The position numbers and the translations under genes were made by a program. Positions 1 through 64,000 of a DNA stretch of 64,000 nucleotides are shown here, one piece after another. Position 1 is the stretch's first letter. Each line of letters opens with the position of its first letter. The stretch is from a bacterium (lineage in GTDB: Bacteria > Vulcanimicrobiota > Vulcanimicrobiia > Vulcanimicrobiales > Vulcanimicrobiaceae), in NCBI GenBank assembly GCA_021832345.1, contig JAKBKY010000005.1, positions 1 through 64,000 of the forward strand. Reading direction: 5' to 3'. The notes under the pieces are model-generated. The model was not told where the DNA came from. It saw only the letters and a program-made list of their open reading frames with translations, and searched no databases.

Positions 1-84
1 TTCGAGACCGAACTCACCGACTTGCAACGCGAGGTGCTCACCCTGCTCGGCGTTCCCCGGCAGGCTTACCTGCCGCCGGTGTAG
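1..84 (+). CDS. C-terminal end of an unidentified protein (partial)
   Basis: An open frame enters from the left edge and ends at TAG 82-84, giving the last 27 residues of a protein whose start lies outside the window. The visible peptide ends in LLGVPRQAYLPPV and is otherwise featureless. A strong rho-independent terminator about 160 bases downstream on the same strand supports a real gene ending here. I cannot assign a family from so short a tail. Confidence 0.45.
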   Translation, partial: FETELTDLQREVLTLLGVPRQAYLPPV

Positions 85-241
85 CTAAAATGCGAGGATA
101 TTGCGCGCCCGATGTGCGGAATGTAAGGCAGGGGGAAACGTCAGGTGCCATATTCGAGTGGAGCCTCGATCCTCGGGCCGAGTCGTCCGCCGATCCGCTC
201 TACAACCCCTGGCCGTAAACGCAAGCCACGCGCATGTGGAG

Positions 242-274
242 AGCCCGGTTGGGAAATCAACCGGGCTTTTAATT
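242..274 (+). terminator. Rho-independent terminator
   Basis: A perfect 10-bp stem, AGCCCGGTTG (242-251) paired with CAACCGGGCT (258-267), encloses a 6-base loop and is followed by TTTAATTT. The T-rich tail lies on the + strand, so it terminates the gene entering from the left. The converging prepilin gene gains little because the opposite strand has no T run. The 157 bases between the partial gene and this stem show nothing else I can identify. Confidence 0.85.
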
Positions 275-275
275 T

Positions 276-2672
276 CTATGGGAGGATTCTTGGCGGTCGT
301 GGTTTGGCGTTGTAACATGTTGGGTCTGGGTAGTATTCGGATGGAACGTAGTACATTGGCGGTGAAGTTGCATTATTAATCGTAAAGCCCATATTGTTTG
401 GGAGCGAGCCGCTTTGTGGGTTAGCCGATCCGCTGTTCCATTGAGCGAACCCTGAACCGGATGGAATGGAATACGTACCCCCGCATTCATCATGATTTAT
501 AGGATTAACCCCGACCGGGGTAAATGGAGCGGGAGCGAGCGCTGGGAGAGCAAAAGCTTCCGATTCGATTTCCCAACCACCGTAACCACCTGAACCCGTG
601 TATTCTGCGGAGACATCCTCCGTCCATAAGCAGTAGAGCGCTCCGGGGTTTGAACCCGTGGACGGCTCTGGGACTGGGCTTGCACAATCAGATGGGATAT
701 TCACGCCAACGGGAGCCGGACTACTTGACCCCGAGCTATCCGTGACTAGAACCGTACAGTTCCCTGAGTTCACCGGCGTTATGCCGAAGAAGTCCGGCCC
801 CGGCCCGGTATTACTCCCGTTCGCGAACTTCGTCGGTTGCGCGATGTTGCCGCTGACGCAGGTATACGGTTTCACCGCATACGTATCGCTCGCCGAGCCG
901 CCGCTCACGCTCACGGCGTTCGGCGTCGTACCGCCTGGATTGCTCGAACTCAGCGTGAATGCCGTTCCGGTATAGTCGCCTCCGTAGTCGCACTCATACC
1001 CACCTCCGGTTTGCTTGATGTACTGGCCGTTGGCGTTCGGCCATCCAAGAGGTGCCGAAGCGTCCGGGATGACCGGCACGTTCTCGGGACAAAGCGCATT
1101 TTGTCCCTGTGCCGGAATAGGGTAGCTTCCGGTTGGCACAGGCGTTGGCGCTGGCGTCGGACAGGTCCCAAAACACGGTTTCGGCGTTGAAGGCGCTGGA
1201 GTATGGCAGTTGCTCACGCAGATATGTCCCAACGCTGTGTGCATTTGCATCCCTCCTCCGGCGAGTGCGGGAACCGTTCCGGGGCTCGTCTCTTGCGTGG
1301 TAGCGGTCGGCGCGCCGGAGAAGAAGCCTCCCGACGAATCGTAGTAGAGCGCGTATCCCGGTGCCGGGTAGAGGAGCGAGCCGGGGACGACGGTGAGCGC
1401 ACTGCCTGCGCGGCGCACGGCGATGGCCAGCGTTACCGGCGGTTCGCCCTGCGCGCTGTACTGATCCCCGAAGGTGACGCTACAGGCCCCGGGCGACTGC
1501 GCAGTGACGGTGACCGGCGCGGTTGCCGGTACGCTGCTCGGCGTTGCGGGCGCGCTGCCCGTGCCGAGCGCCACGCGTGCGATGCCGACGCAGGTGGAGG
1601 CGGCAATCGTCGCCACAATCGGTACGACGTCGTAGGTCTTCTCCAGGTCCACCGTCTGCGCCGCTGCAGCCGGCGAGGCGAACGCGATCGTCGGTGTCGA
1701 GAGCGCGAGCGCGCCCATCGTGACGAGCTCTTCCGTGGCGACCTGAGCGTAGGCGTCTTGGATCGGCAGGTAACAGATTCCGGCGTTGCTGCCCTGCGGG
1801 TCGGCGTAGAACGTCGCGGGCGCATCCTGCATCGACGTCGTCGAGGAGGCGTAGGCGTACGGTGCGCCGGCGGGCGGTTGCGGTTGGGCTTGCGCGTCCT
1901 GCGGCGAATCGGCCGGCGAGTACGGCGGCACCGGCGCATTGTGCGGCAGCGTCGCAATCGGCGTCCCGTCCTGCGTCGTGCAGGTGAAGCCGGTCGCTGC
2001 AAACCAGCGCGTGTACCCGAACTCGACCGCGACGAACTGCTTGCGCGGTGCGCCGGGCCAGTGGAAGTAGCTGATCGGCGGATCGACCAGCGGCAGATTC
2101 GGCGTCGGTGAGGCATACGGTCGCGCGCTGCCGTAGGCGCGCGGCGCGCTGCACGAGAGCAGCCGCGTGTCGGCGGCTTGCGGCACGCGAAACTCAAGCG
2201 TAACCTGCGCGCCGGGGCAGGGCGGCTGGTTGGCTATCGTGGGGAAGCCGCCCGCGCTGGGCGGATAGGCGCCCAGGGCGCTCGCGCTGTCGTCGCTCGC
2301 GAGGAAGACCGCGAAGGGCGGCGTACCGAGGCGAGCTTCACGGATGTCGGCGTCGCTGATAACCTGCGCGGCGACTGCGGGCGCGAGCGCTCCCGTTGCG
2401 TTTGGGCGCCCACGATAGAGCCGGAGCGTGAAGCCGGGGATCCTCGTGCCGGCGGCGTTGCTGCGGGGCAGGAAGACGAGCGTCGCGCCGTTGCCGCTTG
2501 CGGCCGCCAGGCTGCGCGCCTGCACCATGAGCGCGTCGTAACGGTCGACCGCCGTGCGTAGGGCAGCCGGATGTCGCGCGAGGCTATACGCCACGATGCC
2601 GACGGCAAAGAGCATCGCGATGGCAACGGCCACCATCAGTTCGACGAGCGTGAATCCGCGTTCTGTGGTCAC
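276..2672 (-). CDS. Very large prepilin-like protein with type IV N-methylation motif
   Basis: A 798-aa protein that starts with a type III (prepilin) signal: MTTERG followed by FTLVELMVAVAIAMLFAVGI. This is the PilD/PulO cleavage and methylation motif with Glu at +5 and a hydrophobic helix. Prepilin peptidase would cut after Gly and the protein would join a type IV pilus or type II secretion pseudopilus. Ordinary pilins have 120-200 aa. Here about 760 residues rich in Pro, Ala, Ser, Thr and Gly follow, with Cys-containing proline repeats near residues 480-520 (CHTPAP, CFGTCPTPAP), suggesting an extended tip adhesin or minor pilin. No other pilus gene lies nearby. The prepilin call is firm; the role is inferred. 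Confidence 0.75.
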   Translation of the reverse strand: MTTERGFTLVELMVAVAIAMLFAVGIVAYSLARHPAALRTAVDRYDALMVQARSLAAASGNGATLVFLPRSNAAGTRIPGFTLRLYRGRPNATGALAPAVAAQVISDADIREARLGTPPFAVFLASDDSASALGAYPPSAGGFPTIANQPPCPGAQVTLEFRVPQAADTRLLSCSAPRAYGSARPYASPTPNLPLVDPPISYFHWPGAPRKQFVAVEFGYTRWFAATGFTCTTQDGTPIATLPHNAPVPPYSPADSPQDAQAQPQPPAGAPYAYASSTTSMQDAPATFYADPQGSNAGICYLPIQDAYAQVATEELVTMGALALSTPTIAFASPAAAAQTVDLEKTYDVVPIVATIAASTCVGIARVALGTGSAPATPSSVPATAPVTVTAQSPGACSVTFGDQYSAQGEPPVTLAIAVRRAGSALTVVPGSLLYPAPGYALYYDSSGGFFSGAPTATTQETSPGTVPALAGGGMQMHTALGHICVSNCHTPAPSTPKPCFGTCPTPAPTPVPTGSYPIPAQGQNALCPENVPVIPDASAPLGWPNANGQYIKQTGGGYECDYGGDYTGTAFTLSSSNPGGTTPNAVSVSGGSASDTYAVKPYTCVSGNIAQPTKFANGSNTGPGPDFFGITPVNSGNCTVLVTDSSGSSSPAPVGVNIPSDCASPVPEPSTGSNPGALYCLWTEDVSAEYTGSGGYGGWEIESEAFALPALAPAPFTPVGVNPINHDECGGTYSIPSGSGFAQWNSGSANPQSGSLPNNMGFTINNATSPPMYYVPSEYYPDPTCYNAKPRPPRILP

Positions 2673-2724
2673 GAAGCGGCTAGTGCCCCGCAGCCCTCAA
2701 TCCAAGCCGCCTACCGGAGACGCA

Positions 2725-2754
2725 GAAGGGGCCACGCACACGCGTGGTCCCTTC
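2725..2754. other. Strong hairpin in the leader of the prepilin gene
   Basis: GAAGGGGCCACGC (2725-2737), loop ACAC, and GCGTGGTCCCTTC (2742-2754) form a 13-bp stem with a single G-T wobble on the + strand (an A-C mismatch on the - strand). It sits 53-82 bases upstream of the prepilin start. There is no T run, so it is not a simple terminator. It could be an mRNA leader structure or a protein-binding site. Confidence 0.4.
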
Positions 2755-2898
2755 GATTCTGCCGTCCGCCGAAACGTAGTCTCCGCTACGGATAATAACT
2801 CCGGCGACAATGCCTACGTTACCAGGCTCTCTCCTCAACCGCAATAGGATACTTTGAATAGCCGTTCTTGCCAGCGCCAATCCGCTCCACAGACTTCA

Positions 2899-2919
2899 CC
2901 CCCGGCGAACTCTCGGGGG
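2899..2919 (-). terminator. GC-rich hairpin, possible weak terminator
   Basis: CCCCCG (2899-2904) and CGGGGG (2914-2919) pair across a 9-base loop, about 40 bases downstream of the small leftward ORF ending at 2958. No T run follows, so termination is uncertain. Confidence 0.25.
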
Positions 2920-2937
2920 ATCCCATCTAGACTGTCA

Positions 2938-2955
2938 TACGAACGTACGTTCGCA
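2938..2955. promoter_or_regulatory. Perfect palindrome, TetR-type operator candidate
   Basis: CGAACGTACGTTCG at 2940-2953 is a perfect 14-bp inverted repeat. It extends to TACGAACGTACGTTCGCA with one mismatch. The shape (GAACG/CGTTC half sites without spacer) is typical of operators bound by TetR-family dimers. No TetR gene is in the window, so the regulator and target are unknown. Confidence 0.35.
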
Positions 2956-2957
2956 AA

Positions 2958-3170
2958 TCAACTGCGCCGGGTGACGGCGAGCAAGCCGTACGCGAGGTGG
3001 ACCGAGCAGAGAGCGGCCGGCGCCGCGGCTCCCAGGGCAAGGACGAACCACCTGCAGGGCATCCCTGCCGCGAGCAGGAGGAGCAAGCCCCAAAGACGCG
3101 GGCTCGCTGCGTCTGCACGACGCTCGACTCGCTGCCGGCCTTTTGCGGCGATCATCGCCTTCGCGAGCAT
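2958..3170 (-). CDS. Small hypothetical membrane protein
   Basis: A 70-aa frame beginning MLAKAMIAAKGRQ, with a hydrophobic segment in the middle (LWGLLLLLAAGMPCRWFVLALGAAAPAAL, split by Cys-Arg) and a basic end. The frame stays open and hydrophobic upstream of this ATG (LRILLAILPGVGLYASVF), so the true start may lie further right and overlap the start region of the divergent VTT gene. I recognise no family and see no good ribosome binding site. The hydrophobic pattern makes it better than chance, but it remains doubtful. Confidence 0.35.
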   Translation of the reverse strand: MLAKAMIAAKGRQRVERRADAASPRLWGLLLLLAAGMPCRWFVLALGAAAPAALCSVHLAYGLLAVTRRS

Positions 3171-3204
3171 GAAAACCGAGGCATAAAGACCAACCCCCGG
3201 CAGA

Positions 3205-3864
3205 ATGGCTAGGAGTATGCGTAAAGTCGGCGCGGTTGCGCTTTTGCTCGTCTCCTTTGCGCTCGCGGCGCTTGTCGTGCGCTTCCAGCCCCAAGTGCGC
3301 CAGCACATCCTCTCGCTTGGCCTGACCGCCTATCCGCTGGCGATCGGCATCTTCGCGCTGGTGGCCTCGGCGCCGTTTTCGGTTACCGACGCTCTGGCGG
3401 TGATGAACGGCGCGCTCTTTGGACCGGTCTTGGGGTCGGTCGTCAACGCGATCGGTTTAGTGCTGGCCGCATTGCTGGGCTACTGGATCAACCGGCGCGC
3501 CTCGCATCTGCTCGATATCGAAAGCGCGCTCCGGCGCTTACCGCCCTGGGTGCAACGCCTGAAGGTCGGTTCGCCCGGGTTTCTGCTCGCGGTGCGCCTC
3601 TTTCCGGGATTCGGTGGGACGGTTGCCACTGCCACGGCGGCGGCCTATAAAGTACCGATCTGGAGACACGTGTGGACGATGTGCGCAATTGCCATCCCAA
3701 TCTGTACGCTTCTTGCGATCGGAGGAGACCGGGTCACCGTGCTGGTTCATCACTACGAAGTCCGCGCGCGCGTCTACATCGAGCGGCACCGTCCGCACAT
3801 GCATCTGCGCTTCCACATTCGCTTCTCTCCAAAGCCCACTCCGGTGGTGTTGCCTACGCCATGA
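3205..3864 (+). CDS. TVP38/TMEM64 (VTT domain, DedA-like) membrane protein
   Basis: A 219-aa integral membrane protein with about five hydrophobic segments and the VTT core: LALVASAPFSVTDALAVMNGALFGPVLG, then the re-entrant glycine motif LFPGFGGTVATATAAAYKVP near residues 132-151. VTT/DedA proteins are thought to scramble or flip lipids and maintain membrane homeostasis. The start could also be ATG 3217 (MRKVGAV), since AGGAG at 3211-3215 lies too close to it and neither start has an ideal ribosome site. Its stop overlaps the start of the RNase D gene (ATGA at 3861-3864), so the two are translationally coupled. Confidence 0.75.
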   Translation: MARSMRKVGAVALLLVSFALAALVVRFQPQVRQHILSLGLTAYPLAIGIFALVASAPFSVTDALAVMNGALFGPVLGSVVNAIGLVLAALLGYWINRRASHLLDIESALRRLPPWVQRLKVGSPGFLLAVRLFPGFGGTVATATAAAYKVPIWRHVWTMCAIAIPICTLLAIGGDRVTVLVHHYEVRARVYIERHRPHMHLRFHIRFSPKPTPVVLPTP

Positions 3865-5033
3865 TGCCCATGATGGTTGAGACCCCGGCGCAACTCGAAG
3901 CGCTCTGTACGCGCGTGCGTAACGCCGGGCGCGTCGGCTTGGATACGGAGTTTCATACGGAGCGCGCCTATACGCCGCGGCTGATGGTCGTGCAGCTCGC
4001 CTTCGATGACGGCGCGGCGATCGTCGATACGCTGGCGCTTCCAAACCTTTCAAGCCTCATCGCGGCGCTCGATGCCGCCGAAGTCGTCGGCCACGCGCTC
4101 GCAAGCGACGTCAAAATATTTGCCGATCGCTTCGATGCCGTGCCGTCGCGCCTCTTCGATTGCCAGGTAGCGGCGTCGTTTCTGGGCTATGGGATGCAGG
4201 TCTCTTTGGCCGATCTCGTTGCAGACCTGCGGCGGGTGCGTCTGGCGAAGACGCAAACCGTCAGCGATTGGTCGACGCGTCCATTCTCTGAGAAGCAGCT
4301 TGAGTATCTGGTGGATGACGTCGTACATCTGCTGCCGATGCGCGATGCGCTGCTGACGAAACTGCGCGTATTGGGGCGCGAGTCTTGGGCGCTGGAAGAG
4401 TTCGAGGCGCTCGGACGCATCGAACGCTATCGCACCGATCCGCGCCGCGCTCTGCTGCGCATTCCGGGAAGCAACCGCATGAGCCGGCGCGAGCTCGGGG
4501 TGCTCGATGCGCTGGTGCGCTGGCGCGATGAGCTGGCTCGCGAACGCGACCTTCCCACGAAGTACATCCTGCCGGACGACGTCTTGGCGGGCCTTGCAAC
4601 GCTGCGCCCATCGGGCCTGGATGAACTCAGCCAGTTACGGCGCTTGGAGGCGGGTGCTCGCCGGAACCTCGGGCCGCAGATTCTTGCGGCGATCGCGCGT
4701 GGCGAAGCGCTCCCGGACGACGCGCTTCCGGAGAAGGCTTCCAGGCCGCTCTCCAATCCGCGCGAGACCCTAGCGGCCTTGATGGCGGTCGTCATCGGAG
4801 AGATCGCGCGCGCGCACGATCTGCCCAGCGGCTTGTTGGTGCCGCGTGCGGCGCTTGAGCGGGTTGCGCGCGAGCTCCCCCGCGACCGAAGCTCCCTCGA
4901 AGCGCTCCTGGATCTCTCGGCGTGGCGGCTGGGCCTGGTCAGCGAACCGATGTGGAGACTTTTGTCGGGCGATTCGACCTTGCGGATCGAAGGCTACGGG
5001 GAGGGCGATCCAAAAATACGGAGATCGTCATGA
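3861..5033 (+). CDS. rnd: Ribonuclease D
   Basis: A 390-aa protein starting [15 protein letters not shown]. The open frame extends further upstream, but this ATG overlaps the stop of the preceding gene (ATGA), which is the expected layout. The DEDD exonuclease domain fills roughly residues 10-190: Exo [10 protein letters not shown], Exo II around [13 protein letters not shown], Exo [15 protein letters not shown] with the catalytic Asp. An HRDC domain follows ([23 protein letters not shown]). RNase D trims 3' ends of tRNA precursors and other stable RNAs in the cytoplasm. Its stop overlaps the acnA start, so VTT, rnd and acnA form one transcription unit. Confidence 0.9.
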
Positions 5034-7792
5034 CCGATATGCACGCCGATACTTTTGCCGCCCGCGATACCTTGCGCGTCGGCGATCGCTCCTACACCTA
5101 CTTTCGCCTCGATGCGCTGGAAAAGGCCGGCCTCGCGCATCTCGAACGATTGCCGTTCTCGTTGAAGGTGCTGCTCGAAAACCTGTTGCGCTTTGAAGAT
5201 GGCCGCAGCGTCACGCGCGAGGATGTCGAGGCCTTGGCGCGGTGGTCGCCAAACTCGGGCGGCGCTCGCGAGATCGCCTTTCGCCCGGCGCGCGTCTTGC
5301 TCCAGGATTTTACCGGCGTACCATGCGTCGTCGATCTCGCAGCGATGCGCGATGCGATGGCCGAGATGGGCGGCAATCCGAGCGCGATCAATCCACTGCA
5401 GCCGGTGGAGCTGGTCATCGATCACTCGGTCCAGGTCGATTACTTCGGCTCCGCCGAAGCGTTCGGCAAGAATGCGGAGTTGGAGTTTACGCGTAATCGC
5501 GAGCGCTATGCATTCTTAAAGTGGGGGCAGTCGGCGCTGGCGGGCTTTCGCGCGGTGCCGCCGGATACGGGCATCGTGCATCAGGTCAACATCGAGTACC
5601 TGGCGCGCGTCGTCTTCGGGGCGGGTGGCGCCGGTGTTGCCTTCGACCCGCAGAACGCACTGGCGTATCCTGATACCGCCGTCGGCACCGACTCGCATAC
5701 CACGATGGTCAACGGTCTTGGGGTCCTGGCGTGGGGCGTCGGCGGGATTGAAGCCGAAGCGGCGATGCTCGGCCAGCCGGTGACGATGCTGATTCCAGAG
5801 GTCATCGGCGTTCGGCTCGACGGCACGCTGCGCGAAGGCGTGACGGCCACCGACCTCGTCCTAACGGTGACGCAGATGCTGCGCAAGCACGGCGTCGTCG
5901 GCAAGTTCGTGGAGTTCTTCGGCAAGGGGCTGAGCAATCTCGCGGTTGCCGATCGTACGACGATCGGGAATATGTCTCCGGAGTTCGGTTCAACCGTCGC
6001 CATCTTCCCCATCGACGAGCGAACCCTCGAGTATCTGCGCTTGACCGGTCGCGCTCCCGAACACGTCGCGCTGGTGGAGGCATACGCCAAGGCACAGGGG
6101 CTCTTTCGCACCGATGCCACCGCGGATCCGCACTACACGCAGAGCTTGCACCTCGATCTCTCGACCGTTGAGCCGACGCTGGCCGGCCCGCGCCGTCCCC
6201 AGGATCGCGTGCCGTTGCAGAGCGTCAAGTCCTCGTTTAACGAAGCGTTGCGCGAGTGGGTCGAAGCACGCGATGCCAAGCCGGCCAGTGCCGTCGCACG
6301 CTTCGAGAACGAAGGCGGCGGAGGCACGGCCACCATTGCGCACCAAGAGGTGGAGGTCAGTGACGGCGCGGTGGTGATCGCCGCGATCACGTCATGCACC
6401 AATACCTCCAACCCGTCGGTGCTGGTGGCCGCCGGGTTGCTTGCCAAGAATGCCGTCGAGCGCGGTCTGCAGACCAAGCCGTGGGTCAAAACCTCGCTTG
6501 CGCCGGGCAGCAAAGTCGTCACCGATTATCTCGCGAAGGCGGGCCTCCAGTCGTATCTCGATCGCCTCGGGTTTAACATCGTGGGCTACGGCTGCACGAC
6601 CTGCATCGGCAACTCCGGTCCGCTGCCGGCCGACGTCGCCGAATCGATCGCAGAACACGACACCATTGTGGCCGCCGTGCTCTCCGGCAACCGCAACTTC
6701 GAAGGGCGCATCCATCCGCAAGTGCGCGCCAACTACCTCGCATCGCCGCCGCTCGTCGTGGCCTACGCGCTCACCGGGCGCATGGACGTCGACCTGACGC
6801 GCGAACCGTTGGGGAGTGACCGCGACGGCAACCCCGTCTATCTCAAGGATATCTGGCCGAGCAACGCGCAGATCGGTCGCGTCGTCGCCGAGTGCGTGAG
6901 CGACGACCTCTTCAAGCGGCGCTACGCGGACGTCTTCGCCGGCGACGAGCACTGGGCCGAACTCGACGTTGCCGCCACCGAGCGTTATCCCTGGGATTCG
7001 AACTCGGAGTACGTTAAGAAGCCTCCCTACTTTGAGGGCATGCCCGCCCAGCCGCAGGCGCTCGCCGACGTGCATGGCGCTCGCGCGCTTGCCGTACTCG
7101 GCGATTCGGTGACCACCGATCACATCTCACCTGCCGGAAACATCAGCAAGAACAGCCCCGCAGCCAAGTATCTCATGGCGCACGGCATCGAACCCGCCGA
7201 CTTTAACTCCTACGGTGCGCGGCGCGGCAATCACGAGGTCATGGTGCGCGGAACGTTTGCCAACGTGCGCTTGCGTAACCAGCTTGTGCCCGGCGTGGAA
7301 GGCGGCGTGACGCGCTATCTGCCGACCGGTGAGCAGATGTCGATCTTCGATGCCGCCATGAAATACAAGGCCGACGGCACACCGCTCGTCGTGTTAGCAG
7401 GCAAAGAGTACGGCTCCGGCTCCTCGCGCGACTGGGCGGCGAAGGGAACCTCTCTGCTCGGCGTCAAGGCGGTGATCGCCGAATCGTTCGAACGTATCCA
7501 CCGCAGCAACCTGATCGGGATGGGCGTGCTGCCGCTCGAATACCTCGATGGAGCCAACCACACCACCTACGCGCTCACCGGCGAAGAGGTTTTCGAGATC
7601 ACCGGCATCGAAGAGGGTCTCACCCCGCGCATGCACCTGCACGTCAAAGCCACCGATCCCGAAACGGGTCGTTCGTTGCAGTTCAAGGCTTTACTGCGCA
7701 TCGATACGCCGGACGAAGCCGAGTACTACCGTCACGGCGGAATTCTGCAGTACGTCTTACGTGAGTTGCGTGGGAGCCGCAGAGACGCGTGA
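5030..7792 (+). CDS. acnA: Aconitate hydratase A
   Basis: A 920-aa protein of the AcnA/IRP type, of usual length. It converts citrate to isocitrate through cis-aconitate in the TCA cycle. The cluster ligands are visible as [10 protein letters not shown] (first Cys) and [14 protein letters not shown] (second and third Cys) for the [4Fe-4S] centre. The swivel domain carries [15 protein letters not shown] chose ATG 5030, which overlaps the rnd stop (ATGA) and has GGAG a few bases before it, rather than the upstream in-frame ATG at 4922 that lies inside rnd. The 3' end abuts the remnant of a serine recombinase on the other strand. Confidence 0.96.
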
Positions 7793-7919
7793 GTCGCCCG
7801 AGTTGCCGCTCCAGAGCCTGCTTTTGATCGTCGTGTGATACGCGGGCATAGAGTGCGGCCCATGCAATCCTGGTAATCGTCCCGAAGCGGCCGCGCAACT
7901 CGCGGCAGAAAGGAACCAT
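7791..7919 (-). pseudogene. Remnant of an IS607-like serine recombinase (resolvase N-terminus)
   Basis: On the minus strand, bases 7859 down to about 7791 encode ALYARVSHDDQKQALERQLG followed by RL. This matches the N-terminal catalytic block of serine recombinases, in which YARVS holds the nucleophile serine and SxxDQKxxLERQ follows, as in the TnpA of IS607-family elements. No MerR-like DNA-binding domain precedes it, and the frame runs straight into the antisense of acnA, so it is a broken scar. The 20 residues before the motif look unrelated. The match is by motif only. Confidence 0.5.
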
Positions 7920-8142
7920 CGCGAAAAACGCGCCGAAATACGAATGGATTATGTCATCGCGCGGCTAAATATCATGCAGATGCCGGATTCCCTTAACAGG
8001 TTGTCGCTTTCGTCGTCGCTCGTTGTTGAAATGACGCGGTCATTCTGCGCTCCTCGCTCCTCGAAACCGCCTCAAAACCACGGCGCGATAGCCGCACCAG
8101 CCTTTCCCCGCGACCTATTAACGCGCGATCGCAACGCGATGA
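7860..8142. other. Intergenic region upstream of the hydrogenase operon
   Basis: Apart from the recombinase scar, this stretch between acnA and hyfB holds no convincing gene. There is a small hairpin, AATGAC (8030-8035) with GTCATT (8039-8044), around a GCG loop, followed by a pyrimidine-rich tract. I see no clear sigma-70 or sigma-54 (GG-N10-GC) promoter. The promoter of the hydrogenase operon should lie here. Confidence 0.4.
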
Positions 8143-10074
8143 GTGAAGCCTTCAGCAATGCGTCACGGCGAGTATGACCCTCGACGACGTACGCTGCAGG
8201 GCGTAGCCGTGCTGCGTTTGGCCGGTATCATCGCAACTGCTGCCATCGCGCTGACGGCAGGTTGCTTTGCGATACTGGGATTGGCCTTCTCGCAGCATGG
8301 GGTGTTCCCGTTAGGGACGCTCGCGGGGCCGATTCCGATACTGACGCTCGTACTCGGCGTAACTCCGCTGGCAGCCCCATTCTGCGCGATCCTGGCAATG
8401 CTCGGAACGGCGATCGCGATCTGGAGCACCCAACGCGGCAAGCCGATCGATATGGTACTGATCGCGGCTTTCATGGCGGCGATGCTGCTCGTCTTGGTCG
8501 CACGCAGCGTCGCGCTCTTCTTCGTGGCGTGGGAGGCGATGTCGTTGATTTCGGCGCTCCTCGTCGCTTCTCACCACGAGCGGCGCGGCGTCCGCCGAGC
8601 CACGTTCGTCTACCTTGTCGTCGCCCAGATCGGCGCCCTTTGCGTCCTCGCCGCGTTGGGCCTCCTGGCAATTCAGGCAAGTAATCCATCGTTTGCGGCG
8701 ATTGCACGCGCCGCAGCCAACCTATCGCCGGGCACCCGCAACGCGGTCTTCGTACTCGCACTGCTTGGATTCGGTTCGAAAGCGGGGCTCGTGCCGCTCC
8801 ATTTCTGGCTTCCTCGAGCGCACCCGGTCGCTCCGGCGGGAGCCTCAGCGCTGCTCTCCGGCGCGATGCTCAAGATCGCGCTGTACGGGTTGCTCCTCGT
8901 CACTTTCGAGCTGGCCGCTCCGGGGCCAATTTCTTGGGGCATCGCAACGATCGTCATCGGCGTGCTCAGCGCTCTCGCGGGTGTCATCTACGCGCTCGTC
9001 GATCACGATCTCAAACGACTCTTAGCCTATCACTCCGTCGAGAACATCGGGATCGTCGTGATCGGGATCGGTGTCGCGCTTGTGGGGCAGGCGATCGGGA
9101 ACCCGGCCCTTGCTGCACTTGGGCTTGTGGCCGCGCTGTTTCACGCGATCAACCACGGTTTGTTCAAAGCGCTGTTGTTCTTGGGTGCCGGCGTGGTGGC
9201 CGATGAAGAGGGAACCGTCGATCTTGAGCGACTCGGGGGTCTCTGGGGAAGCCTCGTGTGGACGGCGCCGTTGTTCCTCATTGGTTGCGCCGCCATCACC
9301 GGCCTACCGCCGTTCAACGGTTTCGTCTCCGAATGGCTCACCTTCCAGAGTCTCGTCGCCGGCGTTTTAGCCGGCGACGAGACGATCAAGCTCGTGCTGT
9401 TGAGTGCGATTGCCGGGTTAGCGTTGACCGGCGGCCTCGCCGCGGTATGCTTCGTCAAGGTCTTTGGAGTGGTGTTCTTGGGATCTGCCCGGTGCCGAAC
9501 ACAGCCACGACCTGTCGAGCGGTTTGGTGGTTCCACATTGGCGATGGGCCTTTTGGCGGCGCTCTGCACGCTGCTCGGGCTCATCCCTATGCTGGCAGTC
9601 GCGCCGTTGGCTCGGATCGCCGGTGCCGTGCTTGGTGCGCTGCCCATAGCAACGCCGTCGTTGCCCGTACTCCCCGCGACGCTAGCGATTCTCCCGCTGG
9701 CCGGTGCGCTCTTTGCCGTCGCCCTTGCGGCGCGACGCGGCGTCCGTGCCGTGCCGACCTGGACGTGCGCGTCGCCGGTGACGCCTTCGGCGCAATATAC
9801 GGCAACGGCGTTCTCCAAGCCGGCGCGCACGATTTTTTCGTTCGTACTCCTCCCGGAACGACATCGCCAATACGAATTCGCAACACGCTGGTTTCCGCAA
9901 CGGATAGTCTATCATACCGAGAGCCGCTATCTGATCGACGAGATATCACGGAGCGTCGCGGCGGTCACGTTGCGGATCGCGCGGCGTTCTCGTGCGATGC
10001 AGAGCGGCAGTTTGCGGCTCTACGTTGCGTACGCTCTCGTGGCGCTCATCGTCACAGTTGCGCTGGCCCGCTGA
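8143..10074 (+). CDS. hyfB: Hydrogenase-4 component B-like membrane subunit
   Basis: A 643-aa polytopic membrane protein of the NuoL/Mrp antiporter superfamily, HyfB type. It is one of the putative ion-pumping arms of group 4 [NiFe] hydrogenases. The proton_antipo_M core spans about residues 125-420: FFVAWEAMSLISALLVASHH, FGSKAGLVPLHFWLPRAHPV with the conserved Lys, then DHDLKRLLAYHSVENIGIVVIG and FHAINHGLFKALLFLGAG. The start is unsure. GTG 8209 is preceded at good distance by CAGGG and begins right at the first membrane helix, so the protein may be about 22 residues shorter. Its stop overlaps the next start (TGATG). Confidence 0.88.
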   Translation: MKPSAMRHGEYDPRRRTLQGVAVLRLAGIIATAAIALTAGCFAILGLAFSQHGVFPLGTLAGPIPILTLVLGVTPLAAPFCAILAMLGTAIAIWSTQRGKPIDMVLIAAFMAAMLLVLVARSVALFFVAWEAMSLISALLVASHHERRGVRRATFVYLVVAQIGALCVLAALGLLAIQASNPSFAAIARAAANLSPGTRNAVFVLALLGFGSKAGLVPLHFWLPRAHPVAPAGASALLSGAMLKIALYGLLLVTFELAAPGPISWGIATIVIGVLSALAGVIYALVDHDLKRLLAYHSVENIGIVVIGIGVALVGQAIGNPALAALGLVAALFHAINHGLFKALLFLGAGVVADEEGTVDLERLGGLWGSLVWTAPLFLIGCAAITGLPPFNGFVSEWLTFQSLVAGVLAGDETIKLVLLSAIAGLALTGGLAAVCFVKVFGVVFLGSARCRTQPRPVERFGGSTLAMGLLAALCTLLGLIPMLAVAPLARIAGAVLGALPIATPSLPVLPATLAILPLAGALFAVALAARRGVRAVPTWTCASPVTPSAQYTATAFSKPARTIFSFVLLPERHRQYEFATRWFPQRIVYHTESRYLIDEISRSVAAVTLRIARRSRAMQSGSLRLYVAYALVALIVTVALAR

Positions 10075-10952
10075 TGCTGGTGCTCCTCCAAGTCGTCGCC
10101 GTCGCCGCGTTCGCCCCCCTCGTGCAAGGCTCGATGAAACGTCTGCGCGCGAATCTGCAGGGACGCCCGGGTCCTTCGCCATTTCAACCCTATCGCGACC
10201 TCGCGAAGCTCTGGGCGAAGGAGGCATTGCAGCCCAAAGGAATCTCACCGCTCCCATTGATCGCGCCCGGGGTCGTTCTCGGCGTTGCGCTCACCTTCGC
10301 CGCCGCGTTGCCGCTCGTTGCAGCGCCGGGCGGCCTCGATCCCGTGGTCGACATCATCGCGCTCGCGTTCCTGCTGGCTCTGGGGCGTTTCCTCCTCGCG
10401 CTGGCTGCGCTCGACACGCGCAGCGCGTTCGCCGGAATGGCCGCCAGCCGTGAGATGACTTTCGCTAGCCTGGTCGAGCCGACGCTGTTGCTCGCACTGC
10501 TGGGCGGCGCGATGCTCGGTGGCGGAACGAAGCTTTCGCTTCTGCTTACGGCGCCCTTCGGGTTAGCCGCGGCGCTGGCGTTCGCCGCCTTCTTTCTCGT
10601 GCTCCTTGCGGAAACGGCGCGGATTCCGATCGACAACCAAGAGACGCACTACGAACTGACAATGATCCATGAAGGTCTCGTTCTAGAGTATTCGGGTTGG
10701 CAACTCGCCATGTTGCAGTTCGCTGAGCAGGTTCGACAGTTGAGCTTCTTCGTGCTAGCCGCGATCCTGCTCCCCGGCGGTGCCGCTTGGTGGATGCACC
10801 TTCCATGGATCATCGTCTTGGTCGGCGCAATCGGCGTAACCGAGACAATGTTTGCAAAACTGCGTCTGTTCGAGGTTCCGCAAGTGCTTACCACGGCATT
10901 CATCCTGGCCGCGACGAGCATCGTCCTGCGTGTACTCGGGATGCCCGTATGA
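10074..10952 (+). CDS. hyfC: Hydrogenase-4 component C-like membrane subunit (NuoH family)
   Basis: A 292-aa membrane protein homologous to NuoH, HycD and HyfC. This subunit forms the base linking the hydrophilic hydrogenase arm to the ion-pumping modules. Visible are the family blocks GRPGPSPFQPYRDLAKLWAK in the first cytoplasmic loop, LAETARIPIDNQETHYELTM in the loop that contacts the catalytic arm, and FAKLRLFEVPQVL near the end. ATG 10074 shares its A with the hyfB stop (TGATG), so translation is coupled. The open frame extends far upstream inside hyfB, but that part is a shadow. Confidence 0.92.
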   Translation: MLVLLQVVAVAAFAPLVQGSMKRLRANLQGRPGPSPFQPYRDLAKLWAKEALQPKGISPLPLIAPGVVLGVALTFAAALPLVAAPGGLDPVVDIIALAFLLALGRFLLALAALDTRSAFAGMAASREMTFASLVEPTLLLALLGGAMLGGGTKLSLLLTAPFGLAAALAFAAFFLVLLAETARIPIDNQETHYELTMIHEGLVLEYSGWQLAMLQFAEQVRQLSFFVLAAILLPGGAAWWMHLPWIIVLVGAIGVTETMFAKLRLFEVPQVLTTAFILAATSIVLRVLGMPV

Positions 10953-11569
10953 TCGTCCAACTCGCCGTGCTGATCGCCGGCGCCGTCTTCCTCATGAGCG
11001 GCCGCACGGTTGCGGTCCTGGTCGCCTATATCGCCCTCGCCGTTGCCGAGAGTGCGTTTGTAGCTCCCTTGGCTTCTGCTTCCCCGACGGTCCTGGCGCT
11101 CTTTATCGTCGCATCAATCGTGAAGCTCGTACTGACGCCGCTCGGGGTTCTGCTGTTTCTGCGAGCGAACCCGGCGGCCAAAGACCTGCGGCCGTCGATC
11201 GCCATGCCGGCGCGGCTTGCCCTGGTGATCGCATTCGCGCTCGTTTCCGAAGCACTCGCGCGCATCCCCTCGCTTGCCGCGATCTCCGTTCTCCCCTTGC
11301 GCGAGGTCATTGGCTACATCGTGCTCTGCGGCGCCGGGATGCTCATCGTGCATCGTGGTTTGCTCGCCCACCTCATCGGCCTGTTAGCGCTGGGTATCGC
11401 GATTGCGCTCGCCGGAGCCGCCTTCGCCCCGAAGCTGCCGGAGTTCATCGAACTCGGTGCAGCTTTCGATGCGCTCCTCGCCACCTTCATCGGGCTCGCG
11501 CTCGTGCGTTCGATCCTCGCGCACAATCCGCTGCTCGACGTTGAGTCACTACGAAGGTTGCGTGGATGA
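10949..11569 (+). CDS. hyfE: Hydrogenase-4 component E-like membrane subunit (NuoK-related)
   Basis: A 206-aa, highly hydrophobic protein with about six membrane segments. Its position between HyfC- and HyfF-like subunits identifies it as the HyfE subunit, which combines a NuoK-like part with extra helices. Conserved-looking charged residues sit inside helices (AVAESAFVAPL, Glu near residue 37, and LVSEALARIPS, Glu near 95), as expected for a subunit taking part in proton conduction. Start ATG 10949 overlaps the hyfC stop. The next gene again overlaps its stop by four bases. Confidence 0.85.
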   Translation: MIVQLAVLIAGAVFLMSGRTVAVLVAYIALAVAESAFVAPLASASPTVLALFIVASIVKLVLTPLGVLLFLRANPAAKDLRPSIAMPARLALVIAFALVSEALARIPSLAAISVLPLREVIGYIVLCGAGMLIVHRGLLAHLIGLLALGIAIALAGAAFAPKLPEFIELGAAFDALLATFIGLALVRSILAHNPLLDVESLRRLRG

Positions 11570-12990
11570 CCACCTGGATAATCGTCGCTCCACTATTGGC
11601 TGCGGCCCTGACGACGGCATTCCCTGATGTGCAGGCCCGTCGCTACGCCCGCATCGTGCTATCGACAGCCGCCGCTCTGCTTCCGATCGTATTGATCGGG
11701 AAGATCGACGATCTGTCGCTCATCTTCACTGCAATCGTCTCCGTCCTCGGGCTCCTAGCCACGCTCTTCTCGGTTGGAACGTTTTCGATCGAGTGGGGAA
11801 TCGGGCACGCGGTCTGGTCTCGAAAATCGGTCTATTTCCTGCTCGTCGGGGCGTTTTGGAGTGCAATGTTGCTGGTCGTTCTCGCTAGCAACTTTGCCGC
11901 GCTGTGGCTCGGGATCTCAGCGACGACGCTGGCGACGGCGTTTTTGGTCGGTTTCAGCGGTGAAGCTGCGGCTTTGGAGGCTGCCTGGAAGTACCTCGTC
12001 CTCTGCAGCCTCGGGATCGGGTTCGCGCTGCTGGGGATCGTGGTGCTGGCCCATGTCTCTATTGCGATGGGGCTCGATCCGGCACATGCGCTCTCCTGGG
12101 TCAGTATCGCAGGGCACCCGCCCTCCAAGGCGCCACCGTTAGCGCGCCTGGCGACATCCCTCATGTTGATTGGATTCGCCACTAAGGCCGGCCTCGTCCC
12201 GATGCATGCTTGGCTGCCCGATGCGCATTCCAAGGCCCCGGCTCCGGTTAGTGCACTCTTGTCGGGCGTGCTGGTCTCCTGCGCGCTCTATGCCATGATG
12301 CGTACGCTGGCGGTCGGATCGACCCTTGGAGCTGCGCCGTTGCTGCATAATCTCTTGATGTGGTTCGGCGCAATTTCGGCCGTGCTCGCGGGAATGGCCA
12401 TGCTCACGCAGCGCGATCTGAAGCGATTGCTCGCGTACTCGACGGTTGAGCACGCAGGGATCGTCGCACTGGCACTGGGCTTCGGCGGCCCGCTCGGTCT
12501 CCTGGCAGCGTTGATTCACGCTATCGCGCATGCGTTCAGCAAGTCTGCCGCATTCTTTGCAGCCGGAATGGTGCAGCGCGAGCATCACACCACGGAGCTG
12601 GGTAAACTCCGGGCGCTTTGGAAAACCGGCCGTTCCGGGCGATTCTTACTCGCCACGTTCACGGCGCTCGCCGGGATGCCGCCCTTCGGGTTGTTCGTGA
12701 GCGAACTACTCTTGGTGTTGGCCGGCATCGCCGCGCACCGCTTGGCGCCGCTGATGGTTGGCCTCGTCGGCGTCGCACTCGCGTTCGCGGCGCTTTCACG
12801 CACCGCCATTGAAATCCAATCGGGCCAAGCGAAACTCTCCGGCAACCGGATCGCGCCGCCGCGATCCCGGCTGGCATTTCTCACCACATCGCTTGCGTTA
12901 GCCGCCGCGTTGGGCATCGCGGTCGTGTCTTGGACTCCACTCGCGGCGGTGTTGCAGGCGACCGCATCGGCGATCGGCGGCGTCCGGTGA
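11566..12990 (+). CDS. hyfF: Hydrogenase-4 component F-like membrane subunit (antiporter family)
   Basis: A 474-aa membrane protein of the NuoM/NuoN/MrpD superfamily, HyfF type, the second ion-pump module of the complex. The core contains FATKAGLVPMHAWLPDAHSK and APAPVSALLSGVLVSCALYA (residues about 200-245), QRDLKRLLAYSTVEHAGIVA, then HAIAHAFSKSAAFFAAGMVQ with the conserved His and Lys. Having both an HyfB and an HyfF homolog distinguishes this Hyf-type complex from the simpler Hyc and Ech enzymes. ATG 11566 overlaps the hyfE stop. Confidence 0.92.
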   Translation: MTTWIIVAPLLAAALTTAFPDVQARRYARIVLSTAAALLPIVLIGKIDDLSLIFTAIVSVLGLLATLFSVGTFSIEWGIGHAVWSRKSVYFLLVGAFWSAMLLVVLASNFAALWLGISATTLATAFLVGFSGEAAALEAAWKYLVLCSLGIGFALLGIVVLAHVSIAMGLDPAHALSWVSIAGHPPSKAPPLARLATSLMLIGFATKAGLVPMHAWLPDAHSKAPAPVSALLSGVLVSCALYAMMRTLAVGSTLGAAPLLHNLLMWFGAISAVLAGMAMLTQRDLKRLLAYSTVEHAGIVALALGFGGPLGLLAALIHAIAHAFSKSAAFFAAGMVQREHHTTELGKLRALWKTGRSGRFLLATFTALAGMPPFGLFVSELLLVLAGIAAHRLAPLMVGLVGVALAFAALSRTAIEIQSGQAKLSGNRIAPPRSRLAFLTTSLALAAALGIAVVSWTPLAAVLQATASAIGGVR

Positions 12991-14393
12991 TCGAGCAGCA
13001 AGAGTGGATTGCACCCGACGTGTTCGAGCAGCGTGTGATCGCGGCGTTTCGTAACGCAGACCTCCCGCTGGGAGGATACGCCTGCGCTCGAGGCGTTCAC
13101 TATGTGTTCGTCGGTTCAGCGGGCGCATACGTGCTCTCGCGGCGTCTGGATGCGGAGCGCCGGACCCCGGCGTTCTCCCAGTGGTTCCCTTTGCTTTCAT
13201 GGGATGAGCGCGAGATGCGCGATGAATGGCGTGTCGACGTCGAGCACCTTCCGGACAATCGCCCCTTACGCGGGCACGGCAGCGCAATGCCTGCGGCCGT
13301 GGTGGCGAACGGCGTCGGGTTAATGCACATCGTGGTCGGGCCGGTCCACGCGGGAATCATCGAGCCGGGACGGTTCACCATTAGTTCGGGAGGCGAGACG
13401 GTCGTCCACCTCGATGCGCAGCTCTCGTACTCGCACCGCGGTGTCGAGCCACGGCTAGCGGGGATGCCCGCGTTCGATGCCGCTCGCTTTGTGGCTCGCA
13501 TCTGCGGCTCTTGCAGCGCGGCGCGTTCGTACGCGTACGCACACGCACTCGAAATGTCGGCAGACGTTGTTATCGACGACAGGACACACCTCGCTCGGCT
13601 TATCGTCGCGGAGCTCGAGCGCATCTACAATCACGTCGCCGATCTCGCCGCGAGCGCGGCGGGTGCCGGCTGGGGGCCGGGGTTCGCGAACGGCATGGCA
13701 CTCAAAGAGCGCGTCATGCGGCTCTGCAAGCTCGCCGGTGGCCATCGCTTGCTCTTCGATGCCATCGTCCCCGGAGGCGTGAGCGCGATGACGCTGCGCG
13801 ATCCGGCGCGGCTGCGTGCCGAGTTGCGCCCGGTCCGGATTGCCGTGGAAGCCTATCTTAAAGGGTTGTTCGGGAATACCTCACTGCTTTCACGCTGGCA
13901 TCGTACCGGGATCGTCGCCCGTGACGCAGCGCGAGCGTTTGGCGCCGTCGGCCCGACGCATCGCGCAGCAAAGGGAGAGATCGACATCCGGGTATTTGCT
14001 CCGTATGGAGCGTACCGTCAATTGCCGGTGCAGGTAGCGCGCGCCTCGAGCAGCGACGTCTTTGCCCGGTGTCGCATCAAGGGCGACGAAATCCGGACAT
14101 CGTTTCATCTTATTGCTGAAGCGCTCGCGCAGCTCGGCGACTCGCCGCCCCCGCCGCCCCAAGCCTTTGTGGTGCCACCCGGCACGACGATCGGCGTAGT
14201 GGAGGGCCCGCGCGGGGCCGAAACCATCGCCGCTCACGTCGATGAAACTGGGCGACTTGAGCGTCTACACGTGATCTCTGCCTCATACCGGAACTGGCCA
14301 CTCGTCGCGCGCGCGATGGATGGCAACATTATTCCGGACTTTCCGCTCGTCAACAAGAGTTTTAATCTTTGTTACGCATGCGTCGACCGATGA
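12987..14393 (+). CDS. hyfG: Hyf-type [NiFe]-hydrogenase large subunit
   Basis: A 468-aa fusion of a NuoC-like N-terminal part (about residues 1-100) and a NuoD/[NiFe] large subunit domain, as in HycE and HyfG. Both cysteine pairs that bind the NiFe centre are present: RICGSC at residues 171-176 and NLCYACVDR at 460-468. The protein stops at that final Arg, exactly where the maturation endopeptidase would cut HycE-type precursors, so it has no extension to remove. The usual His four residues after the first pair (CxxCxxxH) is Arg180, and the usual Asp-Pro before the last pair is Asn-Leu. GTG 12987 overlaps the hyfF stop. The intact ligands favour a real hydrogenase over the ligand-free complex I relatives. 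Confidence 0.9.
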   Translation: MIEQQEWIAPDVFEQRVIAAFRNADLPLGGYACARGVHYVFVGSAGAYVLSRRLDAERRTPAFSQWFPLLSWDEREMRDEWRVDVEHLPDNRPLRGHGSAMPAAVVANGVGLMHIVVGPVHAGIIEPGRFTISSGGETVVHLDAQLSYSHRGVEPRLAGMPAFDAARFVARICGSCSAARSYAYAHALEMSADVVIDDRTHLARLIVAELERIYNHVADLAASAAGAGWGPGFANGMALKERVMRLCKLAGGHRLLFDAIVPGGVSAMTLRDPARLRAELRPVRIAVEAYLKGLFGNTSLLSRWHRTGIVARDAARAFGAVGPTHRAAKGEIDIRVFAPYGAYRQLPVQVARASSSDVFARCRIKGDEIRTSFHLIAEALAQLGDSPPPPPQAFVVPPGTTIGVVEGPRGAETIAAHVDETGRLERLHVISASYRNWPLVARAMDGNIIPDFPLVNKSFNLCYACVDR

Positions 14394-14800
14394 GGAACCG
14401 GATGTTCGACAAATCTCTCGGCATTCGGCATTTGGTGTGCGGAAGCTGCAACGGCTGCGAACACGAGATGAATGCTCTAAACAACGCTTATTACGATATC
14501 ACTCGAGAGGGATGGGATATCGTCGCATCCCCGCGGCATGCCGACGTGATCACCGTCACCGGGCCTATGACAGAAGCGATGCGCGAGCCAAGCCATGAAA
14601 CCGTTGAGGCCGTGCCTCGCCCGCGCGTCGTGCTGGCGATTGGCGACTGTGCGGCGGGCGAAGGAGTGTGGGCGGGCGCCCCTTCTGCCGGTGAAGGCGC
14701 CGGCATCGAACTGGGCGCGGCGATCTTCGTCCCCGGCTGCCCTCCCACGCCCGACGCGATCCGCGCGGGGCTCGCGGAGGCAGCGAAGCGTCTTGCGTGA
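14390..14800 (+). CDS. hyfI: Hyf-type hydrogenase small subunit (NuoB family)
   Basis: A 136-aa protein of the NuoB/HycG/HyfI family, which carries the single [4Fe-4S] cluster next to the active site. The ligand motifs are visible: LVCGSCNGCEHEMNAL (Cys 17, 20, 23), AIGDCAAGEG and VPGCPPTPDAI. ATG 14390 overlaps the hyfG stop; ATG 14402, preceded by GAGGA, is an alternative start. It is the last gene of the six-gene operon. Polyferredoxin subunits (HyfA and HyfH types), HyfD and the Hyp maturation proteins are not in this window. Confidence 0.92.
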   Translation: MRNRMFDKSLGIRHLVCGSCNGCEHEMNALNNAYYDITREGWDIVASPRHADVITVTGPMTEAMREPSHETVEAVPRPRVVLAIGDCAAGEGVWAGAPSAGEGAGIELGAAIFVPGCPPTPDAIRAGLAEAAKRLA

Positions 14801-14815
14801 GTTGCGCGCGACCTG

Positions 14816-16084
14816 CTAGAGGCAGAGACGCGCGAGATCTCCCAGCAGAGCGCCGAAGAAGGCGAGAAAGCGAGCGGCGGCGGCGCCGTCGATGACGCGG
14901 TGGTCGTAGGAGACGCTGATCGGCTGCATCAGTCGCGGCAGGAACGCCGTGCCGTTCCACACGGGTTGGATCTTTGCGCGCGTTGCACCTAAGATCGCCA
15001 CTTCGGGCGCATTGACGATCTGCGTGAACTGCGTTCCGCCGATGCTCCCGATGCTCGATATGGTAAACGTGCCACCCTGCATCTCGGCGAGCGTGAGTTT
15101 CCCCTCGCGGGCCTTGGCGGCAAGCTCGGCTGACTCGCGGGCGATCTCGACCAGCCCTTTGCGATCCGCATTGCGGATGACCGGCACCACGAGGCCGTTT
15201 GGCGTATCGGCGGCAAACCCGATGTGGAAGTAGCGCTTGTAGATGAGGTCGTCGCCGTCGAGTGAGGAGTTGAACTCAGGGAAGCGCACGAGCGCAGCGA
15301 CCGACGCTTTGATGAGAAACGCGAGCATCGTGAGCTTTGGCCCGCCGCTGCGCGCTTGTTCGGCGTTGATGCGTTCGCGGAAAGCTTCGAGCTCCGTGAC
15401 ATCGGCCTCGTCGTAGTTGGTGATGTGCGGAATCGAGAGCCAGTTGCGGTGAAGGTTCGGCCCGGAAAACTTCTTCACGCGCGGGAGCGGCCGTCGCTCG
15501 ATCTCGCCAAACTGTGCGAAATCGACTCGCGGCCACGGCGGCAGCGCGAAAGGGGCGCTCAGGCCCCCGGGCGCACCGTTCTGCAGCGCGGTTTTGACGA
15601 AGCCTTGGACGTCGTCGCGGGTGATGCGCCCGTGCGGGCCACTGCCGGCAAGCGCCGGCAGGCTCACCCCGAGTTCGCGGGCGAAGCGGCGAATCGCAGG
15701 CGACGCATGGATGGGAGCATCGGAGCCTGTCGGCGCAGCGGTACTGGGGTTCTGTGATGCATCCACCGATGCCGCTTGCGGAGCCGGTGCTTGCGGAGCC
15801 GGTGCTTGCGGTGTCGCTGCCGGCTCAGATGCGGCTGCGGCGTTTTGGACCGTCAGCATGAGGATCGGCGTTCCTTGTGCGATATTCTCGCCCGGCTTCA
15901 CGCTGACGGTTTCGACGGTCCCTTCAGCCGGTGATGGAATCTCCATCGACGCCTTCTCGCCCTCGAGCACGATCAAGGAATCGCCCTTCTTGATGTGATC
16001 GCCGGGCTTGACTAAGACCTCGATCACCGGGATGTCGTGAAAGTTGCCGATGTCGGGGACGCGGACTTCGATGCTCTGGCTCAC
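14816..16084 (-). CDS. aceF: Dihydrolipoyllysine-residue acetyltransferase (pyruvate dehydrogenase E2)
   Basis: A 422-aa E2 protein. One lipoyl domain lies at residues 1-80, with the lipoylated lysine in LEGEKASMEIPSP. An Ala/Pro linker follows (repeats of APQAPAPQA), then the peripheral subunit-binding domain (SPAIRRFARELGVSLPALAG, then GPHGRITRDDV). The catalytic acyltransferase domain ends with VSYDHRVIDGAAAARFL, holding the active-site HRxxDG. It moves acetyl groups from E1 to CoA. I chose GTG 16084 (VSQSIEVRVPDIG); the longer frame upstream is antisense of aceE. It lies 16 bases after aceE in one operon. No E3 gene is present nearby. Confidence 0.95.
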   Translation of the reverse strand: MSQSIEVRVPDIGNFHDIPVIEVLVKPGDHIKKGDSLIVLEGEKASMEIPSPAEGTVETVSVKPGENIAQGTPILMLTVQNAAAASEPAATPQAPAPQAPAPQAASVDASQNPSTAAPTGSDAPIHASPAIRRFARELGVSLPALAGSGPHGRITRDDVQGFVKTALQNGAPGGLSAPFALPPWPRVDFAQFGEIERRPLPRVKKFSGPNLHRNWLSIPHITNYDEADVTELEAFRERINAEQARSGGPKLTMLAFLIKASVAALVRFPEFNSSLDGDDLIYKRYFHIGFAADTPNGLVVPVIRNADRKGLVEIARESAELAAKAREGKLTLAEMQGGTFTISSIGSIGGTQFTQIVNAPEVAILGATRAKIQPVWNGTAFLPRLMQPISVSYDHRVIDGAAAARFLAFFGALLGDLARLCL

Positions 16085-16100
16085 GTATGCTCGACCTCTC

Positions 16101-18764
16101 TTAGACGGTGATGGGGTTGGGTTTATTGGGGTCGATGTCGTACCGCTTGATGGCCTTGGCGATCGTACTCGATTCAAGGCTGCCTTCGCGCGCGAGCGCG
16201 GCCAGCGCGGCCAGCGCCACCCAGCGCCGGTCGACTTCAAAGAAGGCACGAAGTTTGCGGCGATAGTCGCTGCGTCCGTACCCGTCGGTTCCAAGCGTCG
16301 TATACGGGCGGCCGACATACGGGCGAATCTGCTCGGCGTAGGTGCGAATGTAATCGGTCGCCGCAACGCCGGGGCCACGCCGCCCGGCAAGCGACGATTC
16401 GACAAAGGATCTGCGCGGCGTCTCTGCCGGGTGCAAGAGATTCCAGCGCTCGGCATCGACGCCGTCGCGATGGAGTTCGTTAAAGCTCGTAACGCTCCAC
16501 ACGTCGGCGGTGACGCCGAAATCCTCGCGCAGCAGGTCGGCGCCGGCGAGCACTTCGCGCAGGATCGCGCCCGAGCCGAAGAGTTGCACGCGCGGCGACT
16601 TCTTCTCGGCCTTGCCGCCGTCGCGCAGCAGGTACATGCCGCGTAGAATATCTTCGCGAACGCCTTGCGGCATCGCCGGATGCGCGTAGTTCTCGTTCAA
16701 GAGCGTGATGTAGTAGTAGATATCCTCCTGCTCCGTGAGCATCCGGCGCAGGCCGTCCTGCACGATGACGGCGACTTCGTACGAATAGGTCGGATCGTAA
16801 CTGCGGCAGTTTGGGATGAAAGACGCGAAGACTTGGCTGTGTCCGTCTTCGTGCTGTAGCCCTTCGCCGTTGAGCGTCGTGCGCCCGGAGGTTCCGCCGA
16901 TGAGGAAGCCGCGGGTGCGGCTATCGCCTGCCGCCCACGCGAGATCCCCAACGCGCTGGAAGCCGAACATCGAGTAGAAGATGTAGAACGGAATCATCGG
17001 CAGGTTGTGGTTCGCGTATGACGTTCCGGCCGCGATCCACGATGAGATCGCGCCCGCTTCATTGATGCCTTCTTGGAGAATCTGCCCGTGCTTGTCTTCG
17101 CGGTACCACATCAGTTGCTCCGCATCTTGCGGGTGGTAGAGTTGCCCGACCGATGAGTAGATTCCAAGCTGGCGGAACATGCCTTCCATCCCGAAGGTGC
17201 GCGATTCATCGGCAACGATGGGGACGACGCGCGGCCCGATGACCGGATCGCGCATGAGCGTACTCAGGACCCGCACGAACGCCATCGTCGTCGAGAACTC
17301 ACGTTCCCCGGTGCTCGCGAGCTGCGTGTCGTAGGCGGAGAGCTCCGGGACGACCAGCGATTCCGAGCGCCGGCGGCGTTGCGGGAGCTGACCTTGCGCA
17401 GCGCCGCGTTCGCGCAGGTAGGCCATCTCCGGGCTCTTCTCCGGCGGCTTGTAGAAGGGAATATGTTCGAGGTCGCGATCGGAGACCGGGATGGAGAAGC
17501 GATCGCGGAAAGCGCGCATCTCTTCGAGGTCCATCTTCTTGGCTTGATGCGCGATGTTGCGGGCTTCGCCGGCCTCGCCCATGCCGTAGCCCTTGATGGT
17601 CTTGGCGAGGATGACCGTCGGCTGACCCCTATGGCGGACTGCCGCGTGATAGGCCGCATAGACTTTGCTTGGGTCGTGGCCGCCGCGCTGCAGTGCCCAA
17701 ACCCGTTCGTCGCTCCAATCCGCGACCAGTGCCGCGGTCTCCGGATAACGGCCGAAGAACTGCTCGCGCACGTATTTGCCGTCACGCGATTTGAACGTCT
17801 GATAATCGCCGTCGACGCATTCGTTCATCAGCGCGACCAACCGCCCGGTACGATCGGCGGCCAGCAGCGGATCCCACGATCTGCCCCAGATGACTTTGAT
17901 GACGTTCCATCCCGCACCGATGAAGAAGCGTTCCAACTCTTGGATGATCTTGCCGTTGCCGCGCACGGGGCCGTCGAGGCGCTGCAGGTTGCAGTTGACG
18001 ACCCAGACGAGATTATCGAGCCGTTCGCGCCCGGCCAGGGATACCGCGCCGAGCGACTCCGGTTCGTCCATCTCGCCGTCGCCCAGAAACGCCCACACTT
18101 TGCGGTCGCCGGCATCGAGCATTCCGCGATCGTGCAGATAGCGCATGAAGCGCGCCTGATAGATCGAGGTGATCGGCCCCAACCCCATCGAGACGGTCGG
18201 ATACTGCCAGAAGTCCGGCATGAGCCAGGGATGCGGATACGACGAGAGCCCGTGGCCGTCCACCTCTTGGCGGAAGTTCTCTAACTGCGTTTCGGTGATG
18301 CGCCCTTCAAGAAACGCGCGCGCATAGAAGCCGGGCGAGGAGTGGCCTTGCAGAAAGACGAGATCGCCGCCGAATGACTGCGAGGCGGCGCGAAAGAAAT
18401 GATTGAAGCCGACGTCATACAGGGTGGCGGCGGAGGCGAAACTTGCAACGTGTCCGCCGAGCCCCGAGTTCTCTTTGTTGGCCCGCACCACCATCGCCAT
18501 CGCGTTCCAGCGCACGTAATGGCGCAAGCGCGCTTCAATCTCGAGATCGCCGGGAAACGCCGGCTGCCGATCGACCGGGATCGTGTTGATGTAGGGCGTT
18601 TCGAGCCCCAGCGAGATATGCGCGCCGGCGTCCTTGGCTTGCGTGACCAGCGCGCCGATCAGATCGCGCGCGCGGTCCGGGCCTTCGGCGGCCAGGACCC
18701 CGCGCATGGCGTCGAGCCACTCGGAGGTCTCTTGCGGGTCGGGATCGTGGGGTAACGTCGTCAT
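16101..18764 (-). CDS. aceE: Pyruvate dehydrogenase E1 component, homodimeric type
   Basis: An 887-aa thiamine-diphosphate enzyme, about the same length as E. coli AceE, that decarboxylates pyruvate and acetylates the lipoyl arm of E2. The ThDP motif appears as FLGDGEMDEPESLGAVSLAG, with the closing Asn in WVVNCNLQRLDGPVRGNGK. The start is ATG 18764 (MTTLPHDPDPQETSEWLDAM), matching the family N-terminus; the longer frame is non-homologous. It is followed by aceF. Pairing homodimeric E1 with E2 points to pyruvate to acetyl-CoA conversion feeding the TCA cycle, consistent with acnA nearby. Confidence 0.96.
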   Translation of the reverse strand: MTTLPHDPDPQETSEWLDAMRGVLAAEGPDRARDLIGALVTQAKDAGAHISLGLETPYINTIPVDRQPAFPGDLEIEARLRHYVRWNAMAMVVRANKENSGLGGHVASFASAATLYDVGFNHFFRAASQSFGGDLVFLQGHSSPGFYARAFLEGRITETQLENFRQEVDGHGLSSYPHPWLMPDFWQYPTVSMGLGPITSIYQARFMRYLHDRGMLDAGDRKVWAFLGDGEMDEPESLGAVSLAGRERLDNLVWVVNCNLQRLDGPVRGNGKIIQELERFFIGAGWNVIKVIWGRSWDPLLAADRTGRLVALMNECVDGDYQTFKSRDGKYVREQFFGRYPETAALVADWSDERVWALQRGGHDPSKVYAAYHAAVRHRGQPTVILAKTIKGYGMGEAGEARNIAHQAKKMDLEEMRAFRDRFSIPVSDRDLEHIPFYKPPEKSPEMAYLRERGAAQGQLPQRRRRSESLVVPELSAYDTQLASTGEREFSTTMAFVRVLSTLMRDPVIGPRVVPIVADESRTFGMEGMFRQLGIYSSVGQLYHPQDAEQLMWYREDKHGQILQEGINEAGAISSWIAAGTSYANHNLPMIPFYIFYSMFGFQRVGDLAWAAGDSRTRGFLIGGTSGRTTLNGEGLQHEDGHSQVFASFIPNCRSYDPTYSYEVAVIVQDGLRRMLTEQEDIYYYITLLNENYAHPAMPQGVREDILRGMYLLRDGGKAEKKSPRVQLFGSGAILREVLAGADLLREDFGVTADVWSVTSFNELHRDGVDAERWNLLHPAETPRRSFVESSLAGRRGPGVAATDYIRTYAEQIRPYVGRPYTTLGTDGYGRSDYRRKLRAFFEVDRRWVALAALAALAREGSLESSTIAKAIKRYDIDPNKPNPITV

Positions 18765-18809
18765 AACCAGCTCGTTCCCGGTTCCGCCTCGATCCCTTCT
18801 CGGCGGGGT

Positions 18810-18831
18810 GGTCCGATTTGCGGATTGGACC
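18810..18831 (-). other. Hairpin between the EamA gene and aceE
   Basis: GGTCCGAT (18810-18817) and ATTGGACC (18824-18831) form an 8-bp stem (one G-T pair on the + strand) with a 6-base loop. It lies in the 85-base gap between the transporter stop and the aceE start. It lacks a T run. It may be a partial terminator or an aceE leader structure. Confidence 0.3.
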
Positions 18832-18849
18832 GCTCCATTCTGCTCGGCG

Positions 18850-19749
18850 TTAAAGCTCGTTGTCGATGAGGCGGCGCTCTTGGCTGACGACCACCCCCAC
18901 GGCGGCGAGCAACAAGACTCCGCCCAGAAGGGCCAGGGGCGGGATCGCTTCACCGAAGATCGCCAAGGCCAGGCCCCCGGCGATCACCGGCTCCAAGAGC
19001 GTGGCAAAGGAGATCGCACTCGGAGAGAACCAATGCAGGCCGGCGTTCAAGGCGGTGTGCCCGAGCAACTGTGAGATCAGCGCCATCGCGAGGATGCCTG
19101 CCCACGCCGCCGTCGCATCGAGCGGCGGTGGCCCTTGCCGCGCGATCAGCGCAGCCAGGACGAGCACGAGCGCGGCCCAGGAGTACGTCTGCGTGACGAT
19201 CGTGCGTGTCGAGAGTACGTCGCGCACTTCGCGCACCAGGATGAGGTAGGTGCCGATCGCGAGGCTGCCGGTCAGCGCCAGGCCCGCTCCCAGCAGTTCG
19301 TGCCCCGGAAACGGCGGCGCGGTCGCGTCGAGGCCGACGACCATGAGCAGGCCGATGCCGCCCACGAAAAACGCCATCGTTGCCAGGCGCGAGAGCGGGC
19401 GATGCAGGACGAGCGCGTCGTAGAGTGCCGTCCAGATCGGCGTGGAGGTGACCAGCAGCGTCGATACCGCGACGGTCGTGTAGTCGAGCGAACCGATCCA
19501 CGTCGCGAAGTGGATGGCCAGGGCCACGCCGGCGCCGGCGAGCAGCCATCGCGCACGCGGCGTCGGCCGCTCGTGTTGCGTGGCCTCTCGACGGCTCACG
19601 AGCGCGGCGTAGCCGAGTAAGATGGCTGCGGCAATCACGAGGCGCGTTGCCGCAACGCCCAACGGTTGCGCTCCGCCTAAGGCAAAGCGCGCAAAGATCG
19701 CCGCTGCGCCGACCGCCAACTGCGCGGCACCGAGAACGAGGTAGGGCAT
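18850..19749 (-). CDS. EamA-family (DMT superfamily) transporter
   Basis: A 299-aa membrane protein with ten predicted hydrophobic segments in two five-helix repeats. This is the drug/metabolite transporter layout of EamA proteins, which export amino acids, metabolites or drugs. Family features include the first-repeat stretch ARFALGGAQPLGVAATRLVIA and the second-repeat stretch FSPSAISFATLLEPVIAGGLAL, with the typical LEPV motif. The substrate cannot be told from sequence. It is read in the same direction as aceE-aceF, 85 bases upstream, so partial cotranscription is possible. Confidence 0.85.
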   Translation of the reverse strand: MPYLVLGAAQLAVGAAAIFARFALGGAQPLGVAATRLVIAAAILLGYAALVSRREATQHERPTPRARWLLAGAGVALAIHFATWIGSLDYTTVAVSTLLVTSTPIWTALYDALVLHRPLSRLATMAFFVGGIGLLMVVGLDATAPPFPGHELLGAGLALTGSLAIGTYLILVREVRDVLSTRTIVTQTYSWAALVLVLAALIARQGPPPLDATAAWAGILAMALISQLLGHTALNAGLHWFSPSAISFATLLEPVIAGGLALAIFGEAIPPLALLGGVLLLAAVGVVVSQERRLIDNEL

Positions 19750-19810
19750 CGTGCGCGTACGTTGTACGGCGCAGAAACGATCTCCTTACGGTGGCAGAAG
19801 CAGTGATGTG

Positions 19811-19827
19811 CGCTCGCCAGGCGAGCG
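19811..19827. other. Perfect hairpin downstream of the anti-sigma gene
   Basis: CGCTCGC (19811-19817), loop CAG, GCGAGCG (19821-19827): a perfect 7-bp inverted repeat with a three-base loop. It is the second of two tandem hairpins after the leftward anti-sigma gene. Confidence 0.4.
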
Positions 19828-19834
19828 ATGCGAG

Positions 19835-19865
19835 ATGCCCCGCCGATTGTGCGTCGGCGAGGCAT
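19835..19865 (-). terminator. 12-bp stem, probable terminator of the sigma/anti-sigma operon
   Basis: On the minus strand ATGCCTCGCCGA pairs with TCGGCGGGGCAT around a 7-base loop: 12 pairs with one G-U. It begins 40 bases after the stop of the anti-sigma-like gene. It lacks a U tract, so it may act with the adjacent hairpin or need Rho. Confidence 0.45.
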
Positions 19866-19905
19866 TGGAGTCCGGTAGTTGGTGCTATGTGGCTGCGCGT
19901 AATGC

Positions 19906-20694
19906 CTATTGCGGAGAACGGTGTGCCGGAGTCGGGGAGGTGGGCGTTACGCTGAACGAAACCTCTTTTTGCTCCGCTGGCGAAAGCGTTTTCCCGTGCA
20001 TCGCAGATTTGATGCGGGTGACAACGGCCGCTGGCGCATCGGTAATGAGCGTGACGAGCTCTTTCCCGCTGATCCATTGGTATGGGTGGGCTGCGCCGTG
20101 AAATGCTAGGTGTCCTTGCCCCGATGTCGTGAAGGTCAATGTTTCGTGTGCCGATCGTCTCTTCGAGAGATGTTTTGACATGAAGCCATTCGAGAACATG
20201 CGGCGGTCGAAGAGAAAGAAGACAAAGCCATGAGTCTTCGAGTGATACATAACCACGTAGTTCTGCAGGGTTTTTGATGTACGGACGACGTGGCCGCCGC
20301 GCGCGTCCGCGGGCAGGCCGGCAGGGAAAACGACGTTCTTTGGTGCCTGGGCCCGCGCTTGCGCCAAGGTCAAGTGCGCACCAGCGTACTGCGCGGTGTA
20401 ATGCGTGCTGCCCGTTTGTTCGAAGCGTGCGCTCGCCGGGATGCCCAATCGTGCGTAGGCGGTCTGTGCCCATGTCGGCAAATGTGTCCAGGCGACGGGG
20501 AGTACCGCTGCCGCGAGGGCGATCGCCGGCAGCAAGGCGATGCCGAGTCCGAGCAGAGGCAGGCGGCGGTGGATGTGCTTGCGCTGGTCCGGTTCGAGTG
20601 CCTTGGCGCGAATCGCTTGGAGCGGCAGCGGTGGGACGGCATAGGCATCGGTTTCGCGCTGGAATGCGTCGTGAATGAGTGCGTCTTCACGCAT
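19906..20694 (-). CDS. Probable membrane-bound anti-sigma factor
   Basis: A 262-aa protein that starts MREDALIHDAFQRETDAYAV at ATG 20694, overlapping the end of the sigma gene by 8 bases. About 45 residues of basic cytoplasmic segment precede one membrane helix (LPLLGLGIALLPAIALAAAVLPVAW, residues about 45-69). Some 190 residues outside the membrane follow (LTLAQARAQAPKNVVFPAGL onward), resembling the sensor parts of RsgI/DUF4367-like proteins. I see no zinc-binding HxxxCxxC motif. The anti-sigma role is inferred from gene order and topology. Confidence 0.6.
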   Translation of the reverse strand: MREDALIHDAFQRETDAYAVPPLPLQAIRAKALEPDQRKHIHRRLPLLGLGIALLPAIALAAAVLPVAWTHLPTWAQTAYARLGIPASARFEQTGSTHYTAQYAGAHLTLAQARAQAPKNVVFPAGLPADARGGHVVRTSKTLQNYVVMYHSKTHGFVFFLFDRRMFSNGFMSKHLSKRRSAHETLTFTTSGQGHLAFHGAAHPYQWISGKELVTLITDAPAAVVTRIKSAMHGKTLSPAEQKEVSFSVTPTSPTPAHRSPQ

Positions 20695-21289
20695 GGGTGG
20701 AAACCTCCTGAGCGTTTGTGGCCGCTCCGCGCGCTGGCGCGGAGAGCAGCCGGTGGAGTTGCCGCTTTGCCGAAGCGAGATGGAATCGCACGGTCGAGGC
20801 CGGGACACCGAGCGCGGCGCCGATCGCGGAGCTGTCGAGTTCCGCGTAGTAGCGCAAGAGCAGAACGGTGCGTCTGCGCACCGGCAGTGCGGCGAGCGCC
20901 CGTTGGAGATCGACATCGCCGTACTGCTGACCGCTCTGCTCTCGCCTGACGAGCGCTGCGGCTTCGGTGTCGGAGAGGTCGTCGAAGGTGACATCCCCCA
21001 CGCGCCGTTTGGCCAGCCGCAGTGCTTCGCGTGTCACGATGCGATGCCACCAACCGCGAAACGCTGTCGGGTCACGCAGCGATCCGAGCGTCCGGTAGAT
21101 GATGACGCACGCTTCCTGGGCAGTATCGGCTGCAAGGGCCTCGTCGCGCAGGATGCTACGGCTCAGGCGATAGGCGTCGGGCCAGGTCGCTTCAAGTAAA
21201 GCCTCAAGGGCAGGGCGATCCCCCCTAATGGCGCTCTCGATCAAGCGCTGTTCCTCGGCATGCACCGTGGTTGATTCCTCTCGTGGCAA
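20687..21289 (-). CDS. ECF-family RNA polymerase sigma factor
   Basis: A 200-aa sigma-70-type extracytoplasmic function factor. Region 2 lies at about residues 20-95 (AYRLSRSILRDEALAADTAQ, then EACVIIYRTLGSLRDPTAFRGWWHRIVTRE). Region 4 lies at about 125-185 (ALAALPVRRRTVLLLRYYAE, then LDSSAIGAALGVPASTVRFHLASAKRQL). It would direct transcription of a stress regulon once released by the membrane protein encoded immediately downstream. The gene is read away from thiC; the 100-odd bases between it and the TPP riboswitch must hold both promoters. Confidence 0.9.
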   Translation of the reverse strand: MPREESTTVHAEEQRLIESAIRGDRPALEALLEATWPDAYRLSRSILRDEALAADTAQEACVIIYRTLGSLRDPTAFRGWWHRIVTREALRLAKRRVGDVTFDDLSDTEAAALVRREQSGQQYGDVDLQRALAALPVRRRTVLLLRYYAELDSSAIGAALGVPASTVRFHLASAKRQLHRLLSAPARGAATNAQEVSTHA

Positions 21290-21394
21290 ACGGGTTCGCC
21301 GGAGAGAGGCTTCCTCCGGGCCGAAGTGTTGGTCTCGGCGATGTGCCCCATCTGAGCGGAACCGGCGGCGCCTATCGCGTAGTTACTGCCGGAT

Positions 21395-23148
<1,754 letters not shown>

Positions 23149-23184
23149 CGTCTTTCGCATCGTTCGCGGCACGTCGAGGCAACC

Positions 23185-26100
23185 TTGAGCATGGATCGAG
23201 CTCCAGCGGAGCTGCTCTTCGATCTGCGTTGCCTGCGGCGGTCGTTTGCCCCGACGATGATCGCACGCGGGCAGAACTACCAGCGCGAGCGCCGCGTCTT
23301 CGGTTTGTCGGTCTCGGAGAACGGTGCGCGCTTCAGTGCAAAGGTGTTGGGCAGTCGCTCGCAACCTTATACGGTCGATATCCGCGTGCGGAAGAACCCC
23401 ACCGGCGAGCCGGTGCTCTACGGGTACTGCACCTGCCCCGTCGGCGTTGATTGCAAGCACGTCGTAGCCGTCGCTTTTGAAGCGCTCGATCTCTTTCCGG
23501 GGGCGATCTCTCGTCTGTCGCCGGGTGCCTTGGGCCAAGACCCGGCGGATGGCGCCGTGGAGGCGTGGCTTGAAGAGCTTGAAGAGATCGCGGGGAGCCG
23601 CAACGGACGCGAGTTGGCCCAGAAGGAAGCGCAGTTGCTCTATATCGTGGACGTACGCATGCGTGCTTACACCCCGGACTTTGACGTCGCTGCCGGCGTT
23701 GCGCGCCGGCGCAAAGACGGCAGCTTCGGCACGCTGCGACCGTATGCGTTGCAGAACCTCGGGTACACGACGGCGAGCTTTACGGTGCCGGAGGATCTCA
23801 TCATCGGCCGTCTGCTCGGCTCGCTCCAGGGCTTGGGCGTCCCGCGCGTCGCGCGTTTGGAGGTCTTGGCGACGGCGTTCGAGCGTATGATTGCGACCGG
23901 GCGTTGCTATTGGCAATCGACGACGAATCCGCCGCTCTCGCGGGGGGCGCATCGCGTGGCGCAACTGAGCTGGACGATCGATTCCGACGGACGCCAGCGG
24001 CCGGCAGTGGCCGGCGGCGGGCTGTCGCTCACGGCGCTCGCGCTGCTGCCGCCATGGTACGTCGACACGGTGACGTGGCAGGCAGGGCCGCTCGATCTCG
24101 GTCTTCCCCCGACGATTGCCGCCGCGATCTTACGTGCGCCCTCGCTTGCTCCAAGCCAGGTGCCGCGCCTTCGACGCACCTGGGAGGTCGGATTGGCCGG
24201 TCTCGCTGTGCCTGCACCCCGCGCGGCCGTCGAGGCGCTCACGATCGAAGACGACCCGGTTGTGCACCTGTCGGTAACGATGCAGCGGGTAACCTACCCT
24301 GCAACGCAACGTTGGTCGGGCGGTCTCTGGCATCGCGAGCCTGCCCGCAGCCTGGATGTTCCCGCCGCTCGGCTCGCTTTCGACTATGGCGGCACCCTCG
24401 TCCATCCCTCCGATGCGCCGGACGAGCTGCGCTTGGTCGACGGCGAGACGCTGCGGCTCTGGCCACGCCGCTTTGCTTTCGAGCAGAACGTACGCTCGCG
24501 GCTTGAAAGCTACGAATTCGCGCCGTTGCTCGATCCCCAATCCGGAACGGCGATGCCGGACCTCTTGGCGTTTCCCGAGCCGAACGCGCAGGAACGCTGG
24601 GCGCGATTCGTCGATCGTCTTGCGGACCGGTTGCGCAGCGAAGGCTGGCAGATCGACATCGATCCCGCGTTCCCGCATCGCGTGATCCATCTCGACGCAC
24701 CCTGGCAGGCCGAACTGCATGAAACCCAAACGCGTTGGTTCGAACTTGGTCTCGATGTCGATGTTGACGGGCAGCGAATCGCACTCTTGCCGGCCATCGT
24801 CGATGCGGTTCGCCGTTTGCCGGCCACGACGACCAAGCAAGGCTTGGAACGCGTTCTGGCGCAAGAGCCGACGCTCTACGCACGCTTACCGGATGGGACG
24901 TGCGTTGCGTTGCCGACCGACCGCGTACGCAGCATCCTGTTGACGTTGATCGAACTGCTCGACGGGGGCGACTTGACGGCCGATGGTCGCCTGCCGGTGA
25001 CCCTTGCGCACGCGGTCGGGCTGGACGATATGGAAGTCTCCTCGGGCGTAGCGTTACGCGGAGGCGAGCGCTTGCGCGCATTTGCGCGCGCACTTCGAGA
25101 TGGTGGCGGCATCCAAGAGAAGAAGGCTCCGCGTGGGCTTAGCGCCGAGTTGCGTCCGTATCAGGCGACCGGCTTTGCCTGGTTGCAGTTCCTGCGCAAA
25201 CATGAGCTCGGCGGCGTGTTAGCCGATGATATGGGGTTGGGGAAGACGATCCAGGCGCTGGCGCATATCGTCGCCGAGAAACAAGCGGGCCGCTTGCGGG
25301 CGCCGTGCCTGGTGGTCGCTCCAACGAGTGTGGTGCCGAACTGGATGAGTGAGATCGCACGCTTTGCGCCGAAGCTCCGGGCCGTAGCGCTGCAGGGGCC
25401 GAACCGAGAGGAGAACTTTGTCAAGCTCGACGAGGCGGATATCGTCGTGACGAGTTATCCGTTGCTGCTGCGTGACGCCAAGACGCTTCTCCCGCGCCAG
25501 TGGCAGATCGCCATTCTTGACGAAGCGCAAGCCATCAAGAATCCGCTATCGAAGGGCGCAAAACTCGCCTGGCAACTCAAGGCGAAGCAACGGCTCGCAT
25601 TGACGGGGACCCCGGTTGAGAATCACCTCGATGAGCTGTGGTCGATCTTTACCTTTGTCATGCCGGGCCTGCTCGGCGGTAGCCGGGAGTTCCGTCGTCT
25701 CTTTCGCACGCCGATTGAGAAGCACCATGATGTCGACCGCCGGGAGTTGCTCGGGCTACGTCTGCGTCCATTCATGCTGCGTCGGACGAAGGCGCAAGTT
25801 GCCCAAGAGCTACCGCCGAAAACGGAGATCCTCTGCCCCATCGAGCTCATCGGCTCGCAGCGCGATCTCTACGAGGCCGTTCGCTTCAGTACGCATGAAG
25901 CGGTGGTGAGAGAGGTAGAGCGACGGGGGCTGGCGCGTAGCCGCATTGCCGTGCTGACGGCGTTACTCAAACTACGCCAGGTCTGCTGCGATCCACGCTT
26001 GGTGAAGACGGTGGCGGCGCGCAACGTCAAACACTCTGCGAAGTTGGAGTTTCTGATGGAGATGCTTCCCGAACTGCTCGAAGAGGGGCGCCGGGTGCTG

Positions 26101-26547
26101 CTCTTCTCCCAGTTCACCAGCATGCTCGATCTCATCAAGCCGGAGTTACTCTCTCGCAAGATCGACTTTGTCGAGTTGCGTGGTGATACGACCGATCGCC
26201 AGACGCCGGTCGCTCGTTTCCAAAAGCGCGAGGTGCCGCTCTTTCTCATTAGCCTTAAAGCAGGGGGAACCGGCTTGAATCTTACGGCTGCCGATACGGT
26301 GATTCACTACGATCCGTGGTGGAATCCGGCGGTGGAGCGCCAGGCCACCGATCGCGCGCATCGGATCGGTCAGGATCAACACGTCTTCGTCTATAAGCTG
26401 ATTGCTCTGGGCACCGTCGAAGAGCGCATCGTCGAGATGCAGGCCAGGAAAGGCGCTCTGGCCGAAGGGCTCTTTGATCCGGATCGCCCGGCTACGGCCG
26501 CCTTTACGCAAGAGGATATTGCGCGCCTCTTCGCGCCGCTTGAGTAG
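23185..26547 (+). CDS. SWIM zinc-finger and SNF2-family helicase-like ATPase
   Basis: A 1,120-aa bacterial SNF2 (Swi2/Snf2, HepA-like) protein. A SWIM zinc finger lies near residues 81-97 (YCTCPVGVDCKHVVAVA, CxC...CxH). A long middle region of unknown fold follows. The two-lobed ATPase occupies about 650-1110: motif I DDMGLGKTIQALA, motif II LDEAQAIKN, motif III LALTGTPVENHLDELWS, motif V GGTGLNLTAADTVIHYDPWW, motif VI QATDRAHRIGQ. Such proteins translocate on double-stranded DNA and remodel protein-DNA complexes; the specific bacterial role is unclear. TTG 23185 has GAGG 5 bases before it; ATG 23191 is the alternative. Confidence 0.9.
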   Translation: MSMDRAPAELLFDLRCLRRSFAPTMIARGQNYQRERRVFGLSVSENGARFSAKVLGSRSQPYTVDIRVRKNPTGEPVLYGYCTCPVGVDCKHVVAVAFEALDLFPGAISRLSPGALGQDPADGAVEAWLEELEEIAGSRNGRELAQKEAQLLYIVDVRMRAYTPDFDVAAGVARRRKDGSFGTLRPYALQNLGYTTASFTVPEDLIIGRLLGSLQGLGVPRVARLEVLATAFERMIATGRCYWQSTTNPPLSRGAHRVAQLSWTIDSDGRQRPAVAGGGLSLTALALLPPWYVDTVTWQAGPLDLGLPPTIAAAILRAPSLAPSQVPRLRRTWEVGLAGLAVPAPRAAVEALTIEDDPVVHLSVTMQRVTYPATQRWSGGLWHREPARSLDVPAARLAFDYGGTLVHPSDAPDELRLVDGETLRLWPRRFAFEQNVRSRLESYEFAPLLDPQSGTAMPDLLAFPEPNAQERWARFVDRLADRLRSEGWQIDIDPAFPHRVIHLDAPWQAELHETQTRWFELGLDVDVDGQRIALLPAIVDAVRRLPATTTKQGLERVLAQEPTLYARLPDGTCVALPTDRVRSILLTLIELLDGGDLTADGRLPVTLAHAVGLDDMEVSSGVALRGGERLRAFARALRDGGGIQEKKAPRGLSAELRPYQATGFAWLQFLRKHELGGVLADDMGLGKTIQALAHIVAEKQAGRLRAPCLVVAPTSVVPNWMSEIARFAPKLRAVALQGPNREENFVKLDEADIVVTSYPLLLRDAKTLLPRQWQIAILDEAQAIKNPLSKGAKLAWQLKAKQRLALTGTPVENHLDELWSIFTFVMPGLLGGSREFRRLFRTPIEKHHDVDRRELLGLRLRPFMLRRTKAQVAQELPPKTEILCPIELIGSQRDLYEAVRFSTHEAVVREVERRGLARSRIAVLTALLKLRQVCCDPRLVKTVAARNVKHSAKLEFLMEMLPELLEEGRRVLLFSQFTSMLDLIKPELLSRKIDFVELRGDTTDRQTPVARFQKREVPLFLISLKAGGTGLNLTAADTVIHYDPWWNPAVERQATDRAHRIGQDQHVFVYKLIALGTVEERIVEMQARKGALAEGLFDPDRPATAAFTQEDIARLFAPLE

Positions 26548-26550
26548 CAC

Positions 26551-27078
26551 GTGTCGACGGAGAATGACGTGAGCCAACCGGTCCCTAAGGCCGTCCTCTT
26601 CGATCGCGACGGGACGTTGATCGTGAATGTGCCCTATAACGGGGACCCCGCTCGTGTCGAGCCGCTGCCCGGCGTTCTCGATGCTCTGCAGCGTTTGCGC
26701 GCGGCCGGGTTGCGCCTGGCGGTGGTGACCAATCAGAGCGGCGTCGGGCGCGGGCTGATCGGGGGCGAGGCGGTGCGCTCGGTGAACGCTCGCGTCGAGG
26801 AGTTGCTTGGCCCCTTCGAGGGGTGGTTCATCTGTCCGCACGCGCCGCAGGACGGTTGCGACTGTCGCAAACCGCAGCCTGGTCTGGTGCTGGAGGCAGC
26901 AGAGGCACTTGGGCTACGCCCAGACGAGTGCGTGGTGATCGGCGATGCCGACGGCGACGTGGAGGCAGCCCATCGTGCGGGAGCACAGGGCATGAAGCTC
27001 GGAGGCGAACTGACCTTGAGCGATGCCGTCGACGGCATCCTTCAAGCAGTGCGCGGCGCACCGCGCGGGCGAGGTTAG
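26551..27078 (+). CDS. gmhB: D-glycero-D-manno-heptose 1,7-bisphosphate 7-phosphatase-like HAD enzyme
   Basis: A 175-aa HAD-superfamily phosphatase of the GmhB/histidinol-phosphatase type. Catalytic motif I is [28 protein letters not shown] supplies motif II, the zinc loop is [17 protein letters not shown], and motif IV is [16 protein letters not shown]. GmhB removes the C7 phosphate in ADP-heptose synthesis for the LPS core or S-layer glycans. GTG 26551 begins 3 bases after the SNF2 stop. The last four bases overlap the end of the converging transglycosylase gene. HisB-type activity cannot be excluded, although no his genes are near. Confidence 0.8.
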
Positions 27079-27704
27079 GGCCCGTTCGTCCAGTAGGCGA
27101 CGTCGGGTGCGCGGGAGACGCGCTTCGCGGGCGGGAGGTGAATGCCCAGCGCGATCTCGTGCCACGTCCGCAACACCTTCACGACGTAATGCTGCGTTTG
27201 ATAGTAGGGCGGGATGCCGCCGTACTCAATGACCGCTCTCGCGCCGGCATTATAGGCCGCACACGCCAGCGCATAGCGGTTGGGCCTGCCTTTGAAGCGA
27301 TGGAGCAAGCCGCCGAGGTAGCGGGCGGCGCCTTCGAGGTTTTGCAGCGGGTTGAATGGGTTGACGCCCAAGCGCGCGGCAGTTCCGGGCATCAGTTGTC
27401 CAAGACCGATGGCGCCGGCCCACGAGACCGCATGGGTGTGCCAATCCGACTCAACCTTGACGAGTGCCACCAAGAGGTTGGCATCGACGCGCCAGCGCGC
27501 GGCGTTCACTAAGACATGTTTGGCGAGCTGCTGACTCTGCCAGGCCGGCATCTGCGGGTTGATTCGTTGAAGGACGTTGGCGTAGGCGTGGATGGCGGGT
27601 CCGGTCGGTGCCGGCATCGTCTGTGCGGCGGCGACGGGTCCGGGTTGCACCGCGAAGCACACGGCTATGGCGGCTCCTGACAGGAGGCAGGCGGTCATGC
27701 GCAT
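27075..27704 (-). CDS. Secreted lytic transglycosylase (SLT family)
   Basis: A 209-aa protein with a signal peptide ([20 protein letters not shown], cleavage probably after PGPVAAA) and a Slt-type lysozyme-like domain. The catalytic Glu lies in [20 protein letters not shown]. The signature continues with [34 protein letters not shown] and [14 protein letters not shown]. It cleaves peptidoglycan to 1,6-anhydro-MurNAc ends in the periplasm. It converges on gmhB with a 4-base overlap. Confidence 0.9.
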
Positions 27705-27849
27705 CGGCCTGCGGGTTCGCTCCGGGCCGGGAGGCCCCTCCCTCGTCTTTTCGGCCGTTTCGTCTTGCGCCTAGAATCGGTTCGAAAATCCCTCGCCCTT
27801 ACGACGCGATCCGTGGGGTGAGGCACACTCGTGGGCGAAGCAAGCTCAC

Positions 27850-28035
27850 GTGAGCCGTCATGCTGAGATGTCCCCCCGAGCCCGCCGGGCATGGGGCATC
27901 GGACTCGTCGCCTTCTTCGTCGTCCTCTTTGGGATGGTCGCTTGGTCGCAGTGGTATGCGATTCATGTGAACGTTCCGCGCTATGAAGCCCAACAACGAG
28001 CCGCCTTGCCGGCGCCTTCGCCGCAGCCCTCGTAG
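27850..28035 (+). CDS. Small single-pass membrane protein
   Basis: A 61-aa frame: a basic start, one membrane helix (AWGIGLVAFFVVLFGMVAW, residues about 14-33), then a short outward tail ending in a proline-rich stretch. ATG 27868 (MSPRARRAW) is an equally good start. Amino acid composition and topology look genuine and the gene stands alone between two divergent promoters. I recognise no family. Confidence 0.5.
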   Translation: MSRHAEMSPRARRAWGIGLVAFFVVLFGMVAWSQWYAIHVNVPRYEAQQRAALPAPSPQPS

Positions 28036-28183
28036 CGCGAGCGGGCGCCGGCGTGGTGTGCATGCCGACTTTTGAAGCTCTTTTGATGCGCCCGTAGGGC
28101 GCCTAGAGCAGGAGTGTGCGGCGTCCGTACGGGAGGTTTCCCGAATCCGTACTTCATCTGCCTCGTCGTCAGGAGGACCTCTC

Positions 28184-31100
28184 GTGACCCGTCGTTGGAC
28201 TTCGTTTGCGTTCATTGCGACCGTGCTCGCATTGGCCGGTTCGCTCGTAGGCGGACCTTCACTCGCGGCCGCGGCGCCGGCCGTCAAGGCCGCCGCCAAA
28301 CCGACCCCCAAGCCGACTATCGGCCCGCCCTACGGCAACCTCATGTGGCGCCCCGTCGGCCCGGCGGCGGTCGGCGGCCGCGTGACCTCGGTGGCCGGGA
28401 CGGCGCAGGACTCCAAGCTCTACTACGTCGGCGCGGCCGGCGGCGGCGTCTGGAAGAGCAGCAACGGCGGCCAGACTTGGATCCCGGTCTTCAATAAACA
28501 GAAGGTCGCCGCCATCGGCGCGGTGGCGATTGACCCGACGAACAAGAACGTCGTGTGGGTCGGAACGGGTGAAAGCAATCCGCGCAACGATGTCAGCTAC
28601 GGCGACGGCGTCTACAAATCGACCAACGGCGGCAAGACCTGGGCGCGCGTGGGGCTGAAGAACTCCCGCTACGTTTCGCGCATCGTCATCGATCCGAAGG
28701 ATCCCAATCACGTGCTCGTGGCAGCCTTCGGTGATTTCTTTCGCAACAACACCCATGGCGGTGTCTACGTCACGTGGGACGGCGGAAAAACATGGGCAAA
28801 GACCCTCTACCTCGGCCCCAAGACGGGCGGCAGCGATCTCGCGATGGACGAGAGCAACCCGAACGTCGTCTACGCCGGGATGTGGGAGTTCCGCCGCAAG
28901 CCTTGGACGTTCCAGTCCGGCGGCAAGGCGGATGGTCTCTTTAAGTCAACCGACGGCGGCAAGACCTGGACGCGTCTGGTCGGCAACGGCTTGCCCACCG
29001 GAATCACCGGCCGCATCGGTCTTGCGGTCTCGCGCAGCAATCCAAACTACGTGTATGCGTTGATCGAAGCCAAACACGGCATTTTGTGGCGCAGTGAAGA
29101 CGCAGGCGCCCATTGGACGATGGTCAGCGATAATACGCTGGTCGATCAGCGACCTTTTTACTTTACGCATGTCGCCGTCGATCCGAGCAATCCCCGCAAG
29201 GTCTACGGCGCTTCGGAGTTTCTGTCGATGTCGACCGACGGCGGCCGGCACTTCAAGATCATCGCCCCGCAGGTTCATGTCGACTATCATGCGATCTGGA
29301 TCGCGCCCAATGACCCGAGCCGGATCATCGTCGGCGAAGACGGAGGCTATGCGCTGACCGTTGACGGGATGAAGAATTGGTTCTTCTCGAAGAACCTTCC
29401 GATCGCGCAAGTCTATCACGTAGCCGTGTCCAACGAGAATCCCTATCAGATCTGTATCGGCGTACAAGATAATAACGCCTGGTGCGGGCCTTCCAACTCG
29501 CTGGACCCCAGCGGCATCATGAACAAGTACTGGATCGTGACGACCGGCGGCGACGGCGAGTGGGCCGTCCCCGATCCTGCCAACCCGAACTACATCTGGA
29601 GCGACTCCGAAGTCGGTTCGTTGACCGTCTATAACAAAGTCACGCAAGATCAATGGTTCGTGCAACCCTATCTGCAGACCGACCTGCAGCAGTTCGACCT
29701 GGCGACCAGTAAGTATCGCTTCAACTGGGATTCCCCGATTGCGTTTGCACCCTGGAATCCGCATATCGCCTGGCTTGGCGGCAATGTTATCTTCCAAACG
29801 AAAGATCGCGGAATGCACTGGAAGGTCATTAGCCCCGACCTCACGCTGAACCTCAAATCCCACCAAGGTCCCAGCGGCGGCCCGATCACCTACGACGTCT
29901 CCGGCGCCGAGTATAGCGACACGATCCTCGATATCGAAGGTTCACGTTTGCATAAGGGCGAGATCTGGGTCGGCACCGACGACGGCTTGGTGCAACTTAC
30001 GCTCGATGGCGGCAAGCACTGGAAGAACGTCACGCCGCCCGGTGTGCCGCCGTTCGGCCGGGTGGAAACCGTTGCCCCATCCACGCTACGCGACGGCACG
30101 GCGTACGTTTCGATCGACCGTCATCGCTCGGGCGACTACAAGCCCTATCTGTTCGTCACGCACGACTTCGGCAAGACGTGGACGAAGATCGTCAACGGTC
30201 TGCCCAAGCATCAGTACGTGCGTACCGTTCGCCCCGACATCCACAACCCCAACCTCGTCTACGCGGGAACCGAAGAGGGCATGTGGATTTCGTATGACGG
30301 CGGTGCCGTGTGGAAGAGCTTCCAGAATAATCTCCCCACGGCGTCGGTGCGCGACATCCGTATTCAGCGGGCGTTCGACGATCTCGTCATCGCCACGCAC
30401 GGGCACTCCGTTTTCGTCCTCGACGACATCCGCGCGTTGCAGAAGCTCCCGAAGGCCGTTGCCGCCGGCGCTTGGCTCTTTAAGCCTCGCACGTCCTACG
30501 AATACAACCTCCACGAAAACGACGAGGGCATCTACACGCAGTATACGGCTCCAAACCCGCCCTACGGCGTGATGATCACCTTCTACCAAAAGACGCCCGG
30601 CAAGACCGCGCCGGCGGTCCAGATCCTCAACGCGCAAGGCCAGGTGGTGCGCATGGTTTCCGGCACGCATACGGTGCATCACAAGAAGGTTTCGTATGTC
30701 ACCAACAAGGTGGGCCTGAATCGCTATACGTGGAACTTCACGGTCAACGGGCCGCAGAAGTGGTATGGCGCGGCGCGCAAGCGCTACCAGGGACCAAACG
30801 AAGGGCCCACGGTTCCACCGGGCCGTTACGCGGTGCGGATGACCATCGACGGCAAGACGTTCGTTCGTCCGTTCGTCGTCAAGGCCGATCCGCGCACCAA
30901 GGTAACGCTGGGGCAGATGAACTTCACCTATGCCTACGCGCTCAAAGTCTTCGGGCAGTTCGGCGTGGTGGATACCATGCTCAATAACCTCGATAGCCTT
31001 AAGACTCAACTGGCGGCAGCTAACGCAGCGGCCAAGAAAGCCGGGAACGCCGGTCTCCAAACGAAGATCGCGGCGGCGCTCGCGCAGCACAACGCGCTCT

Positions 31101-31366
31101 TCAACCTGCTGACGGCGAACTTCCATAACGACGAGTCGTCCATCGAGCGACCCGGGAAGTTGCGTAACAATATGGAGATGCTTCTCTACTCGGCGCAAGG
31201 GGTAGTGACCCCGGCAATCGTTTCGTACGGCAAGCGCATCGACGTGCGCTATCGCGCAGCGATTGCCCGGTACAACCGCTATGCCGCCAAGGGCCTCTTA
31301 AGCGTCAACGCGGCGCTTGCGGCAGCCAAACTCAAGACGGTCTCGCTGCCGGCAGTGCGGCCGTAG
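28184..31366 (+). CDS. Secreted BNR/VPS10-type beta-propeller protein, copy 1
   Basis: A 1,060-aa exported protein (signal peptide up to SLAAAAPA). At least ten BNR/Asp-box-like repeats of the form S-x-D/N-G-G-x-T-W (SSNGGQTW, STNGGKTW, STDGGKTW, TWDGGKTW) fill about residues 90-730 and build one or two beta-propellers, as in sortilin (VPS10) and sialidase-like proteins. The C-terminal 300 residues hold a beta-sandwich-like part (VGLNRYTWNFTVNGPQKW) and a helical tail. GTG 28184 has AGGAGG 7 bases upstream. Large proteins of this layout are often annotated glycosyl hydrolase, but I see no catalytic signature, so substrate binding is as likely. A close paralog follows 20 bases downstream. Confidence 0.85.
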   Translation: MTRRWTSFAFIATVLALAGSLVGGPSLAAAAPAVKAAAKPTPKPTIGPPYGNLMWRPVGPAAVGGRVTSVAGTAQDSKLYYVGAAGGGVWKSSNGGQTWIPVFNKQKVAAIGAVAIDPTNKNVVWVGTGESNPRNDVSYGDGVYKSTNGGKTWARVGLKNSRYVSRIVIDPKDPNHVLVAAFGDFFRNNTHGGVYVTWDGGKTWAKTLYLGPKTGGSDLAMDESNPNVVYAGMWEFRRKPWTFQSGGKADGLFKSTDGGKTWTRLVGNGLPTGITGRIGLAVSRSNPNYVYALIEAKHGILWRSEDAGAHWTMVSDNTLVDQRPFYFTHVAVDPSNPRKVYGASEFLSMSTDGGRHFKIIAPQVHVDYHAIWIAPNDPSRIIVGEDGGYALTVDGMKNWFFSKNLPIAQVYHVAVSNENPYQICIGVQDNNAWCGPSNSLDPSGIMNKYWIVTTGGDGEWAVPDPANPNYIWSDSEVGSLTVYNKVTQDQWFVQPYLQTDLQQFDLATSKYRFNWDSPIAFAPWNPHIAWLGGNVIFQTKDRGMHWKVISPDLTLNLKSHQGPSGGPITYDVSGAEYSDTILDIEGSRLHKGEIWVGTDDGLVQLTLDGGKHWKNVTPPGVPPFGRVETVAPSTLRDGTAYVSIDRHRSGDYKPYLFVTHDFGKTWTKIVNGLPKHQYVRTVRPDIHNPNLVYAGTEEGMWISYDGGAVWKSFQNNLPTASVRDIRIQRAFDDLVIATHGHSVFVLDDIRALQKLPKAVAAGAWLFKPRTSYEYNLHENDEGIYTQYTAPNPPYGVMITFYQKTPGKTAPAVQILNAQGQVVRMVSGTHTVHHKKVSYVTNKVGLNRYTWNFTVNGPQKWYGAARKRYQGPNEGPTVPPGRYAVRMTIDGKTFVRPFVVKADPRTKVTLGQMNFTYAYALKVFGQFGVVDTMLNNLDSLKTQLAAANAAAKKAGNAGLQTKIAAALAQHNALFNLLTANFHNDESSIERPGKLRNNMEMLLYSAQGVVTPAIVSYGKRIDVRYRAAIARYNRYAAKGLLSVNAALAAAKLKTVSLPAVRP

Positions 31367-31386
31367 TTAGGAAAGGAGACTTCAAC

Positions 31387-34300
31387 ATGGATCGACGCGG
31401 TCGTCTTCTTGCAACGGCACTGGCGGGTGCAATGCTCGCCGGTGCCGGCATCGCGCAGGCGGCAAAGAAACCGGCCGCGCCATCCACGCCATACGGCAAG
31501 CTCGCATGGCGTTCCATTGGTCCGGCAGCGGCCGGCGGGCGCGTAACCTCCGTGTCGGGCAGCGCCCAGGACCCCAATCTCTACTACCTCGGCGCCGCAG
31601 GCGGCGGCGTCTGGAAGAGCAGCAACGGCGGCGCGACCTGGAAGCCCGTCTTCAACACGCAGAAGGTCGCGGCGATCGGCGCCGTGGCGATCGATCCAAC
31701 CAATGAGAACGTCGTTTGGGTGGGAACCGGCGAGAGCAATCCGCGCAACGACGTCAGCTACGGCGACGGCATCTACAAGACCACGAACGGCGGCAAGACC
31801 TGGAAACGCGTCGGGTTACAGGCGACGCGCCACATCTCACGCATCGTCGTCGACCCGCGTCATCCCAATCACGTCATCGTCTCGGCTGCAGGGAGCTACT
31901 ATAAGAACAGCACGTCCGGCGGCATCTATGTCACCTGGAACGGCGGCAAGACCTGGAAGCAGACGCTCTATCTTGGGCCAAAGACCGGTGGCAGCGATCT
32001 GGCGATCGACCCGAGCAATCCCATGGTCGTCTATGCCGGCATGTGGGAGTTTCGCCGCAAACCGTGGACGTTTCGCTCCGGCGGCAAGGCTGACGGGCTC
32101 TTCAAATCGACCGACGGCGGCAAGAGCTGGACGCGCCTCGCCGGCAACGGGTTGCCGCCCGGTCTGACGGGTCGCATCGGCCTTGCGGTCGCACCGAGCA
32201 ATCCGAACTTCGTCTATGCGTTGATCGAAGCCAAGGGCGGGATCCTCTGGCGCAGTGAAGACGCGGGCGCCCACTGGAAGATGGTTAGTGACAATACGCT
32301 GGTCGATCAGCGGCCGTTCTACTTCACGCACGTCGCCGTCGATCCGAAGAATCCGAAGAGGGTCTACGGCGTCTCGGAGATGCTTTCGCTCTCCAAGAAC
32401 GGCGGCAAGACGTTCAAAGCGATTGCCAAGAACGTCCATGTTGATTACCACGCCATATGGATTGCTCCGAACAACCCGAAGCGAATCATTGTCGGTGAGG
32501 ACGGCGGTTACGCGCTCACGCTGGACGGTGGCAAGGCATGGTCCTTCTCGCGGAATCTGGCTATCGGCCAGGTCTACCATGTCGGCCTTTCGGGCGGCAA
32601 TCCGTATCTGGTCTGTGGTGCCTTTCAAGACAATAACGCCTGGTGCGGTCCGTCCAACTCGCTCGATCCTGTCGGCAACACCAACGCGTATTGGTATCCG
32701 GTGATCGGCGGAGACGGGATGTGGTCGGTGCCGGTGCCCGGCAATCGCCGCTACGTTGTTTCGGACCTTGAGGACGGCGTCGTCGCGCAGTACGATCGGC
32801 GTACCGGAGGCAATCGCTTCATCGATCCGGTGGTCAATCCGACGCTCTCGCTCTTTCATCTCTACAGGCACAAGTATCGTTTTAACTGGGATTCCCCGGT
32901 GGCGTTCTCGCCCTGGAGCCCGCACGTCCTCTGGTATGGCGGCAATGTCGTCTTTCAATCGAGCGATCTCGGCGTGCATTGGACGGTCATTAGCCCCGAT
33001 CTCACCCTCAATATCAAGGCGCATCAACAGGCTGCAGGCGGCCCGCTTGCTCACGACGTCTCAGGCGCCGAGTATAGCGACACGATCCTCGACATCGAGG
33101 GCTCGCCGCGGCGAGCCGGCGAGATCTGGGTGGGTACCGACGACGGGCTCGTGCAACGCACGCTCAATGACGGCAAGACCTGGACGAACGTTACGCCGCC
33201 GGGCGTGCCTCCGTTCGGTCGCGTCGAAACGGTTGCGCCTTCGGCCCTGAACGCGAATACCGTCTACGTGTCGATCGACCGCCATCGTTCGGGTGACGAT
33301 GCGCCCTATGTGTTTGTCAGCCACAACGATGGAGCGAGCTGGACCAAGATCGTCAACGGCTTACCGCCCGATCAATACGTTCGCACAGTACGCCCCGACA
33401 TCATCAATCCCAATCTGGTCTACGCGGGCACTGAAGAGGGGATGTGGATCTCTTACAATGGCGGGAAGCGCTGGTCGAAGTTTCAGCTAAACCTGCCGAC
33501 GGCGTCGGTGCGCGACATTCGGTTGCAGCCGACGTTCGATGATCTCGTGGTCGCCACGCACGGGCGGGCGATGTGGATTCTCGACGACCTGACATCGCTG
33601 CAGATGTTGCCCCAAGCCAAGGCGGCGGGCAGCATGCTCTTCCCCGTGCGCACCGCGTATGAGTACATCATGCGCCGCAGCAACGAGGGCAACTACACGC
33701 GCTTCTCCGGGCAGAATCCGCCCTATGGAGCGATCCTCGACTTCTACCAGAAGGCGCCGCAGAAGAAGTCCCCAACCGTCGACATCCTCAATGCGCGGGG
33801 GCGCATCATCCGGCATATCGGCGGCACGCACAAGATGGGGAAGAAGAAGGTGCCCAACGTGACCAACGTCGTCGGGATCAACCGGGTCGTGTGGGATTTC
33901 CGCACCGATGGGCCGATTCGTTGGATGGGCGCGGCGCGCAAAGAGTTCCGCGGTCCCAAAGAAGGCGCGATGGTTCCACCGGGCCGCTATACGGCGCGCA
34001 TCGTGCTTAACGGCAGAACCTCTACGCAGCCGTTCACGGTGAAGCCCGATCCTCGGACTCCCTACACGCAGGCCGACTTCGAGGCGGCCTACCGATTCGC
34101 ACGCAAGTATCTGCGGGTCTACGGCAAGGTCGACTCCGTCCTCAATGCGCTCGATGCGCAGAAGGCCTCGCTGTTGGCGGCGCGCGCATCTGCCTCCAAG
34201 GCTGGGAAGACGGCGTTGGCGGCGCAGATCGATGCGGCGAACGCCAAGCGCAGCGCGCTCTTCCACGCGTTCACGGCCAACTATCACAACGGCGAAGACT

Positions 34301-34533
34301 TCATCCAGCGCCCGGGCAAACTGCGCGAGAAGATTCCAGCCGGGTTCTTCTTCGCGGCGATGGCACCGCCGACGGCGGCGACCCTCACCTACGCGCGGAA
34401 GTTTAACGTCGAGTATCGCGCCGCCATGGCAGAGTATAACGGCTATGTCGGGACGGTCCTCAAACCGGTGGCGGCGGCAGTCCGTGCCGCTCGTGCCGGG
34501 ACGATTCGCGGCGTACGCACGGTGGCGCCTTAG
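31387..34533 (+). CDS. Secreted BNR/VPS10-type beta-propeller protein, copy 2
   Basis: A 1,048-aa paralog of the preceding gene, aligning along its whole length. Shared blocks include KVAAIGAVAIDPTN, SNPRNDVSYGDG, EFRRKPWTF and VSGAEYSDTILDIEGS. Signal peptide MDRRGRLLATALAGAMLAGA ends near IAQA. The same Asp-box repeats and the same C-terminal sandwich and helical tail are present. The start has AAAGGAG 9 bases upstream. The 20-base gap shows the pair is one operon created by tandem duplication. The copies have diverged in the middle (residues about 430-500), which may mark different ligand specificity. A role in binding or degrading extracellular polymers is an inference. Confidence 0.85.
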   Translation: MDRRGRLLATALAGAMLAGAGIAQAAKKPAAPSTPYGKLAWRSIGPAAAGGRVTSVSGSAQDPNLYYLGAAGGGVWKSSNGGATWKPVFNTQKVAAIGAVAIDPTNENVVWVGTGESNPRNDVSYGDGIYKTTNGGKTWKRVGLQATRHISRIVVDPRHPNHVIVSAAGSYYKNSTSGGIYVTWNGGKTWKQTLYLGPKTGGSDLAIDPSNPMVVYAGMWEFRRKPWTFRSGGKADGLFKSTDGGKSWTRLAGNGLPPGLTGRIGLAVAPSNPNFVYALIEAKGGILWRSEDAGAHWKMVSDNTLVDQRPFYFTHVAVDPKNPKRVYGVSEMLSLSKNGGKTFKAIAKNVHVDYHAIWIAPNNPKRIIVGEDGGYALTLDGGKAWSFSRNLAIGQVYHVGLSGGNPYLVCGAFQDNNAWCGPSNSLDPVGNTNAYWYPVIGGDGMWSVPVPGNRRYVVSDLEDGVVAQYDRRTGGNRFIDPVVNPTLSLFHLYRHKYRFNWDSPVAFSPWSPHVLWYGGNVVFQSSDLGVHWTVISPDLTLNIKAHQQAAGGPLAHDVSGAEYSDTILDIEGSPRRAGEIWVGTDDGLVQRTLNDGKTWTNVTPPGVPPFGRVETVAPSALNANTVYVSIDRHRSGDDAPYVFVSHNDGASWTKIVNGLPPDQYVRTVRPDIINPNLVYAGTEEGMWISYNGGKRWSKFQLNLPTASVRDIRLQPTFDDLVVATHGRAMWILDDLTSLQMLPQAKAAGSMLFPVRTAYEYIMRRSNEGNYTRFSGQNPPYGAILDFYQKAPQKKSPTVDILNARGRIIRHIGGTHKMGKKKVPNVTNVVGINRVVWDFRTDGPIRWMGAARKEFRGPKEGAMVPPGRYTARIVLNGRTSTQPFTVKPDPRTPYTQADFEAAYRFARKYLRVYGKVDSVLNALDAQKASLLAARASASKAGKTALAAQIDAANAKRSALFHAFTANYHNGEDFIQRPGKLREKIPAGFFFAAMAPPTAATLTYARKFNVEYRAAMAEYNGYVGTVLKPVAAAVRAARAGTIRGVRTVAP

Positions 34534-34577
34534 GGCGTCGGCCAGGCCTCGCGGTCACCTCGGATGAACCCTCGACT

Positions 34578-35648
34578 ATGAATCCTAGGAGGCTGCCGGA
34601 GCTAAGCACGTGTCCGTCTTTCGGCCGCCTTTTGCCCGAATACTTCGTTGCTCATCAGTCACGAAGCTACGGCTTCGCTCCTTCTTCGCGCCTCGTCTCC
34701 GAACAAAATTCGGCGCCAAATCCGAAAACGGCTCAACTCCGACAGCCTCCTAGGAGGCTGCCGGAGCTCTGCGTGGTGATCGTCACGTGGAACGATGCGC
34801 AGCGCGCGTTCACGGCGATCGATTCGGTTCTTGCGCTGCCCGAGGTGCAGAGCGATCCGCAGCGTTACACGCTGGTAGTCAGCGATAATGCATCGACCGA
34901 CGGTACGCCCGCGTTGTTGCGGGAGCGTTACGGCGAGCGCATTCATCTGATTGAAAACGCAGAGAATTGTGGTTTTGGCGCCGGCTGTAACCGCGCTTTT
35001 GCGGCCTGCGACGCGCAAGTGTACTATCTGTTGAACCCCGATGCTCGGCTCTGTTCGGGAGCGCTGGCGGCGGTGCTCGACTTTTTCTCTCGCACCCCGG
35101 AGGCCGGGATCGTCGGCTCGCACATCTGCAACCCCGATGGATCGCTGCAGGAATCATGCGGCGAGTTCGACACCTGGATCGGCGCGTTCTTGCGCTCGAG
35201 CGCCTGGGGGGATGCCGCTCCCTTACGCCGGTATGCCAACGGGTATCGGCTGCGAGCTTGGGGATACGATAGCGAACGGCGGGTGGATATCGTCATCGGT
35301 GCGGCGATGGCCCTGCGGCGCAGCGTCGTCCAGCGACTGGGCGGTTTCGACGAGTCCTTCTTCTTGTATCAGGAGGAAGTGGACCTCTGTAAGCGCGCAG
35401 CCGATGCCGGCATTGCGACGTGGTTCCTGCCCTCAAGCAGAGCCGTTCACGAAGGCATGGGTTCAAGCCGTTCTCGGGCACACGTGGAGCGATTTAAGCG
35501 CGCCGGGCGCCGGCGGTTTTGGATTAAGCACTATGGCTACTGGTGGTATTCGAGCCTCTGCATCGCCCTCGTTGGGCGGTACGCGCTCTACGTCGCGCCG
35601 ATCATCGGCGTCGCCTGGCTTGCCGTCGCGTTGCTCTCTCGTTTTTGA
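34578..35648 (+). CDS. Glycosyltransferase family 2 protein
   Basis: A GT-A fold glycosyltransferase of the rhamnosyltransferase-like GT2 group. The recognisable domain begins at about base 34770 with LCVVIVTWNDAQRAFTAIDS. It continues with VVSDNASTDGTPALL, NCGFGAGCNRAF, YYLLNPDARL (DxD-like) and GGFDESFFLYQEEVDLCKRA (catalytic ED). A C-terminal membrane helix follows. It would transfer a sugar during surface polysaccharide synthesis. The frame as listed begins at ATG 34578, but its first 60-odd residues are encoded by a MITE-like repeat and have no GT2 character. The native start was probably lost or moved when the element inserted, so the true N-terminus is uncertain. Confidence 0.8.
   Translation: MNPRRLPELSTCPSFGRLLPEYFVAHQSRSYGFAPSSRLVSEQNSAPNPKTAQLRQPPRRLPELCVVIVTWNDAQRAFTAIDSVLALPEVQSDPQRYTLVVSDNASTDGTPALLRERYGERIHLIENAENCGFGAGCNRAFAACDAQVYYLLNPDARLCSGALAAVLDFFSRTPEAGIVGSHICNPDGSLQESCGEFDTWIGAFLRSSAWGDAAPLRRYANGYRLRAWGYDSERRVDIVIGAAMALRRSVVQRLGGFDESFFLYQEEVDLCKRAADAGIATWFLPSSRAVHEGMGSSRSRAHVERFKRAGRRRFWIKHYGYWWYSSLCIALVGRYALYVAPIIGVAWLAVALLSRF
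34584..34754. mobile_element. MITE-like element with 18-bp inverted repeats
   Basis: CCTAGGAGGCTGCCGGAG at 34584-34601 and CTCCGACAGCCTCCTAGG at 34737-34754 are inverted repeats matching at 17 of 18 positions, bounding 171 bases without coding character. A further direct copy (CCTAGGAGGCTGCCGGAGCT, 34749-34768) overlaps the right end, so the ends share a CCTAGG palindrome. Inside is a perfect CGAAGC/GCTTCG stem with loop TACG. Size and structure fit a non-autonomous miniature element, or a REP-type palindromic unit. It supplies the current 5' end of the glycosyltransferase frame. Confidence 0.6.
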
Positions 35649-35673
35649 ACTCCACGTGCGGCAGCGCCGATCG

Positions 35674-36177
35674 CTATCGTAGACCGCGCGCACGCCGGGC
35701 CGTAGCCTCCTCTCGGGTGTGGATCGTCGTGACCAACAGTTGCGCGATGCGTTCGAGCAGATCGCGGAGGCTGCGTTCGGCTGCGCCGTGCAGGATCGTT
35801 GCGTCGATGAGGTCGCCGACCGAGCCTATCGGCGGGATGTAGCTCCCCTGAAGTGAGAGTTCGCTCGTATTCGTGTCGAGCGCGTTGAGCGTCATCGTAC
35901 CGCGAAAACGCGGAAAGAAGTTTGGATGATCGGCTGAGTTGATTTCGAGCGTTGCCTCCCAATGCACGGGGGCGAGTTCAACGTGGGTAGCGATCGGAAT
36001 TCGCACCTCACCGGCGATGGGGAAGTGCAAGGAGCGCAGCCCGAGTGCAAGAGCGAGATCTTCAAACGGCGGCTCGCTGCGCCCAAGAGCTCCAAGCAAT
36101 GCCATCGTTTCGTCGTGGGCGGCTGCTGCGGGGATTGGGAGTTCGATGTGGAGTTCAATGTTCTTCACCGGCGCCAA
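35674..36177 (-). CDS. Hypothetical protein, possibly a lipid-binding or START-like fold
   Basis: A 167-aa soluble protein with no signal peptide or membrane helix. Alternating beta-type stretches (NIELHIELPIPA, VRIPIATHVELAPVHWEATLEI, RFRGTMTLNALDTNTSELSLQGSYIPP) are followed by a long C-terminal helix (AAERSLRDLLERIAQLLVTTI). This layout recalls SRPBCC/START-domain proteins, which bind hydrophobic ligands, but I see no diagnostic motif. It converges on the glycosyltransferase with a 25-base gap. Confidence 0.6.
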   Translation of the reverse strand: MAPVKNIELHIELPIPAAAAHDETMALLGALGRSEPPFEDLALALGLRSLHFPIAGEVRIPIATHVELAPVHWEATLEINSADHPNFFPRFRGTMTLNALDTNTSELSLQGSYIPPIGSVGDLIDATILHGAAERSLRDLLERIAQLLVTTIHTREEATARRARGLR

Positions 36178-36489
36178 CCTTGGTCTATCGCACCTCCAGA
36201 CCCTGCGCGCGAGGCGATCTTCGCATGTAGGGCGTGTGGGGCGGGGAGGCGCGACGGGTTGTGCCGCCGACGGTCATGCAGCCCAATCATGTTTTGATGG
36301 TACCTCTTTGCGGGGAAGATGTGAAGAGTAATCCGATGCGCGTTGGCGGCGTTTGCGCGTTCAGCCGTTTCTAGGCTGACGCCCGCACCGCGAGTTGTTC
36401 GTGAACGTGAGGTCGACATCCCAGTCGTAGACGTAGTCAACGCCTGGCGTCGGGTTGTGCACGTTGCGCGGCGGCGGGATCAGACCGCT
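36178..36489 (-). other. Intergenic region with an in-frame continuation of the upstream secreted gene
   Basis: After the TAA of the secreted protein at 36490, the same minus-strand frame stays open for 42 codons to TGA 36361-36363. It encodes a protein-like peptide containing NPTPGVDYVYDWDVDLTFTN. This looks like the lost C-terminus of a longer protein, or a decayed neighbour. The rest (36178-36360) shows nothing recognisable. Confidence 0.35.
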
Positions 36490-37038
36490 TTACGGGCTCA
36501 CGACGGGATGCAAGAGCCGATAAACCGGCGGATAACCGGGGTCGTTGTTCGCTGTGTATTTCAGAATGAGTTTGACGAGCGGATTGTCTTTGGTCGGCTG
36601 CGGAACGTTGGCGATGGTGTAGTACACGGTGATCCCTTGCCCTGGGAAGACCTTTCTGCTCGTGAGCGGATTACCGGTCTTGGAGAACGGGGTTTGATCG
36701 CCGTCCGCCATCGTGCCGTCTTTGTAGAGTGCGGTGACGGTCAAGTTCGGAGCCCAGTCTTCTTCGCTCTGCGTGTTTTTCGCCGGAACTTCGAAAACCA
36801 GATAACCGTTGGGCGCGGTGGCCGTGCCGGCGTAGCTCGAGGCGCCTTGCGCGAACGGGTCCGTCGCGGGCACCCAGCGGATCGCCTTGATGCGATAGTT
36901 GTATCCGGTGATATGGAACTGCTGGTTCATCTTGACGATGTCGCCCTTCATTTGCCCTCTGCCCGGTACACTGGGCGCGGCAAGTGCAACGGATGAAGAC
37001 AAAGCGAGGGCGCAGAGGATGGTGAAAGCGCGTATCAT
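36490..37038 (-). CDS. Secreted hypothetical protein
   Basis: A 182-aa exported protein: signal peptide MIRAFTILCALALSSSVALA with cleavage before APSVPG. A beta-rich body follows (HITGYNYRIKAIRWVPATDP, GYLVFEVPAKNTQSEEDW, LTVTALYKDGTMADGDQTPF), resembling the immunoglobulin-like fold of DUF4352-type extracellular proteins. The start has AAAAGGAG 6 bases upstream. The next gene upstream, 90 bases away on the same strand, is another secreted protein. Confidence 0.7.
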   Translation of the reverse strand: MIRAFTILCALALSSSVALAAPSVPGRGQMKGDIVKMNQQFHITGYNYRIKAIRWVPATDPFAQGASSYAGTATAPNGYLVFEVPAKNTQSEEDWAPNLTVTALYKDGTMADGDQTPFSKTGNPLTSRKVFPGQGITVYYTIANVPQPTKDNPLVKLILKYTANNDPGYPPVYRLLHPVVSP

Positions 37039-37128
37039 TACATCTCCTTTTCGTTTAATGTTACGGTGCGTTTTGGCGACTTTGTCGAGATCGCTGTAGG
37101 GATTGGCGAAGGCGTTCGCCGGGAGTGC

Positions 37129-37794
37129 CTAATAGGACACGAGGCGGGAGTGCTTGGTCGGGCACGACCCGGTCTTCGCCGGAACGCCGATAGGCTGCGC
37201 CCACCATTTTAACACCGAGCCGCGGTAGACGTTGCTGCCGCACAACACGTTGCCGTTCGTGGGGAGCGGGCCGCTCGCGGAACCGTACCGGACGAGCTGG
37301 CCCGAGGCAGAGGCTTTGTGCGTTCCTCCCGCACCGCCGCAAGGCGGGTTCGGCAGCGAATGCGAGGTGCCCTTAAGCGTCACGTCACCTCCCGGCATGA
37401 TGAGCACGTAGCCCGTGGGCGAGACGTGCATCAGAAATTGCGCGTGCGTACTCGCGCCCCTTAAACTCTGGCTGAAGTTTTCGCATTGCGCGTCCGGTCC
37501 GCTGATGCCGAGAATCCGGCTCCGTTCCGTGGCGCGATATTTCGCGGTGCCGGAATAATAGGTCACGGTCCATTTTCGAGTGTATGGCGCAAGCACGGCC
37601 GCGTTGTAATGCACCGTGAATTGTACCTGCATTCCCGCGCCATACGTGCTTTTTGTCTTTCCGTCGTTGGAGTCGTCGTGTTCGGTGTAGGTGACCCAAC
37701 CCGTGTAGCCGGATATGCTTTGCCACTGCGTGTTCGTTTGCGCTGAAGCCGGCAACATCAAAAGAGAAGCAAGCGCGCAAATGCAAATACTCAT
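37129..37794 (-). CDS. Secreted hypothetical protein with a cysteine-containing C-terminal half
   Basis: A 221-aa protein starting at ATG 37794 (MSICICALASLLMLPASAQ), which has GGAG 7 bases upstream; the longer frame adds 8 residues. The signal peptide ends at ASAQ. The mature part is beta-rich (ISGYTGWVTYTEHDDSN, AGMQVQFTVHYNAAVL) and has four cysteines that could form disulfides (AQCENF, NPPCGGAGG, VLCGSN, GSCPTK). I recognise no family. It lies between two other exported proteins read in the same direction, 20 bases from the lipoprotein gene. Confidence 0.65.
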   Translation of the reverse strand: MSICICALASLLMLPASAQTNTQWQSISGYTGWVTYTEHDDSNDGKTKSTYGAGMQVQFTVHYNAAVLAPYTRKWTVTYYSGTAKYRATERSRILGISGPDAQCENFSQSLRGASTHAQFLMHVSPTGYVLIMPGGDVTLKGTSHSLPNPPCGGAGGTHKASASGQLVRYGSASGPLPTNGNVLCGSNVYRGSVLKWWAQPIGVPAKTGSCPTKHSRLVSY

Positions 37795-37814
37795 GCGTGA
37801 TCTCCATGGTGTGC

Positions 37815-38900
37815 TCACGGTACGATACCCACGCCTCCGGCGTACGTTACTCCCGTGATGGTTCGGATAGGCGTCTGCCCCGACGATGTCACGGGCGCGA
37901 ACACGTATACCGCATTACTTGAATTCGAACTGGCCACGTACAAGTCGTTGGACGAATCGACCGCAATCGTCGCCTGATTAATCGAGAATCCGATGTTGCT
38001 GCCGTTGAGCGTCGCGACGGGAGATACGTTTCCGTTTGAACCAGGAGTGAAGACGGAGATCGTATTATTCGCGGAGTTGCCGACGTAGATGCGCCCGGTC
38101 GAATCGACGGCGAGCCCTTCGGGCCCATCCAGTGCGCTCGACGAACTGGTGATGACGGCGATCGGTGCCGCGTTAATCGTTCCGGTTCCGGAGATGGAGG
38201 CGGCGGAATACTCCGTGATGCTGCTCGGGATGTTCGCGTTCAGCACGTAGAGGTTTCCGCTGCCGTCGAATGCGGCCTGGTAGGGATAGTTGAGTTGCGT
38301 ACTGCTGCCGCCGATCTGCTTGATTGGTGCTGCGCTCGCGTTTGCTCCGGGAGCGAAGAAATCCACCACGTTGTTGTGATAGTCCGTGGCGACGAGGTTG
38401 TCGCTCGCGTCGATGGCCAAGCCCCATCCGTAGGGATCGCTCGTGAGCGTCGTCGACGGCGTCGCGCTGCCGCCGGCGCCGTATGTGAAGGAGAAGATGC
38501 TGTTCGTTGCGTCGACGTAGACGCGTCCGGTCGCATCTACCGCGATGCCCGATATGTAGTTGCTCGACGAGAACGTGAACGAACTCACCGGCGTGGCGGC
38601 GCCGGTTGCATTCGGGGCGAACGCCTCCATGCCGTATGGTGACGACGGATTGGTGAAGACGTACGTGGTCCCGGCCGCCGGCCCACTTGGTGTTGGTGTC
38701 GGTGTCGGCGTTGCCGATGCCGTAGCCGTTGCCGTAGCCGTAGCCGTAGGCATCGTCCTCGGCGTGGGAGTCGGTGTTGCCATCGTGGCCAGCGGGGTGA
38801 CGCTTCCGCCGCCGCAACTCGCGAGCACGACCACCCCCAAAAACACGCCTAACGCGCCAAGGGCGCTGTAGAACCTGCGATTCTTCATTACCATAGCCAC
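37815..38900 (-). CDS. NHL/SMP-30-type beta-propeller lipoprotein
   Basis: An exported lipoprotein of about 361 aa. GTG 38900 is favoured by GGAGG 9 bases upstream; ATG 38888 is the alternative. The signal peptide ends in a lipobox, VVVLASC, followed by GGG. A low-complexity Thr/Pro/Ala linker (ATATATATASATPTPTPTP) is next. About six NHL-like repeats of the pattern G-IAVDATGRVYVD, GLAIDASDNLVATD, GLAVDSTGRIYVGN and TIAVDSSNDLYVAS then form a six-bladed propeller. Such proteins bind ligands or partners at the cell surface. It heads a three-gene leftward group of exported proteins. Confidence 0.8.
   Translation of the reverse strand: MAMVMKNRRFYSALGALGVFLGVVVLASCGGGSVTPLATMATPTPTPRTMPTATATATATASATPTPTPTPSGPAAGTTYVFTNPSSPYGMEAFAPNATGAATPVSSFTFSSSNYISGIAVDATGRVYVDATNSIFSFTYGAGGSATPSTTLTSDPYGWGLAIDASDNLVATDYHNNVVDFFAPGANASAAPIKQIGGSSTQLNYPYQAAFDGSGNLYVLNANIPSSITEYSAASISGTGTINAAPIAVITSSSSALDGPEGLAVDSTGRIYVGNSANNTISVFTPGSNGNVSPVATLNGSNIGFSINQATIAVDSSNDLYVASSNSSNAVYVFAPVTSSGQTPIRTITGVTYAGGVGIVP
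38690..38752. repeat. Short hexamer-type repeats encoding the lipoprotein linker
   Basis: Imperfect repeats of TGCCGT/AGCCGT (gccgatgccgtagccgtt, gccgtagccgtagccgta) and GGTGTCGGTGTCGG encode the Thr/Ala and Thr/Pro linker behind the lipobox. Such a tract can gain or lose units by slippage without breaking the frame, which would vary linker length. Confidence 0.5.
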
Positions 38901-38921
38901 AAAGATAGACCTCCAGATCAC

Positions 38922-39621
38922 GTTGCAGTTGCATTCGCTGAACCACGTATCTTCAACGATATTCGCGTGATCTTACATCGTCCTTACGTCGGGGTCTTAT
39001 AGAGTTGAACGGTTGGCGGCCGCGAGTCTTGGGGATCCCGGCCATCTCACGGCGCTGCTGGCCAGGGTGCCGATCATCCGCGACTTTGGGTGAGCGCTAC
39101 CGAGCGTACTGTCGGTGAACACGGCGCGCTGGGCGTTCACGCCGGCGCGGGAGCTTCGCCATACGGCCCGCTCCGAACTAAAGGATCATCCTGCCACCCT
39201 GTTGGCACAGTGGCGGCGGAAGATGGGCTCATGATCGCTCGGCGCGCTCGGCAAGGCCGGAAACGTCGCTTGCCGATACCTCCGGAGGATGCTAGACTCT
39301 ACGAGCATCCCCTGTGGGTGCTTGCTCGTGCGCTTTCGTACGAACGCTCTTGCCCTGCCGCTTCGGTTAGGGTCGTCCGGGTTCCATCCGGCGTCCAGAG
39401 GAGTCTTTCGGTTATTCAGGTTGAGCCTTTCTTGTCGCGCGGTGCGGGTCCGTTGATCCGCTGCTTTGTGATTCCGGGCCTTCAGCAAGCCGAACGCGCA
39501 GGCTCGCTCCACTCGTTCCATGTTGATGGACATCGTGTCGGGGGTTATCCCGACACGTGGCTAGGGTTGCGCGCCGTCGACGCAACCGACATCCACCTAG
39601 TCGTAGAAAGGTACGTATCTC
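38922..39621. other. 700-base region without a convincing gene upstream of rpsR
   Basis: Open frames here (for example 39090-39677) have no protein-like composition and I do not accept them. Two things are visible. Bases 38970-39087 contain a short frame ending LTALLARVPIIRDFG that may be the decayed tail of a gene. A perfect 9-bp hairpin, CGTGTCGGG (39534-39542) with CCCGACACG (39549-39557), lies 65 bases before rpsR. The hairpin could be a leader structure for the ribosomal protein operon, but it matches no leader motif I know. Confidence 0.4.
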
Positions 39622-39873
39622 ATGGCAGTCAAGCCCAAGGGCAAGCGCGCCGCGAAAGATCGGCGTCCAAAACATAAACCGTGCACGTTCTGCGCGGAGA
39701 AGACCATCGGCATCAGCTATCGCGACGTCAATCGCCTAAAGAAGTATGTCTCCGAGCGCGGCAAGATCGTTCCGCGTCGTATCTCGGGGAACTGCGCGAA
39801 GCACCAGCGCATGCTCACCGTTGCGGTGAAGCGAGCCCGCGTCATCGCTTTCCTCCCGTTCGTTGCCGAGTAA
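39622..39873 (+). CDS. rpsR: Small ribosomal subunit protein S18
   Basis: An 83-aa bS18. The conserved core is [26 protein letters not shown], then [20 protein letters not shown]. Two Cys at the start (KPCTFC) and Cys-x2-His (NCAKH) give a potential zinc site, so this is the C+ form of S18. AAAGG stands upstream at suitable distance. S18 normally sits with rpsF and ssb; neither is present, and rpsR leads straight into rplI, 10 bases on. Confidence 0.95.
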
Positions 39874-39883
39874 AGGACCCTCG

Positions 39884-40330
39884 ATGAAAGTCATTCTGTT
39901 CTCAGATGTTCCCAAGCTCGGAGCCAAGGGCCAGGTCATCGACGTTGCCGAGGGCTACGCGCGCAACTATCTGCTACCGCGGGATCTCGCAGCCGAAGCC
40001 AACAAAGGGGCGCTTGCGCGCCTCGCCGATGAGAAGCGTATCAAGGCCAAGCATGAGCGCGAAAGCCTTGAAGCAGCCCAGCAGCTCGCTCAACGGATTG
40101 AGACGGCGGCGTTAGCGGTGCGTGCCAAAGCGGGCGGCAACGGCAGACTTTTCGGTGCGGTGACCAATGCGGATGTCGCCGAGGCGATCTCGCACGTGCT
40201 CGATGTGCCCCTCGATAAGCATAAGGTGGAGATCAAGAGCTCGATTAAGGCCCTGGGGTCCTATCCGGTCGAGGTGAAACTCCATAAGAATGTCGTCGCT
40301 AAGGCGATGGTGAGCGTCGTCGCGGCGTAG
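39884..40330 (+). CDS. rplI: Large ribosomal subunit protein L9
   Basis: A 148-aa bL9 of standard length. The N-terminal RNA-binding domain MKVILFSDVPKLGAKGQVID, then VAEGYARNYLLPRDLA, carries the L9 signature. The long connecting helix (residues about 45-80) and the C-terminal domain (NGRLFGAVTNADVAEAI) follow. ATG 39884 rather than 39863 gives the family start. It is coupled with rpsR, and lonC starts 8 bases after its stop. Confidence 0.96.
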   Translation: MKVILFSDVPKLGAKGQVIDVAEGYARNYLLPRDLAAEANKGALARLADEKRIKAKHERESLEAAQQLAQRIETAALAVRAKAGGNGRLFGAVTNADVAEAISHVLDVPLDKHKVEIKSSIKALGSYPVEVKLHKNVVAKAMVSVVAA

Positions 40331-40338
40331 CCGCGCAG

Positions 40339-42321
40339 ATGGCAGCCATGGGCACGAGCGGGGAGCATCCGTACGCTGCTCGTTTACGGCGCCGGCTCGG
40401 CGTTGAAGACGAGCTTAGCCGTTACGTCGGCGCGCTCTTTGAACTTCTAACCGGCGTCGTCGGTCAAGAGAAGTTGGTTCTACGGGCGGGCAAGGTAAGC
40501 GCACTGAAGATGATGCGCTCGCAGGGCCTGCCCGATCGGCTTTGCGCGCTCGCGCGCCTCGTCTTTGAAGACCCGACGGTCGAACGAGCAACGACGCGCG
40601 CGCAGCAACGCCGAGCAATCGCCGAGATCGAGGAAGCCTTGGCGGACCTCGTCGCGCAAAAGAGCGTTGAAGACGCCATCGAGCGCAAGGTGAATACGAA
40701 GATGGCGCAGCGCCATCAAGAGTATCTTGACGACCTCAAACTCGAGGCGTTGCGAGAGGACGGCGGCCCCGAAACCCCGGCGACCAAGTCGAAGCTCGAT
40801 GAGCTCGACCGGCTCTCCGGCCGCAAACTCTCGACGTCCGCATTGAGCCTGCTGCGCCCACAATCGCTGCGTGAGATCGTCGGCCAAGAAGCGGCGATGA
40901 AGGCGCTCCTTGCAAAGATCTCATCCCCCTATCCGCAGCACGTGATTCTCTACGGGCCGCCCGGAGTCGGCAAGACGACCGTCGCGCGCCTGGTGCTCGA
41001 GGTTGCCAAAGCGCGCGCCTATACCCCGTTCGCCAAGGACGCGCCCTTCGTCGAAGCCAGCGGTACGACGCTGCGCTGGGATCCGCGTGAGACGACCAAT
41101 CCGCTGCTCGGCAGCGTCCACGACCCAATCTACCAAGGCAGCCGGCGGGACTTTGCCGAGGGCGGCATTCCCGAACCGAAGCTGGGCCTGGTGACTCGCG
41201 CGCACGGCGGCGTCCTCTTTCTCGACGAGATCGGTGAACTCGATCCGCTCCTGCAGACGCGCATGCTCAAGGTGCTCGAAGACAAGCGCGTCACGTTTGA
41301 ATCGTCGTACTACGACGACAGCGCGCCCAATGTGCCCGAGTACGTGCGCCGGCTCTTCCGCGACGGCGCACCGGCCGATTTTATCCTCATCGGCGCGACG
41401 ACCCGGGATCCGGAGGATATCGACCCGGCGATTCGCTCGCGCTGTGCGGAGGTCTACTTTCAGCCGTTAACGCAGGGGCAGATCGTGACCATCGTCCAGG
41501 GCGCGATCAAGCGCCTTGCGGCACGAGCGGCGCGCGGCGTCGCGCAACGCATCGCCTCCTACACCATCGAAGGCCGCAAGGCGGTCCAGATCGTGGCCGA
41601 TGCCTACGGGCAGGCGCTCTATCGCCAGGTGCCGGCGAAGGATGGAGCACCTCGCACCGTCACCATCACTGAAGACGACGTGCGCACCGTCGTGCAGACC
41701 AGCCGCTTGGTGCAGCACACGCCGGTGCGCGCACGCAAAGTTCGCGAGATCGGCAAGACCTACGGCTTAGGAGTGTTGCATTACGTCGGCAGCGTCATCG
41801 AAGTCGAAGCGGTGGCCTTCCCGGCATCGCAGCCTGGAAAAGGGAGCGTTCGCTTCAACGAGACGGCGGGCAGCATGGCCAAGGATTCGGTCTTTAACGC
41901 GACCAGCGTCTTGCGCGGACTGATCGGGCGCGATCCGGCCGACGTTGACGTGCATGTCAACGTGGTCGGTGGCGGCAACATCGACGGACCCTCGGCGGGG
42001 CTGGCCATCTTCCTCGCGATCTGGTCGGCGCTGACGCGAACGCCGTTGCCGCAGGATGTTGCCGTCACGGGGGAACTCTCGATTGCCGGCAAGGTTCGCG
42101 CGGTCGGAGGCATCGTCGAGAAACTCTATGCGGCTCGAGCGGCCGGGATGCGCCGGCTCGTCCTCCCCAAGGAGAACGCACACGATCTCGACGCGGCCTT
42201 GGCGGGGCTCGACGTGGTCGCCGTGAGCGATGTCGAGCAAGCGTTGCGAGCTTTAGGTATCCACAAGCGCTCCACAAGGCGCTCCACAGGGGCACGGCGG
42301 AAGACGACGCGTCGACCATGA
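40339..42321 (+). CDS. lonC: Lon-family ATP-dependent protease, LonC type
   Basis: A 660-aa protease with a AAA+ module and a C-terminal Lon serine-lysine protease domain but without the classical LAN N-domain. A helical N-terminal part precedes it. Walker A is YGPPGVGKTTVA (residues about 213-224) and Walker B is GGVLFLDEIGELD. A roughly 60-residue insertion contains PIYQGSRRDFAEGG. The protease Ser lies in GGGNIDGPSAGLAIF and the Lys in VGGIVEKLYAA. It degrades damaged or unfolded proteins in the cytosol. The position between rplI and dnaB is seen with LonC genes of several phyla. The C-terminus is a basic tail. The stop overlaps the dnaB start. Confidence 0.88.
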   Translation: MAAMGTSGEHPYAARLRRRLGVEDELSRYVGALFELLTGVVGQEKLVLRAGKVSALKMMRSQGLPDRLCALARLVFEDPTVERATTRAQQRRAIAEIEEALADLVAQKSVEDAIERKVNTKMAQRHQEYLDDLKLEALREDGGPETPATKSKLDELDRLSGRKLSTSALSLLRPQSLREIVGQEAAMKALLAKISSPYPQHVILYGPPGVGKTTVARLVLEVAKARAYTPFAKDAPFVEASGTTLRWDPRETTNPLLGSVHDPIYQGSRRDFAEGGIPEPKLGLVTRAHGGVLFLDEIGELDPLLQTRMLKVLEDKRVTFESSYYDDSAPNVPEYVRRLFRDGAPADFILIGATTRDPEDIDPAIRSRCAEVYFQPLTQGQIVTIVQGAIKRLAARAARGVAQRIASYTIEGRKAVQIVADAYGQALYRQVPAKDGAPRTVTITEDDVRTVVQTSRLVQHTPVRARKVREIGKTYGLGVLHYVGSVIEVEAVAFPASQPGKGSVRFNETAGSMAKDSVFNATSVLRGLIGRDPADVDVHVNVVGGGNIDGPSAGLAIFLAIWSALTRTPLPQDVAVTGELSIAGKVRAVGGIVEKLYAARAAGMRRLVLPKENAHDLDAALAGLDVVAVSDVEQALRALGIHKRSTRRSTGARRKTTRRP

Positions 42322-43682
42322 CCGTCTCTCGCCTGCCGATCGCCGATCGCATTCCACCGCATAACCTCGAAGCCGAGATGGCGCTTATCGGCTCGGTGCT
42401 GGTGGATCGGGAGATCATGGGCGTGGTCGGAGAGATCATCCGATCCTCCGACTTCTACGCACACGTGCACGAGACGATCTTTCTCGTGCTGCAAGAACTC
42501 TTCGACCGCGGCGAACCGCTCGATAAGATCACCGTCGGCGAGGCGCTGCGCCAACGCGATGCTTTGGAGAAAGTCGGCGGGCTCTCGTACCTGTCCACCC
42601 TCATGGACACCGTGCAGACGGCTGCTTCCGCAACCTACTATGCGAAGATCGTGCGCGAGAAGTCCGTGTTACGCAGTTTGATTCATGCCGGAACCGAGAT
42701 ATCGCAGCTCGGCTACGAGGCCGAAGAGGATGTCGACGCGGCGCTCGATCGCAGCGAACAGATGGTCTATCAGATCGGCCAGCGCCAGATGGCGGGAGAC
42801 TTCATGCCGCTCAATCGGCTGATGAAGGACGCCTTCGATAACATCGATCGCCTCTACAACCTTCGCGGTACCCGCACCGGGCTCACCACGGGCTTTCGCG
42901 ACATCGACGATCTTACGACAGGATTTCAGCCCGGCAACTTCATCATCATCGCGGCGCGTCCTGGTATGGGGAAAACGTCGTTCGCCTTAAATATGGCGGT
43001 TGCAGCGGCGCGCGAGTCGAAGGAGCCGGTGGCGTTCTTCTCGCTTGAGATGTCGAACGACGAGCTGGTGCAACGCCTGATCTGCGCTGAAGCAAAGCTC
43101 TCCATGCACGATCTGCGTCGCGGCAACATCAAGGACCGTCAGTGGGACGACATCGCTCGTGCGATCGGCGATATTAGCCAGCTTGCAATCCACCTAGACG
43201 ACTCGGGTGGGCTCAGCGTGACGGAGGTGCGCAGTCGCTGCCGCCGGTTGAAGTCCGGAAGTGGACTCGGAGCGATCTTCATCGATTATCTGCAACTCTT
43301 GCGGCCGGGCGTCCTCTCGCGCAACGGGAATCGCAACGACGAGATCTCGGAGATCTGCCGGACGCTCAAAGTGACGGCGAAGGACCTTGGTGTGCCGATT
43401 ATCGCCCTCGCACAGCTCAATCGCGGCGTCGAGACGCGTAACGACAAGCGGCCGATGCTGGCAGACCTGCGTGACTCAGGCTCGCTCGAACAGGAGTCAG
43501 ACGTCGTCGCGTTCCTCTATCGCGACGGCTACTACCACCAAGAGGCCCCAGACCCGGACCTGACCGAATTCATCATCGCCAAGCATCGCAACGGCCCCAC
43601 CGGGATGATCAAACTGCGCTTTCAGAAAGAGTTTACGCTCTTCGTGCCGTACGCCGATGCGACGCACTTCCCCCCACCGTAG
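42318..43682 (+). CDS. dnaB: Replicative DNA helicase DnaB
   Basis: A 454-aa DnaB of normal length. The N-terminal domain begins RIPPHNLEAEMALIGSVLVD. The RecA-like C-terminal domain has Walker A AARPGMGKTSFALNMA (residues about 213-228), FFSLEMSNDELVQRLIC, Walker B IFIDYLQLLRPG, and the arginine and DNA-binding stretch IALAQLNRGVETRNDKRPMLADLRDSGSLEQESD (split here by motif). It unwinds DNA ahead of the replisome. ATG 42318 overlaps the lonC stop. No intein is present. Confidence 0.97.
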   Translation: MTVSRLPIADRIPPHNLEAEMALIGSVLVDREIMGVVGEIIRSSDFYAHVHETIFLVLQELFDRGEPLDKITVGEALRQRDALEKVGGLSYLSTLMDTVQTAASATYYAKIVREKSVLRSLIHAGTEISQLGYEAEEDVDAALDRSEQMVYQIGQRQMAGDFMPLNRLMKDAFDNIDRLYNLRGTRTGLTTGFRDIDDLTTGFQPGNFIIIAARPGMGKTSFALNMAVAAARESKEPVAFFSLEMSNDELVQRLICAEAKLSMHDLRRGNIKDRQWDDIARAIGDISQLAIHLDDSGGLSVTEVRSRCRRLKSGSGLGAIFIDYLQLLRPGVLSRNGNRNDEISEICRTLKVTAKDLGVPIIALAQLNRGVETRNDKRPMLADLRDSGSLEQESDVVAFLYRDGYYHQEAPDPDLTEFIIAKHRNGPTGMIKLRFQKEFTLFVPYADATHFPPP

Positions 43683-43688
43683 AGGACC

Positions 43689-44030
43689 ATGCTTCGTCTT
43701 TCGCGCCTCACCCTCGGCGTTTCGGATATCGATCTCTCAGAGCGCTTCTATCGAGATGTTCTTTCGCTCGTAACCGAGCGCCGCGACGACGAGGTCATCG
43801 TGCGCTGGGAGGCGTTCGCCTTGATCCTCACGCCGCGGCCACCGGCAGGGCGCGGCAAATTTCACCTCGGCTTTCGCGTGAACAGCGATGCCGAGGTGGA
43901 CGCTTGGAGCCAGCGTCTGCGTGGGCTTGGGGTGGATATGATCGGCGGGCCGGCAGGCGATTCCGGAGCTCGCGCGCTCTTCTTTCGGGATCCTGATGAC
44001 TATGAGTTTGAGATCTACTCCGAGGGGTGA
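43689..44030 (+). CDS. VOC-superfamily (glyoxalase-like) protein
   Basis: A 113-aa single-repeat vicinal oxygen chelate protein: RLTLGVSDIDLSERFYRDVL at the start and ALFFRDPDDYEFEIYSEG at the end, the paired beta-alpha-beta-beta-beta modules. The first metal-ligand position, usually His in HV-L-V, is Leu, while the C-terminal Glu (EFEIY) is kept, so the metal site is incomplete. It follows dnaB by 6 bases with AGAGG before the ATG and is probably the last gene of that operon. Its 3' end overlaps the converging YbjN-like gene by 16 bases. Confidence 0.8.
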   Translation: MLRLSRLTLGVSDIDLSERFYRDVLSLVTERRDDEVIVRWEAFALILTPRPPAGRGKFHLGFRVNSDAEVDAWSQRLRGLGVDMIGGPAGDSGARALFFRDPDDYEFEIYSEG

Positions 44031-44434
44031 TCTGCGGCGTGGAGCTCGCCGAAGAACTCGCTGATCGTCGAGCGCAGGGCGTCGAGGAGGCGCGCGAAGT
44101 GTTCTCCGAACTCATCGAAGTCGGCAAGGCAGAGTTCGATCGTAAAGAGGACGTCGCGCTCATCTTCCCAGAGCGCGGTCTTGACGAACTTCTTGCGCAC
44201 GTTGAGGACGTTGGCGATGCGCAGCGCCGCACCGAGCGGGATGTTTGTCGGGAGCGACCAGCCCGAACCGAACATCAGGAACGTTGGATCGTCACGATAG
44301 GCGACGACGAAGTAGCGATCGCCTTCGGACTTGAACGAGAGCCGCAGCGCCTGATCGTCGTCTTCTCGCGACCAATAGAGCCCCTCCTCATCGAGAGCCT
44401 GTTCGATCGGCTGTAAGAAGTCGTCCCCCATCAT
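44015..44434 (-). CDS. YbjN-domain protein, copy A
   Basis: A 139-aa protein starting MMGDDFLQPIEQALDEEGLY. The fold pattern of YbjN/T3SS-chaperone-like proteins is visible: LRLSFKSEGDRYFVVAYRDD, FGSGWSLPTNIPLGAALRIANVLN, WEDERDVLFTIELCLADFDEF, then a closing helix. YbjN proteins are small regulators or chaperone-like proteins linked to stress responses. The longer frame upstream is antisense to copy B. Its ATG overlaps the stop of copy B. The two genes share only weak similarity. Confidence 0.65.
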   Translation of the reverse strand: MMGDDFLQPIEQALDEEGLYWSREDDDQALRLSFKSEGDRYFVVAYRDDPTFLMFGSGWSLPTNIPLGAALRIANVLNVRKKFVKTALWEDERDVLFTIELCLADFDEFGEHFARLLDALRSTISEFFGELHAADHPSE

Positions 44435-44895
44435 TCGCTTCCGCGCATGAAGTCGTTGATGAACTTCTCGGCGGCCGCACGGCTTTCGCCCCGGTCGATG
44501 ATGCGCGTGATGGCGGCGGAACTGGCTTCTCGGATGATCCCGACGCAACGCCAGAGATGCGTGACAAACTCATCGGCGGAGGCGGAAAACTGCTCGATCG
44601 ACGCCACGAGCGTATCTTCATCGCCGTAGAAGAACTTCACCGCCTTGTAGTCATTCTGCAGGGCGAGGACGATGGGCGCGCCCTGGGCCTGATCGCGAGC
44701 CCAAGTCGGGAGCATCACCGTCGTCGTCAGAGTGAAGAAGGTGGGATCGGACTGGCTGGTTGCGACGAAGAACGCGGTGCCGCGCGCCCGGAATCGCACC
44801 AGTACGGCCTCTTCGTTTGGGTCGAGGTGTTCGACGGCGGTTCGGTGGCCCTGCGCTTCGAGGAAGCTTGCGACGATCTGCGCGTTGGTCGTCAC
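44431..44895 (-). CDS. YbjN-domain protein, copy B
   Basis: A 154-aa protein (MTTNAQIVASFLEAQGHRTA) with the same layout as its downstream neighbour: VLVRFRARGTAFFVATSQSD, FTLTTTVMLPTWARDQAQ, YKAVKFFYGDEDTLVASIEQ, then a helical C-terminus. The call is by fold pattern and by the neighbour, so it is moderate. It overlaps copy A at its end (ATGATG/TGA) and the gamma-carbonic-anhydrase gene at its start (ATGA). The three genes are one coupled operon. Confidence 0.6.
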   Translation of the reverse strand: MTTNAQIVASFLEAQGHRTAVEHLDPNEEAVLVRFRARGTAFFVATSQSDPTFFTLTTTVMLPTWARDQAQGAPIVLALQNDYKAVKFFYGDEDTLVASIEQFSASADEFVTHLWRCVGIIREASSAAITRIIDRGESRAAAEKFINDFMRGSE

Positions 44896-45440
44896 GCGCG
44901 GCTCGCCGCTCTCGTAACGGGTGCGCGGCCGATGCCCTCCGCCAGATACGAGCGCGAGAGCGCGACGTATTCATCCGCCGCCACCTCGATCCAGGTGGCG
45001 GCCCCGCCCTCAAGCGGCTTCGTTACCTTCGCCGGCGCTCCGGCTGCGACGACGTGCGCCGGGATCTGCGCACGTTCGCCGACGACGCTGCCGGCTGCGA
45101 TGAGCGCGCTCTCGCCGATCACCGCGCCGTTGAGCACGACGGCGTTACTGCCGATCAGCGCATGGTGGCCGATGGTGCAGTCTTCCATCACGGCGCAGTG
45201 GCCGACCGTGACATCGTCGCCGATGATCGTGCGCCCGCGCTCGCTCACGTGAATGACGGTGTTATCCTGCACGGAGGTACGCGCGCCGATGCGGATTGGG
45301 CCATTGTCGGCGCGAATCACCGCTCCGAACCAGATGCTCGCCTCCGGCCCAACCTCGACGTCGCCGATCAACACGGCCGTCGGCGCGATGAACGCCGAGG
45401 GATCGACCTTAGGGGACTTGCCTCGGTAGTCGATGAGCAT
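44892..45440 (-). CDS. Gamma-carbonic-anhydrase-fold hexapeptide-repeat protein
   Basis: A 182-aa left-handed beta-helix protein of the gamma-CA/YrdA/PaaY family, with hexapeptide turns throughout (ASIWFGAVIRADNGPIRIGA, VGHCAVMEDCTIGHHALIGS). Family Arg and Asp of the active site are kept (RADNGPI). Of the three zinc-ligand histidines, His64 and His81 are present, but the position five residues after His81 is Glu86 (MEDC in place of LHGC). Metal binding may be changed and carbonic anhydrase activity is doubtful. ATG 45440 has GGAGG 6 bases upstream. It heads an operon with the two YbjN-like genes. Confidence 0.82.
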   Translation of the reverse strand: MLIDYRGKSPKVDPSAFIAPTAVLIGDVEVGPEASIWFGAVIRADNGPIRIGARTSVQDNTVIHVSERGRTIIGDDVTVGHCAVMEDCTIGHHALIGSNAVVLNGAVIGESALIAAGSVVGERAQIPAHVVAAGAPAKVTKPLEGGAATWIEVAADEYVALSRSYLAEGIGRAPVTRAASRA

Positions 45441-45458
45441 GGGGCACCTCCGGCGAAG

Positions 45459-45740
45459 ATGGTTCGCATGCACCGCCACAACACCCCGCTACGAGGCGTC
45501 AAGGCTATCCCCCGGCCGCGCCCCGGCGACCCGGCGTACACGGCGGTCAACCATGCCTACGCTGGGAAGATCGGGCATATCCACGAGGTGGTGGAGATCG
45601 ACGGTCGGCAGCTTGCCAAGGTTGGCTTCGACGACCGCAAGATCGTCTTCTATCTGCTCGATGACCTCGAACTCGATGAGGGAGCCGCCCGCGGAACCTT
45701 CCACGATCGCGACGCGGGGCTGCCCCCCAGGCAACCGTGA
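45459..45740 (+). CDS. Small conserved-looking hypothetical protein
   Basis: A 93-aa frame (MVRMHRHNTPLRGVKAIPRP) with a beta-barrel-like core, AGKIGHIHEVVEIDGRQLAK then VGFDDRKIVFYLLDDLELDE, similar in pattern to small SH3-like domains. ATG 45468 is an alternative start. Its stop overlaps the GTG of the cysteate-synthase-like gene (GTGA), which argues strongly that it is real and cotranscribed. Only 18 bases separate it from the divergent gamma-CA gene, so both promoters must overlap upstream coding sequence. Confidence 0.55.
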   Translation: MVRMHRHNTPLRGVKAIPRPRPGDPAYTAVNHAYAGKIGHIHEVVEIDGRQLAKVGFDDRKIVFYLLDDLELDEGAARGTFHDRDAGLPPRQP

Positions 45741-47005
45741 CGGCTTATACCCTACGCTGCCAGGAGTGCGGACGCAGCTACGACGACGACGGCTTACGTT
45801 TGGCCTGCGACCAACCCCACGAACCGAGTCTCTTGCGTACCGAGTACGCTGCGCGCACGCTGGCGGTGGACCCGGCCGGCGAGGGCGCGATGCGTTACGC
45901 CGGCTGGCTGCCGCTTCGCTCACCGACGCGCGCCTTCGGCGCTCCGGCGATCTTCCAGAGCGCAGCTCTCAATCGCGAACTGGGGATGGCGGACTTGTGG
46001 ATCGCATTCAGCGGCTACTGGCCGCAGCGCGGCGCAACGCTACAGACGGGAACGTTTAAGGACATCGAAGCGACCGCGGTTCTCGGGCGCTTGCCGCGCG
46101 GCGGCGAACGCCTGGTCATCGCCTCAGCCGGAAACACGGCGCTTGCGTTAGCATCGGCATGCGCGCAGCTCGAGGTGCCGGTGGTGGTCGTGGTGCCGGA
46201 GCCGGTGGTTTCGCGATTGCGTCTACCGGCATCGGTGGCGGAGCGCATCGCGTTTGTCACAGTAGCCGGCGGAACCTACGACGATGCCATCGTGCTGGCC
46301 AAGGATCTTGGCGGCGTCGAGGGCTTCGTCTTCGAGGGCGGCGTAGCGAATGTGGCGCGCCGCGACGGGATTGCGACCGTGCTGTACGCCGCAGCGGAGA
46401 TGATGGGGCGCTTGCCCGCCGTGTACGCGCAGGCGATCGGCAGCGGAGCGGGTGCGATCGCGGCGTATGAAGCGGCCTTGCGCTTGCGCGACGACGGAAG
46501 ATTCGGCTGCGATTTGCCGCGCCTCGTGTTGGTGCAGAACGCCCCTGCGGCGCCGGTCTACGACGCATGGCGCGCGGGGAGCCGGACGTTGCTTACGGGG
46601 CCGGCGACGCGACCAGGTGAACCTGTGGCGCTTGAGGCGACGGTTTTGGGCGTGCAGGCGCCGCCGTATGCCGTTGTAGGCGGCCTGTGGGACGCGCTGC
46701 AGGCTTGTGACGGGCACGTGCTCACGGCGGAGAACGCCGAGGCCCGCGCGGCACGCGAATGGTTTGCGGAGCTGGAAGGGATCGATCTCGAGCCGGCCGC
46801 CGGTGTGGCCCTCGCCGGCCTGCGCCGGGCGCTGGCAGACGGCAGCGTGGCTGCCGATGCCTGCGTACTCCTGCACCTGACGGGCGGTGGGCGCCGCGGC
46901 TGCGAAGCGGGATGGACCGCAGCGCCGCGGGTCGTGGCGACGATCGCCCGCGACCTGCTCGGCGACACGGCGCGGTTACGGGAGGCCTTAGCGTCGGTCG
47001 CCTAG
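45737..47005 (+). CDS. Cysteate synthase-like PLP enzyme (threonine synthase superfamily)
   Basis: A 422-aa fold-type II pyridoxal-phosphate enzyme. The start, YTLRCQECGRSY followed by LLRTEYAARTL and MRYAGWLPLRS, together with IAFSGYWPQRGATLQTGTFK, resembles archaeal cysteate synthase rather than ordinary threonine synthase. The PLP lysine should be that of GTFKDIEA. ASAGNTALALASACAQ binds the phosphate or substrate, and IGSGAGAIAAYEAAL is the glycine loop. Cysteate synthase makes L-cysteate from phosphoserine and sulfite for coenzyme M in some methanogens. Why a bacterium would have it is unclear; threonine synthase or another beta-replacement activity is possible. GTG 45737 overlaps the upstream stop. 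Confidence 0.65.
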   Translation: MTAYTLRCQECGRSYDDDGLRLACDQPHEPSLLRTEYAARTLAVDPAGEGAMRYAGWLPLRSPTRAFGAPAIFQSAALNRELGMADLWIAFSGYWPQRGATLQTGTFKDIEATAVLGRLPRGGERLVIASAGNTALALASACAQLEVPVVVVVPEPVVSRLRLPASVAERIAFVTVAGGTYDDAIVLAKDLGGVEGFVFEGGVANVARRDGIATVLYAAAEMMGRLPAVYAQAIGSGAGAIAAYEAALRLRDDGRFGCDLPRLVLVQNAPAAPVYDAWRAGSRTLLTGPATRPGEPVALEATVLGVQAPPYAVVGGLWDALQACDGHVLTAENAEARAAREWFAELEGIDLEPAAGVALAGLRRALADGSVAADACVLLHLTGGGRRGCEAGWTAAPRVVATIARDLLGDTARLREALASVA

Positions 47006-47157
47006 GAACCGTGGAAGGTCGGGCACTTTGCTTGCCGAACCAGGCTCGACGCCGCGGGTGCCGAGGGTTTCACCGCTGCGCGCCGATCTGTGAAGGCGTG
47101 AGGACTCAAAGAGGAGTTAGTGTCTGACGAAGCCGGGAAAGTAATCAAAGACAGTAC

Positions 47158-47233
47158 GCCGACGTAGCTCAGTTGGTAGAGCAGCTGATTCGTAATCAGC
47201 AGGTCGACCGTTCGAACCGGTTCGTCGGCTCCA
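47158..47233 (+). tRNA. tRNA-Thr (anticodon CGT)
   Basis: A 76-base cloverleaf. Acceptor GCCGACG pairs with CGTCGGC and the D-arm contains AGCTCAGTTGGTAGAGC. The anticodon arm is CTGA-TTCGTAA-TCAG with anticodon CGT (reads ACG, Thr). The T-arm contains GTTCGAACC, and CCA is encoded at 47231-47233. A terminator follows directly, and an integrase remnant lies on the other strand, so this gene probably served as an integration site. Confidence 0.97.
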
Positions 47234-47240
47234 GAAAAAG

Positions 47241-47276
47241 CCCGTCAAACCTCGCGTTTGGCGGGTTTTGTGTTTT
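47241..47276 (+). terminator. Bidirectional rho-independent terminator after tRNA-Thr
   Basis: CCCGTCAAAC (47241-47250) pairs with GTTTGGCGGG (47256-47265) around CTCGC: ten pairs with one T-G. TTTTGTGTTTT follows on the + strand. On the minus strand the stem is followed by CTTTTT, so it can also stop leftward transcripts from the integrase side. Confidence 0.88.
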
Positions 47277-47512
47277 CTAGCGAGGGGCTTTGGGGGGAGT
47301 TTTTTTTTGGGCCAGCTTTTCGGTTTTGCAAAAAGGAAAGAGATGGTCTCCCATGCCTGGCTCTGCGTCCCCGGCATAACGTGCGAGTAGGCATCCATCG
47401 TGAGCTGGATCGAGGCGTGGCCAAGGCGCTCCTGAATGATTTTGGGATGCACACCGGAGGCAAGCAGCGCCGTCGCATGGGCATGGCGCAGATCGTAGAT
47501 GCTCCCACAGAT
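47277..47512 (-). pseudogene. Tyrosine recombinase (integrase) C-terminal remnant
   Basis: The minus strand encodes IYDLRHAHATALLASGVHPK followed by IIQERLGHASIQLTMDAYSH. This is the C-terminal catalytic block of phage-type integrases with Arg-x2-His, GHxS and the nucleophile Tyr. An in-frame TGA lies just upstream (47513-47515) and the N-terminal and central domains are missing. After the Tyr box the frame runs through the terminator and the antisense of tRNA-Thr to 47117. That end is not native protein. The location beside the tRNA is where an integrase gene ends up after integration. Confidence 0.75.
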
Positions 47513-47630
47513 TCATCGCATGATTGCCACGGGCGAGCTGGAGAGTCGGCGCTGGTCGACGCTTTCGGGAACTCGCGTTCCCTTGCGGCGCCGAGCGCGA
47601 GCGCAGGGGATCCTTTTGGCCGGCGTCGGC

Positions 47631-48134
47631 ATGGAACGAGACATCATCGCAGCGAGGACTCAGCGCCAACGCCGTGAATCGGCGCGTATGGTAATTCTTG
47701 CTTGCGCCCTTGTAGCCGGTGGTATCGCAGCGGTCGTCATCGCCACTGCGGTCACGTGTATGCGATATGGCACGCTGCCGGATCGCGTTCCGATTCACTT
47801 CGGCATTAGCGGAAAAGCGAATGGGTATGGTCCCAAACCGACGGCGTGGCTCCTGGTGATTGTCGAGGTTGTGGTTGTTGCGATCCTCGGGTGGGTCGGC
47901 TACATGCTTCTAACGGCCGGCCCGAACGCCCACATCAATGGTCCGCGTGGCCTCCCAGGTTTCGTGGTGATGGCCCTCATCGGGAATGAAGTGTTGTGGT
48001 TGCTCACGCTTTTCCAGATGCAGATGCTCGACGTTGCCGCGGGCAGCCGAGATCGCCTCTCGCCGGCGCTCACTTGGGGCGGGCTCGCTATCATCCTTGC
48101 GACAGTCCTTCTACTGCTGGCCTTTCAGCCCTAA
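47631..48134 (+). CDS. DUF1648-domain membrane protein
   Basis: A 167-aa protein with four hydrophobic segments. The first loop carries the DUF1648 signature YGTLPDRVPIHFGISGKANGYGPK (core LPDRVPIHFG) also found in SdpI-like immunity proteins and YhdA-type membrane proteins. I start it at ATG 47631; ATG 47688 (MVILACALVAGG) is possible. The longer frame upstream is antisense to the integrase remnant. SdpI-type proteins protect against a membrane-acting toxin, but one DUF1648 copy alone does not prove an immunity role. It lies just inside the accessory patch next to tRNA-Thr. Confidence 0.65.
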   Translation: MERDIIAARTQRQRRESARMVILACALVAGGIAAVVIATAVTCMRYGTLPDRVPIHFGISGKANGYGPKPTAWLLVIVEVVVVAILGWVGYMLLTAGPNAHINGPRGLPGFVVMALIGNEVLWLLTLFQMQMLDVAAGSRDRLSPALTWGGLAIILATVLLLLAFQP

Positions 48135-48511
48135 AGCATCTTCGTACCGCCTTTGCAATGGCGTTGCCGGGGTCTTCAATACCGCCAGCGACACTGCGCT
48201 CCTGAAGGAGCCATCGAAAACGGTAACTCGAAGCCGTAGACGCAGGCCGCATACGTCGGCCCGGAGGCCCAACAGCTCATAAAACAGCTTGCAGAGCCAA
48301 GCCCGAATGATCCTGACGTGAACCTGGGGATTTACAAGTCGTTATGCGCACCATACGATAACTATCAATACATTCTGAATCGCTGCTTGGAGTTATCTGT
48401 TGCGCTTTTGAGAGATGAACGATTACCGTCGGCTTAGACGATGACGTCATCCCGGAAGCGGCTAGGGCGAACAGCACGTCGGTCTATAGTCGAATCGTGG
48501 GCCTTCGGTCG
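48135..48511. other. Gap between the DUF1648 gene and hicB
   Basis: Apart from the gene fragment at 48240-48437, these 377 bases contain no acceptable gene. Lower GC and broken frames fit decayed accessory DNA. I see no tRNA-like or riboswitch-like structure. Confidence 0.4.
48240..48437 (+). pseudogene. Fragment of an unidentified gene
   Basis: A 65-codon stretch lacking a start codon, open from TAG 48237 to TAG 48435-48437. It reads as credible protein: EAQQLIKQLAEPSPNDPDVN then YDNYQYILNRCLELSVALLR. The base composition (richer in A and T) differs from the surrounding genes. It may be the tail of a transferred gene. No family is recognised. Confidence 0.3.
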
Positions 48512-48718
48512 CTATGCGACTTCAGCGAACGTCACCGATGACGGCGGCGGAATAGGGATGCGATCCTCGCGCATACCCTCAAGATGCAATTCGATAGCCT
48601 CTCGGATATTTTCTTGCGTTTCTTCGAGCGTTGCTCCCGTGGAGACACACCCCGGCAGATCCGGGACGTATGCCGAGAAGTTCTGCTCGCCGCGCTCGAT
48701 GATAACGGGGTATTTCAT
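48512..48718 (-). CDS. hicB: HicB-family antitoxin
   Basis: A 68-aa HicB. The partial RNase H-like fold is plain: MKYPVIIERGEQNFSAYVPD, then LPGCVSTGATLEETQENIRE, then AIELHLEGMREDRIPIPPP. HicB binds and neutralises the HicA mRNA interferase. I start at ATG 48718; the longer frame upstream is the out-of-frame hicA. The start overlaps the ancestral stop of hicA (AAATGA), the usual coupling of the pair. There is no DNA-binding extension at the C-terminus. Confidence 0.85.
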   Translation of the reverse strand: MKYPVIIERGEQNFSAYVPDLPGCVSTGATLEETQENIREAIELHLEGMREDRIPIPPPSSVTFAEVA

Positions 48719-48906
48719 TTCCACCCTGCCTGTCTCTGAATGGATCTTCAAGTACCCTCTTTGAGTTCGTCGTCCTCGCGTCCTGGCACTGTCACGCGGC
48801 CTGCTTTGGTCGGGTGCTTGAACTGGCGATGGCTGCCACGGGTCACGACGAGAACCCACCCGTCTTCGGCCAGGTGTCGGAGGGCGTCGCGTACTCTCAT
48901 CGGCAT
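48715..48906 (-). pseudogene. hicA: HicA-family toxin with a premature stop
   Basis: The minus strand encodes MPMRVRDALRHLAEDGWVLV, then VTRGSHRQFKHPTKAGRVTV, then PGREDDELKEGT followed by TGA (48748-48750). The same frame goes on with RSIQRQAGWK up to TGA 48715-48717. This is a complete HicA with the catalytic His in GSHRQFKHP, except that the Leu expected between GT and RSI (the family reads GTLRSILKQAG) is a stop codon. The C-terminal helix of 11 residues would be missing, so the toxin is probably dead or weakened. It can still be translated to 52 aa. Confidence 0.8.
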
Positions 48907-49186
48907 GAGGGGAGCTTCGCCTTTTTAGGGGACGTGCCCGTTTTGCCGGGGTGGTGCGACGCTAAACAGCCGAAAGGCCAGCGGTTCACGTCCGCTTTTC
49001 TGCTCCGGGAATCTGCCCTCGGTCCGCCGGGGTCAGGCTTCTTCGTCCGGGATGATGATTGTGTGGAAGAGACGGCACTTGCGACCGGGGCCGCTTTCTT
49101 TCTTGTTGACTCGCATGAGCAACGGGCCGATCGCTCCCGAGCCGGTTCGGCTTGCCTGCTATGTTACTGCTTTCAGACGCCGATAG
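48907..49186. other. Intergenic region upstream of hicAB
   Basis: About 280 bases with no accepted gene. Short frames on both strands lack protein character. The hicAB promoter should lie at its left end. I see no repeats. Confidence 0.4.
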
Positions 49187-50242
49187 TCATCGAGCGTGAA
49201 GGCCGGCGCGTCCCGGCGCACCTGTGTGGCGGCGAAGGTGCAGCATGCCTGCGCTGCACGAGCGAACGGCGGCCGGCGTCAAGAATGAGGACGCTGCTTT
49301 TTGGCGTTCCAGGTATCGATCCCAGAACGCGACCGTGACGGCGGCCGCATCGAAGAAGGCCGTCTTTCGCGTCGCATTATCCAAGCCGGAGCCGGTCCAC
49401 GTAAGGTGCCCGGCATCGTCGACCAGTACGCTATAAGCATCGTCGCGGCGATCCTGCGTGAATGCGCTCAAGCGCCACTGCGCCGGCTGGCCAGTGGGCC
49501 CGTCGTCCAACGCTCCGCTCATGACCATGAGCGGCATGGCCACATGCGTATACGATCGTGCGGTGAAACCGATATCTCCGGGACCGGAGGCTGAGAGCAG
49601 CAGCGCAGCGCGGACGTTCGGGACGGGACGCACCGCATCTACCCAACCCGGCGCGCTGAGGCTCGCTCCGGCGACGACCGACACCGTGGCTGCGCCCATC
49701 GAGTGGCCGGCGATCCCGACCTCGTTGAGGTCGAAGATCCCGCCGAGATGCGCGGGTTTCGTCCGTTCGATGAACGATAGCGCGCCGATGACGGAGCGCA
49801 GATCATCGACACGCTCCCTCCAAAACCCCGGTGAGCGTATCAGGCGATCGAGCACGGCGTTATAGGTGAGCCTGTTTACCCCCTGACGCGCGAGCTGCAC
49901 GCCCTTCACCCAGTCGCTGTATCCGATGCTGATCGTGACGTAGCCGTGTTCTGCCCAATAGCGGTTGAGCCGCATGTAGTCGAAAGGCCCCGCGCCGAGA
50001 CCCGGGGAGAAGACGATCACGGGAAACGGTCCGGCGCCCTTGGGAACCATGATACGTAAGGGTAAATCGCGCTTTCGCGCAAAGTCGCGCAGATCGTAGG
50101 AGATGGTGTCCACCGGATAGGTACGGCCGGCAGAACGTAGAGCGGTCGTGCAGTCGGCAGACGCCGGTCGCGGTAGTGCGACGGCGCATGCCGCGAAGAA
50201 GACGATCGTCAGAACCTTGGTTAGCGTTCGACGAAGCGACAT
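49187..50242 (-). CDS. Secreted alpha/beta hydrolase
   Basis: A roughly 351-aa exported esterase-like protein. Start ATG 50242 (MSLRRTLTKVLTIVFFAACA) gives a clean signal peptide ending RPASA; ATG 50257 adds 5 residues. The alpha/beta hydrolase fold shows the oxyanion strand PFPVIVFSPGLGAGPFDYM and the nucleophile elbow GIAGHSMGAATVSVVAG. The acid lies around MVMSGALDDGPTG and the His in VLVDDAGHLTWTG. It resembles the dienelactone hydrolase and PAF-acetylhydrolase-like group. The substrate is unknown. The C-terminal 30 residues are basic and Cys-containing and may be a read-on tail. Confidence 0.78.
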   Translation of the reverse strand: MSLRRTLTKVLTIVFFAACAVALPRPASADCTTALRSAGRTYPVDTISYDLRDFARKRDLPLRIMVPKGAGPFPVIVFSPGLGAGPFDYMRLNRYWAEHGYVTISIGYSDWVKGVQLARQGVNRLTYNAVLDRLIRSPGFWRERVDDLRSVIGALSFIERTKPAHLGGIFDLNEVGIAGHSMGAATVSVVAGASLSAPGWVDAVRPVPNVRAALLLSASGPGDIGFTARSYTHVAMPLMVMSGALDDGPTGQPAQWRLSAFTQDRRDDAYSVLVDDAGHLTWTGSGLDNATRKTAFFDAAAVTVAFWDRYLERQKAASSFLTPAAVRSCSAGMLHLRRHTGAPGRAGLHAR

Positions 50243-50277
50243 GACGGATGATTCCATTCGCGGCCGCTTCGTTCCGC

Positions 50278-50859
50278 CTATTCTACCGTCGCCGACAGGT
50301 CGGCCGGAGCGTTTGGAATCGCTCGTACGAGGGCGTGCAGAATCGGTTTGCTCTCCGGCGTCGCGCTATGGAACATCTCCCGGAGCACGGCGCTTGGCGA
50401 GTGTGCGCAGGTGGCGTCGGGAGCGCAGATCATCGCATCGAACTCTTCGGCGGTCGCCACGATCAGGGCCGCCGTCTGTACGCCGTCATCCTCGCCGATG
50501 CCGGCTACCCGAAGGGCCTGGAAGGCTCGTACCACCGCAGCGTATTCGCGCACCTCGGGTACGCGCTGGAGTACGGCCGGGTCCACGTCGGCCAGCACCC
50601 CGCACCGGCGCATGAAGGCGGCACCGGGGCTGCAGGGGAGCGCCGTGGCGATTCGGGCCGCCCACTCCCCGGTATTGCGCGCGTGCGCATAGGCCCGAAG
50701 ATCGTCGACGGTCGTGGCCACCAGGAGGGCATCGACGACCGCCTCGACCTGAGCCTCCCGGGTCCAGGTGCTCTCCAGCAGGCACGCCGGGATCGAGCGC
50801 AGCTTGCGCTCGGCCTCGAGCTGGTCCAGGGTCGCATAAGTGAGCTGTGGGTCGTCCAT
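50278..50859 (-). CDS. Helical protein resembling a degenerate HD-domain
   Basis: A 193-aa all-helical soluble protein. The stretch YAHARNTGEWAARIATALPC, then FMRRCGVLADVDPAVLQRVP, aligns by eye with HD-GYP-type domains (H-x-VA-x-A-x2-IA then LLHDIGK-x-VLxKP). The metal-binding His-Asp is replaced by Ala-Asp and the GYP motif is missing. It would lack phosphodiesterase activity and could act as a binding module. The family call is tentative. It is read leftward from the region that also carries the divergent peptide ORF. Confidence 0.5.
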   Translation of the reverse strand: MDDPQLTYATLDQLEAERKLRSIPACLLESTWTREAQVEAVVDALLVATTVDDLRAYAHARNTGEWAARIATALPCSPGAAFMRRCGVLADVDPAVLQRVPEVREYAAVVRAFQALRVAGIGEDDGVQTAALIVATAEEFDAMICAPDATCAHSPSAVLREMFHSATPESKPILHALVRAIPNAPADLSATVE

Positions 50860-50906
50860 GCCTTGAGCCTAGCTCCGTGGTGGCCTAGCGCCCATCGCCG
50901 GAGTTC

Positions 50907-50993
50907 ACTACGCCGAGGGGACTACGCACCGGCTCAAAGTGGGACTCCCTAGGCAAAATGGTGCTCGCGGCGTAGTCTGAGGCATGGCATAAT
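50907..50993 (+). promoter_or_regulatory. Repeated heptamer sites and -10 box upstream of the peptide ORF
   Basis: ACTACGC occurs at 50907-50913 and 50921-50927, and its complement GCGTAGT at 50970-50976. The outer pair extends to a 9-bp inverted repeat (ACTACGCCG / CGGCGTAGT). TGGCATAAT with -10-like CATAAT (50988-50993) follows. The last heptamer lies about where the -35 box should be, and no good -35 is visible, which suits an activator-dependent promoter. The LuxR-type protein encoded downstream is the natural candidate. This is inference from spacing. Confidence 0.4.
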
Positions 50994-51039
50994 CATAAAA
51001 GACTATGCTTCAACCTCAAACACTCGAAAGGGAGATCAC

Positions 51040-51195
51040 ATGACATTCGTCGTTACCATGCTGTGGGCGCTACTTACTCTGGGTAACCATGGGCTGACCC
51101 ACCCGGTCTCGATCCAGCCCCCCGTCAGTGCCCCGGCCACCCCACACGTGGGCCACCTCCATGCCATGGACGGATCCGAGGGCGGCCCCGCCTAG
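51040..51195 (+). CDS. Small peptide ORF upstream of the LuxR-type regulator
   Basis: A 51-aa ORF with a strong ribosome site (AAAGGGAG, 6 bases before the ATG). It begins MTFVVTMLWALLTLGNHG, a hydrophobic segment that could be a signal or membrane anchor. A Pro/His-rich tail follows (PPVSAPATPHVGHLHAMDG) and ends at TAG 51193. It is too short for standard gene finding. The regulator starts 30 bases later. It could be a secreted signal peptide, a leader peptide or a small membrane protein. Confidence 0.5.
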   Translation: MTFVVTMLWALLTLGNHGLTHPVSIQPPVSAPATPHVGHLHAMDGSEGGPA

Positions 51196-51224
51196 ACAAG
51201 GGACCGAGCGCGCCCGGCGCCAAC

Positions 51225-52766
51225 GTGCAATGGCCGGGTATGAACATGCCATCAATCGTTCAGCCATTGCACAGGTCGGCTGCCTTCGAGCAAGCGCAGT
51301 CACTTTGGTATGCCGCGCAGTACTCAGCCTGTCTTGAGCTGCTCGCGCAGTGCGAAGCGTCTGCAGAGCGATTTCTTTTGGCTGCGTGGTCGGCTTACCG
51401 ATTGCGGCATTATGCCGACGCCCTCGCGCATCTCGAATCAGGCCATTCATTTTTTGAGTCCTCCGGCTCGCGAGCGGAAGCCGACGCCCTAAGCGCGGTC
51501 TTACACGAAATCAAGGGCCATTCCCGCGAGTCCGACGCGTTCTACGACCGTGCGACAAGTGGCGACCCGAAGTCCCAGGCTGGGAAAGCTTGCAACATGC
51601 TGGCGCTCCGCGCCTGGATGCGTGACGACTACGCGGAGTGCATGCGACGCCTGCGCGCAGGGGAGACTTCGGCCGATGATAACGTTAGAGCCTATGCCAT
51701 AAGCATTCGGTCGTGGATTCACGGTAGCCGCGGAGAGTTTGCACGACAGGCATGCCTCTTAGAAGAGACGCTGCAGGTCACTCTGTCGGCACCCGTGCCC
51801 GATGTTGGCCTCGCCGCCACGACCCTGCAGACCTTGAGCCATCGGTGCCGCGAACTGTACCTCCCGAATCAATTCACCACTACCGTAGCTCGCGCTCGCG
51901 ATCTTGCGTGGACCACGGACTTGCACATGCAACAGTATCACGCACTCCGGCATATCGCATGGACGCATGCGTTAAACGGCCAGTACGTCAACGGCATCCG
52001 CGACCTAACCCGTGCAAAAGAACTGGCTCAAAATGAAATATTGCAAGTTGCCTCAACGTTGGATTCGGCATGGGTCGCGTTCTCATCGGGCGAGACGTTC
52101 ACCGGCGAGGCTCATCTCCGCGATGCGCTAGACCGAATCGACGGTATCGATTGGAGTGTGGAACCGGGCGAGGAAATTTGGGCCCTGCAACTCGCCGCGG
52201 AGCTTTCGGCTCGCTCGGACCCAAGGCGTGCGCGAGAACTCCTGTCGAAACACGACGCGGCGCAAGGCGCGCTTTCGGTTGCCTTGGGGGCGCGCCACCA
52301 CGCGGCGTTGGAGGCGAGCGCTTTGTATACCCGGGCGGTGGTCTGGTCGGCATGTGGGGATGCATCCTCCTCTCGTACACTTGCCAAACAGGCCTTCTAC
52401 GAGTTTGAAGGTCTTGGATATAACTGGCGCGCTGCGCGGTGTGCCTTGCTGCTCTATCGATCGGGCTGTGGCGACAACTGGCTGGCCGCCGCGAAGGAGA
52501 AGGCGCGCAACTACCCGCGCAGCTTCATCGGCGCACAACTCCAACGCATCGAGTACGACCTCGAATCCGAGCCTTTGGCGCGCCTCACGCCCAGGCAGCG
52601 AGAGATCGTGCATCTGCTGGTCGCCGGCGGTTCAATCGATGAGGTCGCTACGACCCTGCGGACGAGTCGTAATACCGTTCGGGTTCACGTTCAACATATC
52701 CATCGGGTGCTCGGCGTTCGCAACCGGGCTGAGTTGCTCAAACGCACCGCCAAAGTCGCGATCTAA
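51225..52766 (+). CDS. LuxR-family transcriptional regulator with TPR-like N-terminal region
   Basis: A 513-aa protein. The last 65 residues are a LuxR/FixJ helix-turn-helix: RLTPRQREIVHLLVAGGSID, then EVATTLRTSRNTVRVHVQHI and HRVLGVRNRAELLKR. The first 430 residues are helical repeats of TPR type (LWYAAQYSACLELLAQCEAS, LAAWSAYRLRHYADALAHLE, AWTHALNGQYVNGIRDLTRAKELAQ), a layout that senses peptides or proteins in other systems. No P-loop, receiver or acyl-homoserine-lactone domain is present. ATG 51240 (MNMPSIVQ) is an alternative start. It is likely cotranscribed with the 51-aa peptide ORF in front. Confidence 0.82.
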   Translation: MQWPGMNMPSIVQPLHRSAAFEQAQSLWYAAQYSACLELLAQCEASAERFLLAAWSAYRLRHYADALAHLESGHSFFESSGSRAEADALSAVLHEIKGHSRESDAFYDRATSGDPKSQAGKACNMLALRAWMRDDYAECMRRLRAGETSADDNVRAYAISIRSWIHGSRGEFARQACLLEETLQVTLSAPVPDVGLAATTLQTLSHRCRELYLPNQFTTTVARARDLAWTTDLHMQQYHALRHIAWTHALNGQYVNGIRDLTRAKELAQNEILQVASTLDSAWVAFSSGETFTGEAHLRDALDRIDGIDWSVEPGEEIWALQLAAELSARSDPRRARELLSKHDAAQGALSVALGARHHAALEASALYTRAVVWSACGDASSSRTLAKQAFYEFEGLGYNWRAARCALLLYRSGCGDNWLAAAKEKARNYPRSFIGAQLQRIEYDLESEPLARLTPRQREIVHLLVAGGSIDEVATTLRTSRNTVRVHVQHIHRVLGVRNRAELLKRTAKVAI

Positions 52767-52918
52767 CCGTCAGAGCCGTGCAGCGGTTCACCACGGCCTT
52801 GGAACGCCCGTCGGGCCGGCGCGGGGCGTCGTCGAGCAACGCCGCACCCTGCAACCACCCTATTGGCGCAGGTGTTGCGAGGTATCATCAACAGGCGAAA
52901 GGAGGTCAGATAAAACAT

Positions 52919-53422
52919 ATGGCCGTTGCAAAGGGACGAAAATCCTTGGCGAATGCAACCAAGACATTGAAGGTCGGGGACGTCGCGCCGGAGATCAATC
53001 TGAAGTCTCACACAGGCGAGGAGTTCAAGCTCTCCAACGTCAAAGGGAAGAAGAACGTTGTTGTCGCGTTCTTCCCATTCGCATTTACCCCCGTTTGAAC
53101 CAGTCAGATGCCTTCGTACGAGGAGAACCTCGATCGTTTCGAAGGCTATGATGCCCAAGTTGTGGGCATCTCGATCGACAGCGAACACGTCCTTCGGGCG
53201 TGGGCCGAGTCGTTAGGCGGCATTACGTATCCGCTTCTCGCGGATTTCTATCCGCATGGGGAAGTCGCGACGAAGTATGGCGTACTGCGTCCGGAAGGAA
53301 TGGCGGAGCGAGCGGTTGTCATTATCGACAAGGCCGGTACGGTACGGTACATCGACGTGCATGACATCGGGGAGCAACCTGACGAAGCGCAGATCTTCGA
53401 CGAACTCCGTAAACTCGGTTAG
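52919..53422 (+). CDS. Selenocysteine-containing peroxiredoxin (in-frame TGA read as Sec)
   Basis: A 167-aa AhpC/TSA-family peroxiredoxin that reduces peroxides. It runs through TGA 53096-53098 at codon 60. The frame reads NVVVAFFPFAFTPV, then TGA, then TSQMPSYEENLDRFEGYDAQ. In cysteine homologs this is FTPVCTSQM, so the TGA replaces the catalytic (peroxidatic) Cys and nothing else. Ordinary calling gives a truncated 5' part and a separate frame from ATG 53108 that has no ribosome site. The start is ATG 52919 with AAAGGAGGTCA upstream. A SECIS-like hairpin follows the TGA. The whole protein contains no Cys, so no resolving residue exists. A nonsense mutation is the alternative but would have to hit exactly this codon. 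The sel genes are not in the window. Confidence 0.85.
53110..53146 (+). promoter_or_regulatory. Bacterial SECIS-like hairpin in the peroxiredoxin mRNA
   Basis: Starting 11 bases after the TGA, GCCTTCG (53110-53116) pairs perfectly with CGAAGGC (53140-53146). Inside, CGAGG (53119-53123) pairs with CCTCG (53128-53132) around loop AGAA (53124-53127), which has a G at its second position. The apical loop begins 26 bases after the TGA, within the range usual for bacterial SECIS elements bound by SelB. The fold was made by eye. Confidence 0.65.
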
Positions 53423-53426
53423 GCTG

Positions 53427-53462
53427 ACGCGAGTGGCTTTGCTTCGGTAAGGCTACTCGCGT
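53427..53462 (+). terminator. Long hairpin between converging genes
   Basis: ACGCGAGT (53427-53434) and ACTCGCGT (53455-53462) pair perfectly. The inner GGCTTTGC and GTAAGGCT continue the stem with some G-T pairs around a TTCG tetraloop, giving about 16 pairs in total. It follows the peroxiredoxin stop by 4 bases and overlaps the last codons of the converging zinc-ribbon gene, so it can end transcripts from both sides. The T tract is weak. Confidence 0.65.
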
Positions 53463-53644
53463 TCTGCGCGCACCGATGCAATCGCGCCATTCTCATCAAA
53501 CGTCACATCGAAGACCAGCGGCCGGCAACACACCGGGCACTCTTCAATGAAGTGCTGCCGCCGACCGCCGGTGGGGTCGGCCCCCACCGCGCAGTGCGTA
53601 CCGCAGACGGGGCACGCGAAGAGGGCGTCGTCATCGAGCGGCAT
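53453..53644 (-). CDS. CPXCG-motif cysteine-rich zinc-ribbon protein
   Basis: A 63-aa protein with two knuckles, [19 protein letters not shown] and [20 protein letters not shown]. This is the family with an N-terminal CPxCG and a second CxxCCRP motif. It is probably a small zinc-binding protein of unknown role. I start at ATG 53644 ([13 protein letters not shown]); its first bases overlap the end of msrA. The stop lies inside the converging terminator hairpin. Confidence 0.82.
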
Positions 53645-54137
53645 CGAGGTTGCCGATATGGCATGCGCCACCGTGCTTTTCGAAGTAACGCTGGTGATAC
53701 TCTTCCGCAGGCCAAAACGCCGATGCTTTCACGATTTCGGTCGCGATCGGCTGCGAGAACCGTGGTTGCGCGCGTGCCAGTGAGCTACGCGCCGCTGCGT
53801 CTTGTTCGCCGTCATGCACGAAGATCGCCGAGCGGTATTGCGTGCCGGCGTCGGGCCCCTGGCGATTGCGCTGGGTCGGATCATGGATCTGCCAGAATGC
53901 GTCCAGAAGCTGCTCGTAGCTGACGATGTGCGGATCGAATCGGAGCTCCACGGCCTCCGCATGTCCGGTGGTGCCGCTGCACACTTGCCGGTAGCTCGGC
54001 TGCTCAAGCGTTCCCCCGGTGTAGCCGGCGACGGCCTCGAGGACGCCGGGTAGCTGACGAAAAGCGGCTTCAACGCCCCAGAAGCAGCCGGCGGCAAACG
54101 TTGCGGTGGAGGTGGTGGTTGGCGCAGTCATAGTCAT
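53631..54137 (-). CDS. msrA: Peptide-methionine (S)-S-oxide reductase MsrA
   Basis: A 168-aa MsrA of standard length that repairs oxidised methionine. The active site is [20 protein letters not shown], with Cys18 as the nucleophile. [22 protein letters not shown] and [12 protein letters not shown] follow. The C-terminus has one Cys (GGACHIG) that can serve as a resolving residue. ATG 54137 has GAGAAG upstream. It lies between dacB and the zinc-ribbon gene in a leftward run. Its closeness to the peroxiredoxin suggests a small oxidative-stress neighbourhood. Confidence 0.95.
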
Positions 54138-54182
54138 GCCACTTCTCTACAACGTTTGACGGCGCCCGGTGGATGCGTTGGC

Positions 54183-55706
54183 TCACTCCGGCGCGGTCAC
54201 GATGCTTGAGAAAAGGCGGGCGCGTAGCTGCCCGAGTTCCTGGTCGGCTCCCGGCGCCGGATCGACCCAATCGTTGACGAGGAGCGAGAAGGTTACTGCG
54301 CCATGGTAGCGCGTTCGTATGAAGCCCGAGATCGTGCTGACGTGGCTGATCGTGCCTGTCTTGGCCCAGACGTTACGCGCCGCCGGGCTCCCCACGTACG
54401 AGTCCTGGAGTGTGCCTACCACGCCTGCGACCGGTAATGCGTCCAGGATGAGCCCGCGGTGCGGGCCGTCCCAATCGTGTTGCAAGATTGCGACGAGTGC
54501 GCGCGGTGTGATGCGGTCGTAGTTGGAGAGACCGGAGCCATCGACGATGGCGACCGTGGCTGGATTGACACCGATGCCTCGTAGCCAACGTTGCTCAAGC
54601 GAGATGCCGCTCGTGGTCGTGCCCGGCATGCCGCCTTCAACCACGCCCAGTTCTTTGAGGAAGGTCTCGGCCATCAGATTATCGCTTGGCTGCCACATGT
54701 CGGCCAGCAGCGCCGGCATCGGTTCGGAGCGATGTTGCCACAGCAGCCTTGCATCGTTCGGGGTCGTTCCGATGTGTTGAGCGCCTTCGATGGTGATGCC
54801 GTGTGCGGTCAATGCGCGGGCGAAGACGTCAAGTGCGTAGATAGCCGGATCGGGAACCGCGGGCGCCAGATCTCCGGACTCATGCCGACCTAGCGGATAG
54901 CTGCCGACGACGACGATCTCATGCGGATGGTTCCAGGGGCGCACCAGGTCGGCCGTATCGTGTGAGCCGGCCGGCCCCGTGATCGCACGATCGACGAGGC
55001 GTAGGCTTCCCGTCGGCGGATATTCATGCAAGAGCACGGCACCGCCCACCGATGCGCCGGGCGTGATGCGGAGCCGGATGGTATTTTCGTTCAGTGACAG
55101 AGCGCTCGTGACCGCGGCGTAGTAGTACGGCAGATCGTCCCAATCCCAACCCTGCGGGTAGCGCTGCGTGTCGTAGCGCGAGGCATCGGCGACGAGCTCG
55201 CCGTCGACGCGGGTGATGCCCGATGCCGCTACCGCTGCTGCGGCATCGCGCAGATCGCGCGTCCGCAGATGGACGTCACCTCCGCCTTTGAGGTAGAGGT
55301 TTCCGTGCAGGACTCCGTCGACGATCGTGCCGTCGGAGAAGACGCGCGTGCGGAAGGTGAAATCCGGGCCGAGGGTGTCGAGTGCCGCGGAGCCGACGAT
55401 GAGCTTGAAGTTGGAGGCCGGCTGAAACTCTTGCCCTGCGTTGCGAGAGTAGAGGAGCGTGCCGCGGTCGGAGTCGATGGCGAGCAGGCCCACCTGCGCG
55501 CCGCGCAGGACGGGCCGGCGAAGCAGGCGCGAGATGCGACGGTCGAGTTGGGCGATCTGTGCCGGGGTCCAAGCGCTGCCGCCGGGCGCAGGCATTGGGA
55601 GATTACGCGTGAGTGCGAAATCGGCCGCGTGAGCGGGGCGGCAGAGTGCAAGCACGATGACGGCGAGCAGCGCGGCACACCGTCGCTGCAACGTCCTATG
55701 CGTCAA
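54183..55706 (-). CDS. dacB: D-alanyl-D-alanine carboxypeptidase/endopeptidase (PBP4 type)
   Basis: A 507-aa periplasmic S13-family penicillin-binding protein. The signal peptide LQRRCAALLAVIVLALCRPA ends at HAADF. The three catalytic motifs are present: S-x-x-K as PASNFKLIVGS, S-x-N as QPSDNLMAE, and K-T-G as VWAKTGTISHVST. The inserted domains typical of PBP4 lie between the first two. It trims peptidoglycan side chains and cross-links. I choose TTG 55706, just after the manA stop; the earlier Met residues of the frame lie inside manA. The start is therefore somewhat uncertain. Confidence 0.9.
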   Translation of the reverse strand: MTHRTLQRRCAALLAVIVLALCRPAHAADFALTRNLPMPAPGGSAWTPAQIAQLDRRISRLLRRPVLRGAQVGLLAIDSDRGTLLYSRNAGQEFQPASNFKLIVGSAALDTLGPDFTFRTRVFSDGTIVDGVLHGNLYLKGGGDVHLRTRDLRDAAAAVAASGITRVDGELVADASRYDTQRYPQGWDWDDLPYYYAAVTSALSLNENTIRLRITPGASVGGAVLLHEYPPTGSLRLVDRAITGPAGSHDTADLVRPWNHPHEIVVVGSYPLGRHESGDLAPAVPDPAIYALDVFARALTAHGITIEGAQHIGTTPNDARLLWQHRSEPMPALLADMWQPSDNLMAETFLKELGVVEGGMPGTTTSGISLEQRWLRGIGVNPATVAIVDGSGLSNYDRITPRALVAILQHDWDGPHRGLILDALPVAGVVGTLQDSYVGSPAARNVWAKTGTISHVSTISGFIRTRYHGAVTFSLLVNDWVDPAPGADQELGQLRARLFSSIVTAPE

Positions 55707-55719
55707 GGTCGCGCACCAC

Positions 55720-56796
55720 TCAGGCGCTGTGCAACGGCGCAAACTGCGCCAAGAATGCATCGATATCCGAGCGTGCAATGCCGCAAGCCAGGAGCTGGCC
55801 GGTAAATGCATCCGTTTGTGCCGCTAGGGTCACGAGCAGAAAATCCGCGTCGGCGGCATCGGCGCGCACCTCAAGGGACTCTGCGGCGGCGGGAACGAGC
55901 GCAGTTTGGTAGGGGCGCAGCGTCGAGTGCTCGCCCATGCACTGCAGATCGAGCGTCGCAGTAAGCGCGGTGACGATGAGCGGGCGCTCGTAGGTGGGCA
56001 GCGCGTGGAGCGTCGCGGTGGCTTGGACCCGCTCTACTCGGAAGCGAGGATCGGCAATCAGCGCCGTGCGGTGTAGCCCATCGGCAAGGTAGGTGAGCGG
56101 TTGGATCGCGCCGCGGCGGCCCGCATGATAGTCGAGGACGTCTGCCGCTTTGGCGACATGGAGCTGCCGAGGTTGCCCATTGGCCTCGACCCGGTTCCAG
56201 TCGAAGATCCGATAGGTAAGATCGCTTGCTTGTTGGGTTTCGTAGACGACGACCCCCTTGCCGATCGCATGGAGCGTCCCGGCCGGCAGATAGTAGGCTT
56301 GCCCGGCCTGCACCGGTACGCGGCGCAAGAGCGCCGCCAGTGTTGCGTCGGCGACCCGGGATTCGTACTCGTCACGCGAAGTGTCGCGCGCCCACCCCAG
56401 GACGAGCTCGGCTCCGGGTTCGGCGTGCAGCACATACCAGCACTCCGTCTTACCGTTGGGTTGATGCTCGACGCGTTGCGCGTAGGCGTCGTCGGGATGG
56501 ACCTGCACGGAGAGCCAGTCGCGCGCGTCGATGAACTTGGTTAAGACGGGGAAGATACGTTGCGTATCGAGATCGCCCAGCAGGCGTACGCCTAAGCGCG
56601 AGCGTAGCTCGGCGACGGTTGCTCCCGCGAGCGGTCCGGTCGCGACCCGGTTGGTGTCCCAGCACTCCCAGGATTCGCCGATCTTCGCGTGCGGGTCACC
56701 CTCCTTGCCGTAGATGCGAACGAGCGCATCTCCGCCCCAGACGGCGGGGGTGAGTTTCGGCAGAAGCCGATACGCGGAGAGATCGCCGGTTACCAC
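55720..56796 (-). CDS. manA: Mannose-6-phosphate isomerase, class I
   Basis: A 358-aa type I phosphomannose isomerase of the short Bacillus-like group. It interconverts fructose-6-P and mannose-6-P for GDP-mannose and surface glycans. Visible blocks are LLPKLTPAVWGGDAL, GESWECWDT, LSVQVHPDDAYAQ (zinc-binding His), GKTECWYVL (zinc-binding Glu), YLPAGTLHAIGKGVVVYETQQ (zinc-binding His) and SDLTYRIFDWNR. GTG 56796 is my start; the long upstream frame is antisense-like and non-homologous. It lies 13 bases before the dacB start and 43 bases after the phospholipase D-like gene. Confidence 0.9.
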   Translation of the reverse strand: MVTGDLSAYRLLPKLTPAVWGGDALVRIYGKEGDPHAKIGESWECWDTNRVATGPLAGATVAELRSRLGVRLLGDLDTQRIFPVLTKFIDARDWLSVQVHPDDAYAQRVEHQPNGKTECWYVLHAEPGAELVLGWARDTSRDEYESRVADATLAALLRRVPVQAGQAYYLPAGTLHAIGKGVVVYETQQASDLTYRIFDWNRVEANGQPRQLHVAKAADVLDYHAGRRGAIQPLTYLADGLHRTALIADPRFRVERVQATATLHALPTYERPLIVTALTATLDLQCMGEHSTLRPYQTALVPAAAESLEVRADAADADFLLVTLAAQTDAFTGQLLACGIARSDIDAFLAQFAPLHSA

Positions 56797-56839
56797 AGCT
56801 TCGAGATACGGAGCCGCGTCCGGAGATTCCCGTTCGGCG

Positions 56840-57730
56840 CTACAAGCGCCGTGCGTGGGGCAAAGCGAGGTGACGGGCGATGGTTGCCAGCAGTGCGGGC
56901 GCGGTCGTGGTGTAGCCCCAATCGATCTGATCGTCGTAGCCATAGGTGGCGTTCGTCGAGCCGAGCCAGCCGATGCGCCGGTCGACGAGCAGCAGTTTCT
57001 CATCGGTCCAACTCGTGTTGACCCGCGCCCCGGCGCGGCGTAACCGCGCAAGCGCGCGTTGCTCGTAGCGATTGCGGCGCAGTTCGCTCCGCGCAACGGT
57101 GATGGTGACGTGCACGCGGCGTGCAAGCGCGCGTCGGAGGGCATCGTAAACGGCGTTCCCGTCACCGAAGGATTCCGTAGAAAGGCGGACGCTGTGCCTA
57201 GCGCGATCGATCAGGCGCGCCTCGGCTGCTAGGCTGGAGCCTTTGGTGACGGTCAGGGCGCCTGCATCGTGTGGGTCTCCCATGACGGCACGCTCGACGG
57301 GCAGCGCATCCTGCGCAGGCAACCTGAGGATGATTCCATAGCGGGCGAAGTTGCGATCGCTCAGGTAGACGCCGTTCGTGCCGTGATCGAGCACGACGGA
57401 TTTGAGGTGAATCGGCCGGGCAAGCAGGACGACATGAAAGATGGTGTCAGAGTGCTCGATGCGGCGATTCTCAGCAACGGCATAGCCCATGCCGCTTCCG
57501 GTGAGCACGAGCGCAACATGAGCGCCGCGCGCGTGCGCGATGGCCAGCGCATGGAGAATCGGGCTGCGTGATTGCAGCGTGTACGCAGAGACCGTGACGG
57601 TGCGAGCGGCCTCAATGCGCGCAAGCAACGCGGGCAGGCGGATCGTCGTTGGCGGTGCCGGCGAAACCGCCGTCAGCGCGCACGCCGTCAGCGCGCAACA
57701 GAGGAGGAGCGTTACGCCGCGCATACGCAT
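56840..57730 (-). CDS. Phospholipase D-like protein with one degenerate HKD motif
   Basis: A 296-aa exported protein (MRMRGVTLLLCCALTACALT, signal peptide with a possible lipobox at LTAC). It has two PLD-type halves. The first HKD motif is intact, IHLKSVVLDHGTNGVYLSD (HxKxxxxD). The second is TDEKLLLVDRRIGWLGSTN, where the His is replaced by Asp. Two HKD motifs usually join to form one active site, so activity is doubtful or altered. Start ATG 57730 lies 2 bases after the stop of the MFS gene. It is read with manA, dacB and msrA. Confidence 0.72.
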   Translation of the reverse strand: MRMRGVTLLLCCALTACALTAVSPAPPTTIRLPALLARIEAARTVTVSAYTLQSRSPILHALAIAHARGAHVALVLTGSGMGYAVAENRRIEHSDTIFHVVLLARPIHLKSVVLDHGTNGVYLSDRNFARYGIILRLPAQDALPVERAVMGDPHDAGALTVTKGSSLAAEARLIDRARHSVRLSTESFGDGNAVYDALRRALARRVHVTITVARSELRRNRYEQRALARLRRAGARVNTSWTDEKLLLVDRRIGWLGSTNATYGYDDQIDWGYTTTAPALLATIARHLALPHARRL

Positions 57731-57732
57731 CG

Positions 57733-58917
57733 CTATGCGGCCGGGGCGTGGCGTTTGGCGCCCGCGACGAACACGATCACGGCCAGCAACTGGAAGATGA
57801 CCGAGAAGGCCACCAGCGCCGCCGGCGAACGATCGTAGAGCAGCCCCATCAGGGCGCTCCCGATAAACCATGCGACGCCGAAGATCGAATCGAACGTTCC
57901 GAAGGCGGTGCCCCGTCGTGATTCGTGAGTGACTTTGGAGATGGCCGCGAGCACCAGCGAATCGCCCACGGTCATCCCCACGCCCCAGAGGACGATGCCT
58001 ATGGCCGCAAGCTGCGCATCTCCGAGAAAGAGCAGGGGCGCGGCGAACGCGGATGCGACCAGCGCACACGCGAGAATGAGGATGCCGTAGCGGTCGAAGA
58101 GGTGCCCCAGCAGCGGTGCGGCGATCGCCCCGGTCACCATCGCCAGCGCATACATCAAGGGAATGGCGCCGACGGGAATCATGTGCGTCTGCTGAAAATG
58201 GAAGGCGACGAGCGCAAAGTCGGCCATGCCGGCGGCAAAGAGCGCTCCGCCGGCGACATAGTAGCGGTACGGCAGGCTAAACGAGTTCTTGCCGGTGGGT
58301 TTGGTATATGCGTGGGCGATCCGCACGCCGAACTGCGATGCGGCGACGGCGAGGAACACCAGTGCCAGCGCCGCCGGAATCGCCAGCATCGCAAACGCCG
58401 GCGCGAAGTTGTCACCGTGAAAGAGGACGTAGGCCACCGTGAGCGGTCCCACGGTCGCGCCGGTCTGATCGAGCGCTTCGTTGATCCCGAAGACGCGGCC
58501 ACTGCCGAGCTCCTTGCCGGCGCGCGAGATGAGCGCCGAGGTGGCAGGCCGGCGGATGCCGCGCCCGAGGCGCTCTCCGATGATCAGCCCAGCCGCAGCC
58601 GGCCACGCTCCAGCCAGCGCCAGTGCCGGGACGCAGAAGAGGTTGAGTGCGTAGCCGATAAAGATCTGCAACCACGGTCGCCCCGTTCGGTCGGCCAGTC
58701 GCCCGGCGAAGATGCGCACGCCGTAGCCGAGCAGCTCGCTGCCGCCCGCAACCACGCCCACGATGGCCGCATTGGCGCCGAGATGCCCCAAGAAGGCGCC
58801 CGTGATGCTGCGCCCACCCTCGTAGGTCATGTCCGCGAACAGGCTGACGACGCCCATCAGCAGCACGAATCGTAATGCCGCCTTCGGCGAAAAGGAACTC
58901 TTCGTCGTATCCGTCAT
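57733..58917 (-). CDS. Major facilitator superfamily transporter
   Basis: A 394-aa membrane protein with 12 predicted helices. It starts at ATG 58917 (MTDTTKSSFSPKAALRFVLL). The MFS loop 2-3 motif is seen as GRLADRTGRPWLQIFIG and a second one as GHLFDRYGILIL. The stretch FADMTYEGGRSITGAFLGHLGA resembles bacterial MFS proteins of uncertain substrate. It heads a leftward operon (MFS, PLD-like, manA, dacB, msrA, zinc ribbon) and is divergent from folK-folE2 with 109 bases between. Confidence 0.88.
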   Translation of the reverse strand: MTDTTKSSFSPKAALRFVLLMGVVSLFADMTYEGGRSITGAFLGHLGANAAIVGVVAGGSELLGYGVRIFAGRLADRTGRPWLQIFIGYALNLFCVPALALAGAWPAAAGLIIGERLGRGIRRPATSALISRAGKELGSGRVFGINEALDQTGATVGPLTVAYVLFHGDNFAPAFAMLAIPAALALVFLAVAASQFGVRIAHAYTKPTGKNSFSLPYRYYVAGGALFAAGMADFALVAFHFQQTHMIPVGAIPLMYALAMVTGAIAAPLLGHLFDRYGILILACALVASAFAAPLLFLGDAQLAAIGIVLWGVGMTVGDSLVLAAISKVTHESRRGTAFGTFDSIFGVAWFIGSALMGLLYDRSPAALVAFSVIFQLLAVIVFVAGAKRHAPAA

Positions 58918-59026
58918 ACGGTGCGCGTTGCCCACGCGGCTCCAAGGGTCCTGGTGACGCGCGCAAGGGCCGGGGCGGGTGAGAGCGGGCAAGCCCCCAG
59001 AGCGAGGGCGTCGAAAGGCTCTGCCG

Positions 59027-60481
59027 ATGCATCGCTTCTATCTCGGTATTGGGTCGAACCTCGGAGATCGGCAAGCCAATATTCTCACCGCGCTTCAGCG
59101 GTTGCGTGCGCAGGTCGAACTCGTCGCGGTCTCGGCGTTCTACGAGAGCCCACCCGCCGAGGGCGCCGAAGGGCCAGCCTTCCTCAACCTGGCGGTGGAG
59201 GCGCGCGCGCCGCTCGATCGGCAGGGTTTTGAAGCGTTTGCCCGGCGCGTCGAACTCTCGGTCGGCCGGGCGAGTGCCCGCCCGCTCGCGGCGCGATCGA
59301 TCGATATCGACGTTCTCGTCTATGACGGCATCGCGCATCCGCGCTTGGCCGAGCGTTGGTATGTGCTCGTCCCCCTCGCTGAGATCGCGCCGGATTTCGT
59401 CGACGAACGTACCGGCCGGAGGCTTGCCGATCTCGCCGCCGCCTATCTCGGCCGTCAGGTGCATCGTCGTGAGCGAGCGCTTCATTTTTCCACCGATCGA
59501 CAGGATGAATCGCCCGAAGTGCGACTCTCGCTTAATCGAGCCGGGGTGGCGAAAGTGCGCCGCATCGTGCATCTGAACGTCGATGGGCGTGAACGCGTGT
59601 ATTCGGGCGAGTTCTCGATGGTCGCGGACCTCGCGCCGGATAAATCCGGGGTGCATATGTCTCGCTTCGCCGAGATTCTGGAAGAGGCGACGTTGGACGT
59701 GCTCTCGCGCAGCGACGCTCCCGAACGCGTCGAACGTCTCGTGGCGGCGGTGGCGCATGAGATCGTTTCCAGCCAACGGGCGGTGCGCGCCGACGTGCGG
59801 CTTCGTGCCGACTTTGGGCTCGAGCGCTGGACGCCGGTCAGCGGGAAACGCGGCGAAGAGACCTATACCTTGCTTGGGATCGCGCATGCCGACGAAGCCG
59901 GTGCCCGGTGCGTCATCGGGGTGGAAGCCGAAGGCATGACCGCGTGTCCCTGTGCGCAAGGGATGATGCGCGAGCATTCCTTACGCGAACTGCTCGAATC
60001 CGGCTTCGATGAGGCCACTGCGCAACGCGCGCTCGATGCGCTGCCGGTTGCCACGCATAACCAACGCGGTCGCGGGGCGCTGTTGATCGGCGTGACCGAC
60101 GACGCGGCAGCGCATGCGGTGCGCGCTGAGGACCTCGTCGAAATTGTGGAGAGCTCCATGTCGAGCGAAACCTACGATCTTCTCAAGCGTCCGGACGAGT
60201 TCTTCGTCGTCAACAAAGCCCATCACAATCCGAAGTTTGTTGAAGACGTCGTGCGCGGGATACTAGCGCGCTCGCTCGATGTCTACTCGGATCTTGGCGA
60301 GCAGACGTTCCTCTTCGCAAGTCAAGTGAACTACGAATCGATCCACAAACACGACGCATTTGCCGAAGGGTTTGGGACCTTCGGTGAGTTTCGCCGGGAG
60401 CTGCGGGAGGGCCGCCGGCCGGCAGGGCGCACGGATCTGGCGGCGTGGCTGGGAACGCGCCCGTCGCGAGTTATCGCCTAG
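59027..60481 (+). CDS. Fusion of HPPK (FolK) and GTP cyclohydrolase IB (FolE2)
   Basis: A 484-aa bifunctional folate enzyme. Residues 1-160 are HPPK: MHRFYLGIGSNLGDRQANIL at the start, YESPPAEGAEGPAFLNLAVE, and the signature RPLAARSIDIDVLVYDG. Residues about 165-484 are FolE2/MptA-type cyclohydrolase: GVHMSRFAEILEEATL, EGMTACPCAQGMMREHSLRE (catalytic Cys), LPVATHNQRGRG and NKAHHNPKFVEDVVRG with the metal His. The first half pyrophosphorylates hydroxymethyl-dihydropterin and the second opens the GTP ring at the start of the pathway. ATG 59027 has AAGG 9 bases upstream. There is no frameshift at the junction. Its 3' end overlaps the converging peptidase gene. Confidence 0.92.
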   Translation: MHRFYLGIGSNLGDRQANILTALQRLRAQVELVAVSAFYESPPAEGAEGPAFLNLAVEARAPLDRQGFEAFARRVELSVGRASARPLAARSIDIDVLVYDGIAHPRLAERWYVLVPLAEIAPDFVDERTGRRLADLAAAYLGRQVHRRERALHFSTDRQDESPEVRLSLNRAGVAKVRRIVHLNVDGRERVYSGEFSMVADLAPDKSGVHMSRFAEILEEATLDVLSRSDAPERVERLVAAVAHEIVSSQRAVRADVRLRADFGLERWTPVSGKRGEETYTLLGIAHADEAGARCVIGVEAEGMTACPCAQGMMREHSLRELLESGFDEATAQRALDALPVATHNQRGRGALLIGVTDDAAAHAVRAEDLVEIVESSMSSETYDLLKRPDEFFVVNKAHHNPKFVEDVVRGILARSLDVYSDLGEQTFLFASQVNYESIHKHDAFAEGFGTFGEFRRELREGRRPAGRTDLAAWLGTRPSRVIA

Positions 60482-61655
60482 GCTGCAGCGCCGCGATGCG
60501 CTCGCGCAACGACGGATGTGAACCGAAGAGCAGCTCGAACCAGCGCGGAGGGTCCTCGTCGGCGAGATTCTGGTCGCGTAACCGAGTGAATGCGGCCGCG
60601 CCGGAGGCGGGGTCACCGGTGGCGGCCAGCGCAAAACGGTCGGCGGCCCATTCGCGTGAGCGGCTAAACGCAAAGAGCAACGGCCGCAGCGCCTGTGAGA
60701 CGAGCTGCATGGCAAAGACGAAGCGCGCGAGCAGGAGCGGACGATCGCGTAAACGCTCGCGTTCTTCACGCGGGATCATGAAATACGCTGCGATAAAGAC
60801 GGTAGTCGCGAGCGCTTCGCCCAGCCCGATGAGTCTCCAGGTATCGGCAGCCACATAATGCCCCAGTTCGTGTGCGACGACAAACGTGATCTCGTCGTCG
60901 GTAAAGTGTTCCAGGAGCGTGTCGCCGATGACGATGCGATGCGTCCGGCCGATGCCGACGACGAAGGCGTTGGCTTTCTTCGTCTGCCGGCTCATGTCCA
61001 TGCGGAGAATCTGCGCGTCGCCGCAACCGTAACGCGATGCCAGTGTGCGCAGCCGTACTTCGAGCGGTCCCTCGAGCGGCTCGAAGCGGTTGAAGAGCGG
61101 CAAGACGTAGATCGGTACGACGATGTTGCCGAGGATCAAGAGCGGCAGCGCGCCGAGGGAGGCGTAGATCGGCCAGGCGTTGGGAGCGCGGCGCACGGCG
61201 GTTCCGAAGAGCGCGGCGAGCCCTGCGGTGACGGCCGTCCCGATCAACGCGCCCTTGAGTTCGTCGATGAGCCAGGTGCGGGCGGGCTGTTCGCTGAGGC
61301 CGTAGCGCCGCTCGCGCAGGTGTCCTTCGACGTAGCCGATCGGTAGTGAGCTCAGCGCGTCACCGAGACTTAACGCGGCGAAGAAGAGCGCCGGACGTAG
61401 GCCGGGGGGTGCGCCGTCGGTCCATGCATCCAGGGTCGTACCGATGGGGCCGTCGGCGAGCGCCGCGCCTCCGGCAAGGGTGCGCAGGACCTCGGCCACC
61501 GCCAGCGCCCGGCCGTTCCGGGCGTAGCGCTGCGGGTCATGTGGGATCGGGGGTGGGGGCGCGAACAGTGCGGCCCGCGCCTGGAACATCCGAATCGCAC
61601 CGTAGCCGATGAGCAAGCCCGTAGCGGCGGCGGCGATGGCGGTACGTTTCTTCAT
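60471..61655 (-). CDS. M48-family membrane metalloprotease (STE24/CAAX type)
   Basis: A 394-aa membrane protease with several helices. The first is GLLIGYGAIRMFQARAALF near residue 14, and others lie around residues 85, 140 and 170. The zinc motif is HELGH in ITFVVAHELGHYVAADTWRL. The third ligand Glu is in FSRSREWAADRFALAATGD. The layout matches STE24/CAAX protease 1 homologs, which degrade misfolded membrane proteins in bacteria. Its stop overlaps the end of folK-folE2 by 11 bases. Confidence 0.9.
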   Translation of the reverse strand: MKKRTAIAAAATGLLIGYGAIRMFQARAALFAPPPPIPHDPQRYARNGRALAVAEVLRTLAGGAALADGPIGTTLDAWTDGAPPGLRPALFFAALSLGDALSSLPIGYVEGHLRERRYGLSEQPARTWLIDELKGALIGTAVTAGLAALFGTAVRRAPNAWPIYASLGALPLLILGNIVVPIYVLPLFNRFEPLEGPLEVRLRTLASRYGCGDAQILRMDMSRQTKKANAFVVGIGRTHRIVIGDTLLEHFTDDEITFVVAHELGHYVAADTWRLIGLGEALATTVFIAAYFMIPREERERLRDRPLLLARFVFAMQLVSQALRPLLFAFSRSREWAADRFALAATGDPASGAAAFTRLRDQNLADEDPPRWFELLFGSHPSLRERIAALQPRR

Positions 61656-61738
61656 CGCGCGAGGCCTTTGGGTGCGCAGCTTCCGAAGCCCTGGTTGTCG
61701 GCGGTTTGGAGGCGGCCTGCGGATGGAACAATCCTACC

Positions 61739-62023
61739 GTGCAGATCTCCCGGTATGACTTTGGCGGTTTCGGCATCGTGGTGGAGCGTGGCGACCTCTC
61801 GTTCGGCGCCTACGTTCCGGAGTTGCCCGGCTGTGTTGCGCTGGCCGCCACGTACGATGACGTGTGTCGCCTTCTGAGTCAAGCGATCTCGGTCCACTGC
61901 CTCCAACTCGAGCGTTCGGGCGATCGCAGCGTGATTACGATGGGCGGGGATGACCGCCTGGTGCTGACCCCCGGCGTTTGGGAGAGCCTCTGCGGGCAAG
62001 CGGGCTGGACGATCGCTCCCTAA
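61739..62023 (+). CDS. Orphan HicB-like protein
   Basis: A 94-aa protein starting with GTG (VQISRYDFGGFGIVVERGDL) and bearing the HicB core SFGAYVPELPGCVALAATYDDVCRLLSQAI, here without the catalytic partner. The same SxYVPxLPGC motif occurs in the HicB at 48.5 kb. The upstream TTG 61706 is another start; ribosome sites are poor for both. The C-terminal part (VLTPGVWESLCGQAGWTIAP) is not typical of antitoxins. No hicA lies beside it. It may be a free-standing HicB-fold protein rather than part of a toxin system. Confidence 0.6.
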   Translation: MQISRYDFGGFGIVVERGDLSFGAYVPELPGCVALAATYDDVCRLLSQAISVHCLQLERSGDRSVITMGGDDRLVLTPGVWESLCGQAGWTIAP

Positions 62024-62079
62024 GCCTGCGTCATTAGCAGAAGTCCTCGGGCGCCGCGGCGTCGTACACTTAGACTTCT

Positions 62080-63576
62080 ATGGCGCATTCCTACGAGTCG
62101 CGTCCTCTCGCGGCACTCGCTCGACTTCCCGCATACCCCTGGTTCGTGGTTGGGACCGTCTGCATCGGTGCCTTCATGGGTCAACTCGACGCGAGCATTG
62201 CGCAACTCGTCCTGCCGACTTTGCAATCGACGTTTCATGCGACGCTTGCCGATGTCAGTTGGGTCGCCTTGGTCTACCTGCTCGTGCTGGCAATCACGCT
62301 GCCGATCTTCGGGCGGTTGGCCGATACCTTTGGCCGCAAGACGATGTATACCGGAGGGTTTCTCCTCTTCATCCTGGGTTCGGGGCTCTGCGGCTTCGCT
62401 CCGTCGCTGGCCATCCTTATCGGATCGCGCGCGTTGCAGGCTATCGGGGCCGGCATGCTGCAGGCCAATAGTATCGCCATCATCACCGCGGCCGCCGGGC
62501 CGACGCGCCGCGGTAAAGCGATCGGCATTCAAGGCGCCGCGCAGGCTGTGGGTCTCTCGCTGGGGCCGGCTCTCGGCGGCTTCCTGATTCAAGCGCTGGG
62601 CTGGCAATGGGTGTTCTGGATCAACGTGCCGGCGGGTCTGCTGGGCACGGTCCTGGGTTGGTTCGTGCTCCCGAAAACCGAGGGCATACGGCACGACGAC
62701 CGCGGCTTCGATTGGTGGGGCGCGATCCTTTTGGCGCCGGCTCTGACGCTGGTCTTGCTTTCGCTCAGTGAAGTTACGCGATGGGGGATCGCCTCGGTGC
62801 TCTTCCTCTCGGCCTTCGGCGCGGGCATCGCCCTGATCATCGCCTTTGTCGTGCGTCAGCTCCACGCGTCCTTTCCGCTGGTCGATATGACGCTCTTTCG
62901 GTCGCATGCGTTTTCGGCGGGCAATGTCGCCGGCTTAATCTCCTATGCGTTGCTCTTCGGGGTGTTCTTGCTGTTGCCGTTTGCCCTCGAGCGAGGGTAC
63001 CACGACGCTCCGGCTGCCGCTGGATTGCGGCTGACGGCGATCCCGATCGCGCTTGGCATCGCCGCTCCGTTCAGCGGCGCGCTCTCGGATCGGCTGGGTG
63101 CGCGCCCCCTCACCTTTGCAGGCATGCTGATCGCCGCCGCCGCGCTCGTTCTCATGGCGTTTACGCTAGACGGGGCAGCCGGCACCCTCCTCATCGTCAC
63201 GTTCGCACTCATCGCCTTTGGGATCGGCCAAGGGCTCTTTACGGCGCCCAACAACAGCGCCATCATGGGCGCCGCGCCGTTGCATCGTCTGGGTGCCGCC
63301 GGCGGCGTGCTCAACGTCACGCGAACCATCGGGACGAGCCTGGGCGTGGCCTTCGCATCGGCGCTGCTCGACTGGCGCATCTCGGCGTTTGTCGGCAATA
63401 GTTCAACCCTGGGTGCTCCGCCGGCGGTCCTGCTAGCGGGGATCCGGGACGTGCTTTGGATCTTTGCTGCCTGTGCTGTGATCGCCGCCATCGTTTCGTT
63501 GCTGCGCGGTAAGGTTGATATCGATGCCGAGCGCCGTGCCGAGATCGCCGCATCCGAACCGCTCGGCGGCGTGTAG
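62080..63576 (+). CDS. DHA2-family MFS drug transporter (EmrB/QacA type)
   Basis: A 498-aa transporter with 14 predicted helices, the DHA2 layout. Motif D1 appears as MGQLDASIAQLVLPTLQSTF, motif A as GRLADTFGRKTMYTGGF and motif C as AAQAVGLSLGPALGGFLIQA. The sequence also has WQWVFWINVPAGLLG, the EmrB signature before helix 6. It expels hydrophobic compounds by proton exchange. No EmrA-like membrane fusion gene is adjacent. A LysR gene begins 10 bases after its stop on the same strand and may regulate it. Confidence 0.92.
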   Translation: MAHSYESRPLAALARLPAYPWFVVGTVCIGAFMGQLDASIAQLVLPTLQSTFHATLADVSWVALVYLLVLAITLPIFGRLADTFGRKTMYTGGFLLFILGSGLCGFAPSLAILIGSRALQAIGAGMLQANSIAIITAAAGPTRRGKAIGIQGAAQAVGLSLGPALGGFLIQALGWQWVFWINVPAGLLGTVLGWFVLPKTEGIRHDDRGFDWWGAILLAPALTLVLLSLSEVTRWGIASVLFLSAFGAGIALIIAFVVRQLHASFPLVDMTLFRSHAFSAGNVAGLISYALLFGVFLLLPFALERGYHDAPAAAGLRLTAIPIALGIAAPFSGALSDRLGARPLTFAGMLIAAAALVLMAFTLDGAAGTLLIVTFALIAFGIGQGLFTAPNNSAIMGAAPLHRLGAAGGVLNVTRTIGTSLGVAFASALLDWRISAFVGNSSTLGAPPAVLLAGIRDVLWIFAACAVIAAIVSLLRGKVDIDAERRAEIAASEPLGGV

Positions 63577-63586
63577 GAGCCGCGGC

Positions 63587-64000
63587 ATGGGCACAGATGT
63601 CGCGGCGCTCGATCCGCGCGAACTCAACGTCGGCCATCTGATGACGCTTTCGCTCGTTGCCCGGTACGGCAGCTTCACGCGCGCCGCGGATGCCCTTGGT
63701 ATCAGCCAACCGTCGGTGTCGCAACAGATTCGAGAGCTCGAGCGCGTCTGCGACGTCCCGCTGGTGCTCTTGCGGGGACGAACGCTGGTGGTGACGCCCC
63801 TAGGTGAGCGACTTGCCCAAGCCGGCCACCGGATCATCCTCGAACGCGAGCGCGCCTGGCGTGCCGTCGGCGAGCACCGTAGCGGCCGCGCTGGGCGCAT
63901 TCTCGTGGGCGCGAGCATGACGACCGGAGCATATGTGCTGCCGGCGAGAATCGCCGAGTTTCTGCGGCGCTATCCCGATGTTGCGGTTGATGTGCGCATT
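63587..64000 (+). CDS. LysR-family transcriptional regulator (partial, cut by window end)
   Basis: The first 138 codons of a LysR-type regulator. The N-terminal winged helix-turn-helix is HLMTLSLVARYGSFTRAADA, then LGISQPSVSQQIRELERVCD. The linker helix and the start of the substrate-binding domain follow (GRILVGASMTTGAYVLPARI). AGGAG lies 7 bases before ATG 63587. The frame is open to the edge of the window. It probably forms an operon with the transporter just upstream, an unusual same-strand arrangement for LysR proteins, which more often face away from their target. Confidence 0.93.
   Translation, partial: MGTDVAALDPRELNVGHLMTLSLVARYGSFTRAADALGISQPSVSQQIRELERVCDVPLVLLRGRTLVVTPLGERLAQAGHRIILERERAWRAVGEHRSGRAGRILVGASMTTGAYVLPARIAEFLRRYPDVAVDVRI

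Follow-up and report, generated by a model that had tools for sequence, protein, structure and literature searches.

Peroxiredoxins with selenocysteine (Sec) in a TxxU motif constitute a listed selenoprotein family (PMC9312934, PMC13188914), for which the enzyme of Eubacterium acidaminophilum is cited in PMC13188914 as the experimental type case. An earlier survey recorded 91 such proteins in 78 organisms (PMC5029168), and the sequence-only reading of the DNA studied here, which had described them as known from a few anaerobes, was too narrow in that respect. In Sulfobacillus thermotolerans, a protein called selenocysteine-containing PrxU was reported to be upregulated under ore stress (PMC7409299). 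A homologue from Sulfobacillus harzensis (L078) is present in the set compared below.

The solved protein nearest in sequence to the peroxiredoxin described here is AhpE of Mycobacterium tuberculosis (Rv2238c; 1.8e-27), a 1-Cys enzyme. AhpE uses mycothiol and mycoredoxin.

The gene of interest is situated in a stretch of 64,000 nt (the window) from the genome of a little-known soil bacterium, assigned through matches of a relative in its family to the phylum Eremiobacterota (G000; 2.34 Mb, 11 contigs, 98% complete). It almost certainly encodes a one-selenocysteine, AhpE-like peroxiredoxin, in which UGA codon 60 would be decoded as Sec by means of a downstream SECIS element. Sec-containing peroxiredoxins are of an already known kind; what was not found in the literature searched is their presence in Eremiobacterota and the apparent dependence of peroxide defence on Sec. 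That search returned nothing relevant linking Eremiobacterota or WPS-2 with selenocysteine; subscription journals were mostly outside it, and novelty is not proven. The finding would add Eremiobacterota to the phyla in which complete Sec machinery accompanies a peroxiredoxin built on Sec.

The peroxiredoxin reading frame

The features of the gene, all on the + strand, are as follows.

52898–52906 (+), Shine-Dalgarno-like sequence AAAGGAGGT, preceding the start codon (from the sequence)
52919–53422 (+), predicted AhpE-like 1-Sec peroxiredoxin gene, 167 aa, stop TAG (from translation, profile, homologues and structure model)
53075–53077 (+), Pro53 of PxxxTxxU, invariant in orthologues (from the alignment)
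53096–53098 (+), TGA, putatively read as Sec60, the peroxidatic residue of PxxxTxxU (from translation and orthologue codons)
53309–53311 (+), Arg131, invariant in orthologues, which aligns with the conserved Arg in the active site of AhpE (from the alignment)

With TGA rendered as U, 52919–53422 translates as MAVAKG...FPFAFTPVUTSQMPSY...RKLG, and the TGA at codon 60 is the sole internal stop of the 167-residue frame. The AhpC-TSA profile matched the read-through protein at 7.7e-36 over residues 19–145, a match that spans the TGA, and the mechanically called ORFs on either side merge into a single AhpC/TSA domain. The proposal of one continuous peroxiredoxin across the TGA, made from the sequence alone, is thereby confirmed, as is the accompanying claim that the protein is free of Cys: the translation contains none. 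A gene of this kind would be cut short or broken in two by standard gene calling, and the organism would therefore be recorded without an intact peroxiredoxin.

The presence of mechanical ORFs on both sides of the TGA could also be taken to mean that termination at this codon is functional and that there are two polypeptides, one an N-terminal product of 59 residues and the other begun at ATG 53108, the first in-frame ATG past the TGA. A strong Shine-Dalgarno sequence precedes ATG 52919, but none was found before ATG 53108, in agreement with the earlier statement that the part after the TGA has no ribosome site of its own. The split would, moreover, fall in the active site; the structure model packs the two halves into a single compact fold; and the Cys-containing orthologues are single proteins. 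The split-gene reading, which is very unlikely on this evidence, was rejected. Sec genes usually show some termination at UGA, and a truncated by-product is likely here too. Scanning for promoters (sigma-70-like sites only) and terminators gave nothing above shuffles, with no promoter-like site upstream of the gene, and plasmid records contained no relative at 1e-25.

Relationship to AhpE and to known Sec peroxiredoxins

In the predicted structure (pLDDT 93.2) residue 60 lies close to where helix 58–69 begins, and the best solved match to the structure model was again M. tuberculosis AhpE (E 8.6e-19, TM 0.87 over the query). The PxxxTxxC motif of AhpE and its active-site Arg align with the window protein, P53, U60 and R131 being invariant in the orthologues and residue 57 being T or S. 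The window protein differs from AhpE, to which it is approximately 33% identical, in that Sec replaces the peroxidatic Cys and the chain is entirely free of Cys.

It has in common with the TxxU family the PF00578 domain and the Sec of PxxxTxxU. It nevertheless lies outside both curated Sec peroxiredoxin models, with scores of 57.9 bits for PrxU (NF040737; cut-off 270) and 48.9 bits for Prx-SUH (NF045827; cut-off 298). Judged by sequence and predicted fold, the protein belongs with the AhpE-like 1-Cys peroxiredoxins and not with the curated PrxU family. Within the AhpE-like group it is predicted to represent the one-Sec type (one-Cys/one-Sec type); no conserved second (resolving) Cys was found in the orthologues.

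Sec peroxiredoxins of Anaerolineae, Bacillaceae, Acidobacteria and Sulfobacillus (L056–L090) are approximately 50–63% identical to the window protein, and almost every one has its TGA at the corresponding codon, but they form branches separate from it, in which the motif reads, for example, AWTPVUTSQ or DWTPVUGAQ. The latter motif was observed in the close Sec peroxiredoxins of Bacillaceae such as Neobacillus and Litchfieldia (L062–L074).

Codon 60 in related genomes

Orthologues 60–82% identical to the window protein were found among 60 related genomes, nearly all of them with a single in-frame TGA. Where the position was read in this set, TGA occupied the peroxidatic codon in 14, the window included, and the Cys forms had TGC (L016, genome G014) or TGT (L018, genome G016) at codon 60. 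Across 149 genomes of the phylum, 36 orthologous places were identified: 33 with an in-frame TGA, two with Cys and one with TGA plus a frameshift. The TGA was position-checked in 30 of those 33 places (the 14 above and 16 newly fetched), always at codon 60, the other three being known from the TGA count alone. In the frameshifted case (L025, genome G007) the Sec codon is intact and the frameshift is situated shortly downstream, perhaps reflecting an assembly error, or else decay.

A wider comparison of 101 homologues from several phyla, a set that includes five paralogues taken as outgroup or distant members, gave TGA in 55, TGC in 23 and TGT in 23 at the peroxidatic column, and no other codon. 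It is apparent that relatives have TGA or Cys at this site and never a random codon, which bears out the earlier claim that the TGA replaces the catalytic Cys. The homologue tree requires at least eight changes between Sec and Cys, against a shuffled mean of about 34, a rough count because many branches are weakly supported. This natural Sec/Cys series, with its 33 TGA places and two Cys places, offers material for asking why selenium is retained in the peroxide enzymes of some bacteria and abandoned in others.

An otherwise intact frame broken by a single TGA might, of course, represent a pseudogene or a sequencing error, that is, a Cys codon changed to TGA in the window genome only and a dead gene. 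Chance is excluded as the source of the TGA, because it recurs at 33 of the 36 orthologous places across the phylum. Dozens of species, each assembled independently, agree in having TGA at codon 60, and the TGA is found only where relatives have Cys. In every pair compared, moreover, dN was much lower than dS both before and after the TGA; for the window gene and L010, dN and dS were 0.168 and 1.157 upstream, and 0.107 and 1.109 downstream. These comparisons argue for purifying selection on the two parts of the gene alike. Since relatives share the TGA and the sequence beyond it has a dN well under its dS, a dead or misread gene is refuted, and its probability is negligible.

RNA structure downstream of the TGA

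If codon 60 is read as Sec, a SECIS element would be expected within the gene, and one candidate was identified by folding and by the recoding analysis described here.

53110–53146 (+), putative bacterial SECIS stem-loop, outer stem GCCUUCG ... CGAAGGC, apical loop approximately 28 nt after the UGA

The window RNA from the UGA onward folds at −20.5 kcal/mol for 60 nt (z −3.3); the hairpin begins approximately 14 nt into the element. To part RNA from protein selection, 300 synonymous recodings of the 18 codons that follow the UGA were made for each gene, with codons drawn from the pooled usage of each group. The native fold of the UGA plus 54 nt was then compared with the recodings. For Sec genes the mean z was −2.26 in Eremiobacterota (n=18) and −2.28 in other organisms (n=37), whereas for Cys genes it was −0.19 (nearby, n=6) and −0.41 (delta-type, n=35); the sequences are related, so these scores are not independent. 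Sec genes have extra local RNA stability and Cys genes do not, the pattern that a SECIS demands. In both L016 and L018 the downstream hairpin signal is lost.

Counting of hairpin pairs was weakly supportive, with five of 14 pairs changing on both sides, no better than shuffles. RNAalifold found no common structure in the diverse homologue set, probably because the register of the stem differs between lineages.

Selenocysteine machinery and the genetic code

The sequence-only reading had implied a selenocysteine system in this lineage, and all four components were found in the window genome. With these genes present, and with only TGA or Cys at codon 60 in relatives, each of the refuting outcomes open to computation that the reading had named failed to appear. 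A tRNA-Sec with anticodon tca is located at C3:753057 (69.5 bits; cut-off 47). The selA and selB genes adjoin at C3:740374–743555, with a SelA match of 504.7 bits and a SelB match above the cut-off, and selD is at C11:105264–106187 (358.8 bits). SelD itself appears to contain Sec, with an in-frame TGA at the catalytic site in the motif ACAGUASK (L132, about 5157, minus strand).

Among the 60 related genomes, selA was above the cut-off in 51, and it was present in 14 of the 15 genomes with a Sec peroxiredoxin, the exception being a genome that is 63% complete. Both Cys-form genomes (G014 and G016) keep selA; a Cys codon is therefore not a sign of loss of the system.

The frame is also open if TGA is simply a sense codon, as it would be were UGA reassigned genome-wide (to Trp, Gly or Cys, for example). 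TGA is, however, the ordinary stop of msrA, of an S13 carboxypeptidase gene and of a PMI-like gene, all of them Pfam-supported and in the same window, and because TGA ends these neighbouring genes the code is not altered. The full Sec system and the confinement of the in-frame TGA to the redox Cys site also argue against reassignment, which was refuted by the ordinary stops and must be considered extremely improbable. When the window was scanned for further TGA codons that could be read through, with coding-like composition on either side, many places emerged, mostly antisense to real genes; inspection of these by eye for a redox motif yielded none besides 53096.

In the mechanism proposed for decoding of codon 60 as Sec, a ribosome reaching the UGA would encounter the in-gene hairpin downstream, which would hold SelB with Sec-tRNA(Sec), and Sec would be inserted in place of termination. 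The conserved Pro, Thr and Arg would activate the Sec selenolate for attack on H2O2 or an organic peroxide, giving a selenenic acid. Since the chain has no Cys, an outside reductant would be needed, and an external thiol or thiol-protein would reduce the oxidised Sec. We infer that Sec is inserted, that the protein acts as a peroxidase and what kind of reductant recycles it.

Peroxide defence in the genome and its relatives

PF00578 was detected at five places in the window genome. The four besides the present gene have CxxC motifs (WATWCPPC, FATWCPHC, WASWCYPC and GTWCPSC), which identify them, by sequence, as proteins of the TlpA/ResA kind and not peroxiredoxins. The window protein thus appears to be the only recognisable peroxiredoxin of this 98%-complete genome. 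No haem catalase, KatG-type peroxidase or glutathione peroxidase was found in it by the profiles tried. Because the other PF00578 proteins are of TlpA/ResA type and the profiles for other peroxidases came up empty, the recognisable peroxiredoxin capacity of the genome would rest on Sec.

Three AhpD-like CMD proteins are encoded in the same genome, one of which has an in-frame TGA in the motif CTYUGAMH (L173, C3:592482–592724). This motif matches known CxxU AhpD-like selenoproteins (PMC9312934), and L173 is likely a second thiol-peroxidase selenoprotein of the genome. In related genomes, 13 further peroxiredoxin-like genes with TGA (L138–L150) were read, and in all 13 the TGA is at a redox-active position; their motifs, from several other subfamilies, include DTPGUT, ATPGUT, FTQGUT, FTFVUPTE and TWUPRC.

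It may be that the thiol-based peroxide defence of this lineage has moved largely to selenium, the only peroxiredoxin and one AhpD-like protein being predicted Sec enzymes here, and relatives having predicted Sec at the peroxidatic site in several further peroxiredoxin subfamilies (PrxQ/BCP-like, AhpC-like); we put the chances of this at about even. If true, the oxidative defence of a terrestrial phylum that includes aerobes would hang on the supply of selenium. The sole cultivated member of Eremiobacterota is described in PMC9758169 as an aerobic anoxygenic phototroph.

Neighbouring genes

Convergent to the peroxiredoxin gene, at window positions 53453–54137 on the minus strand, are genes for a CPXCG zinc-ribbon-like small protein and for msrA. 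The latter, another oxidative-damage enzyme next to the peroxiredoxin, has an ordinary Cys. Farther along, at 58979–60481 (+), a single ORF fuses two folate enzymes, an HPPK domain and a FolE2-type GTP cyclohydrolase (GCHY-1).
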